A DNA stretch of 64,000 nt from an uncultured Bacteroidales bacterium (GTDB lineage: Bacteria; Bacteroidota; Bacteroidia; Bacteroidales; Bacteroidaceae): contig CACZJU010000012.1 of assembly GCA_902781515.1 (NCBI GenBank), forward strand, positions 1 to 64,000. The letters run 5' to 3'. Below are positions 1 through 64,000 of the stretch, piece by piece. Every line of letters begins with the position of its first letter. Position 1 is the stretch's first letter. The notes beneath the pieces were generated by a model, which was given only the letters and a program-made list of their open reading frames with translations, did no database searches and was not told the origin of the DNA. The position numbers were made by a program, and so were the translations under genes.

Positions 1-27
1 TATTCCTTTAAGAGAAAGCGAATCCAT
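1..27 (-). CDS. Possible 5' end of a gene leaving the window on the left
   Basis: A minus-strand ATG at 27-25 opens a frame (MDSLSLKGI) that is still open at the window edge. It lies about 17 nt downstream of the expected start of a promoter whose -7 box (TAACTTTG on the minus strand) is at 51-58. Only nine codons are visible, so no function can be suggested. The promoter is the main support for a gene being here. Confidence 0.35.
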
Positions 28-50
28 GTATGTCTATCTGCTTTATGCTA

Positions 51-58
51 CAAAGTTA
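51..58 (-). promoter_or_regulatory. Minus-strand -7 box (TAnnTTTG)
   Basis: CAAAGTTA on the plus strand reads TAACTTTG on the minus strand, matching the Bacteroidetes -7 consensus. A CAA at 79-81 could serve as the -33 element. It points left, toward the partial gene at the window edge. Confidence 0.4.
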
Positions 59-156
59 CGCATATATTGCCGCATTACCAAGCGATTCCCACATTATTTA
101 CCATTTCCCCCTCGTATCTCCCCAAATCCTCGGCTCCTCCTATACATCGCCTCCCC

Positions 157-225
157 CCAAGCCTTACTATCCCTATGCCCCAAGCCTTACTAACGCTTCC
201 TCCCAAGCCTTACTATCCCTATGCG
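157..225. repeat. Tandem repeat, 23-nt unit, 3 copies
   Basis: Three consecutive 23-nt units starting CCAAGCCTTACTA are at 157-179, 180-202 and 203-225. The middle copy diverges in its second half. The array sits in the gene-free stretch 28-446, directly before a second 23-nt array with an unrelated unit. No spacer structure and no coding potential are seen. Confidence 0.8.
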
Positions 226-230
226 TGAAG

Positions 231-322
231 GTTAAGTTAACCTATCGTCACAAGTTAAGTTAACCTATCGTCACAAGTTAAGTTAACCTATTGCCACAAG
301 TTAAGTTAACCTATTGCCATAA
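231..322. repeat. Tandem repeat, 23-nt unit, 4 copies
   Basis: Four copies of a 23-nt unit beginning GTTAAGTTAACCTAT are at 231, 254, 277 and 300. Two end TCGTCACAA, one TTGCCACAA and one TTGCCATAA. Degenerate copies of about 22 nt with CCTAGGCC cores continue to about 382. GTTAAC and CCTAGG are palindromic inside the units. This lies past the end of the ara operon. Confidence 0.85.
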
Positions 323-446
323 GGCCTAGGCCTTATCGCTATAAGACCTGCGTCTTGTTGCCATAAGACCTAGGCCTTGTAGGAATTGTTCTTAACCCAT
401 AAAAACATACATTGTAGTTTAATATATTTTTGAGTAAAGGGAGAAA

Positions 447-478
447 GAAAAAGGAGCATCCGAATGCTCGGATACCCC
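447..478 (-). terminator. Rho-independent terminator of the ara operon
   Basis: Read on the minus strand, an 11-bp stem (GGGGTATCCGA / TCGGATGCTCC, with two G-T pairs) closes a GCAT loop and is followed by a T-rich tract. It lies 26 nt past the araA stop codon and ends the galM-SSS-araD-araA transcript. Confidence 0.8.
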
Positions 479-503
479 TTTATTAATTATCAATTGTTAA
501 TTA

Positions 504-2030
504 TCAATTGTCAATTATCATGAAGTAAACTTCGTTGTTGCGCAGAGTCTGCTTGAAGTTGGCGATGTTGGTCTGCTTGTTAATCTTAACATACTCGATG
601 CCAACCATTTCGGCGAAGTCTTCCCAGTACTCCTCGTTGATGTCGTAGGAGAATGCGCTGTGGTGTGTACCACCTGCCAGAATCCATGCAGCAGCACCAA
701 TCTCGAAGGTGGGCTGAGGAATCCACAGAGCAGAGGCAACGGGCAGGTGAGGCATGGGCTTCGGCTCGATGCACTCTACCTCCTGACTAATCAGACGGAA
801 GCGGTTGCCGAGGTCAACAACGGTGGCCTTGATGCCAGGACCTGTCTTAGATGTGAAGACGAGACGAGCGGTCTGCTGCTTGCGGATGCCGATGCCGAGG
901 AAGTGAACTTCCAACTTAGGCTTGTCGGTAGCGATGAGCGGACAAATCTCGAGCATGTGGCTCTGCAGGCAAGAACTGCGGTTGCCAGCGAAGTTCAGAG
1001 TGTAGTCCTCGAGGAATGAACAACCAGTGGGCATTCCCTGCTGGATAACCCAAAGTGTGCGATAGAGGCAAGCGGTCTTCCAGTCGCCTTCGGCACCGAA
1101 ACCGTAGCCTTCTTCCATCAGGCGCTGTGAAGCTAGACCAGGAATCTGGTCGAAACCGCAGAAGTTGGGATCGTCGATATCTGCATCGCCAAGGTCGTCG
1201 AAGTTGGTGGTGAAGGCAGTAGCACCCTCGTCCTTCAAAACGCGGCGCAGGGCGATTTCAGCCTTTGCAGCATTGTGAACCTTCTCCCAGTAAACTTCTT
1301 CACCGCTCTCGTCAATCTTGATGGTGTAGAGCTTCTTGTACTCTTCAACGAGCTCGTCGGCTTCCTTATCGGTAACTTTCTTGAAGTAGTCCATCAGAGA
1401 AGAAACGGGGTAGTAGTCAACATGGTAACCCATGCGCTGCTCGAACTCTACGCGGTCGCCATCGGTAACGGCAACGTTGTTCATGTTCATACCGAACATC
1501 AAGCAACGAACATTGTGAGCATCAGCAACACCGGCAGCTACACGAGCCCAAACGGCAATCTGCTTCTGAGCTTTCTCGTCCTTCCAGTAACCGCAAACAA
1601 CCTTGCGAGCGATGCGCATACGAGTGCAGATGTGTCCGAACTCGATGTCGCCGTGAGCACTTTGGTTGAGGTTCATGAAGTCCATGTCGATTTCACCCCA
1701 GGGGATTTCGGCGTTGTACTGTGTGTGGAAGTGGAGGAGGGGCTTCTGCAACTGCTGCAGACCCTTAATCCACATCTTAGCGGGTGAGAAGGTGTGCATC
1801 CAAGTGATGATACCAACGCACTTCTCGTCGTTGTTGGCTGCCAGCATCACCTGCTCAACTTCCTTTGAGCTGTTGGCTGTGCCTTTGTAAACAATCTTAA
1901 CGGGAATGTTGCCGCTGTTGTTCAGGCCTTCTACCATTTCCTTTGAGTGAGCGTCAACTGCAATGACTGCGTCACCTCCATAGAGCAACTGTGCACCAGT
2001 CACCCACCAAATCTCTAAATTTTCAAACAT
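504..2030 (-). CDS. araA: L-arabinose isomerase
   Basis: Converts L-arabinose to L-ribulose in the cytoplasm, the first step of arabinose use. The 508-residue product has the usual family length (E. coli about 500). The AraA landmarks are visible: CVGIITWMHTFSPAKMW near residue 70, the glutamate-bearing EEGYGFGAEGDWKTA in the middle, FLEDYTLNF, and the histidines of AGGTHHSAFS near the C-terminus, which fit the metal and catalytic site. I start at the ATG at 2030 (MFENLEIWWVTG) because family members begin there. An upstream in-frame ATG at 2066 would add 12 residues that lie within the AATTGATAATTG spacer repeat. It is the last gene of the operon. Confidence 0.96.
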   Translation of the reverse strand: MFENLEIWWVTGAQLLYGGDAVIAVDAHSKEMVEGLNNSGNIPVKIVYKGTANSSKEVEQVMLAANNDEKCVGIITWMHTFSPAKMWIKGLQQLQKPLLHFHTQYNAEIPWGEIDMDFMNLNQSAHGDIEFGHICTRMRIARKVVCGYWKDEKAQKQIAVWARVAAGVADAHNVRCLMFGMNMNNVAVTDGDRVEFEQRMGYHVDYYPVSSLMDYFKKVTDKEADELVEEYKKLYTIKIDESGEEVYWEKVHNAAKAEIALRRVLKDEGATAFTTNFDDLGDADIDDPNFCGFDQIPGLASQRLMEEGYGFGAEGDWKTACLYRTLWVIQQGMPTGCSFLEDYTLNFAGNRSSCLQSHMLEICPLIATDKPKLEVHFLGIGIRKQQTARLVFTSKTGPGIKATVVDLGNRFRLISQEVECIEPKPMPHLPVASALWIPQPTFEIGAAAWILAGGTHHSAFSYDINEEYWEDFAEMVGIEYVKINKQTNIANFKQTLRNNEVYFMIIDN

Positions 2031-2039
2031 CGTTTTAAA

Positions 2040-2212
2040 ATTTAATTGATAATTGATAATTGACAATTGATAATTGGACCATTGCTTTGCTCGGTAATTT
2101 CGATTGCCGACTATCGCATATCGTGGTTAGTAATTAAGTTATTAATTCTTTTCGTTGTTTTCTTTCGTTGATTTGACAATTGCAATTGTCAATTATCAAT
2201 TTCCCATTAGGG
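2040..2212. repeat. MITE-like element with AATTGATAATTG inverted ends
   Basis: The araA-araD spacer is bounded by inverted low-complexity ends. The left end (2045-2078) repeats TTGATAATTGACAATTGATA and the right end (2176-2205) carries the reverse complement, CAATTGTCAATTATCAATTT. The interior of about 95 nt has no ORF. The same word also occurs at 484-520 and 11229-11250. Confidence 0.6.
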
Positions 2213-2214
2213 AA

Positions 2215-2925
2215 TCAGTGTTTTTGACCTTTCTGGCCGTAGTAAGCATTTGGGCCGTGCTTGCGCATGTAGTGCTTCTCGACGAGGAGGGGATTCATCG
2301 TGAGGTTGGGATTGACAGAGAAGGCTACGAAGGCCATCTTGGCGCACTGCTCCATGACTTTGGCGTTATAGACGGCATTGTCGGGAGAGGTTCCCCACGA
2401 GAACGGTCCGTGATTCTTGACAAGAACGGCGGGAGTGTGGTCGGGATTAATCTTGCGGATGTTCAGGATTTCGTCAACGATGACGTTACCAGTCTCCAAC
2501 TCATACTGACCCTTTACTTCGGCCTCAGTCATATCGCGCGTGCAAGGGATATCCTTATAGAAATAGTCGGCGTGTGTGGTGCCGATATTGGGGATGTCCT
2601 TACCAGCTTGAGCGAAGGCTGTGGCGTAGGTACTGTGAGTGTGAACCACACCCTGAATGTTGGGGAATGCCTTATAGAGCACGAGGTGAGTGGGAGTGTC
2701 GCTCGATGGGTTGAGGTCGCCCTCTACCACCTTGCCTGTTTCCAGGTCAACAACAACCATATCAGAGGCCTTCATCTCGTCGTAGCTAACGCCGCTGGGC
2801 TTGATTACTACAAGTCCCTTTTCGCGGTCGATACCGCTGACGTTGCCCCAGGTGAATATCACCAGCCCTTGCTTAACTAAGTCAAGGTTGGCCTTGAATA
2901 CTTTTTCTTTTAACTCTTCTAACAT
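2215..2925 (-). CDS. araD: L-ribulose-5-phosphate 4-epimerase
   Basis: Epimerises L-ribulose 5-phosphate to D-xylulose 5-phosphate, joining arabinose catabolism to the pentose phosphate pathway. At 236 residues it matches the class II aldolase/epimerase family. Visible signatures are [11 protein letters not shown] near residue 42, the zinc-binding histidines in [16 protein letters not shown] (about 95-110), [14 protein letters not shown], and a third histidine in [10 protein letters not shown]. It lies between the symporter gene and araA on the same strand. Both spacers are filled by inverted-repeat elements. L-fuculose-phosphate aldolases are relatives, but the araA neighbourhood and the [13 protein letters not shown] region favour AraD. 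Confidence 0.94.
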
Positions 2926-2931
2926 TATTCG

Positions 2932-3041
2932 ACCCCCCTTTAACTCCCCCGAGGGGGAGTACCATATTGGGGGCGATGGGTTTATTTAACTATTTTGCTT
3001 ATTCTATACCTCCCCTCGGGGAGGTCAGGTGGGGGTTCTTG
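2932..3041. repeat. GC-rich MITE-like element, copy A
   Basis: The araD-symporter spacer has imperfect inverted ends of about 30 nt. The left end is ACCCCC followed by CTCCCCCGAGGGGGAG (2934-2959). The right end is CTCCCCTCGGGGAG followed by GGTGGGGGTTC (3010-3038). Each end also folds on itself. A near-identical layout follows the next gene at 4796-4918. Confidence 0.7.
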
Positions 3042-3042
3042 T

Positions 3043-4788
3043 TTACCAGAAATACCAATAGAAGGCGGCGCAGAGACCAACGACAACGAGGGTGCCGATG
3101 ATATCAAATGCACCCCAGCTCTGCTTGATGGAAGCCTTGAAGTCTGAGGTGAAGGTGATGGCATCAACCTGTGCCTTAGAAGGAGCGGCTGTGAAGAAGC
3201 TGACGCAAATCATCATGATGATGATGAACACCAACAACCAGCACTCGAAGATCAGCCAGTTGGTCTGCCAGAACCATTCTGTGTTTGCCCAGAATGCACC
3301 ATCCATAACGGCCTTGCCAGAATCGGTGATAACGTTTGTTACCAAGCGAACCATACCAATCAGGAAGCCACCGATAAGGCCCCATTCACCAGCCTTCGGA
3401 GTTATCTTCTTGGAGAAAATACCCAAGGTGAAGACGGCAACCATAGCGGGAGCAATCAGAGACTGGATGTCCTGAAGATAGCTGTAGAGGTTACCCATGT
3501 TCATCATGATGGGCATCCAAGCCAGACCCAGCAATACGACTACAACGGTTGCTGTACGACCTACGAATACATAGTGCTCTTCGCTCTTACCAGGATGCAG
3601 AGGCTTCCAGAAGTCCTCAGTGAAGAGGGTGGCGCAACTGTTGAAGAAGGCTGCCAGTGAAGCTACGAGGGCGCATACGAAACCAATGGTGACGATACCC
3701 TTGATACCTGCGGGCAGGATGTTCTTCACCATCATGGCGAAGGCTCCGTCGGTAGATTCGTGGTTGGTGATGTCCATTTCAATGCCGCTACCTGCCTTCA
3801 GAGAGAGAGCATAGGCAATCATACCTGGGATAAGGAACATGAAGCAAGGGAGAATCTTGAAGAAACCGGCAGCGATGGTACCGCGACGGGCACGCTTCAT
3901 AACTGCTGCATTGTCTTCGCCGGGCACTTGACCGAGTACACGTTGAACGATGTGCTGGTCGGTACACCAGTACCAGAAACCGATGATAGAAGCTCCGAGG
4001 AACACTACATAGCCTGGGAACTGAGGATACATTGGGTCGGCGGGGTTGGTGTGGAACATGTGTGTTGTACCAAATCCGTCGTGAGCTGCGTCGCAGACAG
4101 ACTTCATGGTCAACCAACCTGCTACGATGCTTCCGTCACCAAGGGCAGAAAGACCGAGGAACAGCACGAGGAACGAACCTACGATGAGGATAGGGGTCTG
4201 AATGGTTGAAAGTGTCATTACACCCTTCATGCCACCGAATACGGTGAACACTGCAGTGATGGCAATCAGACCGATGGCTCCATACCAGAAGGGGATGCCC
4301 AAGAGGAACTTGAAGAAGATACCACCTGTGAATGCTGTTACGCTGACCTTTGTCAATACATAGGCAATCAGAGTGATGATGCTCAAGCAAGAGCCTGTGC
4401 GCTGGGTGTAGCGCATTTTCAGGAAATCGGGCATGGTGATAATCTTGCCCATCTTATTAATCATCAACTGATAGAAGGGCACAAACAGCCAGCCGAGGAT
4501 GAGTATCATCCAGCCTTGCATCTCCCAGTGAGCCATACCTACACCGTCCTTAGCACCAGTGCCGGCGAGACCTACGAGGTGCTCGGAACCGATGTTGGCG
4601 GCGAATATAGCCATACCGATTACATACCAAGGCTCGCCCTTACCGAAGAGATAAGCGCTTGAGTCTTCGCCCTGCTGGGCTTTCTTGTCTTTGACGATGG
4701 CACGGTAAACTGCCCATACCACACCGAGAAGGCCGATGGCGAGTACCGCCCAGTCGAGCCAAATAAATTCATGTGAACTCCAGTTCAT
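3043..4788 (-). CDS. Sodium/sugar symporter, SSS (SGLT-like) family
   Basis: Inner-membrane Na+-coupled sugar uptake protein of 581 residues with about 14 hydrophobic segments. SGLT-type signatures are present: GSEHLVGLAGTGAKDG near residue 75 and FWYWCTDQHIVQRVLG near residue 265. From its position between a secreted mutarotase and araD/araA, the likely substrate is L-arabinose (inference). The start at 4788 (MNWSSHEF) follows the family N-terminus. The longer frame from 4839 would translate the palindromic repeat CTCCCCCGAGGGGGAG and is rejected. Confidence 0.92.
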   Translation of the reverse strand: MNWSSHEFIWLDWAVLAIGLLGVVWAVYRAIVKDKKAQQGEDSSAYLFGKGEPWYVIGMAIFAANIGSEHLVGLAGTGAKDGVGMAHWEMQGWMILILGWLFVPFYQLMINKMGKIITMPDFLKMRYTQRTGSCLSIITLIAYVLTKVSVTAFTGGIFFKFLLGIPFWYGAIGLIAITAVFTVFGGMKGVMTLSTIQTPILIVGSFLVLFLGLSALGDGSIVAGWLTMKSVCDAAHDGFGTTHMFHTNPADPMYPQFPGYVVFLGASIIGFWYWCTDQHIVQRVLGQVPGEDNAAVMKRARRGTIAAGFFKILPCFMFLIPGMIAYALSLKAGSGIEMDITNHESTDGAFAMMVKNILPAGIKGIVTIGFVCALVASLAAFFNSCATLFTEDFWKPLHPGKSEEHYVFVGRTATVVVVLLGLAWMPIMMNMGNLYSYLQDIQSLIAPAMVAVFTLGIFSKKITPKAGEWGLIGGFLIGMVRLVTNVITDSGKAVMDGAFWANTEWFWQTNWLIFECWLLVFIIIMMICVSFFTAAPSKAQVDAITFTSDFKASIKQSWGAFDIIGTLVVVGLCAAFYWYFW

Positions 4789-4795
4789 AATTGAT

Positions 4796-4918
4796 ACCCC
4801 CCTCTTTCTCCCCCGAGGGGGAGGACCATGCGGGGGCAATGGGTCTTGTTTTTATTATTAAATGTATTATCTTTAACGGGTATTCTCCTCCCCTCGGGGA
4901 GGTCGGGTAGGGGTCTTA
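4796..4918. repeat. GC-rich MITE-like element, copy B
   Basis: Same structure as the element at 2932-3041. ACCCCCC and CTCCCCCGAGGGGGAG are at the left end (4797-4823); CTCCCCTCGGGGAG and GGTAGGGGTC are at the right end (4888-4915), with an AT-rich centre. The two copies flank the symporter gene on both sides. Confidence 0.7.
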
Positions 4919-4920
4919 TT

Positions 4921-6108
4921 TTATTTTACAGAGAACTTGTAAACACAATGGCTGTAATATTTCTCGCCTGGCTTCAGGTTTGCAGAAGGCCATTCGGGAT
5001 GATTAGGAGTATCGGGATACTTCTGACTCTCGAGGCATACGCTCACGTGCTTGGGGTACTTCACACCGTGCTTGCGCTCGATGTCGGCATCACGACCCAC
5101 ACCTTGGAAGTTACCGGTATAGACCTGAATGCCGGGCTCGTTGGTGAATACCTCCAACAGAATGCCTGTTTCGGGACTATAGAGACTTGCACAAACCTTT
5201 GTGTCGTCACCATTGCATGTTGCAAGGTCGTAGGTGTTGAGGCAGAAGTTGTGGTCAACGCCAGTGGCATTCTTAATCTGTTCGAATGTGGTGTCGTTAA
5301 CAACCTCGCTCAGAGCCTTCGGGGTGCGGAAATCGAAGGGAGTGCCCTCTACTGATGCAATCTCACCAGTAGGAATGTATTTTGTATCAGATGGGGTAAA
5401 GTTGTCTGCATCAACGAACAGTTCCATATTTGTACCTACGCGGCTTGGGTCGCCGTTGAGATTGAAGTAACAGTGGTTTGTCTGGTTGATGACAGTTTCC
5501 TTGGTAGTCGTTGCTTCCCAAGTGATGTCCAATGTGTAGTCGTCGGTGAGGCGATAGGTCGTGTAGGCAGTTACTTCACCGGGGAATCCATTGTCGCCGT
5601 CGGGACTTACCATTTTCAGCGTCAGGCTGGCTCCTGTGTAATCCACAACTTCATACACTTGATATTGCCATCCGGTAGGACCTCCGTGCAGACAGTTGTC
5701 GCCGTCGTTTGCTACCAGCTCATAGTTCTCATCGCCAATCTGGAACGAGTGCTTGCTGATACGGTTAGCATAACGACCGATACTTGCTCCGTAGTCGCTG
5801 GGCGAATTCTCGGAATCGGCATACTGAGCCACGTTGTCATAACCCAGCACCACATCCTTCATGTTTCCGTCACGGTCGGGCACCATAATGCTAACTACGC
5901 GACCTCCGAAGTTGGTGATGCAAACCTCCATTCCGCCGTTGCTCCTAAGAGTGTAGAGGGCAGTCTGCTTACCATTGATTGTTGACTCGAAATCTGCGGG
6001 ATTAAGTCCCGAGGCTGTCAGTTCAGCCTCTTGCTTCTGCGAGTTGCATGCAACGAGCAATGCTACTGCCGACAGGCACGCAAACGCGTTTCTAATAATT
6101 CGTTTCAT
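4921..6108 (-). CDS. galM: Aldose 1-epimerase (mutarotase), secreted lipoprotein
   Basis: Interconverts alpha and beta anomers of aldohexoses or arabinose. The 395-residue protein opens with a lipoprotein signal peptide (MKRIIRNAF...) ending in the lipobox LLVAC, so Cys21 should be acylated and the enzyme should sit in the periplasm or on a membrane. GalM motifs include GGRVVSIMVPDRDG near residue 67, GASIGRYANRISKH, CLHGGPTGWQYQVYEV, the histidine of NQTNHCYFNLNG, and the C-terminal catalytic glutamate in CLESQKYPDTPN. It is the first gene of the ara operon. A second, cytosolic homologue lies at 8851-9930. Confidence 0.94.
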   Translation of the reverse strand: MKRIIRNAFACLSAVALLVACNSQKQEAELTASGLNPADFESTINGKQTALYTLRSNGGMEVCITNFGGRVVSIMVPDRDGNMKDVVLGYDNVAQYADSENSPSDYGASIGRYANRISKHSFQIGDENYELVANDGDNCLHGGPTGWQYQVYEVVDYTGASLTLKMVSPDGDNGFPGEVTAYTTYRLTDDYTLDITWEATTTKETVINQTNHCYFNLNGDPSRVGTNMELFVDADNFTPSDTKYIPTGEIASVEGTPFDFRTPKALSEVVNDTTFEQIKNATGVDHNFCLNTYDLATCNGDDTKVCASLYSPETGILLEVFTNEPGIQVYTGNFQGVGRDADIERKHGVKYPKHVSVCLESQKYPDTPNHPEWPSANLKPGEKYYSHCVYKFSVK

Positions 6109-6154
6109 GGTGTTTATTTATATGTTTATTAGTTGTTAATGGCCATAAACCTCA

Positions 6155-6162
6155 CAAATTTA
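6155..6162 (-). promoter_or_regulatory. -7 box of the galM-SSS-araD-araA operon
   Basis: CAAATTTA on the plus strand reads TAAATTTG, matching TAnnTTTG, 47 nt upstream of the galM start. No clear -33 TTTG is seen at the usual spacing, which would fit an activator-dependent promoter (inference). Confidence 0.5.
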
Positions 6163-6237
6163 GCGAAAATATTTTAAAGTCACGCTTTTCGTGCTTACTT
6201 TTTTATAAAATATGTATCACACGTGCCTGCGCGACAC

Positions 6238-6275
6238 AAAAAAATCCCGTCCTTCCAAAGCGGAAGAACGGGATT
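6238..6275 (-). terminator. Terminator of the gal operon
   Basis: A long hairpin (AATCCCGT.CTTCC paired with GGAAG.ACGGGATT, loop CAAAG region) is followed on the minus strand by a run of seven T. It lies 59 nt past the galK stop codon. Confidence 0.85.
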
Positions 6276-6333
6276 GTCAATTCTTGCTCCTCTTCGCTAC
6301 GCAAGCGAACAAGTTCGAGCGATCAATTGCTAA

Positions 6334-7494
6334 TTATACCAGACGACGGGCGCCGTCACCAATGACAACGTCAATGACGATGGGCTTCTTGCCGTACTTC
6401 TCGAAGAAACGCTGCTGAACAACCTCCTTGAAATGGTCGTACATTTCCTCTGCTACGAGGTTGATGGTGCAACCGCCGAAGCCGCCGCCCATGATACGAG
6501 AACCTGTTACGCCCTCTTCCTTTGCTACATCGTTGAGGAAGTCGAGTTCTTCGCAGCTTACTTCATACTCCTTGCTGAGGCCGTAGTGGGTCTCGTACAT
6601 CTTCTGACCTACGAGTTCATAGTCACCCTTCTCAAGAGCATCGCAGACTGCCAGCACGCGGTCAATCTCACCGATGACATAGCGAGCACGCTTGTATTCA
6701 ACCTCGCTGATTTCACCCTTCACTTCGTCCAGCATTTCCATGTTGGCATCGCGCAAAGTCTCCACTTCGGGGTGGTGCTTCTTGATGATTTCGGCTACAT
6801 GCTCGCATTGCAGACGGCGCTCGTTGTAGGGAGAACCAGCAAGCTCGTGCTTAACACAAGAGTTCACCAGCATCAGCTTGTAGCCCTTGGGGTTCCAGGG
6901 GAAGTAGGCAATCTCGCCAGAACGGCAGTCCATACGCATGAGATGACCAGCCTTGCCGAGGCATGAAATTGCCTGATCCATGATGCCGCAGTTGCAGCCG
7001 ATATACTTGTGCTCGGTGCGCTGACCAACCTTGGCAAGTTCCATGCGGTCAATCTTGTTGTCGCCGAACATATCGTTCAGAGCGAAAGCGAATGTGCTCT
7101 CCAGAGCTGCAGAAGAACTCATACCAGCACCAAGGGGAACATCACCGGCAAAGGCTGTGTTGAAGCCCTGTACGGGAACACCCAGAGCCATCATTTCGCG
7201 GCAAACGCCGTAAATGTAGCGTGCCCAAGTAGCCTTTGGTCCCTTTTCGTCGTCGAGCGAGAACTCCACCTTGTCCTTCAGGTCGATGGAGTAGGCGCGC
7301 ACATTGCGGGTTCCGTTTGCTTTCAGTTCGGCAATCATGCCCTGTTCAACAGCTCCTGGGAATACGTAACCGTTGTTGTAATCGGTGTGCTCACCGATGA
7401 GGTTGATACGGCCTGGAGAAGCATAAACGTTTCCTGTGCTTCCGTCGAAGTGCTTGATAAAGCGGCTTCGAACATCTTCAATTGTTAGTTTCAT
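6334..7494 (-). CDS. galK: Galactokinase
   Basis: Phosphorylates alpha-D-galactose with ATP in the Leloir pathway. The 386-residue GHMP kinase shows the galactokinase signature GRINLIGEHTDYNNGYVFP near residue 28, the ATP-binding PLGAGMSSSAALE near residue 120, the catalytic aspartate region NCGIMDQAISCLGK near 168, and GGGFGGCTINLV near 338. It is the last gene of the galM2-transporter-galK transcript, 26 nt after the transporter stop. A mutarotase and a sugar transporter in the same operon make galactose the expected substrate. Confidence 0.96.
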   Translation of the reverse strand: MKLTIEDVRSRFIKHFDGSTGNVYASPGRINLIGEHTDYNNGYVFPGAVEQGMIAELKANGTRNVRAYSIDLKDKVEFSLDDEKGPKATWARYIYGVCREMMALGVPVQGFNTAFAGDVPLGAGMSSSAALESTFAFALNDMFGDNKIDRMELAKVGQRTEHKYIGCNCGIMDQAISCLGKAGHLMRMDCRSGEIAYFPWNPKGYKLMLVNSCVKHELAGSPYNERRLQCEHVAEIIKKHHPEVETLRDANMEMLDEVKGEISEVEYKRARYVIGEIDRVLAVCDALEKGDYELVGQKMYETHYGLSKEYEVSCEELDFLNDVAKEEGVTGSRIMGGGFGGCTINLVAEEMYDHFKEVVQQRFFEKYGKKPIVIDVVIGDGARRLV

Positions 7495-7520
7495 AGTAAT
7501 TTATTTAATGATATGTAAGA

Positions 7521-8810
7521 TTATTCTACTGGAATGTCGGTATTCACGTTCTTGCTGCCAATGAGGGCATAGTATAGGATGTAGGCTGCACAGAGCAGGG
7601 GTACCCAGTATGAAATGAGGTAAGAACCGGTCCAGTCTGCTACGAGACCCTGAATGGCAACCATGATGGCGAAACCTACAACCATTGTCATGAATGCACC
7701 AGAAGCAATAGCGGTGTACTTACCAAGACCTTCTGTTGCGAGGTTGAAAATGCCGCCCCACATAACGCTGGCGCAGAGACCTACAAGCAGGAAGCAGAAA
7801 ATGCCAACGGGAACATCGCCCCACAAAATTGCCATATTTGTGTAATCGATACCGGGAACGCTAACTGCTGTTGATGTGGGCAGATAAATTCCCAGCAGCA
7901 ACAGAACGATGGCTGTTGAGCTTACGAAGGTCATCATGGCCTTTGTGCTAACCTTACCACCAACGCTGGCGCCAATGAATCGGCCGATAAGCATGAAGAG
8001 GAAGTAGATGGAGCCCAGTGTTCCTACGTAGCCGGCATCCATAGCCAAACCTGGTGTTGCTGCATCACCTGCTGCTGTCAGATATTGTAGAATGAATCCG
8101 GGAATACCCATCTCAATACCACCATACAAACCAATGGCAAGGATACCGAGGTTGAAGTGACGGAAAGAGAATGCGCTGTGTGGGTCTTTTTCACCATTCT
8201 TCTTTTCAACGGGCTGCTGAGGCTCTTCAATCTTAGTAAAGAGAATAACTACAAAAGCAATGACGAAGATAGCGAGAGCTATCATTAGGGCAGGAGTTGC
8301 GTCTGAAATCTTTGCCTTTGCTGCATCGCCGATGAGGGCACCCATGATGATGTAAACAGCAACGGCTGCTGTAGAGTTGAATACGCCACCGGTTTGGATG
8401 AGTTGGTTACCCTTGTTGCCACCACCACCGAGGATGTTCAGCATTGGGTTTACAACAGTGTTTAGAATGCACATGCAGGCACCTGAGATAAGTGCTCCGC
8501 AGAGGTAAACTGCCATACCGCCCCAACCTGATAACCACTGGACGATAATACCTGTGATACCTACTAATAGGCCGACAAGTGCTGTACGCTTGTAACCCCA
8601 GTGCTTAATCATTAATCCTGCGGGGAACCCCATCAGCAGGTAAGCACCGAAATTACCGTAGTTACCAATCATTGCCATAAAGTTGGTGGTGCCGAATTGG
8701 TTCTTAACGATGACACCCATTGGCGAACAAAGATTCGTCACGAAGGCAATCATAGCGAACAGGGCTATCATGACGATGATAGCACCCCATTGTTTCTTTT
8801 CTTGACTCAT
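7521..8810 (-). CDS. MFS sugar/H+ symporter, FucP/GluP family
   Basis: Inner-membrane transporter of 429 residues with about 12 hydrophobic helices. The N-terminal half has MFS features (NYGNFGAYLLMGFPAGLMIKHWGYKRTALVG) with the basic loop between helices 2 and 3. The overall layout resembles the fucose/glucose/galactose permease family. Placed between a cytosolic mutarotase and galK, it most likely imports galactose or glucose (inference). It lies 40 nt downstream of galM2. ATG at 8810 is the only sensible start. Confidence 0.88.
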   Translation of the reverse strand: MSQEKKQWGAIIVMIALFAMIAFVTNLCSPMGVIVKNQFGTTNFMAMIGNYGNFGAYLLMGFPAGLMIKHWGYKRTALVGLLVGITGIIVQWLSGWGGMAVYLCGALISGACMCILNTVVNPMLNILGGGGNKGNQLIQTGGVFNSTAAVAVYIIMGALIGDAAKAKISDATPALMIALAIFVIAFVVILFTKIEEPQQPVEKKNGEKDPHSAFSFRHFNLGILAIGLYGGIEMGIPGFILQYLTAAGDAATPGLAMDAGYVGTLGSIYFLFMLIGRFIGASVGGKVSTKAMMTFVSSTAIVLLLLGIYLPTSTAVSVPGIDYTNMAILWGDVPVGIFCFLLVGLCASVMWGGIFNLATEGLGKYTAIASGAFMTMVVGFAIMVAIQGLVADWTGSYLISYWVPLLCAAYILYYALIGSKNVNTDIPVE

Positions 8811-8850
8811 AGTTTATTAGATGTTTTAAATGGAATTACAATTTAAGGTA

Positions 8851-9930
8851 TTATTTGTCAGTTCCGAACTTATAGATTGTCTTTTGAGTGTATAGTTCTC
8901 CTGGACGAAGAACAACACTGGGGAAATAAGGACGGTTGGGACTATCGGGGAAGTGCTGAGCCTCGAAGCACAGAGCTGAGCGTCGGGGAGCCGTAGCACC
9001 GAACTGTAGTGGATAGCCAGTTGCCCAGTTGTCGCTATAGAACTGAACACCGGGTTCTGTTGTCCAAACTTCCATAGTACGTCCGCTTACGGGTTCTGTC
9101 ATTTCTGCAGCCAATGAAAGTTCTCCTGGTTCCTGTTTGTTCAGTACGAAGCAGTGGTCGTAGCCTGCGCCGTTTATGATTTGTACATCATCGGCATCAA
9201 TGTCCTTTCCTACAGCCTTTGGTGTGCGGAAATCAAATGGTGTTCCGTCAACCTTTAGGATTTCACCCGTTGGAATCGATGTGTCGTCAATGGGTATAAA
9301 GTGGTCGGCATTGATTCGCAGAATTACGTTTGTAGCCTCGGGAGTCGGGTTCTGAATACCGCAAAGCGAGAAGTAACCATGATGAGTCATGTTCACAATG
9401 GTCTTCTTGTTTGTCATACCACGATAATCGATAACCAGTTCATTGTCATCAGTCAGTGTGTAGCGCACTGTCATCTTCAGCTCACCGGGGAATCCTTCTT
9501 CATAGTATGCAAAGGTGTAGCGCAGTACGAGTTCTCGTTCGTTTACCTGTTCGGCATCCCAAACTCTTGCATGAGCTCCTGTAGGTCCTCCGTGAAGGTT
9601 GTTGGGACCGTTGTTGATAGCCAAACTGTATTCTTTTCCGTTCATTGTGAATTTACCCTTGCAAATACGGTTGCCATAGCGACCAATAAGGGTAGAGAGG
9701 AATGGTTCGGGACTTGCTACTACGTCCTTGATATTGTCGTGTCCCTGAATAATGTTGGCAACTTTACCATCGCGGTCAGGTACCATTATAGACACAAGAG
9801 CACCACCATAGTTGGTGATGTCTACTTCCATTCCATTATTGTTCACGAGAGTGTACAGGTCAGTCTCTTTTCCTTGTACAACGGCCTGAAAATCTTCACG
9901 CTTCAGGCCCGAGATGTGTTGTGGTGTCAT
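8851..9930 (-). CDS. galM: Aldose 1-epimerase (mutarotase), cytosolic
   Basis: Second mutarotase of the window, 359 residues and without a signal peptide. It therefore acts in the cytoplasm, supplying alpha-galactose to GalK. It shares with the lipoprotein paralogue the blocks GGALVSIMVPDRDG, LIGRYGNRICKGKF, NLHGGPTGAHARVWDAE, NMTHHGYFSLCG and the C-terminal glutamate in CFEAQHFPDSPN. The start is taken at 9930 (MTPQHISGLKRED), because a -7 promoter box lies at 9966-9973. An upstream in-frame ATG at 10074 is on the wrong side of that box. First gene of the gal operon. Confidence 0.94.
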   Translation of the reverse strand: MTPQHISGLKREDFQAVVQGKETDLYTLVNNNGMEVDITNYGGALVSIMVPDRDGKVANIIQGHDNIKDVVASPEPFLSTLIGRYGNRICKGKFTMNGKEYSLAINNGPNNLHGGPTGAHARVWDAEQVNERELVLRYTFAYYEEGFPGELKMTVRYTLTDDNELVIDYRGMTNKKTIVNMTHHGYFSLCGIQNPTPEATNVILRINADHFIPIDDTSIPTGEILKVDGTPFDFRTPKAVGKDIDADDVQIINGAGYDHCFVLNKQEPGELSLAAEMTEPVSGRTMEVWTTEPGVQFYSDNWATGYPLQFGATAPRRSALCFEAQHFPDSPNRPYFPSVVLRPGELYTQKTIYKFGTDK

Positions 9931-9965
9931 GGTTGTTTTGTTTAAGTTTGTTAGTGAATGTGCCA

Positions 9966-9973
9966 CAAACTTA
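9966..9973 (-). promoter_or_regulatory. -7 box of the galM2-MFS-galK operon
   Basis: CAAACTTA on the plus strand reads TAAGTTTG on the minus strand. A CAA at 9994-9996 gives a possible -33 element 20 nt away. It lies 36 nt upstream of the galM2 start and decides that start. Confidence 0.6.
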
Positions 9974-10036
9974 CCAAAACTTTTTGACCTGTGCAACGAA
10001 ACTTGTGAAAAAGTTTCAAATAAGTAAGTATTTATA

Positions 10037-11134
10037 TTATTGTAACCATGTGTCGAGGTATCGTTGTGCCACAACTACAGGGTCGTGATGACGGCGAACA
10101 TATTCGATACTATCGAGTGACAATTGCCGCACATCATCCGGATGTGACAGCAGTCGTGATTCTATCTGTTTGACCACATCGTCTTCTGTCGGTTGAACGT
10201 TGATGATGGGTCTCAGTTTTTCTTCGCCTAATAGCTTATAGTGTTCTTCTTCACCACCTCCCACAAGTACCAATCCTCTTGACATTGCTAAAAGACCGTT
10301 CATGGCAGGAGTGTATGAATACAGTTGGTCGAGTAATATATGGCTGTCTTCCAGCAGACGATTGTATTCTTGGAATGGTACATCTGTGACTTTGACAATT
10401 TGCATTTTATTGCCATATTCGGCTTGCAGACGTTCCAAGGCCCTCAGCATAATATCTGTACCTTTGTATTCACTGCGTTTGCTTTGTATTCCGATGAAAA
10501 AACGCAGAGGGGAATACGAGTCAGCAGGTTTTGTCTGATGTTTCGGAACTGCACATGGGAAAGGAATGTATGTGAGTTTGTCTGCGTATTTGACACGACA
10601 ACATACATACATTTCATAAAGACCCGCAATTATTCCATCACAGTCGTCTGCGATATAGTCAAACAAATCTCCTTTTGCCCCCTTGAGCCATACGGCTTCC
10701 ATGTCGTCTGTAAAGGAATTGTGTCGTCGCTGACCAAAGAGATAGAAATCACTATATCGGAATGTTTCGGGCTTTAGCCCTTCTTCTACCCAAGGTTTAT
10801 CTATTCCTAACGAACCAAGAAACATACGCCCATTCTGATTGCGTAATTGTTTGTAGTAGGGTAGTATGCGCTCTGCTCTTAGGTCGAGGAATACAGGGTT
10901 TATAAGTTGCACCACATCGTAATCGCGCAATTTGGGAATGATTCGATGAATATCATAGAGATAGCGAAGGGTATCTATTTTGCCAAGTGAACGACGGCGA
11001 AGATCGATATCACGATGATAATTCTTCCACACATCGCCATCGCTGACAACAGTCACTTCATGACCGAGGGCTCGCAGTCCCTCTGCCAGCCCCCAGTGCA
11101 CGTTACTATATTCCCCTAATAGGAGTATCCTCAT
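10037..11134 (-). CDS. Glycosyltransferase, GT-B fold (family 4-like)
   Basis: Predicted cytoplasmic sugar transferase of 365 residues. The N-terminus MRILLLGEYSNVHWGLAEGLRALGHEVTVV is the typical GT-B opening: a beta strand followed by a glycine-rich turn. The C-terminal half has IGIQSKRSEYKGTDIMLRALERL and the LAMSRGLVLVGGGEEE stretch, like the nucleotide-sugar-binding E-x7-E zone of GT4 enzymes. Its ATG overlaps the stop of the upstream giant glycosidase by four bases (ATGA), so the two are translationally coupled. Donor and acceptor cannot be told from sequence. Confidence 0.75.
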   Translation of the reverse strand: MRILLLGEYSNVHWGLAEGLRALGHEVTVVSDGDVWKNYHRDIDLRRRSLGKIDTLRYLYDIHRIIPKLRDYDVVQLINPVFLDLRAERILPYYKQLRNQNGRMFLGSLGIDKPWVEEGLKPETFRYSDFYLFGQRRHNSFTDDMEAVWLKGAKGDLFDYIADDCDGIIAGLYEMYVCCRVKYADKLTYIPFPCAVPKHQTKPADSYSPLRFFIGIQSKRSEYKGTDIMLRALERLQAEYGNKMQIVKVTDVPFQEYNRLLEDSHILLDQLYSYTPAMNGLLAMSRGLVLVGGGEEEHYKLLGEEKLRPIINVQPTEDDVVKQIESRLLSHPDDVRQLSLDSIEYVRRHHDPVVVAQRYLDTWLQ

Positions 11135-14100
11135 TTTACCACTACTTTCTTTCCGTTCTTAATGTACAATCCACGCTTTAATTGTGAATCTCCAACGCGG
11201 CGTCCGCCCAGGTCATAAACGGCTCTATTGTTAATTATCAATTGTCCATTGTTTATTACCTCAATACCATCTGGCAACGGCTCCACGTATTCCCAACGAA
11301 GACCGAAGTCGTCGGCACTCCACCATGCGCTGCCGCTCGTGTTCTTTGCCTGCATACCAATGCGCAGAGTATCACCAGTGCGTACAATTACTTGCGGAGT
11401 TTCTGCCAACTGCCAACCTTTCTGGTATGGGCTGCCGCCTTCGCTGACATTTCCTGTGGGAGTGATTGTGGCTGTCTTCTGTTCTTTCTCCTCACCATTT
11501 CCATTGAATACTGTTGCAGAAAGTGTAAATTCCTCGTTTGTGCTACCGCGAAGCAGTGCTTTTACACTATATTTGCCTTCAGGAAGATAGTTGATGTCCT
11601 GTGACATTGTGCTGGTAAATGCACTTCCTTTCCACAGATTCCAATATACATTTGACGCATTTCCGTCGCTCGCTTCACCTGTGCCAGTACCAGAGTTTTC
11701 TACTGTCCATCCGTATGTGTTAGAACGTTTACAACTTGGATTTATGATGTATGCCGAAGCATCTGTGCCTTCTTGCTTGAAGAAGAGTTCGCGAGCACGT
11801 TGCTCGGCAGAACGTCGCGCCTCCATATATTGTTGATGTCCGTCACCTGTTAGTTCGGCAATACGAACCAGCTTGAATTCATCGCCACCGGCCCATCGAC
11901 CACCCATTTCGCCAATGTTCTTAATACCGATGCGTATCTTTCCGCCCAGTATTGCTATTCCTGAAACTGTGGTTCTGCGATTGTAATCAATTTGACTGTC
12001 CTCTGTGACAGGAGTGGCATATTGCACGCTGTCGGCTTGTGCATACAGAACTACGCTACCATTCACGTTATTCGTTGTTCCGTCTGCTGTATTGAATACG
12101 GCTGCAGATAATTCATATATTCCTGCCGGAAGGTCCTCAATGTCCTGATAATAGTCGAAGTGCATACCCGCTGCAGTTTCGTTCCAAACTTCCATATAGG
12201 TATCTCCTGTCGCTTTCGTATATCCAGCAGAAGCGTCCTTAACGCAAGTCCAACCTGGCACTTCGTTCTTACTTGATACAAGGATGTTGGGGTTTTGAAC
12301 ATATCCAGTGGTTACAGGAGCACCTGTTACCTCGTCGCCAACTGTACGCTTTATATAGAGCCGCAGTTGAGTATTTTCAATGTCGAAGTCTGAGAGGGGG
12401 AAAGAATATTTTAAAGTCTCGTTATCGAACTTGTATCGCAAGGTTTCTGTGTAATAATCCTCCCACGTTCCCTCTCCATTAAGTCTTTGGATGGTGAGAA
12501 TATCCGTGAGGTCACCATTTTTATTCTCTATGTTCACCACCAGTTCATTGTCAACTTCGTTTATACGGGCCGTCATAGTCGGAGTCTTTATGCCAGGTTT
12601 CCACCATATGGGGGTAAATTGAACCTTTGAGTTGTAGGCGAAGTCCGACTTCGAGTCACGGTAGACTCTTCCTGCTGGCAACAGACTACCATCATCCCAA
12701 TTGATGGCACAGCGGTAATATGTATCCCAATTGTAGAAGGCATAGCGCTCAACGAACGAACAAGTGTCCAGGACGTTAAGGATTTCCTTCATAGCTTTGC
12801 GTTGCTTCTCGAGTTTTGCGCTATAGCTATCAGGCCACGATTCTGTCGTCCACGATGCACCGTTATTCCATTCTGTAATCCAAATAGGGCGTTTGGTGGA
12901 GTCGTAGATACTCTTCAGCTTATTGTACCAAGCCTGCCCGTTGGTGGCCTCATTCGTGCCCCAATATGCATGGAAGGCTACGAAGTCGCAACGGTAAGCC
13001 ATATTGTTGACGTTAGTTATATATTCCGTTAGCCATGAAGCGTCTGTAGGGGCGGGACTACCTATGCGCATACCGGCTACTTGGAAATCAGGAGTTTTTT
13101 CACATGCGGTCCAAGCCGATATTGTTCCGCCACAGGCACAATCGGTGTGCTGCTCGCTGTGTTCTGGTTCGTTGAATGACAGACAAGCTGTTGCACTTGT
13201 ATGTCCAGAAATGTCACCAATAGAAGGCCAGTATATATGCTGACGGATGGGAATGTATTCAGTATCGTATGTTGAGGCGCGATCGGCACTCCATGTATAG
13301 AACCATGTTGCACGCACCTTAGAGGTCTCTGTGGCTATAGCGCTATTTGACGTGGTGCTGCACCAGCCTTTCTTGCTTACATACTGCCACTTCTTTATTA
13401 TAATACTTGAAACGCGTCCGCGCAGAGCATCGGGCAATACAGGTACTTCTATGTCGTTGTGGTCAGCCACATACACTCTGCTGTATCCGCTTCCGGATGT
13501 TCCAGTTGCCAGAGTCGCCATATATCCGCGTTTCAGGCGGAACGAACGCATACGGTTTGAATTCTTACCCAGCGTTCCCGCACCTCCGACTTTGTATTCT
13601 ATTGCCTCGCCTGTATACTGTTCACCATCGTATCCAGTCAGTATAGCACTGTTGACGTATGGCATCACTAATGCTCCGTTCAGATAGATTACCACGCGGC
13701 AGTTCACATCCACCTTTGCTTCCACTCCATTGATGCTGATTTGTGAAAGGTAGTTCTTTATGACATCGCTTGGACGATTGTTGTCGAATATAAGCCAAGC
13801 TTTTTCATTTACGAGGTTTATGTTACACTTCGTCAACGGAGCGCTCTCGGATATGATGTGCAGATCTATCTGTTCATCGAGGTCCATCTTAGCATTCTTC
13901 AGTAAAATTACTTTGCGGGTGTTGTTTCCATATTTGTCCACAGTTACACCACCGCCAGTGGTTACGGCCTTTGTTTCGCTCAGCAGTTCTGGCATATAAC
14001 TTGCTGCATATGTTGAGCGCATAATTGTCCATTCGGCCTCTGTACCTTGCATTGAATACTGGGGCAATGTGTATGTGGAGATTTCGTCGATTGGACTTCC

Positions 14101-15060
14101 GTTCAGATATACCTTTACTTTATTTGTCTCGAATGTGAATACATAGTTGCCAGGCTGCGACATAGTGTAACGCATGCCTTCTCCCTCTTTGCTGCGAATC
14201 AGAATATATACGGAGTCTGATGCATTTGCCTCGTTAAGTGCAAAATCGGAAATTCCAAGTGAAAAACTGCTGCCGAAGTCGTCCATCTCCGTAGCCGTCA
14301 GCATTACGTTGCTAAATCCATTTATCATATTTGCCACCGAGTCACGTAAGGTGGTGGCGCGATTCATGAACTGTTCTAATGTGTATTCGGTTTCATTGTT
14401 AATCCAGTAACGGGCGTTCAAAACGCTTTTTGGCATTTTGTTTCGATAACCAAGTGGGTATTTATACCCAGTATTCATTTCTTGGTCGATGAAGTCCACA
14501 ACGTTGCCGAGGTCCCTTATCGCCCATGCCTTGCGGCTGGCTTCCATTCCGTTGTCGTTGCTTGGAAATATGTGGAAAAATGTTGTGCTGTCACCTTGTG
14601 CTTTGTCGTACCATACACCAATTTCGTCGGTAGTTTCGTCTCTGTCAACACCCAACGTTGCACTGGTGTTTTTACGATTTACCAATTGACCATTCTTGTC
14701 CATTCTAATGCGCCAGTCATAGGTCGCGCTTGTACTGGATGCTTGATTAAGTATAACGCTATAACTATTCGAACTACTGGCAGCCATGTATTTGCCACTT
14801 GCCTTATGGCGGAGCTTTATAAATCCGTTTATCGTTGACTTTTCTGCGGTAAACAAATACTGCTCGTCGTTTTCGGCATTGTACTCTACAAGTCGCGGAC
14901 TGTCCTGCGTCGAAGATGGAGCCAGTACACGATTGTAGTAAGTATTATAAATGTAGTAATCCTGTCCCTCTACAATTGTGTAGATGGAATTGTCTTCAGC
15001 CTTTACGGCAATGTTTGAAACCATGCACAAGATGGCAGCAATAAGGGAGATTCTTTTCAT
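11131..15060 (-). CDS. Large secreted glycoside hydrolase, GH128-like, multidomain
   Basis: A 1309-residue exported protein with signal peptide MKRISLIAAILCMVSNIAVKA. Residues about 25-190 look like a beta-trefoil or lectin-like domain (YYIYNTYYNRVLAPSS, HKASGKYMAASSS). Residues about 560-820 contain a TIM-barrel glycosidase resembling the Asl1/GH128 catalytic core: SFNEPEHSEQ near 632 provides the presumed acid/base glutamate and PIWITEWNNGASW near 727 the nucleophile. Two related beta-sandwich domains follow (about 935-1080 and 1105-1250), each containing a W-N-x-x-x-G-x-x-F/-T-x-x-x-Q-D-I pattern. The tail RAVYDLGGRRVGDSQLKRG ending in KKVVVK resembles a T9SS sorting tail. The start at 15060 is set by the promoter at 15082-15089. 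The exact glucan substrate is unknown. Confidence 0.8.
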   Translation of the reverse strand: MKRISLIAAILCMVSNIAVKAEDNSIYTIVEGQDYYIYNTYYNRVLAPSSTQDSPRLVEYNAENDEQYLFTAEKSTINGFIKLRHKASGKYMAASSSNSYSVILNQASSTSATYDWRIRMDKNGQLVNRKNTSATLGVDRDETTDEIGVWYDKAQGDSTTFFHIFPSNDNGMEASRKAWAIRDLGNVVDFIDQEMNTGYKYPLGYRNKMPKSVLNARYWINNETEYTLEQFMNRATTLRDSVANMINGFSNVMLTATEMDDFGSSFSLGISDFALNEANASDSVYILIRSKEGEGMRYTMSQPGNYVFTFETNKVKVYLNGSPIDEISTYTLPQYSMQGTEAEWTIMRSTYAASYMPELLSETKAVTTGGGVTVDKYGNNTRKVILLKNAKMDLDEQIDLHIISESAPLTKCNINLVNEKAWLIFDNNRPSDVIKNYLSQISINGVEAKVDVNCRVVIYLNGALVMPYVNSAILTGYDGEQYTGEAIEYKVGGAGTLGKNSNRMRSFRLKRGYMATLATGTSGSGYSRVYVADHNDIEVPVLPDALRGRVSSIIIKKWQYVSKKGWCSTTSNSAIATETSKVRATWFYTWSADRASTYDTEYIPIRQHIYWPSIGDISGHTSATACLSFNEPEHSEQHTDCACGGTISAWTACEKTPDFQVAGMRIGSPAPTDASWLTEYITNVNNMAYRCDFVAFHAYWGTNEATNGQAWYNKLKSIYDSTKRPIWITEWNNGASWTTESWPDSYSAKLEKQRKAMKEILNVLDTCSFVERYAFYNWDTYYRCAINWDDGSLLPAGRVYRDSKSDFAYNSKVQFTPIWWKPGIKTPTMTARINEVDNELVVNIENKNGDLTDILTIQRLNGEGTWEDYYTETLRYKFDNETLKYSFPLSDFDIENTQLRLYIKRTVGDEVTGAPVTTGYVQNPNILVSSKNEVPGWTCVKDASAGYTKATGDTYMEVWNETAAGMHFDYYQDIEDLPAGIYELSAAVFNTADGTTNNVNGSVVLYAQADSVQYATPVTEDSQIDYNRRTTVSGIAILGGKIRIGIKNIGEMGGRWAGGDEFKLVRIAELTGDGHQQYMEARRSAEQRARELFFKQEGTDASAYIINPSCKRSNTYGWTVENSGTGTGEASDGNASNVYWNLWKGSAFTSTMSQDINYLPEGKYSVKALLRGSTNEEFTLSATVFNGNGEEKEQKTATITPTGNVSEGGSPYQKGWQLAETPQVIVRTGDTLRIGMQAKNTSGSAWWSADDFGLRWEYVEPLPDGIEVINNGQLIINNRAVYDLGGRRVGDSQLKRGLYIKNGKKVVVK

Positions 15061-15081
15061 GAAATTAGCAACTATTGAGGG

Positions 15082-15089
15082 CAAAGTTA
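15082..15089 (-). promoter_or_regulatory. -7 box of the GH128-like gene
   Basis: CAAAGTTA reads TAACTTTG on the minus strand, 22 nt before the chosen ATG at 15060. An in-frame ATG at 15084 falls inside this box and is therefore not the start. Confidence 0.55.
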
Positions 15090-15131
15090 AGAAAAATATT
15101 TTATATCTTCATAATTTTTCGGAAACAAGGT

Positions 15132-16085
15132 CTAAGATACAACATTTTTCGGATTTCCGTTTATGAATGCCACAAGATTTTCCACAGCTACATCGATTAG
15201 TCTTTGACGTGATTCGCTGCTTGCCCATGCAATGTGCGGAGTCAGGTAGCAGCGAGGCGCTGTAAGCAGTGGACAGTCCTTTCTCGCAGGTTCAACAGAG
15301 AGAACATCAGCACAATAAGCCTGTATCCTGTTCTCGTTCAGAGCCTTTGCCACAGCTCGTTCGTTTACAAGTGGACCTCTTCCTGTATTTATGATAATCG
15401 CAGAGGACTTCATTAAGGCTAAAGTCTCAACATTTATTATCTCTCGAGTTTCCTCTGTAAGCGGACAATTTAACGAGAGTATATCGGCTTGTTTCAGGGC
15501 CTCGTGCCATGTTGCACGCTCAATGTCAGAGGGGAGGTCTGTGCGATTGCTTACAGCCACCACCCGTATGCCCATTGCTTTGGCTATACTTGCCACCCTC
15601 ATCCCAATATTACCCATGCCGCGAATAACCATTGTCTTGCCCTCCAACTCTGTTATTTTGGTGTCCATCCACATAAAATCGGGGCTCTGTGTCCAACGTC
15701 CCTTGGAGTTCTCTTCGGCATAATGAGCTACGCTATTAGTCACATGCAGAAGTAATGCGAAAACTAGTTGTGCAACAGAAGGAGTACTGTATGCAGGAAT
15801 GTATGTAACCGTTATACCATGCTTGTGTGCTGCCTCTAAATCTACGACATTGTAGCCGGTTGCAAGTACTCCAATATAGCGTAGCTTTGGCAACTGCTCT
15901 ATGATGGCTTTGTCGAATACTACTTTATTAGTGAATACACCTTCTGCTTCGCGGCTGCGTTCAACCGTTAGGTTAGCTGGCGTGCGTTCGTATGTTGTTA
16001 GTTCTACGTTCGGCAACTGCTCAAGCTGATGCCAGTCGAGGTCGTCTTGCCTCACCGAATGATCGTCGAGTATGACAATTTTCAT
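15132..16085 (-). CDS. D-2-hydroxyacid dehydrogenase (NAD-binding)
   Basis: Cytoplasmic oxidoreductase of 317 residues in the 2-hydroxyacid dehydrogenase family, probably hydroxypyruvate/glycerate dehydrogenase-like. The Rossmann motif GMGNIGMRVASIAKAMG is near residue 155. The catalytic arginine is in NTGRGPLVNE (about 232), the glutamate in DVLSVEPARKDCPLL (about 262) and the histidine in TPHIAWASSESRQRL (about 283). All three catalytic residues are present. It starts 21 nt after the murB stop and ends a three-gene operon. Substrate is not determined by sequence. Confidence 0.88.
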   Translation of the reverse strand: MKIVILDDHSVRQDDLDWHQLEQLPNVELTTYERTPANLTVERSREAEGVFTNKVVFDKAIIEQLPKLRYIGVLATGYNVVDLEAAHKHGITVTYIPAYSTPSVAQLVFALLLHVTNSVAHYAEENSKGRWTQSPDFMWMDTKITELEGKTMVIRGMGNIGMRVASIAKAMGIRVVAVSNRTDLPSDIERATWHEALKQADILSLNCPLTEETREIINVETLALMKSSAIIINTGRGPLVNERAVAKALNENRIQAYCADVLSVEPARKDCPLLTAPRCYLTPHIAWASSESRQRLIDVAVENLVAFINGNPKNVVS

Positions 16086-16106
16086 GGTACGTCTTTTGCC
16101 GTTATC

Positions 16107-17105
16107 CTATATAAAGTTTACTTCTGGATGTATGTCAATGCCGAATCGTTTATTTACGTCTGCTCTCACAGCGTTGCAGAGTTTTAAGATATCTTCTCCA
16201 CTGGCACCTCCAAGGTTCACAAGTACAAGGGCCTGACGGTCGTGTACGGCGGCTTTCCCAAGTGAACGTCCTTTCCATCCGCATTGTTCAATCATCCATC
16301 CTGCAGGAATCTTTACATGTTCTGCGTCTACATCATAGTGGGGCATATGCGTGTATTGTTGTGCCAATTCTTCATATTTCTCACGACTTACCACGGGGTT
16401 CATGAAGAAACTGCCGGCATTGCCAAGTACTTTGGGATCAGGTAACTTTGAATGGCGAATTTCAATAACAATGTCGCGTAACTGTTGTGCTGTAAGAGTG
16501 TCTGTGCCGATGCCCTTTCGCTCTAGTTCTACTCTTATACCTCCATAGTCCAGCCGTGGTGTGAAAGTATCGTACAACTGGTATGTGACATACAATACAG
16601 CCCATTTCCCCTTGTATTCGTCAGTCTTAAAAATGCTCTGCCTGTATCCATATCTACACTCTTCATTGCTGAAGATTCGACGTTCTCCAGATACCAAATT
16701 CATACAATCCACTTCAACTATAAAATCCTTTGCTTCGCTGCCGTATGCTCCGATGTTTTGTACGGCTGAAGCTCCAACCTCGCCTGGGATGAGTGAGAGA
16801 TTTTCCAAACCATACATATTATGCTGGATGGTATAGTCCACCAACTCGTCCCATATCACTCCTGCTCCTACGCGTAAACGACAGTCTTCAAGTTCCTCTA
16901 TTGTCGTGATTCTCGAATGCAGAATGGTACCCTTGTAGTCATCGAGAAATAGCAGGTTGCTGCCTCCTCCGATATGCAGAACGGGGCTTTGTCCTATTAC
17001 TGATAGAAGTTCGTCCGGAGTGTTATACTCAATTAAAGTGTTGCATTTGGCGGAAATTCCAAATGTATTAAGACTCAGTAGGTTATAGTCATGCTTAATT
17101 TTCAT
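16107..17105 (-). CDS. murB: UDP-N-acetylenolpyruvoylglucosamine reductase
   Basis: FAD- and NADPH-dependent reductase making UDP-MurNAc for peptidoglycan. The 332-residue protein is a type I MurB. N-terminal LNTFGISAKC, FAD-binding GGGSNLLFLDDYKGT near residue 47, IPGEVGASAVQNIGAYG near 108, the Y-x-Y-R-x-S region CRYGYRQSIFK, the active-site serine in GNAGSFFMNP, and the terminal glutamate in IHPEVNFI are all visible. Its ATG overlaps the 3' end of the upstream DUF4348 gene by 11 nt, so it is translationally coupled. Confidence 0.95.
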   Translation of the reverse strand: MKIKHDYNLLSLNTFGISAKCNTLIEYNTPDELLSVIGQSPVLHIGGGSNLLFLDDYKGTILHSRITTIEELEDCRLRVGAGVIWDELVDYTIQHNMYGLENLSLIPGEVGASAVQNIGAYGSEAKDFIVEVDCMNLVSGERRIFSNEECRYGYRQSIFKTDEYKGKWAVLYVTYQLYDTFTPRLDYGGIRVELERKGIGTDTLTAQQLRDIVIEIRHSKLPDPKVLGNAGSFFMNPVVSREKYEELAQQYTHMPHYDVDAEHVKIPAGWMIEQCGWKGRSLGKAAVHDRQALVLVNLGGASGEDILKLCNAVRADVNKRFGIDIHPEVNFI

Positions 17106-17958
17106 AAGAAATTAGTTTCCATCCGCTGTTATCTCGACGAAAATCAAAGATGTTCATCATGCTGTTCGATATTCCGCACTGAAGCATTAGTATATGGGTG
17201 GGGTTTGGATAATCCTGTCCGAAATCGATGTTTACAAATCTATTTTCTGGCATCTCTGGGCGGAATGCAGGCCATTGTCCACGTTCTATTGTCCCCACAA
17301 TTTCGTCTTCTTCCTCTTCTTCTTCATCGCCGATTTTCACACGTAGTTGTTCGGCAACGTTTTCCAACTGGAAAACACTATCAGCAACAAACTGTCCGTA
17401 AAATTTCATAAAGTCGCTAAGTTGCTGAGGCATTCCTGTGTGGTTGCTGCTGGTCAGATACCAACGTCCATCGTTACGAGTGAACTTGTAACATTTCATA
17501 TTCTGTTGCTCCAGTTCAATCACCTGCATCGTTATGCAATCCAATATTGTGTCACTTTCCAGCATTTCCATCTGACTGCGGTCTCCCAGTAGGATTGTGT
17601 AGTAGTCGTTACCAGGTAACAGAAATTCGCTGCGGAACTGCTTTCCGCTATTCAGCGTGCGCTCTGTACCATTAAGTTCTGTAATAGGTAATGGAAATCG
17701 CACTCGTTGAGCTTGGAAACGCTTGTCGTGTGTGAAGGCAAAAATAAAATCGCCGAAAACCTCGGTAGGCACTTCTTCCATTGACAGTCCATCGTTGTCT
17801 TCTTCTTCAAAGAATAAGGTAGAGTCGTTGTCCAGTGAGTCGGCAAATTCCAACGAATCTGCTGTTTGGTTATCTGCACCTGTGTTTCCTCTCCCGCACG
17901 ATATTACTGCCGCCGTTATGATGCAAAGCACGAGAAATCTACTAATTTTACCAATCAT
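17095..17958 (-). CDS. DUF4348-like lipoprotein
   Basis: Predicted exported lipoprotein of 287 residues. The signal peptide MIGKISRFLVLCIITAAVISC ends in a lipobox with Cys21. A very acidic linker follows (residues about 30-62, rich in D, E and S), then a globular domain (FGDFIFAFTHDKRFQAQRV onward) resembling the Bacteroidetes family DUF4348. A second acidic run, EEEEEEDE, lies near residue 210. Function is unknown. It is the first gene of an operon with murB, which might suggest an envelope role (inference). Confidence 0.75.
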   Translation of the reverse strand: MIGKISRFLVLCIITAAVISCGRGNTGADNQTADSLEFADSLDNDSTLFFEEEDNDGLSMEEVPTEVFGDFIFAFTHDKRFQAQRVRFPLPITELNGTERTLNSGKQFRSEFLLPGNDYYTILLGDRSQMEMLESDTILDCITMQVIELEQQNMKCYKFTRNDGRWYLTSSNHTGMPQQLSDFMKFYGQFVADSVFQLENVAEQLRVKIGDEEEEEEDEIVGTIERGQWPAFRPEMPENRFVNIDFGQDYPNPTHILMLQCGISNSMMNIFDFRRDNSGWKLISYEN

Positions 17959-17984
17959 TGCTTATAAAGCTGTAAAAAGTTTTG

Positions 17985-17992
17985 CAAAGATA
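17985..17992 (-). promoter_or_regulatory. -7 box of the DUF4348-murB operon
   Basis: CAAAGATA reads TATCTTTG on the minus strand, 26 nt upstream of the DUF4348 ATG at 17958. No good -33 element is seen at the usual distance. Confidence 0.5.
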
Positions 17993-18005
17993 TAAAATAA
18001 TTAGT

Positions 18006-18030
18006 AAATGGTAAATGGTAAATGGTAAAT
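18006..18030. repeat. ATGGTAAATGGTAAAT repeat upstream of pheS
   Basis: Tandem GTAAATG heptamers, identical to one end of the inverted-repeat elements in the nqr operon (55541-55560 and 57936-57958), end just before the pheS -7 box. Only one end is present here. Confidence 0.7.
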
Positions 18031-18036
18031 TATTTG

Positions 18037-18044
18037 TATTTTTG
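18037..18044 (+). promoter_or_regulatory. -7 box of pheS
   Basis: TATTTTTG matches TAnnTTTG, 31 nt before the ATG at 18076. The in-frame ATG at 18022 lies upstream of this box and is not used. Confidence 0.5.
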
Positions 18045-18075
18045 CCGAGCAAAAACGAATAATACAATATATACT

Positions 18076-19092
18076 ATGATAGAGAAGATTAAAGCACTTA
18101 TTGAGGAAATCAATGCCCTGCATGCTTCTAACGCCGAGGAGGTTGAGGCTCTGCGCATTAAATATCTTAGTAAAAAGGGCGAGGTAAATGCCCTGATGAC
18201 CGATTTCCGCAATGTCCCCGCTGAGATGAAGAAAGAGGTGGGAATGCGTATCAACGAACTTAAAGCATGTGCCTTGGATAAAATCAACTCCCTGCGTGAT
18301 GCAATGCAGGTGGCAGAAGTCGCTGGTGGCGATGTTGATCTTACTCGTACTCCATACCCCGTGCAACTTGGTACACGTCATCCGCTGACACTTGTCAAAA
18401 ACGAGATAGTGGACATTTTCTCCCGTCTTGGATTTACTTTGGCAGAAGGACCAGAAGTAGAAGACGATTGGCACGTTTACTCGTCTATGAATTTTGCTGA
18501 TGACCATCCAGCACGTGATATGCAGGACACATTCTTTGTGGAGGCCCACCCAGATATAATTCTGCGTTCGCATACTAGTTCGGTACAGGCACGTACAATG
18601 GAGCGCCAGCAGCCTCCCATCCGTGTTATCTGCCCTGGTCGTGTATATCGCAACGAGGCCATTTCTGCTCGTGCCCACTGTTTCTTCCACCAGGTAGAGG
18701 GACTTTATATCGATAAGAATGTATCGTTCGCAGACCTTAAGCAGGTTCTGTTGCTCTTTGCACAGGAAATGTTCGGTACCGATACCAAGATACGTCTTCG
18801 CCCATCTTATTTCCCCTTTACAGAACCTTCTGCTGAAATGGATGTATCATGCACCATTTGCGGAGGCAAGGGCTGCTCGATGTGTAAGGGTGCCGGTTGG
18901 TTGGAGATTCTGGGCTGCGGAATGGTTGACCCTGCTGTTCTTGAGGCCAATGGCATTGATAGTTCAGTATATACCGGATATGCCTTTGGAATGGGCATAG
19001 AGCGTATTGCCAACTTGAAATATCAGGTAAAAGACCTGCGTCTATTCTCTGAGAATGATGTGCGTTTTCTCGATGAATTTAAGAGTGCCTGA
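18076..19092 (+). CDS. pheS: Phenylalanyl-tRNA synthetase alpha subunit
   Basis: Catalytic subunit of the alpha2-beta2 enzyme that charges tRNA-Phe. The 338-residue protein starts with the coiled-coil arm (MIEKIKALIEEINALHASN). The class II motifs follow: PGRVYRNEAISARAHCFFHQ (motif 2) near residue 190, FHQVEGLYIDKNVSFADL, the FPFTEPSAEMDV patch and GYAFGMGIERIANLKY (motif 3) near the end. A cysteine-rich stretch, CTICGGKGCSMCKGAGW, near residue 260 is a normal feature of many PheS proteins. pheT is not adjacent. The gene ends in its own terminator. Confidence 0.96.
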   Translation: MIEKIKALIEEINALHASNAEEVEALRIKYLSKKGEVNALMTDFRNVPAEMKKEVGMRINELKACALDKINSLRDAMQVAEVAGGDVDLTRTPYPVQLGTRHPLTLVKNEIVDIFSRLGFTLAEGPEVEDDWHVYSSMNFADDHPARDMQDTFFVEAHPDIILRSHTSSVQARTMERQQPPIRVICPGRVYRNEAISARAHCFFHQVEGLYIDKNVSFADLKQVLLLFAQEMFGTDTKIRLRPSYFPFTEPSAEMDVSCTICGGKGCSMCKGAGWLEILGCGMVDPAVLEANGIDSSVYTGYAFGMGIERIANLKYQVKDLRLFSENDVRFLDEFKSA

Positions 19093-19113
19093 TTGACAAA
19101 TATCAAGAAAACT

Positions 19114-19146
19114 GCGCATTCCTGCATAAAGGAGTGCGCTTTTTTT
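19114..19146 (+). terminator. Terminator of pheS
   Basis: GCGCATTCC (19114-19122) pairs with GGAGTGCGC (19131-19139), followed by seven T. The T-run also supplies the -33 TTTG of the next promoter, so the two transcripts are back to back. Confidence 0.85.
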
Positions 19147-19174
19147 GTGCATTTCAGAAATGTCCGTACCTTTG
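19144..19174 (+). promoter_or_regulatory. Promoter of the small RNA (TTTG-19-TACCTTTG)
   Basis: TTTG at 19144-19147, an exact 19-nt spacer, and TACCTTTG at 19167-19174. This is one of the best promoter matches in the window, yet no ORF follows it on the plus strand before a terminator. Confidence 0.75.
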
Positions 19175-19179
19175 CATCG

Positions 19180-19293
19180 TCATCAAGAAATAAAGAGATA
19201 GTTTAGTTAGTAAATTATAGTTGTTAGTTTTTAAGGTAAGATTGTTTTCATGGTTTAGCCGTTCGATGTCGTGAGATATCGGACGGTTTTTTT
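19180..19293 (+). ncRNA. Candidate free-standing small RNA (about 114 nt)
   Basis: A complete small transcription unit lies between the pheS terminator and the convergent sdaA gene: consensus promoter, about 114 nt without a usable ORF, then a strong intrinsic terminator with a 12-bp stem (CCGTTCGATGTC / GATATCGGACGG, loop GTGA, seven T). The AT-rich body (AGTTTAGTTAGTAAATTATA) is flanked by short purine tracts. The size would fit a regulatory RNA or a 6S-type RNA, but I cannot assign a family from the sequence alone. Confidence 0.6.
19259..19293 (+). terminator. Terminator of the small RNA
   Basis: A 12-bp stem with a GTGA loop, followed by TTTTTTT. The opposite strand lacks a comparable T-run, so it terminates plus-strand transcripts. 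Confidence 0.85.
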
Positions 19294-19335
19294 ATAAAGA
19301 ACTATTAATGTTTGTGGGGATAGTGGGGGGTAGGA

Positions 19336-20529
19336 CTATATCTTTGCAAGGCCGCCCTGAGATGTTTCCTTGTAGAGAGATGGGAGGTCGTGACCAGTTT
19401 GCTTCATTACTTGGACTACACGGTCGAAAGAGACACGGTGCTGTCCGTCGGAGAGTGAGGCATAAAAGTTAGCATCAAGAGCACGTGCAGCCGCGAAGGC
19501 ATTGCGCTCGATGCAGGGGATTTGCACAAGACCGCACACAGGGTCGCACGTCATACCCAAATGGTGCTCCAGTCCCATCTCTGCGGCATACTCGATTTGA
19601 TTCACGCTTCCACCGAACAACTGGCAGGCTGCTGCTGCCGCCATAGCACTGGCAACACCGACCTCACCTTGGCAACCTACGTCGGCTCCGCTAATACTTG
19701 CATTGTGTTTAACTAAGTTGCCTAAAAGCCCGGCAGAAGCGAGTGCATGTAGGATACGCTCTTCGCTGAAGCTATGACCGCTACTGAGATGATATAGCAC
19801 GCCGGGGAGCACGCCACACGAACCACACGTTGGTGCAGTGGCAATTACTCCACCAGAGGCATTCTCCTCGCTGACAGCAAGTGCGTAGGCAAATACAAGT
19901 CCTGCGCTCTGCAGATTAGCTTTATAACCCTTAGCCTTGGTGTAATAGACAGGAGCCTTACGCTGAAGACCAAGCGGTCCGGGTAGCACTCCCTCGCGAT
20001 TGATACCGCGTTCCACAGCCTCCTGCATAACCTTCCATACCTCACGCAGGTAGTCCCAGATCTCTGTGCCCTCGTACTGTTCCACGTATTCCCATAGTGA
20101 GCAACCTGTTTCGTGGCACCAGAAGATAATCTCGTCCATAGTCGTCAGCGGATAAACCTGCCGGTGGTCAATCTCATCACCTGGACCTTGCGACAGCGCA
20201 CCTCCACCGATGCTATATACAGTCCACTCATCGAATAGCGAACCGTCTGGCTGACGCACTGCGAACTTCATAGCATTTGGGTGGTATGGTAGCCGTGTCT
20301 CAGGCTCCCAATGCAGGTCCACAGGTCCTTGTTGCTCAAGCACTCGCAGGATAGCCACGTCAGTCATGTGTCCCTTACCCGTAGCTGCCAACGAACCATA
20401 CAATACAACATCGAAGGCCGTAGCCTCGGGATGTCGTTCGAGATAGCGCTTGGCTGCCGATTGCGGCCCCATAGTGTGGCTGCTTGACGGTCCAATTCCT
20501 ATGCGATATAAATGCCTAAGCGATTCCAT
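19336..20529 (-). CDS. sdaA: L-serine ammonia-lyase (iron-sulfur dependent)
   Basis: Deaminates L-serine to pyruvate. The 397-residue single-chain enzyme has an N-terminal beta-type domain (GIGPSSSHTMGPQSAA near residue 12, GSLAATGKGHMTDVA) fused to the alpha-type catalytic domain. Cysteines that can bind the [4Fe-4S] cluster are in APTCGSCGVLPG (near 232), SGADVGCQGEVG (near 280) and GMTCDPVCGLVQIPC (near 325). It starts four nt after the prs stop and is the last gene of the thiE-like/prs/sdaA operon. Confidence 0.95.
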   Translation of the reverse strand: MESLRHLYRIGIGPSSSHTMGPQSAAKRYLERHPEATAFDVVLYGSLAATGKGHMTDVAILRVLEQQGPVDLHWEPETRLPYHPNAMKFAVRQPDGSLFDEWTVYSIGGGALSQGPGDEIDHRQVYPLTTMDEIIFWCHETGCSLWEYVEQYEGTEIWDYLREVWKVMQEAVERGINREGVLPGPLGLQRKAPVYYTKAKGYKANLQSAGLVFAYALAVSEENASGGVIATAPTCGSCGVLPGVLYHLSSGHSFSEERILHALASAGLLGNLVKHNASISGADVGCQGEVGVASAMAAAAACQLFGGSVNQIEYAAEMGLEHHLGMTCDPVCGLVQIPCIERNAFAAARALDANFYASLSDGQHRVSFDRVVQVMKQTGHDLPSLYKETSQGGLAKI

Positions 20530-20532
20530 TAA

Positions 20533-21468
20533 TTAGATTAGGTATTGGTCGCTGATACTCTCATTGTTGATGACACGACTTATAGTTGATGCTATAAGAT
20601 CTGCCACGCTCAACTGCTTCACCTTTGCACATTTGCCTCGGTAAGGAATTGAGTCCGTAAACACCATCTCCACGAGCGGGCTCTTCTCAACTCTCTCGTC
20701 TGCAGGGTCACTCATTATGCAATGACTGGCGATTGCGCGGACACTCTTTGCACCATTCTCCATCATCAATTGTGCAGCCTTGGTAATAGTGCCACCTGTA
20801 TCCACAATGTCGTCCAGTAGAACCACGTTGGCATCCTGTACTTCACCGATAATCTGCATAGTGGCAACCTCATTGGGACGGCGTCTTGTTTTATTGCACA
20901 TCACCAGCGGACACTGCAGGAACTTACTGTACGTAGATGCACGTTTCGAACCGCCGACGTCGGGAGTTGCAATCACCAAGTTCTCGAGGTTCAGGCTCTG
21001 GATATAGGGTAGCATAACGCTGGAGGCATAAAGATGGTCCACTGGAATATCAAAGAATCCCTGCTCCTGGTCGGCATGAAGGTCCATTGTAATCAGGCGA
21101 TGAATGCCTGCTACGCTAAGCATGTCTGCAACAAGTTTAGCACCAATGGCTACACGGGGACGGTCCTTACGGTCTTGACGCGCCCAGCCGAAGTATGGAA
21201 TCACCGCGTTTATCGTCCGTGCAGATGCACGCTTGGCGGCATCAACCATCAGCAACAGTTCCATAAGGTTGTCGGCGTTGGGGAACGTTGACTGAACTAA
21301 AAATACGTCACGTCCACGGATGCTCTCCTCGTAACTTACGGAGAATTCACCGTCGGCAAAGCGGGTTATTACCAGATTGCCCAGAGGACAATCCAAAGAG
21401 GCACAGATTTTTTCGGCCAAATAGCGCGATTTTGTGCCACTAAAGACCAGAAATTGTTTGTTCTGCAT
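20533..21468 (-). CDS. prs: Ribose-phosphate pyrophosphokinase (PRPP synthetase)
   Basis: Makes PRPP from ribose 5-phosphate and ATP, feeding nucleotide, histidine and tryptophan synthesis. The 311-residue product has the family's usual length. Visible signatures include FSGTKSRYLAEKICASL at the N-terminus, YFGWARQDRKDRPR near residue 95, the cation-binding DLHADQEQGFFDIPVDHL near 128 and the PRPP loop VVLLDDIVDTGGTITKA near 215. The start at 21468 (MQNKQFLVFSG) is chosen over 21513 because family members begin at this point. A HAD or phosphate regulator is not adjacent. Confidence 0.95.
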   Translation of the reverse strand: MQNKQFLVFSGTKSRYLAEKICASLDCPLGNLVITRFADGEFSVSYEESIRGRDVFLVQSTFPNADNLMELLLMVDAAKRASARTINAVIPYFGWARQDRKDRPRVAIGAKLVADMLSVAGIHRLITMDLHADQEQGFFDIPVDHLYASSVMLPYIQSLNLENLVIATPDVGGSKRASTYSKFLQCPLVMCNKTRRRPNEVATMQIIGEVQDANVVLLDDIVDTGGTITKAAQLMMENGAKSVRAIASHCIMSDPADERVEKSPLVEMVFTDSIPYRGKCAKVKQLSVADLIASTISRVINNESISDQYLI

Positions 21469-21519
21469 AATGATATTGGTGGAGTGTTTTATATTATCTT
21501 TTACCCTTAGCAACTAAAC

Positions 21520-22128
21520 TTACTCGGTTATTTGACGAAGTTTGCGGAAGTGAGCGATGAGGTCCTTGAAGTCATAGCCCCGGTGTATGTTGAAGCGCTT
21601 CCAAAGGTCTCCACGTATAACCACGCCGCCAAAGCCGAACTGCTTTATCTCATTGATATTTTCAAGCGATATGCCTCCCTGAGCCATCACGTGCTTGTCG
21701 ATGATGCCTTGTCTGGTGGCTAAATGCAAATCTTCAGCGGTGAATCGTGATACATACGTTGGTTCCGATATGCTGTCATATACGTTCTTCAGTATTACGT
21801 ATTTGCTTTTGGGCTTCAGTTCCTTTACCTCTTCCAGTGTATAGCATGTACGGCTCACCATGTCGTGATAGTCGGGTGGAGCTGTCGGATTATGGTGACT
21901 CAGATGTATCCCCATGAGGTTGAACTCCTCTTTCAGGTAGAAATGGTCGTGAACCACTATGCGTTTGTGGTACTCTTCCGGAAGTAAGGTGAGTAATCGT
22001 TCGCAGAACACCGGCTCACTATTAGGTTTACGAAGATGCAGAATATCCAGTCCTTCCTCGAAGAGAGTCAACAATATCTTGTCTTCCTCAATAAAGAAAT
22101 CGGGTGATGTAAGTAGGATTAGTTTCAT
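21520..22128 (-). CDS. Thiamine-phosphate synthase / TenI-like protein
   Basis: A 202-residue TIM-barrel protein of the ThiE/TenI superfamily. MKLILLTSPDFFIEEDKI opens the barrel, followed by GLDILHLRKPN, IVVHDHFYLKEEFNLMGIHLS and VMAQGGISLENINEIKQFGFGGVVIRG, the expected phosphate-binding end. ThiE enzymes have a Q-R/L-R-x-K motif and a CHS turn, which here read HLRKPN and RTCYTLEE. It may be a catalytically altered TenI-like protein rather than true ThiE. The start at 22128 is fixed by the -7 box at 22150-22157. First gene of the operon with prs and sdaA. Confidence 0.7.
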   Translation of the reverse strand: MKLILLTSPDFFIEEDKILLTLFEEGLDILHLRKPNSEPVFCERLLTLLPEEYHKRIVVHDHFYLKEEFNLMGIHLSHHNPTAPPDYHDMVSRTCYTLEEVKELKPKSKYVILKNVYDSISEPTYVSRFTAEDLHLATRQGIIDKHVMAQGGISLENINEIKQFGFGGVVIRGDLWKRFNIHRGYDFKDLIAHFRKLRQITE

Positions 22129-22149
22129 GTCGTCCTGTAAATTCTTGGG

Positions 22150-22157
22150 CAAAGATA
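22150..22157 (-). promoter_or_regulatory. -7 box of the thiE-like/prs/sdaA operon
   Basis: CAAAGATA reads TATCTTTG on the minus strand, 22 nt upstream of the ATG at 22128. The in-frame ATG at 22152 overlaps the box and is excluded. Confidence 0.55.
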
Positions 22158-22195
22158 CAATTTCGCGAGCGATTTTCCAAAAATATTTGAGCCTT

Positions 22196-23362
22196 TTATT
22201 GCTGCGATATGTTTTTCGCCACTATATACCCTGTAGTCCAGGCGGCCTGAAGATTGAAGCCACCTGTTATTGCATCAATGTCCAACACTTCACCGGCTGC
22301 GTAGATATTTGGGAAACGTTTCAGAGCCAAAGTCTTGGAATTTATTTCGGAAAGTGCTATGCCTCCGCAAGTTACGAATTCTGCCTTGTGCGCACATCGT
22401 CCTGTCATTGGGTATGTGTCCGCCGTAAGTACGCTAGTCAATCGGTTCATCTCTTTTTGATTAAGAGCATTCCATCTCTGGCTTTCAGCTATTCCTGCAC
22501 GGTGCAGAAGATACTGCCAGTGGCGTGCAGTCAAGTGGCGAGGATGCTCATTCGTCACCATCTTACCCTCGCGAGCATATTGCCTTAGTCTCTCACGCAC
22601 CTCCTCTTCGTTAGCTCCCCTCATCCAGTTGACGTTCAAAGTAGCTTTGTACCCCTGTTCTGCCAAGTGTCGTGCGGCATACGATGACAAACGCAATACT
22701 GCTGGACCGCTCATACCGAAGTGCGTTATCAATAGTATGCCTCGCCCCTCGAACTTACTTCCAGCAATACCTATCTTTACATCTTCCACCACCGTACCAC
22801 TTAGCTCGTGAAGTCCCTTGTCCTCGATGTTTAAGGCAAAGAGCGATGGAACAGGCTCAACAACTTTCAGTTCTAATGGCTCCAGAAACGATATACCAGC
22901 TTTGCGTGGACTGCCTCCTGTGGTTACAACAATACGGTCATAATCCTCCGGCAATGTATCTATCTTGCATCTTGTCCTAACTTCTATTCCACCTTCGCGC
23001 ATCAATCGAGCCAGTGTGCCAACAATCTCCATTGCGTCTTGCGAGCAAGGAAACACACAACTGTCCTCTTGTACGGTCAGCTTCACTCCTTCCTTCTCCC
23101 ACCAACGCATAGTCTCCCGTGGGCCGAACTCTCGGAATAGTCGCTCCATCAGTCTGAAACCTCGCGGATAAGCCTCTTTCATCTGTCCGATATCCTCGAA
23201 GGTATTTGTCAGATTGCACCTGCCTCCTCCCGTGATAGAAAGCTTCGCCATTGGCTTGTTTGCACGTTCGAAGACCGTTATGTCCACGTCCTTCATCCTT
23301 CGTCGCAGGTTCACAGCGCAGAAACATCCTGCCGCTCCGCCTCCTATAATTGCAACTTTCAT
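22196..23362 (-). CDS. HI0933-family flavoprotein (NAD(P)/FAD-dependent oxidoreductase)
   Basis: Cytoplasmic flavoprotein of 388 residues. The FAD-binding dinucleotide fold VAIIGGGAAGCFCAVNLRRR is at the N-terminus. The family hallmark SITGGGRCNLTNT is near residue 42, VVTTGGSPRKAG near 146, and the C-terminal FAD contact NIYAAGEVLDIDAITGGFNLQAAWTTG near 350. No substrate is firmly known for this family. It is transcribed divergently from rmuC, with a -7 box (TATCTTTG, minus strand) at 23367-23374, only a few nt from the ATG, so the leader is extremely short. Confidence 0.88.
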   Translation of the reverse strand: MKVAIIGGGAAGCFCAVNLRRRMKDVDITVFERANKPMAKLSITGGGRCNLTNTFEDIGQMKEAYPRGFRLMERLFREFGPRETMRWWEKEGVKLTVQEDSCVFPCSQDAMEIVGTLARLMREGGIEVRTRCKIDTLPEDYDRIVVTTGGSPRKAGISFLEPLELKVVEPVPSLFALNIEDKGLHELSGTVVEDVKIGIAGSKFEGRGILLITHFGMSGPAVLRLSSYAARHLAEQGYKATLNVNWMRGANEEEVRERLRQYAREGKMVTNEHPRHLTARHWQYLLHRAGIAESQRWNALNQKEMNRLTSVLTADTYPMTGRCAHKAEFVTCGGIALSEINSKTLALKRFPNIYAAGEVLDIDAITGGFNLQAAWTTGYIVAKNISQQ

Positions 23363-23366
23363 GCCA

Positions 23367-23374
23367 CAAAGATA
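23367..23374 (-). promoter_or_regulatory. -7 box of the HI0933-family gene
   Basis: CAAAGATA reads TATCTTTG on the minus strand, five nt before the ATG at 23362. Transcription would then start at or about the ATG, giving a leaderless or near-leaderless mRNA. Confidence 0.45.
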
Positions 23375-23395
23375 TAAAAAGTTGAGAGTTTAAAG

Positions 23396-23425
23396 TTGAG
23401 AGTTGAGAGTTTTTTCTTATTTTTG
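23396..23425 (+). promoter_or_regulatory. Promoter of rmuC (TTG-19-TATTTTTG)
   Basis: TTG at 23396-23398, a 19-nt spacer and TATTTTTG at 23418-23425, 17 nt before the rmuC ATG. The spacer consists of AGTTGAGAGTT-type repeats, so the repeat forms part of the promoter. Confidence 0.6.
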
Positions 23426-23442
23426 CAGAAATTTGAAGACGT

Positions 23443-24783
23443 ATGATTGCTTTATATATAATAATAGGTATAGTACTCGGTATAGCAGTTTCTGCCTACT
23501 TTATCGCCCGACTGCGTACACGCAATGCTGTATTACTGCAGAAGTGTTCCCATCTCAATGAGTCGCTAACCCTTCAAGCTTCTCAGACCCAACGCTATGT
23601 CGATGAACTCAAGGAGCAGCATCAACGCCAGCTCGAAAAAGCGGAGTTGCAATATAAAGATGCTTTGAATCAGCTCCATCATCAACACGAAGAGCTAACA
23701 GCCAAGCAGATGCAGCTCATCAAGGAACAGATGAACACAGCATCGGAGCATATTCTTAAAGAACGGGCCGAACAACTTTCCGTTGCCAATAAGGAGCAGT
23801 TGGCAGGCATTCTCAATCCCCTGCAAACCAATATCCAGCAGATGCGTGAGGCTGTGGAAAAGAGCGATCGTGAGCAAACTGCTACGATGCAACGCCTCGA
23901 TGCAAGCATCAAAACCTCTTTCCAGTTGAGTCGTGAGGTGGGGGAGCGTGCAGATAAATTAGCGCAGGCCCTTACTGGAGAGAATAAGACCCAAGGCAAT
24001 TTTGGCGAACTGAAACTGAAACAACTGCTTGAGGATATGGGGCTTGAAGAAGGAGTTCAGTTCGAACTGCAGGAAACCATGAAGGATAAGGACGGTAATA
24101 CCATCTATGAAGAGGAGGGACACCGTATGATTCCTGATGCAATCCTGCATTTCCCCGACCAGAGAGATGTTATCATCGACTCCAAGATGTCCTTCACAGC
24201 CTTTGAGGACTATCATAATGCCGATACCGACGACCAGCGTCAGGAAGCCCTCGTCCGTCACATTGCCAGCATGAGGTCACATGTGAATGAACTTTCGAAG
24301 AAAAACTACTCGCGCTACATCAAGGACAATCGCGCTCGACTTGATTTCGTTCTTATGTACGTGTTTTCGGAGTCGGCTCTCCAACTCGCTCTCTCAAATG
24401 CCCCAACCTTATGGAAAGAAGCTTACGACAAGGGCGTTGTAATATCCGGTTCCCAGAATCTCTACATGATGCTGCGAGTATTGGAGATGACTTGGCGACA
24501 GGTGCGTCAGGTAGAAAACCAACAGCAAATCATGCGTTGTGCCGATGAACTCGTCAATCGTGTCCAGCTCTTTGCCGAAAGGATGGATGATGTAAAGCGT
24601 CAGTTCGATAAGACCAATGAAGCCTTCCTTAAAGTAGAGGCCAGCACAGCCGATAGCGGACAAAGCATCATAGTTACGGCTCGTCAACTTCTTCGTATGG
24701 GTGCTACGGAGAATCCCAAACGCAAGAAATCCCTCAAAGAAGCTCAAACACCTTCCGAAACACCCGAAATCGCCTCTGAATAA
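23443..24783 (+). CDS. rmuC: RmuC-family DNA recombination protein
   Basis: RmuC limits inversions and recombination at short inverted repeats in E. coli. This 446-residue protein has an N-terminal membrane helix (MIALYIIIGIVLGIAVSAYF) and a long glutamine/glutamate-rich coiled coil to about residue 180. The conserved nuclease-like domain follows, with NFGELKLKQLLEDMG near 185, DVIIDSKMSFTAFEDY near 243 and MMLRVLEMTWRQ near 342. The C-terminal tail is charged. It is monocistronic from its own promoter. The presence of rmuC in a repeat-rich genome is worth noting, but no functional link is shown. Confidence 0.9.
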   Translation: MIALYIIIGIVLGIAVSAYFIARLRTRNAVLLQKCSHLNESLTLQASQTQRYVDELKEQHQRQLEKAELQYKDALNQLHHQHEELTAKQMQLIKEQMNTASEHILKERAEQLSVANKEQLAGILNPLQTNIQQMREAVEKSDREQTATMQRLDASIKTSFQLSREVGERADKLAQALTGENKTQGNFGELKLKQLLEDMGLEEGVQFELQETMKDKDGNTIYEEEGHRMIPDAILHFPDQRDVIIDSKMSFTAFEDYHNADTDDQRQEALVRHIASMRSHVNELSKKNYSRYIKDNRARLDFVLMYVFSESALQLALSNAPTLWKEAYDKGVVISGSQNLYMMLRVLEMTWRQVRQVENQQQIMRCADELVNRVQLFAERMDDVKRQFDKTNEAFLKVEASTADSGQSIIVTARQLLRMGATENPKRKKSLKEAQTPSETPEIASE

Positions 24784-24804
24784 TAAATATTTATGCATTA
24801 TGCA

Positions 24805-24834
24805 TTGTGCATTGTGAATTATTTCGTACCTTTG
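24805..24834 (+). promoter_or_regulatory. Promoter of rpsP (TTG-19-TACCTTTG)
   Basis: TTG at 24805-24807, a 19-nt spacer and TACCTTTG at 24827-24834, giving a leader of about 50 nt before the rpsP ATG. The upstream part is a GCATTATGCATTGTG low-complexity repeat also seen at 34523-34545. Confidence 0.7.
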
Positions 24835-24890
24835 CGGCCAATGTCACGAGATGGCAGAAATTTCAAACCTATTAAATAAAATTTTAACTA

Positions 24891-25439
24891 ATGGCAACAA
24901 AAATTAGATTACAGCGCCACGGTCGCAAAGGCTATGCCTTCTATAGCATCGTGATTGCTGATGTAAGAGCTCCACGTGATGGTAAGTTTACAGAGAAGAT
25001 TGGTACTTACAATCCCAACACCAATCCTGCCACTGTAGATTTGAAATTCGATCGTGCTCTTTATTGGGTAGAGTGTGGTGCACAGCCCACTGATACCGTA
25101 CGTAACATCCTCAGCCGCGAAGGTGTATACCTGATGAAGCATCTGAAGGGTGGTGTAAAGAAGGGCGCATTCGATGAGGCTGCTGCCGAAGCAAAGTTCG
25201 AGGCTTGGAAGGCTGACCGCCAGAAGGGTCTTGCTGCTGCTGAAGCAAAACTCGCCGCCGACAAGAAGGCTGCTGCCGCAGCTCGCATGGAAGCCGAGAA
25301 GCAGGCCAACGCAAAGGTTCAGGAGAAGGTAGCCCAGAAGCGTGCTGCCGAAGCTGCTGCTAAGGCTGAGGCTGAAGCTGCTGCTGCATCAGAGAACACC
25401 GAAACTACAGAGACCAACGCTGAAGCTACCGAGGCTTAA
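24891..25439 (+). CDS. rpsP: Small ribosomal subunit protein bS16, C-terminally extended
   Basis: Ribosomal protein of the 30S body. The first 80 or so residues are canonical bS16: [39 protein letters not shown] and [20 protein letters not shown]. The protein then continues to 182 residues with a lysine/alanine/glutamate-rich helical tail (residues about 110-182, [20 protein letters not shown]), roughly double the length of E. coli bS16. Similar tails are common in Bacteroidetes. ATG at 24891 is unambiguous. Monocistronic, with its own promoter and terminator. Confidence 0.95.
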
Positions 25440-25491
25440 GCTTTAATCAAGTTAAAAATTTTATTCTAATAGATTTTTCCAAACACAGCAG

Positions 25492-25526
25492 GAGGGCTCA
25501 GCCGTGAGGTTGGGCCCTCTTATATT
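25492..25526 (+). terminator. Terminator of rpsP
   Basis: GAGGGCTCAGCC pairs with GGTTGGGCCCTC around a GTGA loop, followed by a T/A-rich run (TTATATTTTATATT). It lies 52 nt past the rpsP stop codon. Confidence 0.75.
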
Positions 25527-25551
25527 TTATATTAAAAAATCGGTCGAAAGT

Positions 25552-25582
25552 TTTGTGCATTCGTCTTTTATTCGTACCTTTG
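25552..25582 (+). promoter_or_regulatory. Promoter of tRNA-Pro (TTTG-19-TACCTTTG)
   Basis: TTTG at 25552-25555, a 19-nt spacer and TACCTTTG at 25575-25582, 28 nt upstream of the mature tRNA. Same arrangement as the small-RNA promoter. Confidence 0.75.
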
Positions 25583-25610
25583 CACTCGCTTTCAGGAAAC
25601 AGAGAGCAAT

Positions 25611-25683
25611 CGGGGTGTAGCGCAGTTGGTAGCGTTCCTGGTTTGGGACCAGGCGGTCGCCCGTTCGAGTCGGGTCGCCCCGA
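25611..25683 (+). tRNA. tRNA-Pro (anticodon UGG)
   Basis: A cloverleaf can be drawn. The acceptor stem CGGGGTG pairs with CGCCCCG, the D arm is GCGC..GCGT, and the anticodon stem CCTGG/CCAGG encloses loop TTTGGGA with anticodon TGG. The T arm is CCCG-TTCGAGT-CGGG and the discriminator base is A. No CCA is encoded. Confidence 0.95.
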
Positions 25684-25784
25684 CAATTAATTGAAGATTG
25701 AAAATTGAAAATTGTAGTTAGCCAAGGGCTATATTAAGTCTTATGCGAAACTCGACGTTCAATATTCAATCTTCAATTTTCAAT
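25684..25784. repeat. Inverted ATTGAAGATTGAAAATTG repeats between tRNA-Pro and MATE gene
   Basis: GAAGATTGAAAATTGAAAA (25692-25713) and the inverted counterpart TTCAATCTTCAATTTTCAAT (25764-25783) flank a spacer of about 50 nt. Another family of short inverted-end elements; its right end touches the MATE start codon. An in-frame ATG at 25743 lies inside it. Confidence 0.6.
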
Positions 25785-27083
25785 ATGCAGATTCTTCGTT
25801 TGGCTGTGCCCAGTGTGGTGACGAATATCACTGTACCGCTGTTGGGACTGGTGGATACTACCGTTGTGGGGCATATGGGACGTGCTGAATACATTGCTGC
25901 CGTTGCTATTGGTTCTACAATCTTCAATATGGTCTATTGGCTCTTCGGCTTCCTTCGCATGGGCACTACTGGCATCGTCTCGCAGGCTCACGGAGCGGGC
26001 GATGAACGAGGCATTCGAGAGGGACTTATGCACAGCTTCACATTCGGTTTGTTCATTAGTTTCTGCATATTGTTGTTACAAACACCTCTGTTGCGCCTTG
26101 CGCTGTGGATTATGGAGCCTTCACAAGAGGTGGCTCATTTAGCCTCCGACTATTTCAGAGTCTGCATTTGGGGAGCTCCGGCCATGCTCTCGAGCTATGC
26201 TCTGTCGGGGTGGTTCATTGGTATGCAGGACACTCGTACTCCTATGCGAATGGCAATCCTGCAAAACTTATTGAACATCCTCTGCACCATACTCTTCGTC
26301 TTTGTATTCCATCTGGGAGTGCAAGGTGTGGCTTTGGGAACGGTTGTCGGACTTTATTGTGGCTGCGCATACGCTGCCCACTGCCTACCCCCATCCCCTC
26401 CCCAAGGGAAGGGAGAACCTGCTTGTTCTGAGCGGAAACTCCCTTCCTTTGGAGGGGTTGGGGGAGGCTTGTTTCTGCGCACGCTGTGTCTGGTGGCTGT
26501 TACTGTCTATTTCACTACGGCCGGTAGCAGAATGGGTACTATGGTGTTGGATGCCAACGCCTTACTGATGCAGTTCTTTATGGTGTTTTCCTATTTTACT
26601 GATGGACTGGCGAATGCTGCAGAGGCGCTGAGCGGCGAGTATGTGGGGCGGCAGGATAGGGTAGGACTTCGACTTGTTATTCGTAGTTTGTTCCTGTGGG
26701 GCTTCGTTCTTGCCCTCGTCTTTACGGTTCTGTATGCCCTGTGCGGAGCGTGGATTCTAACATTGTTTACCAATCAGCAGGAGGTCGTTACATTTGCCCG
26801 TCCTTATCTGCCTTGGATTGTTGCTGTTCCCTTGGTGGGTTTTGCTGCCTTTGTATGGGACGGCGTATATATAGGAATGACGCTGACCAGCAGGATGTTC
26901 TTTTCCATGCTCGTCAGCGCCATCGTCTTCTTCGCCTCGTGGTTCCTGCTCCACCATTTCACGCAATCTCAGGCCGATTTTCACGCCTCCCAGCTCGGAA
27001 ATCACGCCCTCTGGTTCAGTTTCCTCGCCTATCTCGCCACTCGCAGTCTCATGCAGACCCTACTTTTCGGACGCAAAAAATGA
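25785..27083 (+). CDS. MATE-family efflux transporter (DinF-like)
   Basis: Inner-membrane multidrug or toxin extrusion transporter of 432 residues with 12 predicted helices in two halves. VPSVVTNITVPLLGLVDTTVVGHMG at the start and FLRMGTTGIVSQAHGAGDERG near residue 70 are typical. Residues about 201-228 (LPPSPPQGKGEPACSERK, then LPSFGGVGGGL) are not membrane sequence. They are the translation of a GC-rich palindromic repeat inserted between the two halves, with the frame kept open. The start at 25785 (MQILRLAVPSVV) is taken because the longer frame only translates the AAGATTGAAAATTG repeat. Confidence 0.9.
   Translation: MQILRLAVPSVVTNITVPLLGLVDTTVVGHMGRAEYIAAVAIGSTIFNMVYWLFGFLRMGTTGIVSQAHGAGDERGIREGLMHSFTFGLFISFCILLLQTPLLRLALWIMEPSQEVAHLASDYFRVCIWGAPAMLSSYALSGWFIGMQDTRTPMRMAILQNLLNILCTILFVFVFHLGVQGVALGTVVGLYCGCAYAAHCLPPSPPQGKGEPACSERKLPSFGGVGGGLFLRTLCLVAVTVYFTTAGSRMGTMVLDANALLMQFFMVFSYFTDGLANAAEALSGEYVGRQDRVGLRLVIRSLFLWGFVLALVFTVLYALCGAWILTLFTNQQEVVTFARPYLPWIVAVPLVGFAAFVWDGVYIGMTLTSRMFFSMLVSAIVFFASWFLLHHFTQSQADFHASQLGNHALWFSFLAYLATRSLMQTLLFGRKK
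26387..26468. repeat. GC-rich inverted-repeat element inside the MATE gene
   Basis: The left end ACCCCCATCCCCTCCCCAAG and the right end, whose reverse complement begins GCCTCCCCCAACCCCTCC, are imperfect inverted repeats of about 30 nt around an 18-nt centre. The layout matches the spacer elements at 2932-3041 and 4796-4918. It is about 82 nt long and is translated in frame. Confidence 0.7.
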
Positions 27084-27133
27084 ATTTTGCCACATGCCAC
27101 ATGCCACATTAAGCACCTTCAATACCCTCTGAA

Positions 27134-27171
27134 AAAGAATGACCCAGCCGTTTCGACTGGGTCATTCTTCT
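27134..27171. terminator. Terminator after the MATE gene (bidirectional)
   Basis: AAGAATGACCCAG pairs perfectly with CTGGGTCATTCTT (27136-27170), with A and T runs on both flanks. It can serve the plus-strand MATE gene and the minus-strand DUF4491 gene. Confidence 0.8.
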
Positions 27172-27276
27172 TATTATCACTCTTAACTCTTCGCTCGGCA
27201 TCTGCGTAGCAGTGACGCTTGCGTAGCGTAGAGGAGCAAGAACTCTTAACTTTTAACTCTTAATCTTAATTCTTAG

Positions 27277-27576
27277 TTAATCCTCGTATTCCTCCCTCCT
27301 CTTCAGATTCATGGGAAACCAGCCGCGCTGGACGCGACGATGCTGTTGGTGCAGTTCCAGTATGCTCCAGAAGCAGGAGAAGGCGACGACGCCGAGGATG
27401 ATGCTCGCGTATTCATTCGGGACGAAAAGCGAGGCGACGAGGGCGACAATGCCGGCCACGAGGAACAGAGGCCAGCACTGCTTGCCGAAGTGGTATTCGC
27501 TCTTGATGACCAAGGGGTGGAAGACTCCGATGGTCAGAAACGTGGCAAGGCCGATGATGAGTCCGATGTAGTTCAT
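27277..27576 (-). CDS. DUF4491-like small membrane protein
   Basis: A 99-residue protein with about three hydrophobic helices (MNYIGLIIGLATFLTIGVFHPL, PLFLVAGIVALVASLFV and ASIILGVVAFSCFWSILEL) and a basic C-terminus ending VQRGWFPMNLKRREEYED. The pattern GLIIG...GVFHPLVIKSEY...GWFPMN matches the Bacteroidetes family DUF4491, whose function is unknown. The start at 27576 is preferred to 27597 for fit with the family. It lies downstream of the large glycosidase on the same strand, separated by a GC-rich hairpin at 27603-27622. Confidence 0.75.
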   Translation of the reverse strand: MNYIGLIIGLATFLTIGVFHPLVIKSEYHFGKQCWPLFLVAGIVALVASLFVPNEYASIILGVVAFSCFWSILELHQQHRRVQRGWFPMNLKRREEYED

Positions 27577-27602
27577 AATAGAAAGTGTCCCTCTCACTAA
27601 AT

Positions 27603-27622
27603 CCCTCCCACGAATGGGAGGG
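27603..27622. repeat. GC-rich hairpin CCCTCCCA-CGAA-TGGGAGGG
   Basis: A perfect 8-bp stem with a CGAA loop, followed by ACTTTGGGAGGA. It resembles one end of the GC-rich spacer elements found near 2950, 4810 and 26390, here between the glycosidase stop and the DUF4491 gene. Confidence 0.55.
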
Positions 27623-27645
27623 ACTTTGGGAGGACGTTGTTAGGT

Positions 27646-30600
27646 TTATTTCAAGACTTTGCTAACCGTTGTGCTTCCGTCGGCGTTGCGCGACTGTATC
27701 AGATATATACCGCGACGGGGCGTGGCGACGCGCTGCCCGGCCATGTTGTAGATGCCATCCGCGAAGGGGGCTGCCGCCTTGCTGACGCTTACGGACGTGA
27801 TGCTCCCGATGGGATAGAAGTCCGCGGGCGACGTGTCGCCCTTGAAAGCGAAGTAGGCCTTGTGGGCAGGGTTGACGAAGGTGGCTCCGTCGGTGGCCGA
27901 CCAGTTGAAGCCCGTTTCTCCCTCTTCGTTTTCGGTCAGGGTGTAGTAGTAGCTGCCGCCGTGCGTCAGTTCGTCAGCATCCGTTCCGCGTAATTGGTTG
28001 TTGGGGTCCACGGCTTTCTTCTTGGTGGTGGGCATCATGTCATAGACGCCGGGCGTGGCCTTCAGCACGATGGCCTGACCTGCGGGAAGCACAGTGCCCG
28101 GCTCCGTGAAACTGCGGTTGACCGTGATTTGGCCGTTCTTTTGTATGCATGTATAGGCTTCCATGCCCTCGGGGAGCAGGAAACTCTGGTCGCTGTAGTA
28201 GAAGGTGGTGTAGCCCGAAGCGGGAACCTCGACCCTGACGAACGGTCGTTTGTAGGTGATGTCAAATCCTTGGAAATTGAACCATTGTGCTTCGCTGGTC
28301 ACGGTTGCCGACAAGGTCATTTGCCTGTCATCGACGATGATGTCCGTCAGCCGCGTCTGGGCGACGTCGCTGGCAAGAGTCTGTGCGGCGCCGGCTGCCG
28401 TCTCGTCGGCATTCATCAAGACTTCATTCTCTATAATCTTGTCCCTCGTGGGCATGTTGCCTTTGACGGTGCTTTGCGTCTGAGCCGTTACGGCAGGCAC
28501 CTTCCCCGTGGCATCGTTGCGATAGAATCCGTGGAAGACGACTTCATAGACGCCGTTGGGGAGGTCGGTCTGCGTTTGTTCCAATGTGATAGGCTGGTGC
28601 AATACTTCGATGTCGCCTTCCTTGATGGTCGTGGTCGTTTCTGTCCAGTCGGCAGTCGTGTTGTTGCCCAGCATGTCGGCATTGGTGAACAGAGCACTGA
28701 CATCCAGTTCGGCGTCCACGTAGGGCGCAGCGGAAAGAATGAGGTTGCGTGTGGCTGTGCGAATTGTTCCTACTGTGGCATCGGCGGCAACGTATGCCTG
28801 GTAAGCCTCTTGCAATTCGTCGGCAAATTCAGCTTCCTTCTCCGCATCTACGATAGCTTGATAGACATTGTAGAGCTGTTTCCGCTCTTTGTACAGGGCA
28901 TAGTTGCCGTTGGAGATGTCCTTCGCGGGGATGAATGCCCAATGGACAAAGTTGCGGCCGTTTCTTGTGGTGAGCGGACCACCGTAGGCATAGGTCACAT
29001 CGAGCAGGGCATCCTGGCTGTCGGACTTCAGGGTGTAGAGCTTGCCCATCGGAGAGTCTATGCCCCGATAGGTGAATGTGCCTTCCGTCTTCGAACGGTC
29101 GCTCCACACGTTTGCGGCATCGGACAGGCATCCGATATACGAGCTGGCCTTGTCGCGGAAGGAGAGGAACACTTTGCCTGCGGAGCTCTTCGATACACCT
29201 ATCCTGAATCTGTTGGCCACACTCTTGTCGCCCTTAGGAAGACGCTGGGACACGGTTTGGGTGTTCCAACTCATTCCGTAGGTGACAAAGGCATCCGCAT
29301 CCACATTGTACAGATAGACGTTGTCCGACGTCGTTATTTGTGCCAAATCCTTGCCAGGCACCACGGGAGGCGCCCAAGCGCTGCCCTCTTCGGCTTCGGC
29401 TTGGTTCATCAGCTGCGCTATTTCGTCTTGGCCCAATGCGTAGTTGTAGATGCGCAGGTCGTCAACGTAGCCATTCATCAGAGGGATGTCTGCCTTCTGG
29501 CCACAGCCGACTAAGTTCAGCACGGGACGCAAGTCGGAGAGCCGGACATCGACGTGTTCGGAAGCGGCAACCTCGGCACCATCCACATACAAGGCAATGC
29601 GCCCAGAACCAATGGTCAGCGCCAGATGGTGCCACCCCTGCGGCGTCTGCGAGGCTTCCAGCGTTTGCGAGGTTGCTCCGTTTTTCAGCGTCAGGCGCAT
29701 CTTCCCGCCTTGATTCAGCGAGAGGCTGGCTTCGTGGTCGGCATCTGCGCCAAAACTGAACAGCTGGCTTCCCTCGGGGAAACTTCCGGGATTGTAAACC
29801 CATGTGGTGATGGAGGAGTGGGGCAGAGAAGTCGTCAGAGCGGGAATGGCCATGTAGTTGGAAGTGCCGTCCAGCATAAGTGCGGCCCGTCCGGAACGAT
29901 GATGGCCGTCGGCGTTCGAAAAACCGCGTGCATCGGCAACGACACCATCTAACAGGTTTTCCGAAAGGTCGGCTGCCGACTGCTCAAACTCGTATCGTGC
30001 CACAAGTCCTTGTTCGCCGGAGGTGCTGGCGGACACCGCATCGGATTTCTCTGAACGGTTTTGCGAATAGTCAACGCTCACGACGGCGTATTCATAGGTG
30101 ACACCCTCGCAGCAACTGTTGTCGATGAAACATGGAACCATGATGTTGCGCCCGATGACGTCGAACTCCGTAGCCGAGGCTGCACGCTTCTCGCCACGCA
30201 GCACGAGGAAACCATAGAAGTCGCGGTCTTGCGTGTTTGCGTCCCATCGGAGCGCAATGGAGTGATTCTTGGGTGTGGCGGTGAGCCCCGTCGGCTTGGC
30301 GGGTGGCGTCGTTTCGTAGGTTGCATCGGCTGGCAAGAGTCTCCACAACTGTTGGTCCTCGTCGGCTTCGGCACAGATTTTGACAGCGGCGTTGTTCGTC
30401 GTGCTTCCATTGGGAATTTCGAGGTACAAGCCCGACTGATAGTTGCGAATCCTGTAGTATCCGTCGCCGGCGTATTCGAACGTCCATCGTTGGTTCTCGG
30501 CATTCGTGACGGGGTAAACGCTCACCGTACCGCCAATCTTGACCTGGAAGCCGCCCGTCTCCATGTTCATGCTCGCATTCCTGACACTGTGGACATAGAA

Positions 30601-32001
30601 CCCTGTCAGGTCTCCGCCGTTGTCCTTCAGCGCTTCCAGCGTCCATTTCTGGTAGGCGTAATTCTTGTTTTCGTATTGTACGACGGCAGCGGAATTGCTT
30701 GTCGAACCGCCTTGGATGGTAAGCAGTTTCTGTGTCTTTTTGTTGACGATGATGTATTCCTTGTCGCTGGTCAGGGGGCAGAGAGGTATGTCCTCACCCT
30801 GATGAATCTGCACGGTGCGTTCGGCGCTCTTCTGATATTTATCGCCGTAGCGGTAGCCTCCTGGCAGCATAATTGGGTAGGAGAAGTACGGCCCCTTGCC
30901 ATCGAAATAGACGGGCTTGTCCGTGCTCACATATTCATAACTGCACGGGAATGCCTGACGCTCGCTGGTGCCAGCAAAAGCCTTCACCACACCATTCGGC
31001 ATCCGATAGACGGCAGCTGCTGTCCAGGCGGCGCGGTTCTCGCCGTATCCCAGTCGTGCACCACCTTCGCTGGTGGCCAGGCAGAAGTCACCGCGTGAGG
31101 GACCGACGGTGCCCCACCAAATGCCGTTTTCCATGCCATACTGCACACCCACGATGCCCTCCATCACGTTGTGTAATTCATCATTTGTAGGTACGTTCCC
31201 GTCGGCCTTCACCTTCGAGTAGAATTCGGCATAGTTGTCGAAAGAACCTGCCAACTGGTGCGTGTTCCCTTCATCGACATAGGGCTTCATGTGGTTGTAC
31301 CATTCCCACGCCCCATCGTTGTTGCAGGTGTTGCCTGCGCAAATGCGCATCCCATCGAAGAACGGGTCTTCGCGAATCAGTTTGGCGACGGCCTTGAAGT
31401 CGTCCTTCGTTCCTTGGTTGCTGGCGGTGACGTCTGGCTCGTTGAAGGGAGCGATGGCCACCACGTTCACACCATAGTCCTGGGCGTACTTGACGGTTGC
31501 TTTGATGACTTTGTACCATTCTTCCGGGTGATGGAGAAAGACATCGACATTGATATCTACAGGGTCGGAATTGAGTAGCAAACCCGTAGGACGGCTGAGG
31601 GAGATATGGTTCAGTCGCGACCGCAGGTATTGCTGTTGTCTTTGGGAGAGATTCCCATTGGCGTCCACAGGGTCCATGACTTGAAACGAGAATCTGCCGT
31701 ATGTCAGATTGTCAAGTCCGATGAAGTTGACGCCTCGCCGAACATTCCCTTCGTCGTCCCAGGCAGTGTCCATCCCCCAATGAATGGGGGTGGGAACGCC
31801 AGCATCGGTATATTTGAAAGGTATCTTCACCGCATTCCGCTCTCCCAGCTGGAGATACATGGAAGCGCGTGGGGTGAGGGTCGTTGAAACAACGTTGCGG
31901 GGGTCGTTGGCTGCGCCCCCCTGTTCGTGGATGTTGTCTGCTAAAATCGAACCTGCTGAAAGGAAGAAGGTTCCGATGATTAGAAAAAGTTTTTTATTCA
32001 T
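27646..32001 (-). CDS. Giant secreted glycoside hydrolase, clan GH-A (GH30-like), with lectin and LamG domains
   Basis: Exported protein of 1451 residues with signal peptide MNKKLFLIIGTFFLSAGSILA. Residues about 30-390 form a glycosidase domain; VVAIAPFNEPDVTASNQG near 180 supplies the clan GH-A acid/base glutamate, and FCLATSEGGARLGYG near 305 is a candidate nucleophile region. A ricin-type beta-trefoil (about 405-555, with two Q-x-W repeats), an Fn3-like domain (about 565-660) and a LamG/concanavalin-like domain (about 667-865, VARYEFEQSAADLSENLLDG) follow. Another lectin-like region comes next, and a sorting-type tail (YNMAGQRVATPRRGIYLI). The gene is visibly more GC-rich than its neighbours. 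Substrate unknown; a galactan- or xylan-type polymer would fit. Confidence 0.75.
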   Translation of the reverse strand: MNKKLFLIIGTFFLSAGSILADNIHEQGGAANDPRNVVSTTLTPRASMYLQLGERNAVKIPFKYTDAGVPTPIHWGMDTAWDDEGNVRRGVNFIGLDNLTYGRFSFQVMDPVDANGNLSQRQQQYLRSRLNHISLSRPTGLLLNSDPVDINVDVFLHHPEEWYKVIKATVKYAQDYGVNVVAIAPFNEPDVTASNQGTKDDFKAVAKLIREDPFFDGMRICAGNTCNNDGAWEWYNHMKPYVDEGNTHQLAGSFDNYAEFYSKVKADGNVPTNDELHNVMEGIVGVQYGMENGIWWGTVGPSRGDFCLATSEGGARLGYGENRAAWTAAAVYRMPNGVVKAFAGTSERQAFPCSYEYVSTDKPVYFDGKGPYFSYPIMLPGGYRYGDKYQKSAERTVQIHQGEDIPLCPLTSDKEYIIVNKKTQKLLTIQGGSTSNSAAVVQYENKNYAYQKWTLEALKDNGGDLTGFYVHSVRNASMNMETGGFQVKIGGTVSVYPVTNAENQRWTFEYAGDGYYRIRNYQSGLYLEIPNGSTTNNAAVKICAEADEDQQLWRLLPADATYETTPPAKPTGLTATPKNHSIALRWDANTQDRDFYGFLVLRGEKRAASATEFDVIGRNIMVPCFIDNSCCEGVTYEYAVVSVDYSQNRSEKSDAVSASTSGEQGLVARYEFEQSAADLSENLLDGVVADARGFSNADGHHRSGRAALMLDGTSNYMAIPALTTSLPHSSITTWVYNPGSFPEGSQLFSFGADADHEASLSLNQGGKMRLTLKNGATSQTLEASQTPQGWHHLALTIGSGRIALYVDGAEVAASEHVDVRLSDLRPVLNLVGCGQKADIPLMNGYVDDLRIYNYALGQDEIAQLMNQAEAEEGSAWAPPVVPGKDLAQITTSDNVYLYNVDADAFVTYGMSWNTQTVSQRLPKGDKSVANRFRIGVSKSSAGKVFLSFRDKASSYIGCLSDAANVWSDRSKTEGTFTYRGIDSPMGKLYTLKSDSQDALLDVTYAYGGPLTTRNGRNFVHWAFIPAKDISNGNYALYKERKQLYNVYQAIVDAEKEAEFADELQEAYQAYVAADATVGTIRTATRNLILSAAPYVDAELDVSALFTNADMLGNNTTADWTETTTTIKEGDIEVLHQPITLEQTQTDLPNGVYEVVFHGFYRNDATGKVPAVTAQTQSTVKGNMPTRDKIIENEVLMNADETAAGAAQTLASDVAQTRLTDIIVDDRQMTLSATVTSEAQWFNFQGFDITYKRPFVRVEVPASGYTTFYYSDQSFLLPEGMEAYTCIQKNGQITVNRSFTEPGTVLPAGQAIVLKATPGVYDMMPTTKKKAVDPNNQLRGTDADELTHGGSYYYTLTENEEGETGFNWSATDGATFVNPAHKAYFAFKGDTSPADFYPIGSITSVSVSKAAAPFADGIYNMAGQRVATPRRGIYLIQSRNADGSTTVSKVLK

Positions 32002-32061
32002 GATATATTTAGTTAGTATCTACTCCTCCTCTCGATTGAGGGAAGGGGTAGGGATTGTCGT

Positions 32062-34476
32062 TTAGAATTTGAAGCTGTCCGACTTCACGTAGATGCGGTA
32101 GTCCTTGATGCTTTCAGGGGCACCTTCCTCCATGCGGGGCAGGTACTGGAAGCCGCTCATCGTCTTGTCCTGACCCATATCGATGATGACGGTGTGGGGG
32201 AACTGAACGCCGCGGTTCGTGCTCCAGTAGGTGCTCTCCTGCAGGTCGAATATCTTGTCGGCATTCTTGTTACCGCTCTGCACATCCTCGTCGTCAGCAT
32301 AGGCTATCTGCCAAGGTTCGCGGCTCAGACGCTGACCGCTTTCGTCGAGCATGTACCACTCGGCGATGCAGCAATATTCGCGGTTCCAGTGGCTGTTCAG
32401 AGCTTCAATGCAGATATAGCGACCCGTTACCGGCTTGTCGAACTTCACCTCTTGCCAACCGTTGCCAGCCTTAAATGTACCCACCTTGACGGGAGTTTCA
32501 CCCGTAAGGTCAAGGTTCTGGCCTTCGGCACGATGGGTCTGCGGGCCTTCGAGGTTCAGTTTGTCGATGATTGGTTTCTGGAGTCCCTCGATGGTCTTCT
32601 CACCACGTGGTCCCATCACATCGAGCACAATCACCTCGTTACGGCCCTTCTTCAGCCAGCAACCGGGCATGTAGAGAGTCTGCTGGGGACCGATATACCA
32701 ATGGCGACCAATAGCGTGACCGTTGACATACACCTGTCCCTTGCCCCAGTTCTCAAGGTTGAGGAACGTATCGCCTACCTTCTTCAGGTCGAAGTAGCCG
32801 CGATAATATCCGGGAATGGACTCACCTCCCTGCCAGTCATTTGTCGGAATTGGATTAGAGTGTGCACGAGTGTCCTTTGGCGCTTTGAGAGCGCGGACGG
32901 CATCCTCGTATTCATCGGGTATACGGCATTTCGTCCAGTTGATGGGCTTCAATGTTGTCTCTATTCCTTCCACCTCTGCTGTGATGATGGGTGCTGAAAC
33001 GAGGCCCTTGAAATCCTTGATGGCACGTCCGAAGTTGATGCGACCCATACCCTCCACGAGGATGGTCAGTTCATCGCCCTTTTTCACGGCAGGCAGTTTC
33101 AGTGTCTGTTCGTGCTTCACACGGTCAACCTTTCCTATGAACTTGCCGTTGACGAACACCTGAGCATAGTCGTGAGCGTCCAGCTTGAGGATGCTCTGCA
33201 CGGGGATTTCTGGCAATGTCGTTGTATAAATCATCGAGCCCCATCCGAAGTTCATTTCTTCGAAGGTCATCAGTCCGCCCATTTTGGCTATGCTGTCTGT
33301 GCCGCAGATGATGGGAGCAAACTCCTTCAGTTCGAACTTGGGGATAGCGATGGTGGGGTATTCCTTGGGCACGTTGGAAAGTTTCTTTGTGCCTTCCCAC
33401 TTGTTGTCCATGGGATTCCAGTCACCGCTGTACTTCTGCATAGCCTCGCGCAGCTTCCAGTATTTATCGGTTGTCTGACCAGCTTCGTTAATGGGGGCAT
33501 CGTAGTCGTACGAGGTTACATCGGGAGCGAAGCCAGGCGAGTTAGCACCTGCCCAGTGGCCCCAGTTGGTGCCTCCGTGGGTCATGTAAAGCGAGAAACT
33601 GATGCCTCTGTCAAGCATCTGCGTGATGCCGTCCACCATAGCCTCTGCACCACGTGTCTCGTGGCGTCCGCCCCATTTGTCGAACCATCCGCTCCAGAAC
33701 TCCGAGCACATCTTGGGAGAGTTAGGGCGCAGTTCGCCAAGTTTGCGGAACTCGTGGTCGATGTTGGCACCAGTACCGAAGTTCATAGTCCATGTGAGGT
33801 CATCCAGGCCGTTCTTTGTGAAATTTGATGACCAGTCGCACTGGAACAGTTCCACCTTATCGAAACCGCTCTTCCTTATTATATCGCGCACGGCAGATAT
33901 GTAAGGTTTGTCTTCGCCGTAGGAGCCGTATTCGTTCTCCACCTGCACCATAATGATGGGACCGCCCTTCTCGATTGTAAGGTCGCCAATCTGTTCGCCC
34001 ACCTTCTTCTCGAAGATTTCCAGACGCTCCATGAAGAACGGGTCTTGCTCACGCAGCTTAATATCTTTTTTCTTAAGCAGCCACCAAGGCAGTCCGCCCA
34101 TTTCCCACTCTGCACAAACGTATGGACCAGGGCGCACGATGACGTACATACCGTTCTTCTGTGCCAGTTTCACGAAGGCGCGGATGTCGTTGTTGCCAGT
34201 GAAATTGAACTGGTCCTGCTGCGGTTCGTGCGAGTTCCAGAAGATGTAGATACACAGGGTGTTCATACCCAGCGCCTTGCACATCTGTATGCGCTGCTCC
34301 CAGTAAGGCTGTGGGATGCGAGGGTAGTGGACTTCGGCAGCCTTCACTACAAAGGGCTTGCCGTTCAAAAGGAATGTTTTTTCACCAATGGTGAAAGAAC
34401 CTGGCTTCGATGCTGCCGTTGCTGTCATACACAACAAGGCAAACATAGCAAACAAGAGTGTGCGTGATTTTTTCAT
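32062..34476 (-). CDS. Beta-galactosidase, GH35, secreted
   Basis: Hydrolyses terminal beta-galactosides. The 804-residue protein has signal peptide MKKSRTLLFAMFALLCMTATAA. The GH35 TIM barrel begins at FLLNGKPFVVKAAEVHYPRI, with VRPGPYVCAEWEMGGLPWWL near residue 100, the acid/base glutamate in IIMVQVENEYGSYG near 165 and a nucleophile-type region KMCSEFWSGWFDKWGG near 245. Galactose-binding-like domains follow. The C-terminus (WSTNRGVQFPHTVIIDMGQ) is a discoidin/F5-8C-type module. The start at 34476 is set by the -7 box at 34502-34509. It would release galactose for the galK operon (inference). Confidence 0.93.
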   Translation of the reverse strand: MKKSRTLLFAMFALLCMTATAASKPGSFTIGEKTFLLNGKPFVVKAAEVHYPRIPQPYWEQRIQMCKALGMNTLCIYIFWNSHEPQQDQFNFTGNNDIRAFVKLAQKNGMYVIVRPGPYVCAEWEMGGLPWWLLKKKDIKLREQDPFFMERLEIFEKKVGEQIGDLTIEKGGPIIMVQVENEYGSYGEDKPYISAVRDIIRKSGFDKVELFQCDWSSNFTKNGLDDLTWTMNFGTGANIDHEFRKLGELRPNSPKMCSEFWSGWFDKWGGRHETRGAEAMVDGITQMLDRGISFSLYMTHGGTNWGHWAGANSPGFAPDVTSYDYDAPINEAGQTTDKYWKLREAMQKYSGDWNPMDNKWEGTKKLSNVPKEYPTIAIPKFELKEFAPIICGTDSIAKMGGLMTFEEMNFGWGSMIYTTTLPEIPVQSILKLDAHDYAQVFVNGKFIGKVDRVKHEQTLKLPAVKKGDELTILVEGMGRINFGRAIKDFKGLVSAPIITAEVEGIETTLKPINWTKCRIPDEYEDAVRALKAPKDTRAHSNPIPTNDWQGGESIPGYYRGYFDLKKVGDTFLNLENWGKGQVYVNGHAIGRHWYIGPQQTLYMPGCWLKKGRNEVIVLDVMGPRGEKTIEGLQKPIIDKLNLEGPQTHRAEGQNLDLTGETPVKVGTFKAGNGWQEVKFDKPVTGRYICIEALNSHWNREYCCIAEWYMLDESGQRLSREPWQIAYADDEDVQSGNKNADKIFDLQESTYWSTNRGVQFPHTVIIDMGQDKTMSGFQYLPRMEEGAPESIKDYRIYVKSDSFKF

Positions 34477-34501
34477 GATGTGTTTTTTATGATAATTTGC
34501 A

Positions 34502-34509
34502 CAAAGATA
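34502..34509 (-). promoter_or_regulatory. -7 box of the GH35 gene
   Basis: CAAAGATA reads TATCTTTG on the minus strand, 26 nt upstream of the ATG at 34476. It excludes the in-frame ATG at 34539. Confidence 0.5.
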
Positions 34510-34553
34510 GGAAATAATTGTGAATTGTGCATTATGCATTGTGAATTTATTTA

Positions 34554-34561
34554 TACCTTTG
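34554..34561 (+). promoter_or_regulatory. -7 box of the zinc-ribbon gene (TACCTTTG)
   Basis: TACCTTTG lies 45 nt before the ATG at 34606. The upstream sequence GCATTGTGAATTTATTTA closely resembles that before the rpsP -7 box. Confidence 0.55.
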
Positions 34562-34605
34562 TATTAATATTCAATATTAATTCGTAATTGTAATTAAATA
34601 AAATT

Positions 34606-35316
34606 ATGGCAATGATTGAGTGCCCGAAATGCCATCATCACATATCGTCGATGGCAAAGGCTTGTCCTGAATGTGGTACACCTGTTAAGATTGAAGAGTC
34701 CGTTGCTGATGAACCCGTCGCTGAAGCCGCCTCTCCAGTTGAAACACCTACGGCAGAGGCTCCAAAAACTGCTCCGAAGGAAAAGAAGAAGGAGGGAATG
34801 GGCGGAATGATGTTCTTGGTGCTGGCTCTCTTGCTGTCTTTGCTCATTGGTGGTCTATACCTATACGACTACATTCTGCAGCGTCAACGAGAGCGTCATG
34901 CCTACGAACTTCTGCAGGACTGCTCGAATCCTGACCGCTACGAGGACTATATTGCACGTTTCCCGAAAAGTGAACACATAGACGATGTGCGTCAGCGTCT
35001 TGAGGAGGTCTCTCGTCAACAGGAAGAGTGGCTGCATCTGATTTACAACGGCTCTCACCGTGAACTTCAGGCTTTCATAGCAAAGCACCCCACAAGTCCC
35101 TATTTGAAAGTCGCGCAGACACGTCTCGATTCACTTGACTGGACACAGGCATCCACAGCCCACACCTTAGAGGCCGTTTCGCAATACATGACTGAGCACC
35201 CCGACGGCTATTTCATCGACCAGGCAGAGACCTTGCGCCAAACCATTGAGCGCCAGCGAGCCGAAGCAGCCGCAGCCCGTCGCGATTCCATTGCCCGCAC
35301 CGACTCCATTGTCTGA
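34606..35316 (+). CDS. Zinc-ribbon, single-pass membrane protein
   Basis: A 236-residue protein of unknown function. The N-terminus holds a zinc ribbon (CPKCHHHISSMAKACPECGT, four cysteines at about residues 6, 9, 21 and 24). A proline/alanine/glutamate-rich linker follows, then a lysine-rich stretch and one membrane helix (MMFLVLALLLSLLIGGLYLYDY, about 68-90). The outer part is helical with repeat-like segments of about 45 residues (LLQDCSNPDRYEDYIARFPK, then HRELQAFIAKHPTSPYLKVA), resembling tetratricopeptide-type units. It ends in an R/A/D-rich tail. Transcribed divergently from the GH35 gene. Confidence 0.8.
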   Translation: MAMIECPKCHHHISSMAKACPECGTPVKIEESVADEPVAEAASPVETPTAEAPKTAPKEKKKEGMGGMMFLVLALLLSLLIGGLYLYDYILQRQRERHAYELLQDCSNPDRYEDYIARFPKSEHIDDVRQRLEEVSRQQEEWLHLIYNGSHRELQAFIAKHPTSPYLKVAQTRLDSLDWTQASTAHTLEAVSQYMTEHPDGYFIDQAETLRQTIERQRAEAAAARRDSIARTDSIV

Positions 35317-35379
35317 ACGATAAAGAGTTCAAAGAATTCTTGCTCTTATCAGCACTAAATGAACGGACAGAGCAGTTAT

Positions 35380-35455
35380 GTTCTTGTGCGTTTGTTCTTC
35401 CTTCCTTATATATAGAGGAAGAACGAACGAACAAGAATGCACGAACAAAGAACAA
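35380..35455. repeat. Imperfect long inverted repeat around GTTCTTCC / GGAAGAAC
   Basis: GTTCTTCC at 35394-35401 pairs with GGAAGAAC at 35417-35424 over a TTCCTTATATATAGA-type loop. The stem extends imperfectly outward (GTTCTTGTGCG...CGAACAAAGAAC). It lies in the 528-nt gene-free stretch 35317-35844. Confidence 0.65.
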
Positions 35456-35504
35456 TTCCGTTTGTGTAAATGCGGGCTCATATCTACATGCAATCTCATC
35501 CATT

Positions 35505-35540
35505 CCATCCAAACCACTATATATATGTAGGTTTGGATGG
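35505..35540. repeat. Perfect 11-bp inverted repeat CCATCCAAACC / GGTTTGGATGG
   Basis: The arms at 35505-35515 and 35530-35540 enclose the 14-nt AT loop ACTATATATATGTA. Extra CCAT/ATGG bases extend the arms. No T-run follows, so a simple terminator is unlikely. Confidence 0.75.
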
Positions 35541-35584
35541 ATGGACGGGATTACGATTTCAACAAAGATTATCTGAGGCTTGTG

Positions 35585-35722
35585 CATTACTAATCTTTCG
35601 CCTCATACATTAGTAATCTTTCGGCTCATACATTAGTAATCTTTCGGCTCATACATTAGTAATCTTTCGGCTCATACATTACTAATGCTTTGGGTGTCAC
35701 ATTAGTAATCTTCCGACTGAAG
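35585..35722. repeat. Tandem repeat, 23-nt unit, 5-6 copies
   Basis: Units of exactly 23 nt beginning CATTAGTAATCTTTCGG start at 35585, 35608, 35631 and 35654. Diverged copies start at 35677 and 35700. Same period as the arrays at 157-322 but an unrelated unit. Copies abut directly, so this is not a CRISPR array. Confidence 0.85.
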
Positions 35723-35808
35723 ACCACTAGTATTCCACTTGAAGACCATAGTCCTTCTAAAGCCAACTCTTCATTCTCTGATTCCCACTTTGATAATTAA
35801 TGGCTAAA

Positions 35809-35842
35809 ATAAAACAGCGGCCCCGAAGGACCGCTGTTTTAT
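35809..35842 (-). terminator. Terminator of the C10 protease gene
   Basis: AAAACAGCGG pairs with CCGCTGTTTT around CCCCGAAGGA (35811-35840), with a T/A run beyond on the minus strand. It lies just past the protease stop codon at 35845. Confidence 0.85.
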
Positions 35843-35844
35843 TG

Positions 35845-38800
35845 CTATTGCTTAATGACGAGCTTGCGGCGGTTTTTGATGTAGATGCCTTTTTGAGAAG
35901 GCTTGCCATTCAGCTTCTGACCGGAGATGTTGTAGGTGGCGTTCCCTGCATCATCCGTTTTGACGTTGCGAATTCCGGTCGGGTCAACTACTGTGAGCTT
36001 GCCGTTGACATAGGTGATGTCGTAGTTCTGGGTGACGGCTCCTGAAATACGGATTTCGTATTCGCCGGCAGGGCTGTCGATGGTGGCGTCGCATTCAAGA
36101 ACCGGAGCTTCGAGAAGTATGTCTTCGAGCTTCTCACCATTGCGTAATATTGAGTTGTAGTACTCGAACGTGGGATTCTCTTCACCGACGTTGCGAGTAT
36201 AGGAACGGGCAGTCATGGTGAACGGTGCACGCTCTATGGTGATAGTGCTGTTCTTGAGTGTGACAGTGTCGTTGGTGATGGTTCCACGTTGTGCGATGAC
36301 GGGGTAGTCGCCGACAGGCGTCTTCTCGTTGACTTCTGTGGTGAAGGTAGGAGTACCGTTGATGGGAGCACCCTTTACAAGGTAGGTGAAGTTAGGATTA
36401 GCTCGACCATAGATGCGTGAGGCCGGTTGTGTCTCTACGCATGGTATTCCGGTGTAGGCACTTACCGTGACACCATTTTTGCCCCAACTTGCATCGGCGG
36501 TGTAGCTCTCAAGCATCTGTTCGGGTACGAATACGCTGAAGCTTGAAGGCAGGTTCGCCGTTGCAGCCTCAATGACGCTGTTGCCCTCAGGAATTGCTAT
36601 GAACTTGAGGGCTGAGCAGTTGTAGAATGCCTTTTGTCCGATGTTGGTGATATTCTTTGGAAGATAAATGGTATGGAGTGCGGTGCAAGTGCTGAAAGCA
36701 TTGTCGGGAATGGTGGTTAATGAGGTGAAGTAGCGTAGTTCCTCGAACGACTTCAGACCACTGGCAGCATTGAATGCTGTGCAGATGTTGGTGACAGCGG
36801 CTGCCTCTTCCATACTGATTTCGCCATCCTCGTCATCGTCCCAGCGTCCGATACTGATACTCTTCGCCTTTGCGTCTGCAAAGACGATGTAGTGGAGCTT
36901 CTCGCGGATGGATGCAATGGCATCGTTAATCTGCTGCAGGGTGCTTGAGAAATCGTCGTAAACGGCTTGTTCCTCAGTGACATCAAAGTCTTTGGCAACA
37001 GCCTTGTCGATGAGTTGTTTCAGTTCCTCGCTTTGTGCATAGATGGTTTCGTCGGCTTCTATTTCGTCGAGTCCGATGAACGACCATTCGCGCTGCGATT
37101 GAATGATTGAGCCCGTCACGTCGTAGTATGCGCCGTGAGTAAAGTAGGCCTTTGCGTCGCTGGCGTGTTCGAGGTCGGTGCCCAGATATTCACCTTCTAC
37201 GTATTCGGCATCTGTTTCGGGCACCTGGAATGTATAGACATTCTCCTTGCCCTGCACAGGCATTATCTTCCACAGGGCGGTCTTGTCGGTGATGCGTGAT
37301 GTTGCTCCGTCGATGAAGCAGCCCTTCACACCCACACCAATCTTCGAGTCTTTGCTGGTGCGGAACATAATGCCGCTGGCAGACTTCAGATAGTAGATGC
37401 TCTCAGGCATATTCTCGTCGTGCATCACCTGGAACACCATCGGCTGGGCATAGGTGATGGCCTGTGTACCATAAGCCTCGCCCTTGTTGAGGTATTCGCC
37501 TGTGTTGTAGTTATAGATATACACACGCTCGCCCACGGTAAGTGGGGTGTAGCGTGGAGTACCGACGGCGCGCATTTCCTTGATGGTGCCGAACTTCTTC
37601 CACACGGCAGCATTCTCGTAAAGAGCCTTTGAGCCGTATGGCACGTATAGCGTGGCATTGGCAACAGGCGTGTTGTAGAATATGCTGTCGGCAAGGGTGA
37701 TAGTGGATGGATCGCTGACACTGATGCGGAACTCCTTCAGAGCCTTACAATTGCGGAATGCGCTGCTGCCGATGGTGGTAATCTTGTTGCCGACTTCCAC
37801 ATATTCCAACTTCGTATCGTTTTGGAACGACTGGTAGAAGATACCATAGGCATTGGGGGGCAGAACAACGCGGCGCAGGTTGGTGCACCCCTTGAACGAG
37901 TTACCCGTGGTATAGTTAGCCTTTGTGAAGTATTGCAACTCGGTGAACTCCGTGATTTTGGTATTCGTGGCAAACTGCAGGTCTATCTCATCCACGCTGG
38001 CAGCCTCGGTGTAGCTGACCTCGCCATCTTTGTTATCGTCGAATACCGATGTTGCTATGCGGCGCACCTCATCGTCGGCGAAGTTGATGAAGTTGAGTTT
38101 CTTGCGCAGTTTGCGGCAAGCCTTCTGCATCTCTTCGGCAGAGCTGTTGAAGTCCTCATAGACTATCTGCTCCAACTCTATGTCGGCACGTTTTGACTTA
38201 CCGAGAGCAAGCAAGTTCTTCAGTTGCAGAGAAGTCTGATAGCGCAGAGTTTCATCTTCGTCGTAGGGAACAAGTACCCACTGGCAGTTCTGGCTGTATG
38301 TATTGTAGTCGATGTCGTAGTAGGCTCCGTATGTCGGCGATGACGCATTGCTGTCGTGGCTTGGTACCACACCGAGGAATTGCGATGCATTGTATTCGTC
38401 CTGTCCGCTGGGTATCTGCAGTGTGAAGACGTTGTCGCTACCTTCCACTTTTGCCAATTTCCAGTAGGAGGTTTTATCGGAGTTGTGACTAGTTCCACCG
38501 TCAACAAAGCAGGCTTTCACGCCCTTGCCAATGGTGTTGTCGCCACTTGTGCGGAACATAATGTGACCGTCCTTGCCCGTGTCGGGGGAGTAGAGGTAAT
38601 ATACTCCGTCGGGCATAGAGGTAGTATTGCGGAACTCGAAGCGCATAGGTTGGTCGGTTTCTTCGACTATAGCCTGAGTACCCCATGCCTCGCCCTTGCT
38701 CAGGTACATGCCTGCAGCTACGTTATAGATGTAGTAGGGCTTCTTGGTTTCTATAGTTGTGGCAAACTGACCTCCTGAGAGGGTGCGTTCCTCGTAGATT

Positions 38801-40620
38801 GTACCGAAGTCACTCCACTGTGGTGCTGTGCGCAGATAGTTACCAAAGCCCTGTTCTGTGTTCAGCGTGGCAGCCGATAGAGTGATACCAGCAAACACCT
38901 CATCGCCCATGACGATGCTTTGCGGAGCAATGCTCTTGAGATTCACCGTCTCCAGTTTAGTGCAGCCCTTAAAAGCTTGACGTCCGATGTATTTTATGGT
39001 GTTTGGAATGGTAATTTGTTTGAATGCCTGACAGCCTTCGAACATATTATTCTCGATGCGTGTAAGGTTGATGGGCAAAGTTTGGTTTGCCATTACCTTA
39101 CAACCGGCAAAGGCACTGTCGCCAATAGACATTATGCCGTCGTGCAACGTCAGTTTCATCTTCGCGTTCTTGGCAAAGGCGCAACGGCCTATCGTCTTAA
39201 CACTCTTCGGTAATTTGATGCCCACCAGCGATGTGCAACCCATAAAGGCTGAGTCGGGGATATTGGTCAGACCGGTGAAGTAGTATAATTCGTTGAACTC
39301 GACAATCTTCTGTCCCTTGAATACTGTGCCGAGGTCGGTTACGGATGCTGCTTCGTCAAATGAGAGCTCTGCGTCTCCATCTGTGTCCCATGCTGCAACG
39401 CAAAGCTTCTTTACATTGGACTTTGCAAAGGGCATGGGGTGGGTGCCATAGTTCTCTGGTTCACAACCGATGACTGCATTTTCTTCTGTGCTGTAACCGC
39501 CAGCACTGCCACCGATGCCTTGCGAGCCTGGGTTAAGTTTGGTGAGCACGTACCAACCATCGCTATTTCCGCCCCAACCCCAGTTGATGTGGAAACAACC
39601 GGCTCCGTCATATCCGTCACACACAAAGGCGTGTCCGTTCCATTGACCAGAGGAGTCGACGTTATAACCGCTAAGGTAGAAGGGACGTCCCTGTGCCAGC
39701 TCATTGTAGAGTATCTTGTCCCAATTATCCTCACTGTACGACGACTGATAGATGATGCGTGTCTTTGAACCATATCCGAAATATTTCTGGAAGGCTTCAG
39801 GCACTTTGGAAGACTGAGCTCCTGAACTGCTATTGGTATAGTCCATATAGACCGATACGCCGCAGTAGTGCATCAACTGTGCTACGGCATTCTGCTGCTT
39901 GGCTGTTGCGCTGGATGAGTAGGAATTGAGCATGTTGTCCCAGTCGATGGGTGAACCTGCAGGGATGCCTTCAACAGCCAGATACTTGCCATTATAGTCT
40001 GTCCACCCGTTGTACCCTGGCATATCGGCCTGTGTCTCCTTCACCGACTTGGCGCGCTGGTAGTAAAGAACCTGAGCCATTGCCGTTGCCACACAGCCCG
40101 TAACCGAACGCCCCTTATCGAAATAGTTGGGGCAATCATTGTTGTAGGGCCACCCTTGGTTCCATGTTGTTGTTACCATTTTAGCGATGGCATCGTGTAT
40201 AGCTGGCGCGCGCTGAATCGTCTTGTCACTCGTGCGCGTGCTCAGCTCCAGCAGTTCGCTCTCGCGTGAGTCGAGCCAATGACGCATGTTGGGATTCAGT
40301 TCATTGTAGTCGAAATCACCATTGTCAGTATAACCTATGACGGGCACGGTGCGGTCGTCGCCGGACATGATGATGAATCCTTCTCCCTCACCACGACTGA
40401 AAACATAGTATAGGTCGAGGTCGGCAGAAGCTGACTTTGAACGGCGTGGTGCCAGACGGGCACGGTTGCTTACTGGTGCCAACTGGTGGGCTACGTTGTT
40501 TCGTTTCAGATAGTCTATTGCCTTCTGTCTGGCCTGTTCGCGAGTTATTGGCTCTGCGTGAAGGCCGATGGCAACGATTGCACCTAATAGGAGTGCGAAA
40601 AAGCGTCTCATTGTAATCAT
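35845..40620 (-). CDS. Giant secreted C10 cysteine protease (streptopain-like) with repeated EF-hand/LRR modules
   Basis: Exported protein of up to 1591 residues (an alternative ATG at 40611 would remove three). Signal peptide RRFFALLLGAIVAIGLHA, then a SpeB-type propeptide (PITREQARQKAIDYLKR) and a C10 catalytic domain with the cysteine in SVTGCVATAMAQVLYY (near 177) and the histidine in WNGHAFVCDGYDGAG (near 330). A module then recurs: an EF-hand/dockerin-like loop (WDTDGDAELSFDEAA near 410, FDDNKDGEVSYTEAA near 858, WDDDEDGEISMEEAA near 1260), then a BspA-type leucine-rich repeat and, in the first two copies, a long beta-rich domain. Two MBG-like domains (about 1430-1560) and a sorting tail (YNISGQKLNGKPSQKGIYI) close it. 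Likely exported by T9SS (inference). Confidence 0.9.
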   Translation of the reverse strand: MITMRRFFALLLGAIVAIGLHAEPITREQARQKAIDYLKRNNVAHQLAPVSNRARLAPRRSKSASADLDLYYVFSRGEGEGFIIMSGDDRTVPVIGYTDNGDFDYNELNPNMRHWLDSRESELLELSTRTSDKTIQRAPAIHDAIAKMVTTTWNQGWPYNNDCPNYFDKGRSVTGCVATAMAQVLYYQRAKSVKETQADMPGYNGWTDYNGKYLAVEGIPAGSPIDWDNMLNSYSSSATAKQQNAVAQLMHYCGVSVYMDYTNSSSGAQSSKVPEAFQKYFGYGSKTRIIYQSSYSEDNWDKILYNELAQGRPFYLSGYNVDSSGQWNGHAFVCDGYDGAGCFHINWGWGGNSDGWYVLTKLNPGSQGIGGSAGGYSTEENAVIGCEPENYGTHPMPFAKSNVKKLCVAAWDTDGDAELSFDEAASVTDLGTVFKGQKIVEFNELYYFTGLTNIPDSAFMGCTSLVGIKLPKSVKTIGRCAFAKNAKMKLTLHDGIMSIGDSAFAGCKVMANQTLPINLTRIENNMFEGCQAFKQITIPNTIKYIGRQAFKGCTKLETVNLKSIAPQSIVMGDEVFAGITLSAATLNTEQGFGNYLRTAPQWSDFGTIYEERTLSGGQFATTIETKKPYYIYNVAAGMYLSKGEAWGTQAIVEETDQPMRFEFRNTTSMPDGVYYLYSPDTGKDGHIMFRTSGDNTIGKGVKACFVDGGTSHNSDKTSYWKLAKVEGSDNVFTLQIPSGQDEYNASQFLGVVPSHDSNASSPTYGAYYDIDYNTYSQNCQWVLVPYDEDETLRYQTSLQLKNLLALGKSKRADIELEQIVYEDFNSSAEEMQKACRKLRKKLNFINFADDEVRRIATSVFDDNKDGEVSYTEAASVDEIDLQFATNTKITEFTELQYFTKANYTTGNSFKGCTNLRRVVLPPNAYGIFYQSFQNDTKLEYVEVGNKITTIGSSAFRNCKALKEFRISVSDPSTITLADSIFYNTPVANATLYVPYGSKALYENAAVWKKFGTIKEMRAVGTPRYTPLTVGERVYIYNYNTGEYLNKGEAYGTQAITYAQPMVFQVMHDENMPESIYYLKSASGIMFRTSKDSKIGVGVKGCFIDGATSRITDKTALWKIMPVQGKENVYTFQVPETDAEYVEGEYLGTDLEHASDAKAYFTHGAYYDVTGSIIQSQREWSFIGLDEIEADETIYAQSEELKQLIDKAVAKDFDVTEEQAVYDDFSSTLQQINDAIASIREKLHYIVFADAKAKSISIGRWDDDEDGEISMEEAAAVTNICTAFNAASGLKSFEELRYFTSLTTIPDNAFSTCTALHTIYLPKNITNIGQKAFYNCSALKFIAIPEGNSVIEAATANLPSSFSVFVPEQMLESYTADASWGKNGVTVSAYTGIPCVETQPASRIYGRANPNFTYLVKGAPINGTPTFTTEVNEKTPVGDYPVIAQRGTITNDTVTLKNSTITIERAPFTMTARSYTRNVGEENPTFEYYNSILRNGEKLEDILLEAPVLECDATIDSPAGEYEIRISGAVTQNYDITYVNGKLTVVDPTGIRNVKTDDAGNATYNISGQKLNGKPSQKGIYIKNRRKLVIKQ

Positions 40621-40645
40621 GGTTCTATATTATTTATATTATTCC

Positions 40646-41242
40646 TTAGAAGATATCATCCCATACGTCGTCAAGACGGTTCATATCCACCAGACGTGTA
40701 ATCAGTCCGACCTTTGCTCCTGCGGCAATGTTTGCCTCAAGGTCATCAATGTAGAGTGTTTCATCGGGATTGATTCCTGTCTCATTGATTAGATGGCGGA
40801 ATATGCGCTCGTCGGGTTTTGTCATTCGCAACTGGAAGGAAAGGAACAATTTGTCGAACAGCGATTCGAACTGGATGCCACATTCTGCAGACAGACGTTG
40901 CATTTCGCGCCAGTGAATGTCGCCAAGATTGCTCAGGAGGAATGTGCGATGTGTCTTGTGCAGCTCTGCTATACGTTCCAAACGGTGACGAGGCAGACGG
41001 AGTATGCTGTTGTAGGCATCCACTAGGTCGCGCCCCGTGGTTCCGGGTAGGCATTTCGGCAGCAATGTATCAATGAATCCTTGTTCGTTCATATTGCCAA
41101 GGTCCATTTCATGCATCAGGGCGTGTACATCGAGTTTGTCGGGCGTCAGTCCAAGTCGGGCAAACGATTTTGTAATCCTCTCAATGTCAAGGTCAACAAT
41201 GATGCCGCCAAGGTCGAATATAACATTCTTTATTTCTTTCAT
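40646..41242 (-). CDS. HAD-superfamily hydrolase
   Basis: Cytoplasmic phosphatase-like protein of 198 residues. HAD motif I is VIFDLGGIIVDLD at the N-terminus; note that the second aspartate of the usual DxD is glycine (D-L-G). Motif II is TFLLSNLGD near 100, the motif III lysine is in MTKPDERIF near 143 and motif IV is LYIDDLEANIAAG near 163. Loss of the second aspartate is seen in some haloacid-dehalogenase-like and YihX-type proteins. The start at 41242 overlaps the trmO stop by four nt (ATGA), showing coupling. Substrate unknown. Confidence 0.85.
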   Translation of the reverse strand: MKEIKNVIFDLGGIIVDLDIERITKSFARLGLTPDKLDVHALMHEMDLGNMNEQGFIDTLLPKCLPGTTGRDLVDAYNSILRLPRHRLERIAELHKTHRTFLLSNLGDIHWREMQRLSAECGIQFESLFDKLFLSFQLRMTKPDERIFRHLINETGINPDETLYIDDLEANIAAGAKVGLITRLVDMNRLDDVWDDIF

Positions 41243-41901
41243 TCCGTTATGATGAGCTTGTTGTTGCATACTTTGAACCGAACATCGGTTCCAGCATATT
41301 GAATTCCGTAGATTCGTTCTGAATCGTCGTGATAGTGGGGACGCGGGTCGGAGGCAAGTATTCCTTGTAACGCTTCCAACTGCTTGGGGGTGAAGAGGTG
41401 GCTCAGAGTTTCAAGTCCCTCAACCTCCAGTTCTTCCTGCTGTGCCGTTTCCTCTGCAAATCCGCCTTGTGCATCAGGGTGGCAGTCGATATGTGGCAGA
41501 TAAGGCTTGATGTCAAATATTGGGGTTCCGTTTTTGAGGTCGGCTCCTGCCACATGGATTATTGGTCCTTCTGGTGTTTGCAAATCTATGCCAGTGATGC
41601 GAACCGATGAAAGACCGATGGGATTAGGACGGAAAGGAGAGCGTGTAGCGAAAACTCCCATACGTTTGTTGCCTCCAAGACGTGGAGGACGTACAGTAGG
41701 CGACCACTGACTGCGATGTGATTCGGAGAAGTCCCATATCAGCCATAGGTGCGAGAACCCTTCCATTCCGCGTAAAGCCTCTGGATTGCGATATTCTGGT
41801 TCGAACACTATGCGGCTCTCCACAGCATCAACAAGTCCACTCTGACGCGGTACGCCAAATTTTGTTTCAAGGTCGTTCTCTATGTGTGCAATGTTTTTCA
41901 T
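41239..41901 (-). CDS. trmO: tRNA (N6-threonylcarbamoyladenosine(37)-N6)-methyltransferase
   Basis: TrmO (TsaA/YaeB family) N6-methylates t6A37 of certain tRNAs using SAM. The 220-residue protein shows KFGVPRQSGLVDAVESRIVF near residue 14, GMEGFSHLWLIWDFS near 45, RMGVFATRSPFRPNPIGLS near 80, and GTPIFDIKPYLPHIDC near 125, all characteristic of the VirR/TsaA fold. It follows dnaA by 17 nt and overlaps the HAD gene, so it sits in the dnaA operon. Confidence 0.92.
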   Translation of the reverse strand: MKNIAHIENDLETKFGVPRQSGLVDAVESRIVFEPEYRNPEALRGMEGFSHLWLIWDFSESHRSQWSPTVRPPRLGGNKRMGVFATRSPFRPNPIGLSSVRITGIDLQTPEGPIIHVAGADLKNGTPIFDIKPYLPHIDCHPDAQGGFAEETAQQEELEVEGLETLSHLFTPKQLEALQGILASDPRPHYHDDSERIYGIQYAGTDVRFKVCNNKLIITE

Positions 41902-41918
41902 GAAAACACGCTCAGGGG

Positions 41919-43334
41919 CTATTTGCGTCCCTTCAGTTGTGCTTCGATGGCTGAAACGTGGGATTTATAGTCGTGGTCGGTAGCAAGTCTGTCTTCAACC
42001 TGATGTATGGCGTGCAGCACTGTAGCGTGGTTGCGACCGCCTATGAGCAGGCCTATACGGCTGGTAGTCATCTTCGTGTGTTTGTGAGCCAGATACATTA
42101 CTGTCTGTCGGACGGTTACTATGCTGGCTTTGCGCGACTTGGAATAGAGATCATCATGACTGCATCCCCAGTGCTCGCAGCAGGCATCAACAATGTTATC
42201 GAGGGTTATCGTCTTCTCATGCGTACGGATGGTTCTCTTCAGTACCTGTTCGGCAAGAGGGAGGTCGATGTCACGACTATATACAACGGAATATGCCATC
42301 AGAGAATTGACAATACCTTCGAGGTCACGAACGCTCTCGCTAGCATTTTCTGCTACAAAATCTATGACGTCGTCGGGGATTGAAAGTCCGTCGCGGCGTA
42401 TCTTGCTCACAAGGATGCGACGGCGTAATTCCAGTTCAGGACGCTCCAGTTCTGCTGTAAGTCCCCACTTGAAACGGGTGAGCAGACGGTCTTCCAAACC
42501 TTGCAACACGGCAGGAGCCTTGTCGCTGGTGAGGATTATCTGCTTGCCGTTCATCTTCAGATGATTGAAAATGTGGAAAAATGCTTCTTGTGTCTTTTCT
42601 TGTCCTGCCAACTCCTGTATGTCGTCGATAATGAGTGTATCGATGGTCTGGTAGAAGGCAATGAACTGGTTGAAGGTGTTTTGACGACGGCTTTCGGTGA
42701 ACTGCACCATAAACTGGTGGGCAGTGACGTAAAGTACACGACGCTTGGGGAACTTCTCCTTTAGGGCCTTTCCAATGGCATTTACCAAATGTGTCTTGCC
42801 AACACCCGATGCTCCGTGAATGAACAGGGGATTGAAGGTCGTCTGGCGGGGATTATCAGCAAGCGAACGACCGATGCTGTATGCAAAACGATTACTCTCG
42901 CCCTCGATGAAGTTCTCAAAGCGATAGTCGGGATTGAGGTTCGATTCCAAGTCATCCTCTGGGGCCTTGCTCTTGGGACGCATGGAGTCGTCAGGCATCA
43001 AGCGCATACCCTCCTGAGTGGGCAGGCCTTCCTTGTCGGTAGAGATGTTGTTTGTACTGTCGGTCAGTATTCGATAGACGATGCGTACATCACGTATGTC
43101 CTTTATGCCGTAAACTCGTCTTACAACATTATACATTAGACCCTTGAACTGACCATCGAGTATTTCGTAGAAGAAATTTGAGGGAACAGAGAGCAACAGT
43201 TCATGAGTCTCTGCTTCGAAACTTATGAATTGGGTGGGACGGAACCAAGCATCGAATTCTTGTTCCTTTACATTGCACTTGATAATCTCAAGGCAACGCT
43301 CCCATAGTGCTGCTTGTCTGTTGTTGTTTTTCAT
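41919..43334 (-). CDS. dnaA: Chromosomal replication initiator protein DnaA
   Basis: AAA+ initiator that binds oriC and opens DNA. The 471-residue protein has the N-terminal DnaB-interacting domain, a charged linker (about 110-135), Walker A GASGVGKTHLVNAIG near 170, Walker B DTLIIDDIQELAG near 233, the arginine-finger region LQGLEDRLLTRFKWGL and the C-terminal DnaA signature KHTKMTTSRIGLLIGGRNHA near 428. It lies within a tight operon (amidase, mlaD, dnaA, trmO, HAD) with only 20 nt upstream, so no room for oriC exists directly next to it. dnaN is not adjacent. Confidence 0.97.
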   Translation of the reverse strand: MKNNNRQAALWERCLEIIKCNVKEQEFDAWFRPTQFISFEAETHELLLSVPSNFFYEILDGQFKGLMYNVVRRVYGIKDIRDVRIVYRILTDSTNNISTDKEGLPTQEGMRLMPDDSMRPKSKAPEDDLESNLNPDYRFENFIEGESNRFAYSIGRSLADNPRQTTFNPLFIHGASGVGKTHLVNAIGKALKEKFPKRRVLYVTAHQFMVQFTESRRQNTFNQFIAFYQTIDTLIIDDIQELAGQEKTQEAFFHIFNHLKMNGKQIILTSDKAPAVLQGLEDRLLTRFKWGLTAELERPELELRRRILVSKIRRDGLSIPDDVIDFVAENASESVRDLEGIVNSLMAYSVVYSRDIDLPLAEQVLKRTIRTHEKTITLDNIVDACCEHWGCSHDDLYSKSRKASIVTVRQTVMYLAHKHTKMTTSRIGLLIGGRNHATVLHAIHQVEDRLATDHDYKSHVSAIEAQLKGRK

Positions 43335-43354
43335 CTAATATTGGTCTTTCGCCA

Positions 43355-44239
43355 TCATTTCGGCTTTCTGCCGATAAGAGAGAAATGCACGTAGCGTTCA
43401 GGATTAGCCTTCAGGTCTTGCAGTAGGTATGTGGCACTGTTCACTGTTGTATTCAGGTTGCCGTAAAGTACTGTATCGTTAAGTAGGAGACCCAGACTGT
43501 TGTCCTTTGCGTTCAACTTGTTTGTGGCTTTCTGCACGTTGTCGATAGTGTTGTTCACGCGATTTAGTGTGGCTTGCAACTCAAGTTGATTGAGATTGTC
43601 GGTAAGTGTAACCACATTTTTCCCGACTTTGTTGAACGAAGCCGTCATATTTGGTATATCGTTCTTCAAAAGGTTGTTCAGTTGCTTGGAACTCTCGTCG
43701 AGACTGGCTGTGATGCTTTCAGCATTCTGTAGTATGCGAGGCAACTGAGGACTTGAAGCCAGTTGGTTGAGTGTCTGTATCAATGAATCAACATGCTCCA
43801 GCACTTTCTCCACCTTTGGCATCACATCGGCTGCAGCAGACATGAGCCCATTGGCTGTAGAACCTACAATTGTATCCCCTGGCAGGTAGCGGTTGGCGGG
43901 ATTCGGGCCCATAGTCATATTGAGGGTGCATCCACCCAGCATTGCTTCGTCGAGCACAGCAATGGTGCCATGAGGAATCTTCACATCTTCATCTACACTG
44001 ATTTCCACCACCACATTGCCGGGATGATTGTAGTCGTAAAGCACATTGCTGACAATACCTATATTATAACCATCGGCATAGACGGTGCTGCTCTTTGACA
44101 AACCCTTGGCATCGCTGAAGGATATGTAGTAGAGTTCGTTGCTACTGAATAAATCCACTCCTTTCAGGAACTTCATTCCGAAAAAGAGTACAATCAAGGC
44201 CACGACGCCCGTGATTCCGATCTTTACCTCACGTTTCAT
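43355..44239 (-). CDS. MlaD/MCE-family lipid transport protein
   Basis: Periplasmic substrate-binding subunit type of an Mla/MCE ABC system for lipid traffic between membranes. The 294-residue protein has an N-terminal membrane anchor (KIGITGVVALIVLFFGMKFL) and an MCE domain (about 37-115, YYISFSDAKGLSKSSTVYAD, then VVEISVDEDVKIPHGT). A long helical C-terminus (LNQLASSPQLPRILQNAESI onward) probably forms a coiled tube or oligomer. Its start overlaps the amidase stop by four nt. No ABC permease or ATPase genes are adjacent. Confidence 0.9.
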   Translation of the reverse strand: MKREVKIGITGVVALIVLFFGMKFLKGVDLFSSNELYYISFSDAKGLSKSSTVYADGYNIGIVSNVLYDYNHPGNVVVEISVDEDVKIPHGTIAVLDEAMLGGCTLNMTMGPNPANRYLPGDTIVGSTANGLMSAAADVMPKVEKVLEHVDSLIQTLNQLASSPQLPRILQNAESITASLDESSKQLNNLLKNDIPNMTASFNKVGKNVVTLTDNLNQLELQATLNRVNNTIDNVQKATNKLNAKDNSLGLLLNDTVLYGNLNTTVNSATYLLQDLKANPERYVHFSLIGRKPK

Positions 44240-44991
44240 TTGTAATACGATTTAAATGCGTTGAATATGGCACGGCTCATTTTTGATATGCCATCGGCCG
44301 TGTTCAGGAACTGTTCCTCGGCCTTGTTGTTGATGTATCCCAACTCTATGAGAGCACTGGGCATAGATGTGTTGCGTAGTACCAAGAATCCTGCTTGGAA
44401 CACGCCTTTGTTTACTCTTCCTGCATGGGTGGCAAACTGCTTTTGAACCAATCCGGCAAACTTAACACTTTGCTGCATGTAGTTGTCCTGCATCAGTTCG
44501 AAGATGATATAACTTTCACTCGACTTTGGATCGAAGCCTTCGTATTTCTCTTCGTAGTTGGTTTCTAATGTAATTACAGAGTTCTCACGCTTGGCAACGG
44601 CAAGATTTTCTGCTGCACGGTGCATACCAAGCGTATAGGTTTCTGTGCCGTGGGCTGTTGTTCCTGCGCGTCCTGCAGCAGTGCTGTTTGTGTGTATTGA
44701 GACAAACAGGTCAGCCTTGTTGCGATTGGCAATACGGGCGCGTTCGTCAAGTTCAACGAAAACGTCTGTCTTGCGTGTGTAGACAACTTTAACATCGGGA
44801 CAGTTTTGTTCCACCAGTTTTCCGAAAGCTAAAGCAACAGTCAGGTTGATGTTCTTTTCTTTTGAAATAAAACCAATAGCACCAGCATCCTTGCCACCGT
44901 GTCCTGCATCAATAACCAAGGTGTAAGCCCCTGCCTTTACAGTAGCTAAGATGCTAATTATCAGTAGTATTAATATGCGTAAACTTCTCAT
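44236..44991 (-). CDS. N-acetylmuramoyl-L-alanine amidase (Amidase_3)
   Basis: Zinc-dependent peptidoglycan amidase of 251 residues, exported by an N-terminal signal peptide (MRSLRILILLIISILATVKA). The zinc ligands lie in VIDAGHGGKDAGAIG (near 27), a glutamate in the VITLETNYEEKYEGFD zone, and the histidine of FVSIHTNSTAA (near 98). The catalytic glutamate is in MPSALIELGYINNKAEEQF (near 222). It resembles AmiC/CwlM-type enzymes acting in cell separation. The start at 44991 replaces a longer frame from 45039. It is coupled to mlaD by an ATGA overlap. Confidence 0.92.
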   Translation of the reverse strand: MRSLRILILLIISILATVKAGAYTLVIDAGHGGKDAGAIGFISKEKNINLTVALAFGKLVEQNCPDVKVVYTRKTDVFVELDERARIANRNKADLFVSIHTNSTAAGRAGTTAHGTETYTLGMHRAAENLAVAKRENSVITLETNYEEKYEGFDPKSSESYIIFELMQDNYMQQSVKFAGLVQKQFATHAGRVNKGVFQAGFLVLRNTSMPSALIELGYINNKAEEQFLNTADGISKMSRAIFNAFKSYYK

Positions 44992-45051
44992 AGGCGCAAT
45001 ATCCGTTGCAAAATTAAACAAAAAAATCGGAATTCCCAAGCCGTAGGCTCG

Positions 45052-45867
45052 TCATTTTTTTGTGATTTTATTGCAACGTAATTGCCAAAATGCAACAGCG
45101 GAGGCTGCAGCAACGTTGAGAGAGTCCACTTGGTGCGACATGGGGATGCGTACAACGTAGTCTGCATCCGTGATTGCATGCTGGGGTAATCCATCGCCTT
45201 CTGTGCCAAGAATGATTGCAAGTCTCTGCTCGTTTTGTAGAAGAGGTGAGTCAAGTGATATGGAGTTATCGCATAATGCCATTGCAGCAGTTCGGAAACC
45301 GATTTCGTGCAGCACGACGTGTGGATTTTCACACCAAGCCCAAGGGACAAGAAAGACACTTCCCATAGATACACGTACGGCACGACGGTTGAGAGGGTCG
45401 CACGAATCGGGTGTAAGTAGTACGGCATCTATTCCAAGGGCCGCTGCCGAACGGAAAATAGAACCAATGTTTGTTGAATCTACGACACCATGAATTACAG
45501 CCGCACGACGAGCATCCTTGCACACCTCTTCTACGCTGAGTGGTGTAGGACGATGCATAGCACACAATACACCACGGGTGAGTGTATAGCCTGTGAGATT
45601 CGCTAGTATTTCGCGTTCTCCTGTATATATGGGTATGTCGCCACATCGAGCAATAATATCACTTGCATCACCATTTATATGTTTACGTTCGCAAAGAAGC
45701 GCAACGGGCTTGTAACCAGATGATAATGCAACACGAATTACCTTTGGACTTTCGACTATGAATAGACCTTTTTGTGGCTCCAGACGATTGCGTAGCTGAG
45801 CCTCGGTAAGTTGACTGAAAATCTCTAATCCGGGTTGCGATAATGAGGTGATGTCGATAATGTTCAT
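45052..45867 (-). CDS. TrmH/SpoU-family RNA 2'-O-methyltransferase
   Basis: SAM-dependent rRNA or tRNA ribose methyltransferase with the SPOUT knot. The 271-residue protein has a substrate-binding N-terminal domain (LTEAQLRNRLEPQKGLFIVE) and the three SpoU motifs: VVDSTNIGSIFRSAAALG near 146, IILGTEGDGLPQHAI near 222 and RIPMSHQVDSLNVAAASAVA near 242. It is probably a 23S rRNA Gm-methyltransferase of the RlmB type (inference). It heads the run of genes that contains dnaA. Confidence 0.88.
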   Translation of the reverse strand: MNIIDITSLSQPGLEIFSQLTEAQLRNRLEPQKGLFIVESPKVIRVALSSGYKPVALLCERKHINGDASDIIARCGDIPIYTGEREILANLTGYTLTRGVLCAMHRPTPLSVEEVCKDARRAAVIHGVVDSTNIGSIFRSAAALGIDAVLLTPDSCDPLNRRAVRVSMGSVFLVPWAWCENPHVVLHEIGFRTAAMALCDNSISLDSPLLQNEQRLAIILGTEGDGLPQHAITDADYVVRIPMSHQVDSLNVAAASAVAFWQLRCNKITKK

Positions 45868-45884
45868 GTGGCTTTATGTTCTTA

Positions 45885-45917
45885 AAAATGTCCCGAAGTA
45901 TATAGACCTCGGGACAT
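45885..45917 (-). terminator. Terminator of the mscL-OMP transcript
   Basis: TGTCCCGAAG pairs with CTCGGGACA around a short AT loop. On the minus strand the stem is followed by TTTTTAAG. It lies 26 nt past the outer-membrane protein stop. Confidence 0.8.
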
Positions 45918-45942
45918 ACTTTATAAATGATTTATGAATGTG

Positions 45943-46728
45943 TTAGAAGCGGAAACCGAAAGTGAAGGTCAGGTTGTGATTCTTGCGTTCGGACAGACGT
46001 GTGATAGTGCCTGGAGGCACTACTGGAAGACCGTCGATGTATTGAGCGTAAGCCTTGCGGTAACCGTTGGTATAAACATCGGTGAAACCCCAGTCGTAAC
46101 CAAAAGTCAGTGAATACTGCTTGTGGTATTCACCGCCAATGCGGAATCCTAAACCGCAGTCGAAGCGCTGCATTGCTCGTACATTTTCGAGGGCAGGGGG
46201 CACTGGAACATTTGCAAATACATTGGCATATTTTTTACCAAAATACATCTCGTATTTGCTGTCCAAAGCATCGTTGTCGTACTTGATGCGGTTCTTACCG
46301 GTTACACCGATAGCGAAATATGGACCGACTTCACCGAATACACCCCAGTCGTCGTTAAAGTTATAACGATAACCAACGCGGATAGGGACTTCGAGATAGT
46401 GAGCCTGCAGTTTGTTTACACCTGTCTCAAATGAACCTGGCGTTGCACCATTTTCTATGTAGTCGCGCTTGGCACCTTTCTGAATCCAGTCAACACTTGC
46501 AGTCAGATAAGTACCCTTAGCATTGGGTAGCATATAATCGGCCTTAACACCTACGTTGAGACCAATCTTTCCGTCGAATCCCGCACCAGTCCAATCTGTA
46601 CCTTTGAGGTTTGAAGCATCGAAACCACCAAATACCATGAATGTGAATCCGGATTTCGGCTCATAATCAAGTGCCATAGCACTGCCAGCAAAAAGCGTGG
46701 CAAGGGCTAAAATAAATAACTTCTTCAT
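45943..46728 (-). CDS. Outer-membrane beta-barrel protein
   Basis: Predicted outer-membrane protein of 261 residues. Signal peptide MKKLFILALATLFAGSAMA is followed by alternating hydrophobic strands with aromatic girdles (GFTFMVFGGFDASNLKG, LEVPIRVGYRYNFNDDWGVF, LTFGYDWGFTDVYTNGY), ending in the typical terminal aromatic, HNLTFTFGFRF. It fits the small OMP_b-brl/PorT-like families. The start at 46728 is preferred over 46746 for the signal peptide. It begins four nt after the mscL stop. Confidence 0.85.
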   Translation of the reverse strand: MKKLFILALATLFAGSAMALDYEPKSGFTFMVFGGFDASNLKGTDWTGAGFDGKIGLNVGVKADYMLPNAKGTYLTASVDWIQKGAKRDYIENGATPGSFETGVNKLQAHYLEVPIRVGYRYNFNDDWGVFGEVGPYFAIGVTGKNRIKYDNDALDSKYEMYFGKKYANVFANVPVPPALENVRAMQRFDCGLGFRIGGEYHKQYSLTFGYDWGFTDVYTNGYRKAYAQYIDGLPVVPPGTITRLSERKNHNLTFTFGFRF

Positions 46729-46732
46729 AATT

Positions 46733-47146
46733 TTATTTCTTTGCAAGAAGATCGCGAATCTCAGTCAGTAATTCTTCCTGAGTTGGAGCAGCAGGTGCAG
46801 CAGGTTCTTCGGGCTTTGGCTCTTCTTTCTTTGCTGTCAGTTTGGTGATACCCTTTACCATCAGGAAGATGCAGAATGCGATAATGAGGAAGTCAACAAC
46901 ATCCTGTACAAATTGACCATAATTTAATGTTACAGCTTCGGCTTCTTCTGTGGCAGCTTTCATCGTAATTTTCAGGTCTGTGAAGTCAACACCGCCCAGC
47001 AGTAAGCCGATGGGAGGCATGATGATATTGCTTACGATACTGGTAACAATTTTACCAAATGCACCGCCGATGATAACACCGACTGCCATGTCCATAACAT
47101 TGCCTTTTAGGGCAAATTCCTTAAACTCTTGAACAAAGTTTGCCAT
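46733..47146 (-). CDS. mscL: Large-conductance mechanosensitive channel
   Basis: Stretch-activated inner-membrane pore that releases solutes on osmotic downshock. The 137-residue protein matches MscL length. [30 protein letters not shown] forms the amphipathic N-helix and TM1, [15 protein letters not shown] the periplasmic turn, [20 protein letters not shown]2, and a proline/glutamate linker leads to the C-terminal helix ([15 protein letters not shown]). Its possible -7 box is at 47190-47197 on the minus strand, divergent from gapA. Confidence 0.95.
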
Positions 47147-47189
47147 AATTTTAATGTTTAGTTAATAAAATATTTAATGTTTCGTAGTG

Positions 47190-47197
47190 CAAATATA
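47190..47197 (-). promoter_or_regulatory. -7 box of mscL
   Basis: CAAATATA reads TATATTTG on the minus strand, 44 nt before the mscL ATG. No clear -33 TTTG is seen at 19-nt spacing. Confidence 0.4.
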
Positions 47198-47209
47198 AAA
47201 AGAAATTAG

Positions 47210-47217
47210 TACATTTG
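47210..47217 (+). promoter_or_regulatory. -7 box of gapA (TACATTTG)
   Basis: TACATTTG matches TAnnTTTG, leaving a leader of about 65 nt before the gapA ATG at 47289. Confidence 0.5.
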
Positions 47218-47288
47218 CATCGAATTAAGAAGAAAAGTTTACATTTTTTTACATTAATATTCTTTTAACTAATTAAAAACTAAAGAAA

Positions 47289-48317
47289 ATGGCAAACGTA
47301 AAAGTCGCTATTAACGGTTTCGGCCGTATCGGTCGTCTCGCTTTCCGTCAGATGTTCGAAGCTGAGGGTTATGAAGTAGTTGCTATCAACGACCTGACCA
47401 GCCCCAAGATGCTGGCTCACCTGTTGAAGTATGACACCGCTCAGGGTGGTTTCTGTGGCAAGTACGGTGAGAACAAGCACACTGTAGAGGCTACTGAGAA
47501 CTCTATCATCGTTGATGGTAAGGAGATTACCATCTATGCTATTCCTAACGCTGCTGAGCTGCCTTGGGGTAAGCTGAACGTTGACGTTGTTCTGGAGTGC
47601 ACAGGTTTCTACACAAGCAAGGATAAGGCTTCTGCTCACCTGACAGCTGGTGCCAAGAAGGTTGTTATCTCTGCTCCTGCCGGAAACGATCTGCCCACTA
47701 TCGTATTCAACGTTAACCACAAGACTTTGACAAAGGCTGACACAGTTATCAGTGCTGCATCTTGCACCACAAACTGCTTGGCTCCTATGACAAAGGCTCT
47801 GAACGATTTCGCTCCCATCCAGAGCGGTATCATGACAACTGTTCACGCCTACACTGGTGACCAGATGATTCTCGACGGTCCTCAGCGCAAGGGTGACCTG
47901 CAGCGTGCTCGTGCCGGTGCTCAGAACATCGTTCCCAACTCAACTGGTGCTGCCAAGGCTATCGGTCTGGTTATCCCCGAGCTGAACGGTAAGCTGATCG
48001 GTGCAGCTCAGCGCGTTCCAACTCCCACAGGTTCTACAACCATCCTGCACGCTGTTGTTAAGGGTGATGTAACTGTTGAGGGTATCAACGCTGCTATGAA
48101 GGCTGCTCAGAACGAAAGCTTCGGTTACACTGAGGAGAAGCTCGTTTCAAGCGACATCATCGGTATGAAGTTCGGTTCTCTGTTCGATGCAAACCAGACT
48201 ATGGTTTCTAAGATGGAGGATGGCAATTCTCTCGTTCAGGTTGTTGCTTGGTACGACAATGAGAACTCTTACACTTCTCAGATGGTTCGCACCATCAAGT
48301 ACTTCGCCGAGCTTTAA
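47289..48317 (+). CDS. gapA: Glyceraldehyde-3-phosphate dehydrogenase, type I
   Basis: NAD-dependent glycolytic enzyme. The 342-residue protein opens with the NAD-binding [20 protein letters not shown]. The catalytic cysteine is in [18 protein letters not shown] near residue 157 and the partner histidine in [11 protein letters not shown] near 184. [17 protein letters not shown] and [14 protein letters not shown] complete the family pattern. Codon use is strongly biased (GCT, AAG, GTT, AAC), as expected for a highly expressed gene. Monocistronic, with its own terminator. Confidence 0.97.
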
Positions 48318-48350
48318 TTCGCGCGCGCATTAATAAATAATTAATGTAAT

Positions 48351-48379
48351 AAAGCCACTCGGAATTTCCGGGTGGCTTT
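48351..48379 (+). terminator. Terminator of gapA
   Basis: AAAGCCACTCGG pairs with CCGGGTGGCTTT, followed by CTCTTTGTT. The stem's symmetric A/T flanks could also act on the minus-strand mrp transcript. Confidence 0.85.
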
Positions 48380-48403
48380 CTCTTTGTTACTTGTTTATAT
48401 AAA

Positions 48404-49501
48404 TTAGTGTGTGCCGACTATTTTTGTGGGAGGCTGCTGTTGATTGCGACGGTCGGTTTGTGTAACCACGCGAGCTGCCAATTGCATGAAGGCATTCCCC
48501 TGTGGTGTACTAGGGTCGAGGGCAACAGGTGTTCCTTGGTCGCCTTGCTCACAAATGTCCTGTACGACAGGAATCTGTCCTAACAATGGCACGTTCATAT
48601 CTTCTGCCAGTTGTTTCACTCCCTCTTTGCCAAATAGAAAATATCGCTCGTCGGGATGTTGGGCAGGTGTAAACCAAGCCATGTTCTCCACAAGTCCGAG
48701 AATGGGCACGCCGACCTTTTCGTTCTGGTACATGTTAATACCCTTGCGTGCATCGGCAATAGCCACTTGTTGTGGAGTGCTTACGATAACCGCTCCTGTA
48801 ATGGGCAGTGTCTGTACCAAAGTCAGGTGAATGTCCGAAGTACCTGGAGGGGTGTCGAGAATGAAGTAGTCGAGGTCGCCCCAAGCAGCATCGCCGATTA
48901 ATTGCTTCAATGCACTCGAAGCCATTCCCCCGCGCCAAATTGTAGCCTGTTCGGGTGAAACGAAGAAGCCTATCGAAAGCACTTTAACTCCATATTGTTC
49001 AACAGGAACTATCAAATCACGTCCGTCTATATTTTCGGAGTATGGACGTGCATCTTCTATCTGGAACATCTTTGGCACTGAAGGACCGAATATATCGCAG
49101 TCAAGCAATCCTACACGGTGTCCCAGTCGTGCCAGAGCAACAGCGAGGTTCGCTGCAATTGTGGATTTTCCCACACCGCCTTTACCGCTGCTAACAGCAA
49201 TAATATTCTTTACACCAGGCAACAAATCAGGGAGGTCCGGACGTGCAGTCTGTAAAGATTTTGTCTTTATCTCAACTTCCACATCTTTTGACACATAAGC
49301 GTGAATTGCAGCTTCGCAAGCCTTAATCAGACTTTTTTGGAAGGGATTTGTCGGTTTGTCGAAAATTAGTGAGAAAGAAACATGAAGACCGCTTATTCGC
49401 AAGTCGTCCTCCACCATCTCCATTTCCACCACATTCTTTCCCGTACCCGGATAGCGCACAGTGGCAAGCGCATCCATTATCAGTTTAGGATATATTTCCA
49501 T
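48404..49501 (-). CDS. mrp: Mrp/ApbC-type iron-sulfur cluster carrier ATPase
   Basis: P-loop ATPase that carries or helps insert Fe-S clusters. The 365-residue protein has an N-terminal MIP18/DUF59 domain, the deviant Walker A VSSGKGGVGKSTIAANLAVA near 108, the switch DCDIFGPSVPKMFQI and DYFILDTPPGTSDIHL. The stretch after ENMAWF, where many Mrp/ApbC proteins have a Cys-x-x-Cys cluster ligand pair, reads TPAQHPDERYFLFG and has no cysteines. It starts two nt after the tamB stop and is probably cotranscribed. Confidence 0.93.
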   Translation of the reverse strand: MEIYPKLIMDALATVRYPGTGKNVVEMEMVEDDLRISGLHVSFSLIFDKPTNPFQKSLIKACEAAIHAYVSKDVEVEIKTKSLQTARPDLPDLLPGVKNIIAVSSGKGGVGKSTIAANLAVALARLGHRVGLLDCDIFGPSVPKMFQIEDARPYSENIDGRDLIVPVEQYGVKVLSIGFFVSPEQATIWRGGMASSALKQLIGDAAWGDLDYFILDTPPGTSDIHLTLVQTLPITGAVIVSTPQQVAIADARKGINMYQNEKVGVPILGLVENMAWFTPAQHPDERYFLFGKEGVKQLAEDMNVPLLGQIPVVQDICEQGDQGTPVALDPSTPQGNAFMQLAARVVTQTDRRNQQQPPTKIVGTH

Positions 49502-49503
49502 TC

Positions 49504-52500
49504 TTATTTATTTTGTTTCTTTGTTTTGTTTTTACGTTTTGTCCATAAATCGCTCCACGATGTAAAGTCTTTCTTCAGGAGCACACCAATGCCCTGTGTC
49601 GTTAAACTCGATTTGGTGAAGTACCTGTCGTTGGTTTCCGAATAGGCCTTCAAAGCCACCGAGCCGGTTCGTGTAAGCAAGTATTTAACATCAAAGTCGC
49701 CTATGAAGTTACTCGTTGCTATTGGATTGTCGCGATAACCGAAGTTGCCGTTTATGAGCAGTCGGTTGTTCAACAGGTTTCCCTGCAGCATACCCTCGAC
49801 GTCCATATCGCTCCATCCCATCTCGCCTGTACGCAGGTTGGCTCCTACGTTCCAGTTGCGCGAGCCAATCATGCTCGACAATGCTTGATTGATGGTGCTC
49901 GAAAGTGTGGAGGACAGGAGCGAGTTCATAGCCATAGTTCCTTGCGTCTGGTTTTCATTGCTGTAGTCGTAGGCATAGAAACGACCGATACCCAGCAGAT
50001 ACACCACTTGCATATTGCGTTCCTCTTCAGTGGAAATTAGCGAGCGCACCATCTGTTTTTCCTCTTCATTTGCATTGGGAATGTCGAAGTCGAAGGTAAT
50101 ACGTGGTGCACGAGCCTTGCCACCGATGTTCATCAGACAGTTTACTCGTGTAGTTGTGTTCGAGAAATTGGCCTTCGGGTTGATGTCGTTCAGTGATACG
50201 CCATTAACAGTATGAACTGCTTGCAGGTTCAGGTCGCCGTCGTAGGGCTCGCCGTTGAAAGTAATAGTTCCGTCTGGCGAGAACTCGAAGTTCTTGTGTA
50301 TGAACTCCTGCAGCGACAGGTTGTACGTTCCTCTGTTCACACGATATGTGCCAAAGAGGTCGAATGCTCCTTTGTTATAGTAGTGAGCAAGAATGTGTCC
50401 AGCACCGTTCAGGGTAATCTTGTCGCCCGAACGAGTGTCCATCAGCAGGTTCATTGTTGATTGTTCGTCAATGTCGAGGTCAAAGTCGATATATAGTTCC
50501 GAAGAAACAGCAGAGGTCTCTGCGTTTGTTGTTTGAGTTGCTGTTTCAGAGGCCTTTTCCACGTAATTGTAGTCCGTAGCTCCAATTTCCGATTTCTTCT
50601 TGTATGTAATGAACGGAGTATCGGTGAGTTTGTCGGGCGATGTGGCGTTGTATGTGAAAGTTGTTCCTCGTTCGGGATGTGCCTTAATGCCTATGCGAAC
50701 CAGTCCCGGATGTCCCTTCAATGACACATTACCTGTCGCATAAACCGTTCCGAAGAAATTCTGGTCACCGAGTTCTCGGAAGTCGTAGCCCAGTATGTTA
50801 TTTCCATCGATACTAATGTCGTAGGTCATGTTCTTGAAATTATCGTGGTGTAGATGACCGTTTACGACAGCATTGTGTCCTTCAATGCCGGGATTACCCT
50901 GTGGGTCGTAGAGGTTGGCACGATAGAAGTAAATGTTATCTGGCCTCAGTTGCACGGTGTCGTTAACAAGATGATAACGAACCTCGGTGAATGGAATACC
51001 AACGCTGCCTTGTTCCACAACAGCATCGCCCTCGATATTAATACCCTTGAACGGACCGAATATGCGCACCCATCCTGTTGCTCTTCCCTGAAGGTCATCG
51101 AAAATTGTACTTGTCCATTTGTTTATGAATTCCAGATTGACATGTGTGGCATTCACGTTGAGGTCTATTCCGTGATAGTCAATATCTTTCTTCGGTGTGA
51201 TGTAACCTTTTACGAGAGTTCGTCCTTCATGGGGCGTGTCAACAATGTCGCCGTCGAGGAAGATAGAGTAGGGACGATTGCCCCAATTGAGATGAATATC
51301 GAGGTCGCCCATCGTTCCGTAGTTCAGGGCAAACTGAGGAATGCGGATGTATGCATCGGCTTTCGGCGACGACATAAGCGAGTGTCCGTAGGCATGTCCT
51401 GTGGCTTCTCCAGTCAGTTCCACAGCATGGAAGTTGATTAGCGAGAAGATGTATTCAAGATTGATGCGTCGCAGTTCTGCGTGCAATGTGTCACTCTCCA
51501 GTTTCGAAGCTCTTCCGTCAACATGGATAAATCTGTCGCCTTGACTTACTGCGAAGCTGTCAACCTGTAGTACCCCGTCGTAGTACGACACATATCCCGG
51601 ATGTATGCTCCATACAGAATCGCCGAGCGTGAGGCTTGAAGGTTGTATTCGTCCTTCGAACCCTTGTACACCATCGGCATCCTTCCAAAGTCGAGTCATT
51701 ACGCTAACATTTCCAGCATAGGTCTTGGAACCCGTTGACTCCAGCGAACCGTCAATGTCGTTGGTAAAGAACAACTTTGTAGTCAGCCAATCGTTGAAAC
51801 CCTGCGTGTCGAGTCCGAGGTTAATCCATTTACCCTTCATCTGTCGCTGCAGTCCCAATCTTGCCACCATTGATTCGAAGTTACTTTCAAGATGCAAGTC
51901 CACGTTGCGCAAGTGTTCCTTGCCATATTCTATGCCAGGGGCTGTGAGATTCATCCACAAGGCATTATCGGCACTGTTCATCTCTCCGTAAGCCGTAGTT
52001 ACACCCACAAGTGTCAATGGCACTCCAAGCAACTTTCGCAATGGTTCAGCACTATACGCCTTCAATGTAAACGAGGCTTCACCCTCTGCCTCATTGTCAG
52101 GCTTGTAGGTGTTGCTGCTTGTTTCAAGGCTTGTGCTATGAATCTCGTTATTATCCGTTGGCAGATAGTTGCTGACCATTCGTTTTATTTGTTCTACAAG
52201 CACTTTCGGCTCAAAGTTACCGTTCACCTGTGCCTCAAGGAAAGGACTTATTAGCAGAATGTTACGCTCCTTGCCTTCAGGTCGTGATTTTATATGAATG
52301 TCGCCAGGTCTGTATGTGCCTGTAGAATCTGTCATAGCGAAGTCGTTGAGTTGTACCTCTCCGTCCATTAGGTCCCATTGACTGCCTGAAAGGTCAGCCG
52401 TAAGTTCTCCTGAAAATGCTGTTCCTACAAATTTCTTTGTAAGATTCAGCACGTTTGGCATCAACCTGTCAATATTGGCTTGCACATGATAGGTGTCTTC

Positions 52501-53985
52501 GTTCAGGTCGGCTTTTCCTTCTACTTCAAAGGATGCATTGGGGTCGGAGGATGCCAGTTGAATATCCACTCCCGAACGGCTGTATTGCGCATTCGCCAGT
52601 TCTATGTTACGATAGCGATAGCCCTTGTAGTCGAGTTCCGTTATGTGTCCGTTCATCTTTACTACAGGACTTTTCGATATTGTGCCGTTAGCCTTCACGT
52701 CAAGAGCCACGACTCCCAGGTCGTGCTGTCCCAACAATTCTCCAAGCTGGAACCCATTGCTCCGCACTGTAGCATCTATGTTTCCGTCCACTTGTCCTTG
52801 TCCCTTTACAGCCACATCTCCTAATGGTGTTCGTGCATTGATATCAGCTTTCAGCGACTTCTTTGCCCAGGCAGCAGTGCCGTTAAGGTCAATGCTTATC
52901 AGTCGTTCGATAATGGAAATATTCACGTATGGCTTTAAGAGTTCTGTCTCGGCATGTAGTTCTCCGATGGTGATTTTTCCGCTGATGCTGTCGCGCCCCA
53001 GCTTCAGTTTGTCCACATTGCCGGAGCAGGAAAGTCGCAACTGTCCCTTCGCATCGCGCGCGTAAAAATAAGGAATATTTATATTGTCGTCCTGTCCGAA
53101 CAGATTCAGGTCTATGTCCACTTCATTCTTCACCTCAGCCAGTTTGGGCACAAGAGGAGTGAAGTCGGCAGAAGCAATGTGTCCTTTTATCGCACCGCTG
53201 TAATGTCCCACCTGTTTCTTTGCCTTGTCTATACCATCAACACTTAATTGTGGAATATCCAGATTGGAGTGGGGGAGTCGTAAGTGGAAGTTCTTCAGAG
53301 TTCCTCCCTGTTTGTTGGCAGCAAGTGCGAGCGTCAGTTCTTCAATAGTCAGTCCACTCCTTTCTTTTACATCGAAACGCCTGATGTATAGGTTCAACGA
53401 GTCGTCGGTCAGCGTATTCAACTGAGCAGTAACATTAAGGTCACTAAGTTCGATACATGAAGGGTTGAATTTCGTTGCTATGCTGTCGGAATCCCTCTTC
53501 CATCTCTGTTCCCATTTTATGTTTCCGCGTCTCACTAGCAATTGACTGATTTGCAGGTCTAAAGGTGTATGCTTTGTGGTGTCTTTCGAGGCGAAGGCAT
53601 CGATGAGGAATTTGAAATTAGGGTCACAACCCTCGCATTCCTGATACAGGTTGGCGTGCATTCCGAACAGTTGCGCGTTTCCAATTCTTATTCTTTTGTT
53701 TATCAAGTCGCGGATTTTCAGTCTTGCAGCCACGCGAGCCACTTTCAGCATTTCTTCGCCCTGCAAGTCATCAACCATAAGGTCGGTCACAATCAGTCGT
53801 CCGTTCCAATTTACTATCACGCGTCCGATGCTGACATTGGCACCTGTAAGTTCTTCAAGTATTGATTCAACTCCATTAGCCAACCAATTCTGAATCAGTG
53901 GGATATTTATCATCAAGGTAATAGCGAGGTATAGTCCTATGACTATTCCTGCCACCCATCTGAAAATTCTCTTTATTATATTCAT
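49504..53985 (-). CDS. tamB: TamB/AsmA-like translocation and assembly protein
   Basis: Very large (1493 residues) inner-membrane-anchored periplasmic protein of the TamB/AsmA type, thought to bridge the envelope and move phospholipids or help outer-membrane biogenesis. An N-terminal membrane helix (RWVAGIVIGLYLAITLMINI) precedes a long beta-rich body of repeats built of alternating hydrophobic residues. The C-terminal DUF490 region carries VNRGTYNLSLQEFIHKNFEF, LQAVHTVNGVSLNDINP and MNIGGKARAPRITFDFDIP. The start at 53985 (MNIIKRIFRW) is preferred over 54012. Promoter box at 54025-54032. Confidence 0.9.
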   Translation of the reverse strand: MNIIKRIFRWVAGIVIGLYLAITLMINIPLIQNWLANGVESILEELTGANVSIGRVIVNWNGRLIVTDLMVDDLQGEEMLKVARVAARLKIRDLINKRIRIGNAQLFGMHANLYQECEGCDPNFKFLIDAFASKDTTKHTPLDLQISQLLVRRGNIKWEQRWKRDSDSIATKFNPSCIELSDLNVTAQLNTLTDDSLNLYIRRFDVKERSGLTIEELTLALAANKQGGTLKNFHLRLPHSNLDIPQLSVDGIDKAKKQVGHYSGAIKGHIASADFTPLVPKLAEVKNEVDIDLNLFGQDDNINIPYFYARDAKGQLRLSCSGNVDKLKLGRDSISGKITIGELHAETELLKPYVNISIIERLISIDLNGTAAWAKKSLKADINARTPLGDVAVKGQGQVDGNIDATVRSNGFQLGELLGQHDLGVVALDVKANGTISKSPVVKMNGHITELDYKGYRYRNIELANAQYSRSGVDIQLASSDPNASFEVEGKADLNEDTYHVQANIDRLMPNVLNLTKKFVGTAFSGELTADLSGSQWDLMDGEVQLNDFAMTDSTGTYRPGDIHIKSRPEGKERNILLISPFLEAQVNGNFEPKVLVEQIKRMVSNYLPTDNNEIHSTSLETSSNTYKPDNEAEGEASFTLKAYSAEPLRKLLGVPLTLVGVTTAYGEMNSADNALWMNLTAPGIEYGKEHLRNVDLHLESNFESMVARLGLQRQMKGKWINLGLDTQGFNDWLTTKLFFTNDIDGSLESTGSKTYAGNVSVMTRLWKDADGVQGFEGRIQPSSLTLGDSVWSIHPGYVSYYDGVLQVDSFAVSQGDRFIHVDGRASKLESDTLHAELRRINLEYIFSLINFHAVELTGEATGHAYGHSLMSSPKADAYIRIPQFALNYGTMGDLDIHLNWGNRPYSIFLDGDIVDTPHEGRTLVKGYITPKKDIDYHGIDLNVNATHVNLEFINKWTSTIFDDLQGRATGWVRIFGPFKGINIEGDAVVEQGSVGIPFTEVRYHLVNDTVQLRPDNIYFYRANLYDPQGNPGIEGHNAVVNGHLHHDNFKNMTYDISIDGNNILGYDFRELGDQNFFGTVYATGNVSLKGHPGLVRIGIKAHPERGTTFTYNATSPDKLTDTPFITYKKKSEIGATDYNYVEKASETATQTTNAETSAVSSELYIDFDLDIDEQSTMNLLMDTRSGDKITLNGAGHILAHYYNKGAFDLFGTYRVNRGTYNLSLQEFIHKNFEFSPDGTITFNGEPYDGDLNLQAVHTVNGVSLNDINPKANFSNTTTRVNCLMNIGGKARAPRITFDFDIPNANEEEKQMVRSLISTEEERNMQVVYLLGIGRFYAYDYSNENQTQGTMAMNSLLSSTLSSTINQALSSMIGSRNWNVGANLRTGEMGWSDMDVEGMLQGNLLNNRLLINGNFGYRDNPIATSNFIGDFDVKYLLTRTGSVALKAYSETNDRYFTKSSLTTQGIGVLLKKDFTSWSDLWTKRKNKTKKQNK

Positions 53986-54024
53986 TAATTGGTTTGGTGT
54001 ATAAAACGCCAATATAAATCAGCA

Positions 54025-54032
54025 CAAAAATA
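54025..54032 (-). promoter_or_regulatory. -7 box of the tamB-mrp transcript
   Basis: CAAAAATA reads TATTTTTG on the minus strand, 40 nt before the tamB ATG, divergent from the nqr promoter. Confidence 0.5.
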
Positions 54033-54076
54033 CAACAATATTTTCTATTAATCATGCATTTATCAATAATTTTTCG

Positions 54077-54084
54077 TACCTTTA
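54077..54084 (+). promoter_or_regulatory. -7-like box of the nqr operon (TACCTTTA)
   Basis: TACCTTTA differs from TACCTTTG only in its last base and sits 39 nt before the nqrA ATG. Its context, TTTCGTACCTTTACGCC, matches other promoters in the window. Confidence 0.5.
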
Positions 54085-54122
54085 CGCCCGTTTAGCAAAC
54101 ACTATTCACATTTTTTAAATAT

Positions 54123-55457
54123 ATGACAAAAGTAATCAAGTTGCGTAAGGGCCTCGATGTCAACCTGAAAGGCAAACCTACGGATGAGATTGGTCAAGTG
54201 AAATGTCCTGGAGAATATGCTCTCCAGCCCGATGATTTCACGGGTCTCAAGCCGAAGGTTGTCGTAAAGGAAGGCGACAAGGTTCTTGTTGGTGATGCCT
54301 TGTTTGTGGACAAGTTGCATCCCGAAGTGAAGTTTACGTCGCCCGTCAGTGGCGTTGTCAGTCTTGTGGAGCGTGGCGACCGCCGCAAACTGCTCTCTGT
54401 TCGTGTTAAGTGCGACGAGAAGCAGGAAGCAAAGTCGTTCGATGTTAAGCAGGACGTGAAGGCGCTGCTCATGGAAAGCGGTCTGTTCGGATTCTTCCGC
54501 AGCCGTCCCTACGACGTAGTTGCAAACCCCGAAGATGCTCCCAAAGCCATCTTTATCAGCGCATTCAATTCTATGCCGCTGAGTCAGGACTTCGAGATTG
54601 CCCTCAAGGGCCAGGAGAAGGAGTTTCAGGCTGGTATCTCTGCTTTGGCAAAGATTGCAAAGGTACATCTGGGTGTAAGTGCCAAGCAGACCTCTAAGGC
54701 TCTGCTGGAGGCAAAGGATTGTGAGGTTACCGTATTCGACGGTCCCGCTCCTGCCGGCAACGTTGGCGTTCAGATCAACCATGTCAGCCCCATCAACAAG
54801 GGTGAGGTAGTTTGGACTCTTGGTGCCGAGGAGGTTATCTTCGTTGGTCGTCTCATGCTGACTGGTAAGGTTGATTTCACCCGTATCATTGCATTGGCAG
54901 GTAGCGATGTGAAGTTCCCCAAGTACTACAAAGTGCTGGTAGGTCAGAAACTGAACACTCTGCTCGATGGTCAGATTGAGGACAACGGACACCACGTTCG
55001 TATCATCGATGGTAACGTGATGACCGGTCTTAAGACCACTGAGGACGGATTCTTAGGTGCTCACAAGACTGAGGTGAATGTGATTCCCGAAGGCGATGAC
55101 AACGCCGAGATGCTGGGTTGGATTATGCCTCGCTTCAAGGAGTTCTCCACCAGTCGTAGCTATTTCTCTTGGCTTTGTGGCAAGAAGAGGGAGTACACAC
55201 TGGATGCCCGTATCAAGGGTGGCGAGCGTCACATGATTATGTCTGGCGAATACGACCGCGTGTTCCCAATGGACATCTTCGCAGGTTATCTGGTTAAGGC
55301 CATCATTGCCGGTGATATCGACCGTCAGGAGGCTCTGGGTATCTACGAGGTTGCTCCCGAGGACTTCGCCATTGCCGAGTTTGTTGACAGTAGTAAGTTG
55401 GAGCTCCAGCGCATCGTTCGCGAAGGCTTGGATGTCCTGAGAAAGGAAAACGCATAA
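54123..55457 (+). CDS. nqrA: Na+-translocating NADH:quinone reductase subunit A
   Basis: Peripheral cytoplasmic subunit of the sodium-pumping NQR complex, involved in quinone binding. The 444-residue protein starts IKLRKGLDVNLKGKPTDEI, as in the family, followed by DDFTGLKPKVVVKEGDKVLVGD, SPVSGVVSLVERGDRRKLL and FGFFRSRPYDVVANPEDAPK. First gene of the nqrABC-(four-helix)-DEF operon. Na+-NQR is the main respiratory NADH dehydrogenase in most Bacteroidales, and the export of Na+ would power the SSS sugar symporter of the ara operon. Confidence 0.96.
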   Translation: MTKVIKLRKGLDVNLKGKPTDEIGQVKCPGEYALQPDDFTGLKPKVVVKEGDKVLVGDALFVDKLHPEVKFTSPVSGVVSLVERGDRRKLLSVRVKCDEKQEAKSFDVKQDVKALLMESGLFGFFRSRPYDVVANPEDAPKAIFISAFNSMPLSQDFEIALKGQEKEFQAGISALAKIAKVHLGVSAKQTSKALLEAKDCEVTVFDGPAPAGNVGVQINHVSPINKGEVVWTLGAEEVIFVGRLMLTGKVDFTRIIALAGSDVKFPKYYKVLVGQKLNTLLDGQIEDNGHHVRIIDGNVMTGLKTTEDGFLGAHKTEVNVIPEGDDNAEMLGWIMPRFKEFSTSRSYFSWLCGKKREYTLDARIKGGERHMIMSGEYDRVFPMDIFAGYLVKAIIAGDIDRQEALGIYEVAPEDFAIAEFVDSSKLELQRIVREGLDVLRKENA

Positions 55458-55468
55458 TATTCAGTCAT

Positions 55469-55560
55469 TTAACCATTTACCATTTACCATTTGATACATC
55501 TGCAAATTATAAGATTAGCAAAATGGAATGATGGTAAAAATAAATGGTAAATGGTAAATG
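55469..55560. repeat. Inverted-repeat element, empty copy (nqrA-nqrB spacer)
   Basis: The left end CCATTTACCATTTACCATTT (55473-55492) followed by GA and the right end AAATGGTAAATGGTAAATG (55542-55560) are inverted copies around a 50-nt centre with no ORF. The same ends flank the four-helix-bundle gene at 57500-57958. Confidence 0.75.
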
Positions 55561-55580
55561 AAAAAATTGTAAATGTTAAG

Positions 55581-56756
55581 ATGAAAGCATTAAGAAATTA
55601 TCTGGATAAGATAAAGCCGAACTTCGAGGAGGGCGGCAAGCTTCACGCATTCCACAGCCTGTTCGACGGTTTGGAGACATTCGCCTTCGTACCTCGCACA
55701 ACAAGTCGCGTGGGTAGCGTGAACATTCACGATGCTATCGACAGCAAGCGTATCATGAGCTTCGTAGTGATTGCTCTGATGCCCGCTTTGTTTTTCGGTA
55801 TGTACAACGTGGGCTACCAGAATGCCTTGGCTGCCGGCAAACTCGCCGAAGCTACGTTCTGGGGCATGTTCTGGTACGGTTTCTTGGCCGTACTGCCAAA
55901 GATTATAGTAAGTTATGTAGTGGGTCTGGGCATCGAGTTTGTTGTTGCTCAGTGGAAGAAGGAAGAGATTCAGGAAGGTTTCCTCGTATCAGGTATCCTC
56001 ATCCCCATGATTGTGCCTGTGACGACTCCCCTGTGGATGCTCGCCATCGCCGTTGCCTTCAGCGTCATCCTCGCTAAGGAGATATTCGGCGGCACAGGTA
56101 TGAACATCTTCAACCCTGCGCTCATCACACGCGCATTCCTTTTCTTCTCCTATCCCAGCGCAATGACTGGCGACAGCACCGTATGGGTAAATCAGCAGAG
56201 CATCCTTGGCTTGGGCTTTACAGCTCCCGAGGCTTACACTGCTGCAACTCCACTCGGTCAGGCTGCTTCTGAGGGTTTTGCAGGTTTCGACTGCCCAACC
56301 ATCTGCAATGCCGTTACCGGTCTCATCCCTGGTTCCATTGGTGAAACATCCGTCATCGCCATTGCCCTTGGCGCCTTGCTGCTTCTGTGGACAGGTGTTG
56401 CCTCTTGGAAGACGATGCTGAGCGTGTTCGTAGGTGGCGGTCTCATGGGTTGGCTGATGCAGGCTCTTGGTCTGACACAGATAGAGTGGTGGCACCACTT
56501 CGTATTGGGTGGCTTCGCCTTCGGTGCTGTGTTCATGGCAACCGACCCTGTGACATCGGCTCGCACAGAGTGTGGTAAGTATGTCTATGGCTTGCTGATA
56601 GGTATCGTAGCCGTGATGGTTCGCGTCCTCAACCCCGGTTATCCCGAGGGTATGATGCTGGCTATCCTGCTCATGAACCTGTTTGCACCGCTGATTGACT
56701 ATTGTGTAGTAGAGCGCAACATCTCGATGCGTGCAAAACGTGCAACTAAAAAGTAA
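55581..56756 (+). CDS. nqrB: Na+-translocating NADH:quinone reductase subunit B
   Basis: Integral membrane subunit with covalently bound FMN and riboflavin; it forms part of the Na+ channel. 391 residues with about nine hydrophobic helices: SFVVIALMPALFFGMYNVGY, YGFLAVLPKIIVSYVVGLGI, then GILIPMIVPVTTPLWMLAIA and the NIFNPALITRAFLFFSYPS block. The flavin-attachment threonine is probably that of YTAATPLGQ near 215, where most family members have a G before A-T. The start at 55581 (MKALRNYLDK) is chosen. The frame upstream of it (55551) only translates the GTAAATG repeat. Confidence 0.95.
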   Translation: MKALRNYLDKIKPNFEEGGKLHAFHSLFDGLETFAFVPRTTSRVGSVNIHDAIDSKRIMSFVVIALMPALFFGMYNVGYQNALAAGKLAEATFWGMFWYGFLAVLPKIIVSYVVGLGIEFVVAQWKKEEIQEGFLVSGILIPMIVPVTTPLWMLAIAVAFSVILAKEIFGGTGMNIFNPALITRAFLFFSYPSAMTGDSTVWVNQQSILGLGFTAPEAYTAATPLGQAASEGFAGFDCPTICNAVTGLIPGSIGETSVIAIALGALLLLWTGVASWKTMLSVFVGGGLMGWLMQALGLTQIEWWHHFVLGGFAFGAVFMATDPVTSARTECGKYVYGLLIGIVAVMVRVLNPGYPEGMMLAILLMNLFAPLIDYCVVERNISMRAKRATKK

Positions 56757-56762
56757 ACAGAT

Positions 56763-57494
56763 ATGGCAAAGAAATTTATATGCAGTCAGTGCGGCCAGAC
56801 ATTCGAAGCCGCATCAATGCCCGACAAGTGCCCTATCTGCGGCGCTGACGCTTCCAAAATCAAGGAAGTGAAGTCGAAAGGCATAAACACGAACGGCAAC
56901 GTCTATACGTTCGTCTATGCAACCGTAATGGTTGTCATCGTGGCTTTCCTGCTGGCCTTCATTTCTTCGGTTTTGAAGCCCATTCAGGATGCCAACGTGG
57001 AGCGCGATACTAAGAACCAAATCCTGACCTCGCTGAACATCACTGGTCTCAGTGGTGAAGCCATCGACGCCAAGTATGCCGAGGTTATCAGCGAAGAGCT
57101 GCAGGAGAAGGGTGGCAAGGTGTTCGTAGCCACTGTTGACGGTGCTACCAAGTATGTCCTGCCCGTCAAGGGACGTGGTCTTTGGGGTGGCCTTTGGGGC
57201 TACATCTCCATCGACGAGGACAAGCAGCACGTCTTCGGCACATACTTCGATCATGAGAGTGAAACAGCAGGTCTTGGTGCCCGCATCAAGGAACGTTGGT
57301 TCCAGGAGCAGTTCAACGGCAAGCCCATCTTCACCGACAATCCACAGCAGGTGGCTCTGACGGTTGTCAAGAAGGGTCAGTCAAAGACTGAGACAGAAAT
57401 CGACGGTGTCACAGGTGCCACGCTCACCAGCAATGGTGTTGCCGGCATGGTAACGGACGGCTTGCAGCAGTACATTGAGTTTCTTAACAAATAA
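56763..57494 (+). CDS. nqrC: NqrC with an N-terminal rubredoxin-like metal-binding extension
   Basis: FMN-carrying subunit C of Na+-NQR. Residues 1-40 form a short rubredoxin-like ribbon: CSQCGQTFEAASMPDKCPIC has four cysteines (about 7, 10, 24, 27) in paired C-x2-C knuckles, followed by GADASKIKEV. The NqrC body starts near residue 46 with GNVYTFVYATVMVVIVAFLL, the single membrane helix, then the periplasmic flavin domain; the covalent FMN site is the threonine in DGVTGATLTSNG near 220. Total length is 243. The ribbon would face the cytoplasm. The ATG at 56763, six nt after nqrB, is the only start that fits the spacing, so the extension appears genuine. Confidence 0.92.
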   Translation: MAKKFICSQCGQTFEAASMPDKCPICGADASKIKEVKSKGINTNGNVYTFVYATVMVVIVAFLLAFISSVLKPIQDANVERDTKNQILTSLNITGLSGEAIDAKYAEVISEELQEKGGKVFVATVDGATKYVLPVKGRGLWGGLWGYISIDEDKQHVFGTYFDHESETAGLGARIKERWFQEQFNGKPIFTDNPQQVALTVVKKGQSKTETEIDGVTGATLTSNGVAGMVTDGLQQYIEFLNK

Positions 57495-57499
57495 GATTA

Positions 57500-57533
57500 T
57501 TTACCATTTAGCCATTTACCATTTACCATTTGA
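57500..57533. repeat. Left inverted end of the four-helix-bundle cassette
   Basis: TTTACCATTTAGCCATTTAC and the following CATTTACCATTTGA form three heptamer-type units, matching the left end of the empty element at 55469-55494. Confidence 0.75.
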
Positions 57534-57538
57534 ATGTT

Positions 57539-57901
57539 ATGGAAAGCAGCGAACTGAGACTTAGGTTAAAGGAATTTGCCATCCGTATTATTAAAATGGT
57601 AGATTGTATGCCCCGGACAATATCGTCCGATGCAATAGCAAGGCAAATAGTTCGTTCTGGCACATCTCCGTCTGCTAATTATAGAGCAGCGCTTCTTGGA
57701 AAGTCCGACAAGGATTTCTTGAATAAGTTAAAGATGGTGGAAGAGGAACTTGATGAAACGCTTCATTGGTTGGAAATCATCATGGAAACAGAGATGGTGA
57801 AACCTGAACGTTTGGAAGACCTGCACAGTGAATGTCATGAATTGTTGAAGATAATTGTAAGTAGCATAGTTACGATGCGAAACAAAATAAACAAAGAATG
57901 A
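57539..57901 (+). CDS. Four-helix-bundle protein (23S rRNA intervening-sequence family)
   Basis: A 120-residue all-helical protein of the small family first seen encoded within 23S rRNA intervening sequences (TIGR02436/PF05635 type). LRLRLKEFAIRIIKMVDCMP begins helix 1, DAIARQIVRSGTSPSANYRAA is the family hallmark, KMVEEELDETLHWLEIIME and LHSECHELLKIIVSSIVTM complete the bundle. It is inserted between nqrC and nqrD in the same direction. Inverted GTAAATG-type repeats lie on both sides, so it looks like a small cassette. It is not needed for NQR in other bacteria. An alternative TTG start exists at 57530 inside the left repeat. Biochemical function is unknown. Confidence 0.88.
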   Translation: MESSELRLRLKEFAIRIIKMVDCMPRTISSDAIARQIVRSGTSPSANYRAALLGKSDKDFLNKLKMVEEELDETLHWLEIIMETEMVKPERLEDLHSECHELLKIIVSSIVTMRNKINKE

Positions 57902-57935
57902 TATTGTGGTGAATGGCAAGGTGTTTTACGAAAGT

Positions 57936-57958
57936 AAAAAATGGTAAATGGTAAATGA
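57936..57958. repeat. Right inverted end of the four-helix-bundle cassette
   Basis: AAATGGTAAATGGTAAATG followed by A is the reverse complement of the left end and identical in core to the right end of the empty element at 55542-55560. Confidence 0.8.
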
Positions 57959-57977
57959 TTAAATAGTAATTGTGATT

Positions 57978-58604
57978 ATGGGAAAATTATTTTCAAAAGA
58001 GAATTGCGAAGTCTTTTCCAATCCTCTGAACCTTAACAACCCGATTGCAGTTCAGGTCCTTGGTATTTGTTCTGCATTGGCTGTAACCAGTCAGTTGGAG
58101 CCCGCCATCGTGATGGGTCTCTCCGTGACTGTCATTACGGCATTCTCGAATGTGATTATCTCACTCATCCGTAAGAGCATTCCCAACCGCATCCGCATCA
58201 TCGTGCAGTTGGTGGTTGTGGCAGCTCTGGTAACCATCGTCAGTCAGGTACTGAAGGCCTTCGCCTACGACGTCAGCGTTCAGCTCTCCGTCTATGTAGG
58301 TCTGATTATCACCAACTGTATCCTCATGGGTCGTCTGGAGGCATTTGCCATGCAGAACGGTCCTTGGGAGTCTTTCCTCGATGGTATCGGCAACGGTCTC
58401 GGCTATGCCCTGATACTGGTTATCGTGGGCTTCGTTCGCGAACTGCTGGGCTTCGGCACACTGCTGGGCTTCCAGATTGTTCCCGACTTCTGCTACGAGA
58501 ACGGATATATGAACAACGGTATGATGACCATGCCCGCCATGTCTCTCATCATCGTTGGATGTGTAATCTGGGCACATCGCTCAATAAATAAGGAGGAGAA
58601 GTAA
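57978..58604 (+). CDS. nqrD: Na+-translocating NADH:quinone reductase subunit D
   Basis: Membrane subunit of 208 residues with six helices; together with NqrE it carries an intramembrane Fe-S centre. Features include [20 protein letters not shown], the cysteine in [27 protein letters not shown] and the second conserved cysteine in [16 protein letters not shown], then [18 protein letters not shown]. The start is the ATG at 57978 ([11 protein letters not shown]); the GTG six nt earlier is ignored. It is separated from nqrC by the four-helix cassette. Confidence 0.95.
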
Positions 58605-58605
58605 T

Positions 58606-59235
58606 ATGGAACACATGATTAGCCTTTTTGTCCGCTCCATCTTTGTGGACAACATGATATTTGCTTTCTTCCTGGGTATGTGCTCATACCTGGCAGTCAG
58701 CAAGACCGTAAAGACCTCTCTGGGATTGGGCGTTGCAGTCACCTTCGTGCTGCTCATCACCGTTCCCGTTGACTATGCTTTGCAGATGTACGTGCTCGGT
58801 CCCAATGCCCTTGTCGAGGGTGTTGACCTCACGTTCCTTGCCTTCATCCTCTTCATCGCCGTCATTGCCGCTATGGTGCAGTTGGTGGAGATGATAGTAG
58901 AGAAGTTCAGCCCCTCGCTGTATGCCGCTCTGGGTATCTTCCTGCCGCTGATTGCCGTAAACTGCGCCATCATGGGTGCATCGCTGTTCATGCAGCAGCG
59001 CGTCCAGATGGATGTCGAGACCAGCAGTCAGGCTATCGGTTCGTTCGGCGATGCCATTGCCTACGCTCTGGGTTCAGGTATCGGTTGGCTGCTCGCCATC
59101 GTGGGTCTGGCTGCCATCCGCGAGAAGATGGCTTACGCCGATGTTCCCAAGCCCCTGCAGGGATTGGGCATCACCTTCATCACCGTAGGTCTGATGGCTA
59201 TGGCGTTTATGTGCTTCAGTGGACTTAACATCTAA
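58606..59235 (+). CDS. nqrE: Na+-translocating NADH:quinone reductase subunit E
   Basis: Membrane subunit of 209 residues and six helices, inverted-topology homologue of NqrD. Its cysteines for the shared iron site are in [20 protein letters not shown] near 25 and [18 protein letters not shown] near 118. [20 protein letters not shown] and [20 protein letters not shown] close the protein. It starts one nt after the nqrD stop, so translation is coupled. Confidence 0.96.
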
Positions 59236-59253
59236 TAGTAGGAGGAATATACA

Positions 59254-60543
59254 ATGGATATGAATTTGATTTTGACGAGCATTGGCGTATTCCTGGGCAT
59301 CATCCTCGTGTTGGTTGCCATCCTGCTTGTAGCCAAAGCTTATCTCAGCCCGTCGGGCAACGTGAACATAACTATTAACGGCAAGGACACCGTCTCTGTG
59401 CCTCAGGGCGCAAGCCTGCTCTCCACACTCAGCGCCGAAGGCATCTACCTGCCCTCAGCATGCGGCGGTAAGGGCTCTTGCGGCCAGTGCAAACTGCAGG
59501 TAGTTGAAGGCGGTGGCGACATTCTCGACTCCGAGAAGGGCCATTTCACCCGTAAGCAAGTGAAAGACCATTGGCGTCTGGGTTGCCAGTGCAAGGTCAA
59601 GGGCGACCTCGGCATCAAGGTTGACGACTCTGTAATGGGCGTTAAGGAATGGGAGTGCACCGTTATTGGCAACAAGAACGTGGCAACCTTCATCAAGGAG
59701 TACAAGGTGGCTCTGCCCGCTGGCGAGCACATGGACTTCGAGCCCGGTTCTTACGCTCAGATCAAGATTCCTGCATTCGATTGCATCGACTACGACAAGG
59801 ACTTCGACAAGTCTCTCATTGGCGACACCTATCTGCCCGCTTGGGAGAAGTTCGGCCTGTTCCCACTCAAATGCGTGAACCCCGAACCCACCATCCGTGC
59901 TTACTCTATGGCCAACTATCCCGACGAGGGCGACATCATCACTCTGAACGTGCGTATTGCCACTCCTCCCTTCAAGCCAAAGGATCAGGGACCTGGCTTC
60001 ATGGACGTCAACCCCGGTATCGCTTCGTCGTACATCTTCTCGCTGAAACCCGGCGACAAGGTCATCATGAGCGGTCCTTACGGAGAGTTCCGTCCCCAGT
60101 ACGGCACAGGACGCGAGATGATTTGGGTCGGCGGTGGTGCCGGTATGGCTCCCCTGCGTGCTCAGATCATGCACATGCTGAAGGGTCACGGTGTCAAGGA
60201 CGAAGACCGTCAGCGCCCCATGCACTACTTCTATGGTGCACGTGCGCTGGAGGAAATCCCCTTCCTCGACGACTTTCTGCAGCTCGAGAAGGACTTCCCC
60301 AACTTCCACTTCCACCTGGCACTCGACCGTCCCGATCCCAAGGCCGATGCAGCAGGCATCAAGTACACTCCGGGTTTCGTAGCACCCGTTATGGGCGACA
60401 CCTACCTCAAGGCTCACGAGGCTCCCGAAGACTGCGAGTACTATCTCTGCGGACCTCCAATGATGGCTAAGACCGTGCTCGACCTCCTGCACTCTCTCGG
60501 TGTCGAGGACGACATGATCCGCTTTGATAACTTTGGCGGTTAA
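59254..60543 (+). CDS. nqrF: Na+-translocating NADH:quinone reductase subunit F
   Basis: NADH-oxidising subunit with [2Fe-2S] and FAD. The 429-residue protein has an N-terminal membrane helix (SIGVFLGIILVLVAILLVAK). The plant-type ferredoxin domain carries cysteines in PSACGGKGSCGQCKLQV (near 68-80) and GCQCKVKGDL (near 113). The flavin motif IRAYSMANYPDEGD is near 215 and the NADH site MIWVGGGAGMAPLRAQI near 290. The C-terminal CGPPMMAKTVLDLLHSLG and terminal FDNFGG match the family. It is the last gene of the operon and is followed by a terminator. Confidence 0.97.
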   Translation: MDMNLILTSIGVFLGIILVLVAILLVAKAYLSPSGNVNITINGKDTVSVPQGASLLSTLSAEGIYLPSACGGKGSCGQCKLQVVEGGGDILDSEKGHFTRKQVKDHWRLGCQCKVKGDLGIKVDDSVMGVKEWECTVIGNKNVATFIKEYKVALPAGEHMDFEPGSYAQIKIPAFDCIDYDKDFDKSLIGDTYLPAWEKFGLFPLKCVNPEPTIRAYSMANYPDEGDIITLNVRIATPPFKPKDQGPGFMDVNPGIASSYIFSLKPGDKVIMSGPYGEFRPQYGTGREMIWVGGGAGMAPLRAQIMHMLKGHGVKDEDRQRPMHYFYGARALEEIPFLDDFLQLEKDFPNFHFHLALDRPDPKADAAGIKYTPGFVAPVMGDTYLKAHEAPEDCEYYLCGPPMMAKTVLDLLHSLGVEDDMIRFDNFGG

Positions 60544-60554
60544 CTTTGGCGGTT
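60529..60554. repeat. 13-bp tandem duplication across the nqrF stop codon
   Basis: AACTTTGGCGGTT occurs twice in a row (60529-60541 and 60542-60554). The first copy encodes the last residues NFGG and the stop codon lies at the junction. The duplicate is outside the reading frame. Confidence 0.8.
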
Positions 60555-60575
60555 AATCCCACCTTCAAATAATGA

Positions 60576-60606
60576 GCGACGCATCCATTCGGGTGCGTCG
60601 CTTTTT
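60576..60606 (+). terminator. Terminator of the nqr operon
   Basis: GCGACGCATCC pairs with GGGTGCGTCGC around an ATTC loop and is followed by TTTTTATTA. It separates the nqr operon from the AT-rich accessory region. Confidence 0.9.
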
Positions 60607-60670
60607 ATTATAGATGATTGGGTGATTGTCTATAGTGAAATTGGTGAAAGACTATATTTTCACTTTTCAT

Positions 60671-60776
60671 TTTGCTTTTCCGCTCACTTATTCGTAACTT
60701 TAACCTATGGTTTTAGTTACTTCCGTTCGGGAAATTCAAATATATTTGCTTTTCCGCTCACTTATTCGTAACTTTA
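60671..60776 (+). promoter_or_regulatory. Tandemly duplicated promoter-like sequence
   Basis: The same 32-nt stretch occurs at 60671-60702 and 60745-60776. Each copy has TTTG, then 20 nt (CTTTTCCGCTCACTTATTCG), then TAACTTTA, a near match to the Bacteroidetes -33/-7 promoter. The copies are offset by 74 nt. Both point toward the accessory genes starting at 61301. Only this 32-nt stretch is duplicated; the DNA between copies is not. Confidence 0.55.
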
Positions 60777-60805
60777 TAGCCTAAAACGTGAAAAATACGA
60801 GAGAT

Positions 60806-61034
60806 ATGGCTAGAAAGTTGCCAGAATTGCAGTAAGCATAATGAAAGCTCCCGAAGAAGTAAAAAATAGAGAGATGAACTTTAGATGACACGTTAGGGGT
60901 AGAAGAGAGGTAGAATACACCATGAAGGCTGCAAAGCAAGCTCGACCAATGGTCCGCTCGGCGACGAAGGAGACGCTTGGCTAGTCCAAGAATGGTGCAT
61001 GAAGTAAAAATAAAACGAAAAAAAGAGAAATAAT
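60806..61034 (+). other. Chain of micro-ORFs in the leader of the accessory region
   Basis: Several very short ATG-initiated frames follow the duplicated promoter: 9 codons at 60806, 15 codons at 60841 (MKAPEEVKNREMNFR), 20 codons at 60921 (MKAAKQARPMVRSATKETLG) and 13 codons at 60992 (MVHEVKIKRKKEK). None is convincing alone. They could be leader peptides, remnants of a decayed gene, or chance. No other gene is seen from 60544 to 61034. Confidence 0.3.
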
Positions 61035-61178
61035 ATGGACTACGACGGCAGATTGATCCTCAAGAATAATCTACACTTCAACCGCATGAACCAAAGGTCG
61101 ACGGCCAAAGGGAAAGTCAAGTTCCAGCTCGAATTCCAAAATGGTGAGGTACTGAAACTGAAGGCTGCGATTAGGTAA
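61035..61178 (+). CDS. Possible small basic protein (47 aa)
   Basis: An ATG frame of 47 codons, starting MDYDGRLILKNNLHFNRMNQ and ending EVLKLKAAIR, lies 123 nt before the first AT-rich accessory gene. It is preceded by the purine-rich AAAAAAGAGAAATAAT. It is lysine/arginine-rich with a beta-strand-like end (GKVKFQLEFQNGEVLKL). I do not recognise a family. Its base composition is closer to 50% GC than that of the genes that follow, so it may belong to an older remnant. Could be a leader peptide, a small DNA-binding protein or a chance ORF. Confidence 0.35.
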   Translation: MDYDGRLILKNNLHFNRMNQRSTAKGKVKFQLEFQNGEVLKLKAAIR

Positions 61179-61300
61179 GAGAAGAACGGAGCCATCTCCG
61201 ATTTTTCCGAGCGAAAGCAGGCTCGACGGAAGTCTAGTTGTATGAGCATTTGAAAGTGTAACTAATTCCAATCACATTTATACGATAAAAGAGAGCTTTA

Positions 61301-62131
61301 ATGAATAATAGACGAACGGACACGGAATTCAATGTAATGATGATATTTGCAAATGAGATGATTAGTCAGCTCAAAGTCAAATATTCAACAAGTTCTATTG
61401 ATAACTGGAAGGGGTATCTTGTACAACGGCTATCATTGATGTTACAGAGCTACCAGACATTTAGCCAATTGTTATTACAAAATAAAGATTTTATAACTGC
61501 AAATTCAATATTGAGGATGTTGGCTGATAATTTGGCTATCACAAAGTTTATATATGTCGATTACGATGAAGAAATGAGATTGCTAAGACATTATATGTTT
61601 CTATTGGATGGTTCCCTTACATTCATTAAACTCACGGATTCTATGGAGGATGTTGGCGACATAATTAAGGAAGCAAGAGAGAGAAGCAATGATGAAGCAC
61701 AATACATAAAAGGGCAAATCACAAAACTTCAATTGTACAAAGATAATAGTGACGCTTTAGATAAACTTATCAACATAGATAAGAGAGTGTGTAATTGGAA
61801 ATTCCGCGATTTCTCGGATAAGAAAGGTCTTCATTTTTCCGAATTATATAAGAAGCTAGACATCGCACCCAATATCGTAGCATACCTTGAGTATTTGTCC
61901 CAATTTGCACACGGGTTGGGTTTATATAGTCTTGGAACAGTAGCCTCTATACAGAATGTACCTTTCCTTCTAGAAATGAGAGATCTGCTATTGGGATTAC
62001 TTATAAACTATGTTTATAGGCTATTCTCTGAACATAGTTATAACAATGATAACGTTATGGAGTCTTTGCGTACAAAATTATCTCACTCAGAAATGGAACT
62101 CTTTATGGAAATTGCAAATAAAACTAAATAG
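61301..62131 (+). CDS. Uncharacterised helical protein, first gene of accessory operon (DUF5677-like?)
   Basis: A 276-residue, almost wholly helical protein without signal peptide or clear membrane segment. ANSILRMLADNLAITKFIYV near residue 67, the downstream stretch DEAQYIKGQITKLQLYKDN and the histidine in YLSQFAHGLGLYSLG near 205 recall the DUF5677 family (helical proteins with conserved R/E and H), but the match is by eye and weak. The gene is clearly more AT-rich than the nqr genes, suggesting horizontal transfer. It is followed after ten nt by the next gene, so the two are cotranscribed. Function unknown; the context points to a role with the GHKL ATPase at 62852. Confidence 0.8.
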   Translation: MNNRRTDTEFNVMMIFANEMISQLKVKYSTSSIDNWKGYLVQRLSLMLQSYQTFSQLLLQNKDFITANSILRMLADNLAITKFIYVDYDEEMRLLRHYMFLLDGSLTFIKLTDSMEDVGDIIKEARERSNDEAQYIKGQITKLQLYKDNSDALDKLINIDKRVCNWKFRDFSDKKGLHFSELYKKLDIAPNIVAYLEYLSQFAHGLGLYSLGTVASIQNVPFLLEMRDLLLGLLINYVYRLFSEHSYNNDNVMESLRTKLSHSEMELFMEIANKTK

Positions 62132-62141
62132 AACTATTATT

Positions 62142-62855
62142 ATGGAACTACTAAAAGACAAAATGTTTAATGGAATCTCTTTTGAAATACTCAATGATGG
62201 TTATCTCAAAAGCAATAACTACTATAGTATCATTATTAAAGCTACTAATCATAACGACAAGAAAAAGAAAGTCCAACTAGAAGCACGCTATATTTCAGTC
62301 GAAGAAGGGCTTCTTGACACTTATGGTTCGATAGACATGTTAGGAGTAGGGAGATTTCTTCAACCGAATTCTTTTGTTAAAGTTGCAATGGACTTTAATA
62401 ATTTGACGAGGTTGCATGATCAAGATCGCATGGAACTTGTTATAAACAAGGGGGCTATTGCTTCTTTACTATTAGTCAGAGAAAATGGACAATGGTACAT
62501 AAAAGAAAAAAAGGAAATGTTTGTCCTTAACAATGACTTAAAAAAGAAGATTGAACATTTTGAGGCAATTGAGGAACAATTCGGTATTACTCTTCAAAAC
62601 ATTTCTGTAAAAGTTGAAGATGAAAACACATTGAAATTATTTTGTGAAGTTCTCGCATTGAATGGCGAACTGCCAGAAGAGGACTTTACTATAAATGTCG
62701 CTATCTACGATATCAATAATGACATTATCTATACTGACAACGAATCAAAATATGCGGAAGAATTCAAGGGCTTTGAAGTACTGACCTTTAATTATATCAA
62801 GTTAGATATTACTGTAGATGAGATAAGTAAAATAAGAATTTATCCTACACGATGA
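62142..62855 (+). CDS. Uncharacterised beta-rich protein, second gene of accessory operon
   Basis: A 237-residue protein with no recognised family. MELLKDKMFNGISFEILNDG opens a beta-rich N-terminal half (YYSIIIKATNHNDKKKKVQL, then LEARYISVEEGLLDTYG) that looks like an immunoglobulin-like or C2-type sandwich. A helix (KKKIEHFEAIEEQFGI) separates it from a second beta domain (LKLFCEVLALNGELPEEDFT) with a repeat-like layout. The start at 62142 follows the previous stop by ten nt; a longer frame from 62010 overlaps that gene out of frame and is rejected. Its stop overlaps the next ATG (ATGA), showing tight coupling. Confidence 0.8.
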   Translation: MELLKDKMFNGISFEILNDGYLKSNNYYSIIIKATNHNDKKKKVQLEARYISVEEGLLDTYGSIDMLGVGRFLQPNSFVKVAMDFNNLTRLHDQDRMELVINKGAIASLLLVRENGQWYIKEKKEMFVLNNDLKKKIEHFEAIEEQFGITLQNISVKVEDENTLKLFCEVLALNGELPEEDFTINVAIYDINNDIIYTDNESKYAEEFKGFEVLTFNYIKLDITVDEISKIRIYPTR

Positions 62856-64000
62856 ATAAAGAATTATCAATACTGAGAGATTCTCTTATAGCCGAAGCAA
62901 AGAGTTCTCCCATGCTTCTGTCTGACCTGGCAGGACTGGAAGCGTATGTATCTGAAAGTTACAATAGTCGTTCTTTTATTGAACTATTGCAGAATGCAGA
63001 TGACGCTAAGGCAACAAAGTTTTACGTTAAGCGTTCTGGCGATTATCTGTTCGTTGCTAATAATGGACGACCTTTTAACATCAAGGACTTAGAAAGTCTA
63101 TGCCGTAGCGCGTCGTCAAATAAAGTTAGAGGAACGACGATTGGATATAGGGGAATCGGCTTCAAGTCTGTAGTCAGTTTCGCAAAAGAGGTACACCTGA
63201 TAAGTGGCGATTTTGAAATAACTTTCTCAAAAGAATTGTCAAAACAAATCGTTCCTCAGGCTCCAAAGGTTCCTTTGATAAGAATTCCTCATGAGCTGGA
63301 AAGGTCTGTAAAGGATGAATTAGCAGACGAAATTACGAAGATGCAGAGTGAAGGGTTTAATACGATCTTTATCTTTTCTGGAGTATTGGCTAATCAGATA
63401 GACGAGGAATATACTTCTTTTGCCAATACGACATTATTGTTCCTAAATAGCATCCAAGTCATCAAGATACATTTAACAAAGAAAGTGACAGCGAATATTG
63501 CGGTCATTGAAGAGAATGAAAGAGGACGTTATTTAAGGGTATCAACGACAGAGGCTATTTCTAACTGGTTTGTCTGCTCAGATTCCACATGCAGTATAGC
63601 ATTCTCCATGAATAAAGATAAGGTTGAGAGATTACCAAAGAACGAGGCCATTATCCATGCATTTCTCCCAACGGAGGATAGTTGCGGATTAGGTATAGTG
63701 GTAAATGGCGATTTTAGTACAGACCCGTCTCGCAGACATCTCATCATGGATGATACCACTATAAAAGTAATATCTAACCTCACACATCTCTATGCTTCTT
63801 TGCTAAAATACGCACTAGCAAACAAAGATAGAAATATGGTTGATGCATTGATGCCTTATTTTGACTGGAAACTGATTCAATTGATGAAACAGTCATTTGA
63901 AAAAGAATTTGCGATAAAGATTAAAAATGCTTTTGGCAAAGAACTATCAAATGTTAGACTTGCACCATCATGGTTGAATGCAGAGGATTTTTCCAAAATA
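62852..64000 (+). CDS. Sacsin-like GHKL (HATPase) protein, partial at window end
   Basis: The visible 383 residues start with a Bergerat-fold ATPase domain of the sacsin/NO VEIN type. The N-box is SFIELLQNADDA (Glu44, Asn48). VANNGRPF at about 68-75 corresponds to the G1 region, where the usual Asp is Asn. SSNKVRGTTIGYRGIGFKSV (88-107) is the lid with the G-x-G-x-K-S turn. This is followed by a Hsp90-like middle region (VHLISGDFEITFSKELSKQI) and GLGIVVNGDFSTDPSRRHLI near 290, also seen in sacsin repeats. Such proteins are typically very large, so most of it lies outside the window. It overlaps the preceding stop by ATGA. An NTP-driven role in phage defence is plausible (inference). Confidence 0.85.
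   Translation, partial: MNKELSILRDSLIAEAKSSPMLLSDLAGLEAYVSESYNSRSFIELLQNADDAKATKFYVKRSGDYLFVANNGRPFNIKDLESLCRSASSNKVRGTTIGYRGIGFKSVVSFAKEVHLISGDFEITFSKELSKQIVPQAPKVPLIRIPHELERSVKDELADEITKMQSEGFNTIFIFSGVLANQIDEEYTSFANTTLLFLNSIQVIKIHLTKKVTANIAVIEENERGRYLRVSTTEAISNWFVCSDSTCSIAFSMNKDKVERLPKNEAIIHAFLPTEDSCGLGIVVNGDFSTDPSRRHLIMDDTTIKVISNLTHLYASLLKYALANKDRNMVDALMPYFDWKLIQLMKQSFEKEFAIKIKNAFGKELSNVRLAPSWLNAEDFSKI

What the first reader, a model, noticed from the sequence alone, without database searches (positions are those of the whole stretch)
61301..64000. AT-rich three-gene operon: helical protein, beta-sandwich protein and sacsin-like GHKL ATPase
Seen: three genes packed with a ten-nt gap and an ATGA overlap, clearly lower in GC than the adjacent nqr operon and starting right after its terminator. 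The third has a Bergerat-fold ATPase with E-x3-N and G-x-G-x-K-S motifs of the sacsin/NO VEIN kind; the first two have no firm family. Known: large sacsin-like HATPases occur in bacterial genomes, often in defence or mobile neighbourhoods, and few have a known function. Inference: this is an accessory, possibly anti-phage system in which the two small proteins are sensor or effector partners. Most of the ATPase and any later genes are beyond the window.
Basis: partly seen in the sequence, partly recalled or inferred. Interest (0 to 1): 0.82.

Follow-up and report, generated by a model that had tools for sequence, protein, structure and literature searches.

The report
Modular GHKL ATPase-nuclease defence operon
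A mobile three-gene bacterial operon joins an ATP-driven probable DNA-cutting protein to exchangeable small partner proteins, and most likely works as a plug-in immune system against phages or other invading DNA.

Summary
The three genes are real: 61301-62131, 62142-62855 and 62852-64903 (the last runs 903 bases past the window). The third protein is compact (683 aa), not large: a sacsin-like GHKL ATPase ending in a NO VEIN (NOV_C/DUF3883) domain with an intact D...E-V-K nuclease-type motif. Its N-terminal half resembles anti-phage TmtA (Tiamat, 1.9e-56), but it is far shorter. The second protein models as two beta-sandwich domains; its profile hit 4 of 399 family genomes, each time beside this ATPase. 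The first (DUF5677-like) is one of several exchangeable partners; other loci have other small proteins, an added FtsK-like translocase, or only a regulator there. In distant loci the ATPase accompanies an ankyrin fusion or a complete PARIS pair. Trees of three segments of the locus conflict (AU p below 1e-4 for the window's groupings tested), so adaptor and ATPase have different histories. The ATPase is patchy, was not found after nqrF in 10 of 10 congeners extended, and elsewhere lies on a phage-like contig, a plasmid and beside an integrase. Best reading: a modular anti-phage/anti-mobile-DNA system, a new variant of GHKL-nuclease defence. Function is untested.

The parts
61301..62131 (+). 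ORF1, 276 aa, DUF5677-like protein (helical by my reading; no structure predicted); proposed sensor/specificity partner (exchangeable)
   Evidence: Pfam DUF5677 E 2.8e-4, below Pfam's cut-off; 59% identical gene in L018 at the same place; 71% identical gene in L135; distant relative inside a type I R-M operon (L136)
62142..62855 (+). ORF2, 237 aa, adaptor of two beta-sandwich domains
   Evidence: AlphaFold2 model, mean pLDDT 84.1, pTM 0.54; Foldseek gives only generic Ig-like/beta-sandwich matches with TM-scores under 0.3 in the 50 rows shown; profile hits 4 of 399 genomes, each beside the ATPase
62142..62540 (+). ORF2 N-terminal domain (residues 1 to about 133), the fast-changing part
   Evidence: less conserved than the C-terminal domain in 62 of 66 pairs; tree in conflict with the ATPase
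62541..62852 (+). ORF2 C-terminal domain (residues about 134-237), the part shared with distant loci
   Evidence: hhalign A1 residues 132-237 against L019/L020 domains: probability 96.9, E 1.4e-10
62852..64000 (+). ORF3 (window part; ends at 64903 on contig C12), GHKL ATPase + C-terminal NOV_C PD-(D/E)XK-like domain
   Evidence: NCBIfam P_loop_sacsin 1.7e-21; Pfam NOV_C 1.4e-13 at residues 572-645; PADLOC TmtA 1.9e-56 at residues 3-367; Foldseek of the L018 orthologue: sacsin SR1, Hsp90, MutL
62981..63004 (+). ORF3 N-box E44-LLQNADD (ATP-binding motif I)
   Evidence: invariant E44, N48, D50, D51 in 14 aligned homologues
63146..63169 (+). ORF3 YRGIGFKS (residues 99-106, glycine-rich ATP lid motif)
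   Evidence: invariant in 14 aligned homologues; L085, not in that alignment, has YRGVGFKS
60574..60603 (+). terminator-like hairpin ending the nqr operon (boundary)
   Evidence: 13-pair stem, 8 G-C, T-rich tail

Best explanation
It is an accessory, horizontally exchanged defence operon. ORF3 is the engine and effector: its GHKL (Bergerat) domain probably closes as an ATP-bound dimer and thereby switches on the C-terminal PD-(D/E)XK-like NOV_C domain, which cuts DNA (phage DNA, or DNA in general as suicide). ORF2 is a two-domain beta-sandwich adaptor: the conserved C-terminal domain docks on the ATPase, the variable N-terminal domain faces the sensor or target. ORF1 (DUF5677-like) is a plug-in sensor/specificity subunit, replaced by others in related loci. 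Shown by computation: gene order, domains, motifs, ORF2-ATPase linkage in the genomes searched, differing histories of the modules, patchiness, mobile context. Inferred: dimer switch, docking, DNA cutting, phage as target.
For: Domains and motifs. The D...E-V-K motif is present by pattern in 19 of 19 full-length sequences compared (window included; L007 and L008 are identical), the N-box and GIGFKS-type motifs in 18 of 19 by pattern and in L085 by eye (EMLQNADDA, YRGVGFKS). Linkage: ORF2 profile hits 4 of 399 family genomes, each directly upstream of the ATPase. Module histories: the GHKL tree joins the window with L007 (95/99), the ORF2-N tree with L018 and L009 (99/99), the ORF2-C tree with L009 and L013 (98/99); AU p 6.2e-5 and 1.2e-6 against window+L007 in the two ORF2 trees, 4.7e-53 against window+L018+L009 in the GHKL tree. 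Patchiness: ATPase in 2 of 139 genus, 5 of 399 family, 1 of 395 phylum genomes, the window's own counted each time. Mobile context: phage-like contig L124, plasmid L085, integrase next to L017 and on L135. Defence context: PARIS AriA 6e-61 and AriB 3e-97 inside the L122 operon, AbiL pair upstream in L007, type I R-M in L019. Precedent: VcSduA, GHKL ATPase + PD-(D/E)xK nuclease; variants in either domain abolished its anti-phage activity, and it appears to restrict phage while the host survives (PMC12137116, passages). DUF3883 is described as a novel REase domain (PMC3710099, passage).
Against: No experiment on any member. No PDB sequence match covers the NOV_C domain convincingly, and its nuclease activity is inferred from motif and family. 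TmtA similarity covers mainly the ATPase half. ORF1 is below Pfam's cut-off for DUF5677, and 5 of the 7 places with an ORF1 relative are not beside this ATPase. The second ATPase branch has no ORF2 (4 of 4 loci). Neighbouring genes sent to PADLOC were chosen by me, without a random control, and several loci (for example L010, L012, L013) have no defence neighbour that I recognised. The phages collection has no match. Tree conflict could also come from differential loss of tandem ORF2 copies, which exist in L011, L017 and L022.
Confidence: 0.68

Rival explanations
1. It is simply a short form of Tiamat: a single-gene system whose upstream genes are passengers.
For: N-terminal half hits TmtA models at 1.9e-56, and the C-terminal NOV_C region of relatives aligns near the end of one TmtA model (L122 562-654 to 1394-1490 of 1563). 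The second branch of the ATPase does without ORF2.
Against: Length 683 against models of 1063-1782; ORF2 with translational overlap precedes the ATPase in 13 of 13 loci L007-L018 and L022, and its C-terminal domain recurs beside the ATPase in two betaproteobacterial records. A passenger would be expected to be lost.
Confidence: 0.13
2. An Hsp90/sacsin-like chaperone or stress machine, with NOV_C as a binding rather than cutting domain.
For: Best structural matches of the ATPase are Hsp90s and sacsin SR1; sacsin is reported to act as a chaperone (PMC3710099, passage).
Against: Patchy distribution and mobile context; the D...E-V-K motif in 19 of 19 sequences; a PARIS pair in one operon.
Confidence: 0.09
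3. A selfish addiction or plasmid/element-exclusion module serving its carrier rather than host defence.
For: Found on a plasmid, a phage-like contig and an integrase-bearing element.
Against: In the window it lies between the nqr operon and RhuM/Fic genes, with no integrase or transfer gene among the ORFs that follow it on the contig (my reading); I saw no small antitoxin-like partner common to the loci.
Confidence: 0.1

Closest known systems
Tiamat (TmtA), PADLOC-DB family
   Same: N-terminal sacsin-like GHKL ATPase (1.9e-56 over residues 3-367); a NOV_C-like end in one TmtA model by alignment of relatives
   Different: 683 aa against 1063-1782; sits with ORF2 and a variable ORF1 in an operon. 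Tiamat is listed among systems of unknown mechanism (PMC10482375, passage)
VcSduA (GHKL-type Shedu, Vibrio cholerae)
   Same: N-terminal GHKL ATPase plus C-terminal PD-(D/E)xK nuclease; anti-phage, both domains needed (PMC12137116, passages)
   Different: nuclease is DUF4263, here NOV_C/DUF3883; no adaptor gene mentioned in the passages read
paraMORC / MutL-like GHKL proteins of R-M systems
   Same: GHKL ATPases in restriction-modification neighbourhoods (PMC2292703, title and passages; PMC3710099, passage)
   Different: no occurrence of sacsin or DUF3883 in PMC2292703; no beta-sandwich adaptor known to me
PARIS (AriA-AriB)
   Same: a complete AriA/AriB pair sits between the upstream gene and the GHKL-NOV gene in L122
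   Different: not present in the window; a GHKL-NOV gene is not part of PARIS as I know it (recalled)

Membership tests
Tiamat (TmtA) | GHKL ATPase N-terminal region of TmtA | tested here: met
   PADLOC TmtA 1.9e-56, residues 3-367
Tiamat (TmtA) | large protein (PADLOC models 1063-1782 positions) | tested here: not met
   683 aa; 676-715 aa in the 19 sequences compared
Tiamat (TmtA) | acts as one gene (recalled) | tested here: inconclusive
   linked upstream ORF2 with overlap speaks against it; independence of function is not testable here
Shedu (SduA) | DUF4263 nuclease domain | tested here: not met
   no DUF4263 match in Pfam at E <= 1; NOV_C 1.4e-13 instead
Shedu (SduA) | GHKL + C-terminal PD-(D/E)XK architecture (as in VcSduA) | tested here: met
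   P_loop_sacsin 1.7e-21 and D-x13-E-V-K motif
Bacterial sacsin-like / NOV_C (DUF3883) proteins | sacsin-type ATP-binding domain and NOV_C domain above curated cut-offs | tested here: met
   P_loop_sacsin 76.4 bits against cut-off 50; NOV_C 51.1 against 22.1
DUF5677 (ORF1) | Pfam gathering score | tested here: not met
   21.4 bits against 27.1; called DUF5677-like only
Anti-phage defence system | reduces phage infection | not testable with these tools
   no experiment

The most novel reading that the evidence does not exclude
A previously undescribed modular immune platform: a compact GHKL-NOV nuclease chassis that accepts exchangeable sensors through a two-domain beta-sandwich adaptor (DUF5677, other small proteins, FtsK-like translocase, ankyrin fusion) or carries a PARIS pair in its operon, with specificity swapped by recombination within and beside the adaptor gene, in the manner of HsdS specificity exchange.
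Probability: 0.45. Interest if true: 0.78.

Novelty: new variant of a known kind. Interest (0 to 1): 0.62.

Why it matters
Sacsin-type GHKL ATPases recur in bacterial defence, yet their mechanism is largely open (Tiamat is listed among systems of unknown mechanism in PMC10482375, passage). A 683-aa version with its own adaptor, in which the sensor side varies while the engine stays nearly constant, gives a small, testable system: one can ask what the adaptor recognises by comparing natural variants with near-identical ATPases (window and L007: 98/93/96% in the three ATPase parts, 42% in the adaptor N-domain).

Tried and rejected
Weak ORF2 hits in three Bacteroidales genomes (E 2e-5 to 6e-4) are RecD/Dda-like helicases by my reading of their ORFs and were dropped. 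HEPN-type RNase for ORF1: residues shared by 7 of 7 DUF5677-like proteins aligned (among them R, D, Y, W and Q-x2-HGL) do not show an R-x4-6-H motif (the motif as named in PMC3710099), so not adopted. Common ancestry of all first genes: BLAST among them gives convincing links only within subfamilies. ORF2 in plasmids and in IMG/VR with profile A1: nothing. ORF1 in plasmids, window and L018 copies: nothing. ATPase in the phages collection: nothing. Rfam on L002: nothing. tRNA at the insertion points: ARAGORN found none in 17 of 18 loci scanned; L010 has two tRNA-Lys about 7 kb downstream. Profiles against PDB sequences: nothing for ORF2, two weak NCK1 matches for ORF1 (E 0.61 and 0.81), weak sacsin SR1 matches for ORF3 (best E 0.002).

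In the mosaic analysis 12 loci were used; L008 (same as L007) and L022 (ATPase cut) were left out, and for loci with two ORF2 copies the one next to the ATPase was used, so loss of tandem copies is a rival to recombination as the cause of conflict. The AU clades were chosen after seeing identities, without correction for several tests; one result is weak (0.039, L012+L013+L014+L016 in the GHKL tree), and the window's ORF2-C clade (L009, L013) was not tested in the other trees. Long branches L015 and L017 meet in the GHKL tree. 'Helical' for first genes is my reading of sequences; only ORF2 and the L018 orthologue of ORF3 were modelled.
Full report
OBSERVATION. The window's contig (C12 of the held genome, 67,343 bases) carries ORF3 to 64903; then come a RhuM family gene (65069-66082; Pfam 1.3e-104) and a Fic gene (66194-67237; Pfam 3.2e-15) before the contig ends. 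The GC drop is the strongest of the window (0.345-0.352 in the three lowest 2-kb stretches against a mean of 0.482, sd 0.039). The nqr terminator-like hairpin lies at 60574-60603, about 700 bases upstream of ORF1.

WHAT THE PROTEINS ARE. ORF3: NCBIfam P_loop_sacsin 1.7e-21, Pfam NOV_C 1.4e-13 at residues 572-645 and SACS 1.7e-8, PADLOC TmtA 1.9e-56 over residues 3-367. Among 14 aligned homologues the ATPase motifs E44-LLQNADD, N70/G72 and IGYRGIGFKS (97-106), and, in the C-terminal part, E572, D597, E611, V612 and K613 (L018 numbering) are invariant. In the window protein the latter read GFD-LEGSDPNGKNIYI-EVK, residues 590-608, the shape of a PD-(D/E)XK active site (motif recalled; DUF3883 is called a novel REase domain in PMC3710099, passage). 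An AlphaFold2 model of the 688-aa L018 orthologue (pLDDT 76.3, pTM 0.66) matches Hsp90s, sacsin SR1 and MutL (50 rows shown). I used the L018 orthologue because part of the window's own protein lies outside the window. ORF2: the model (pLDDT 84.1, pTM 0.54) shows two beta-sandwich domains with a short helical linker; Foldseek gives only generic Ig-like matches with low TM-scores; Pfam gives one sub-threshold match (DUF3316, E 0.11), NCBIfam and PADLOC none, PHROGs two weak ones of unknown function (1.6e-4, 5.7e-4) and two at E above 0.2. ORF1: DUF5677-like, below cut-off.

RECURRENCE. One scan of genome contigs with ORF3 kept 78 loci; L007-L022 hold relatives along the whole protein (L022 is cut by its contig end), L023-L084 mostly share only the ATPase half. 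ORF2 relatives were found by tblastn in 14 of the 78 loci: L007-L018, L020 and L022. In 13 of 13 loci L007-L018 and L022 ORF2 lies directly upstream of the ATPase with a 4-nt overlap; 12 are in Bacteroidales records, L022 in a short record titled Bacillota. Profile searches: ATPase in 2 of 139 genus genomes, 5 of 399 family genomes and 1 of 395 phylum genomes, the window's own; ORF2 in 4 of 399 family genomes, each adjacent to the ATPase. The fifth ATPase genome, G492, belongs to another branch without ORF2.

THE VARIABLE SIDE. Upstream of ORF2: DUF5677-like in the window and L018, where an 842-aa DUF4236 + FtsK protein precedes it with an ATGA overlap; a 206-208-aa protein in L010, L011 and L013; one or two repeats fused to ORF2 in L011, L013 and L022; tandem ORF2 copies in L011, L017 and L022; a small XRE-type regulator in L009, L016, L011 and (with a masked stretch) L008, of which only the L016 copy was run on Pfam (9.3e-8), the others being grouped with it by BLAST. 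In G695 a DUF5677-like gene and two repeat genes stand at the end of contig C26 (L135) after an integrase, a DUF3987/PriCT-2 protein and a Mob-like protein (Mob_Pre 0.0053, sub-threshold), while ORF2 and the ATPase open contig C185 (= L014). The two contig ends carry inverted copies of one 74-base sequence (97%), as expected if an insertion sequence broke the assembly there; adjacency is inferred, not shown. In two betaproteobacterial records the ORF2 C-terminal domain occurs downstream of the ATPase as small genes (L019, L020) and as an ankyrin fusion (L020); profile comparison gives probability 96.9, E 1.4e-10, over residues 132-237. A second ATPase branch (L021, L085, L122, L124; 100/100 support, long branches) has a 209-226-aa gene upstream in 4 of 4, weakly related to each other (best E 5e-6), and no ORF2 recognised; in L122 a PARIS pair (AriA 6e-61, AriB 3e-97) lies between the two.

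EXCHANGE. Among 66 pairs of 12 loci the ORF2 C-domain is more conserved than the N-domain in 62; mean identities are 42.5% (ORF2-N), 62.2% (ORF2-C), 82.9% (ATPase 1-350), 64.3% (351-565) and 86.0% (566-683); ORF2-C identity follows the ATPase (Spearman 0.56), ORF2-N hardly (0.22; pairs are not independent). The window and L007 have ATPase parts 98/93/96% identical but ORF2-N 42% and ORF2-C 66%. In 30-codon windows of DNA along ORF2 and ORF3, identity between these two is 43-62% for starts at codons 1-121, 77-78% at 131-141, 49-55% at 181-191, then 90-97% for starts from codon 221 to 391, the last shown. Trees conflict: GHKL joins the window with L007 (95/99), ORF2-N with L018 and L009 (99/99), ORF2-C with L009 and L013 (98/99). 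AU tests reject window+L007 in ORF2-N (p 6.2e-5) and ORF2-C (1.2e-6), window+L018+L009 in GHKL (4.7e-53) and ORF2-C (2.5e-7), L012+L016 in GHKL (1.9e-9), and the GHKL clade L018+L009+L016+L011 in both ORF2 trees (4.4e-69; 7.2e-5). Rate differences alone would not give such conflict; recombination would, and so might differential loss of tandem ORF2 copies. Either way the sensor side turns over against a steady engine.

CONTEXT. After nqrF, homology with the window stops at the end of the gene in 10 of 10 congeners extended (of 12 other same-genus genomes), and no relative of ORF3 is found in those stretches of 2.6 to 13.8 kb. Elsewhere: L124, a phage-like contig, has tail-type genes, an amidase and a small membrane protein (my reading of the ORFs) directly before the upstream gene and the ATPase; L085 is a Planococcus plasmid predicted mobilisable; L017 has a phage-family integrase upstream, and L018 shares that element end but only about the first 100 bases of the integrase gene. 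Defence neighbours among genes that I chose to scan: AbiL pair in L007 (2e-79, 1.5e-22), type I R-M in L019 (7e-189, 3e-104), a PDC-S02 protein in L011 (1e-131), Fic in L015 (3e-35). This was not controlled against random loci. An ORF1 relative sits between HsdS and HsdR-like genes in L136; it does not itself reach E 0.01 against Pfam.

HOW IT PROBABLY WORKS. GHKL ATPases close as dimers on ATP (established knowledge). In VcSduA a GHKL domain is hypothesised to control a C-terminal PD-(D/E)xK nuclease; variants in either domain abolished anti-phage activity, and growth data were taken to mean direct restriction of phage with host survival (PMC12137116, passages). By analogy ORF3 would be held inactive, ORF2's conserved C-domain would dock on it, and a trigger sensed through ORF2's N-domain and ORF1 would allow closure and DNA cutting. 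Every step after domain identity is inference. Whether cutting is specific (restriction-like) or general (suicide) cannot be told.

LITERATURE. Searches (sacsin/DUF3883/anti-phage; Tiamat/GHKL; DUF5677; sacsin-like operons; Tiamat/HATPase; NO VEIN; PARIS with Tiamat) list no title or abstract start describing this operon; two searches showed only 20 of 687 and 10 of 114 papers. Papers seen as passages only: PMC12137116, PMC3710099, PMC10482375, PMC13092281 (one figure-legend mention of HATPase, none of sacsin, Tiamat or DUF3883) and PMC2292703. Preprints and most subscription journals, including the original Tiamat report (recalled), are not in the library, so absence from print is not shown.

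VERDICT. Real, accessory, modular, probably defensive; a new variant of GHKL-nuclease defence rather than a member of Tiamat or Shedu.

Noticed in passing
window 57530-57901: A 23S rRNA-intervening-sequence protein family gene (Pfam 5.2e-15) sits inside the nqr operon between nqrC and nqrD, with GC 0.392; an odd insertion into a housekeeping operon.
   Followed up: partly
L002:7967-8084 and L002:9078-9195 (contig C12, beyond the window): Two 118-nt copies, 89% identical, directly precede the RhuM gene and the Fic gene; a search of the own genome found these two plus a 30-base partial match on C18. A shared leader or mobile promoter cassette of unknown role.
   Followed up: partly
window 60671-60702 and 60745-60776: Perfect 32-nt direct repeat, starts 74 nt apart, between the nqr operon and the trio; a similar stretch occurs at L012:10002-10125 (70%).
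   Followed up: no
L018:5931-8459: 842-aa protein with DUF4236 and FtsK alpha, motor and gamma domains overlaps the DUF5677-like gene; the FtsK part resembles SspH models (9.8e-42). A DNA translocase as a possible added module of this system.
   Followed up: partly
L122:3114-4834: PARIS AriA/AriB pair between an upstream gene and the GHKL-NOV gene, which overlaps AriB: a possible composite defence operon.
   Followed up: partly
L018:5086-5542, L017:5630-6009 and 8028-8116: Same element end in both; L018 keeps about the first 100 bases of the integrase gene and then continues with DNA that in L017 lies 2 kb further on, so its system probably lies on a decayed integrative element; related end sequence also at L016:7989, L013:428 and L018:15476.
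   Followed up: partly
L137 and L138 (loci with ORF1 relatives): ORF1-like genes between kinase-like genes, next to AlbA-like, ADP-ribosyltransferase-like and (L138) phosphatase-like genes (my reading of the ORFs), suggesting that such proteins are recurring partners in conflict systems.
   Followed up: no
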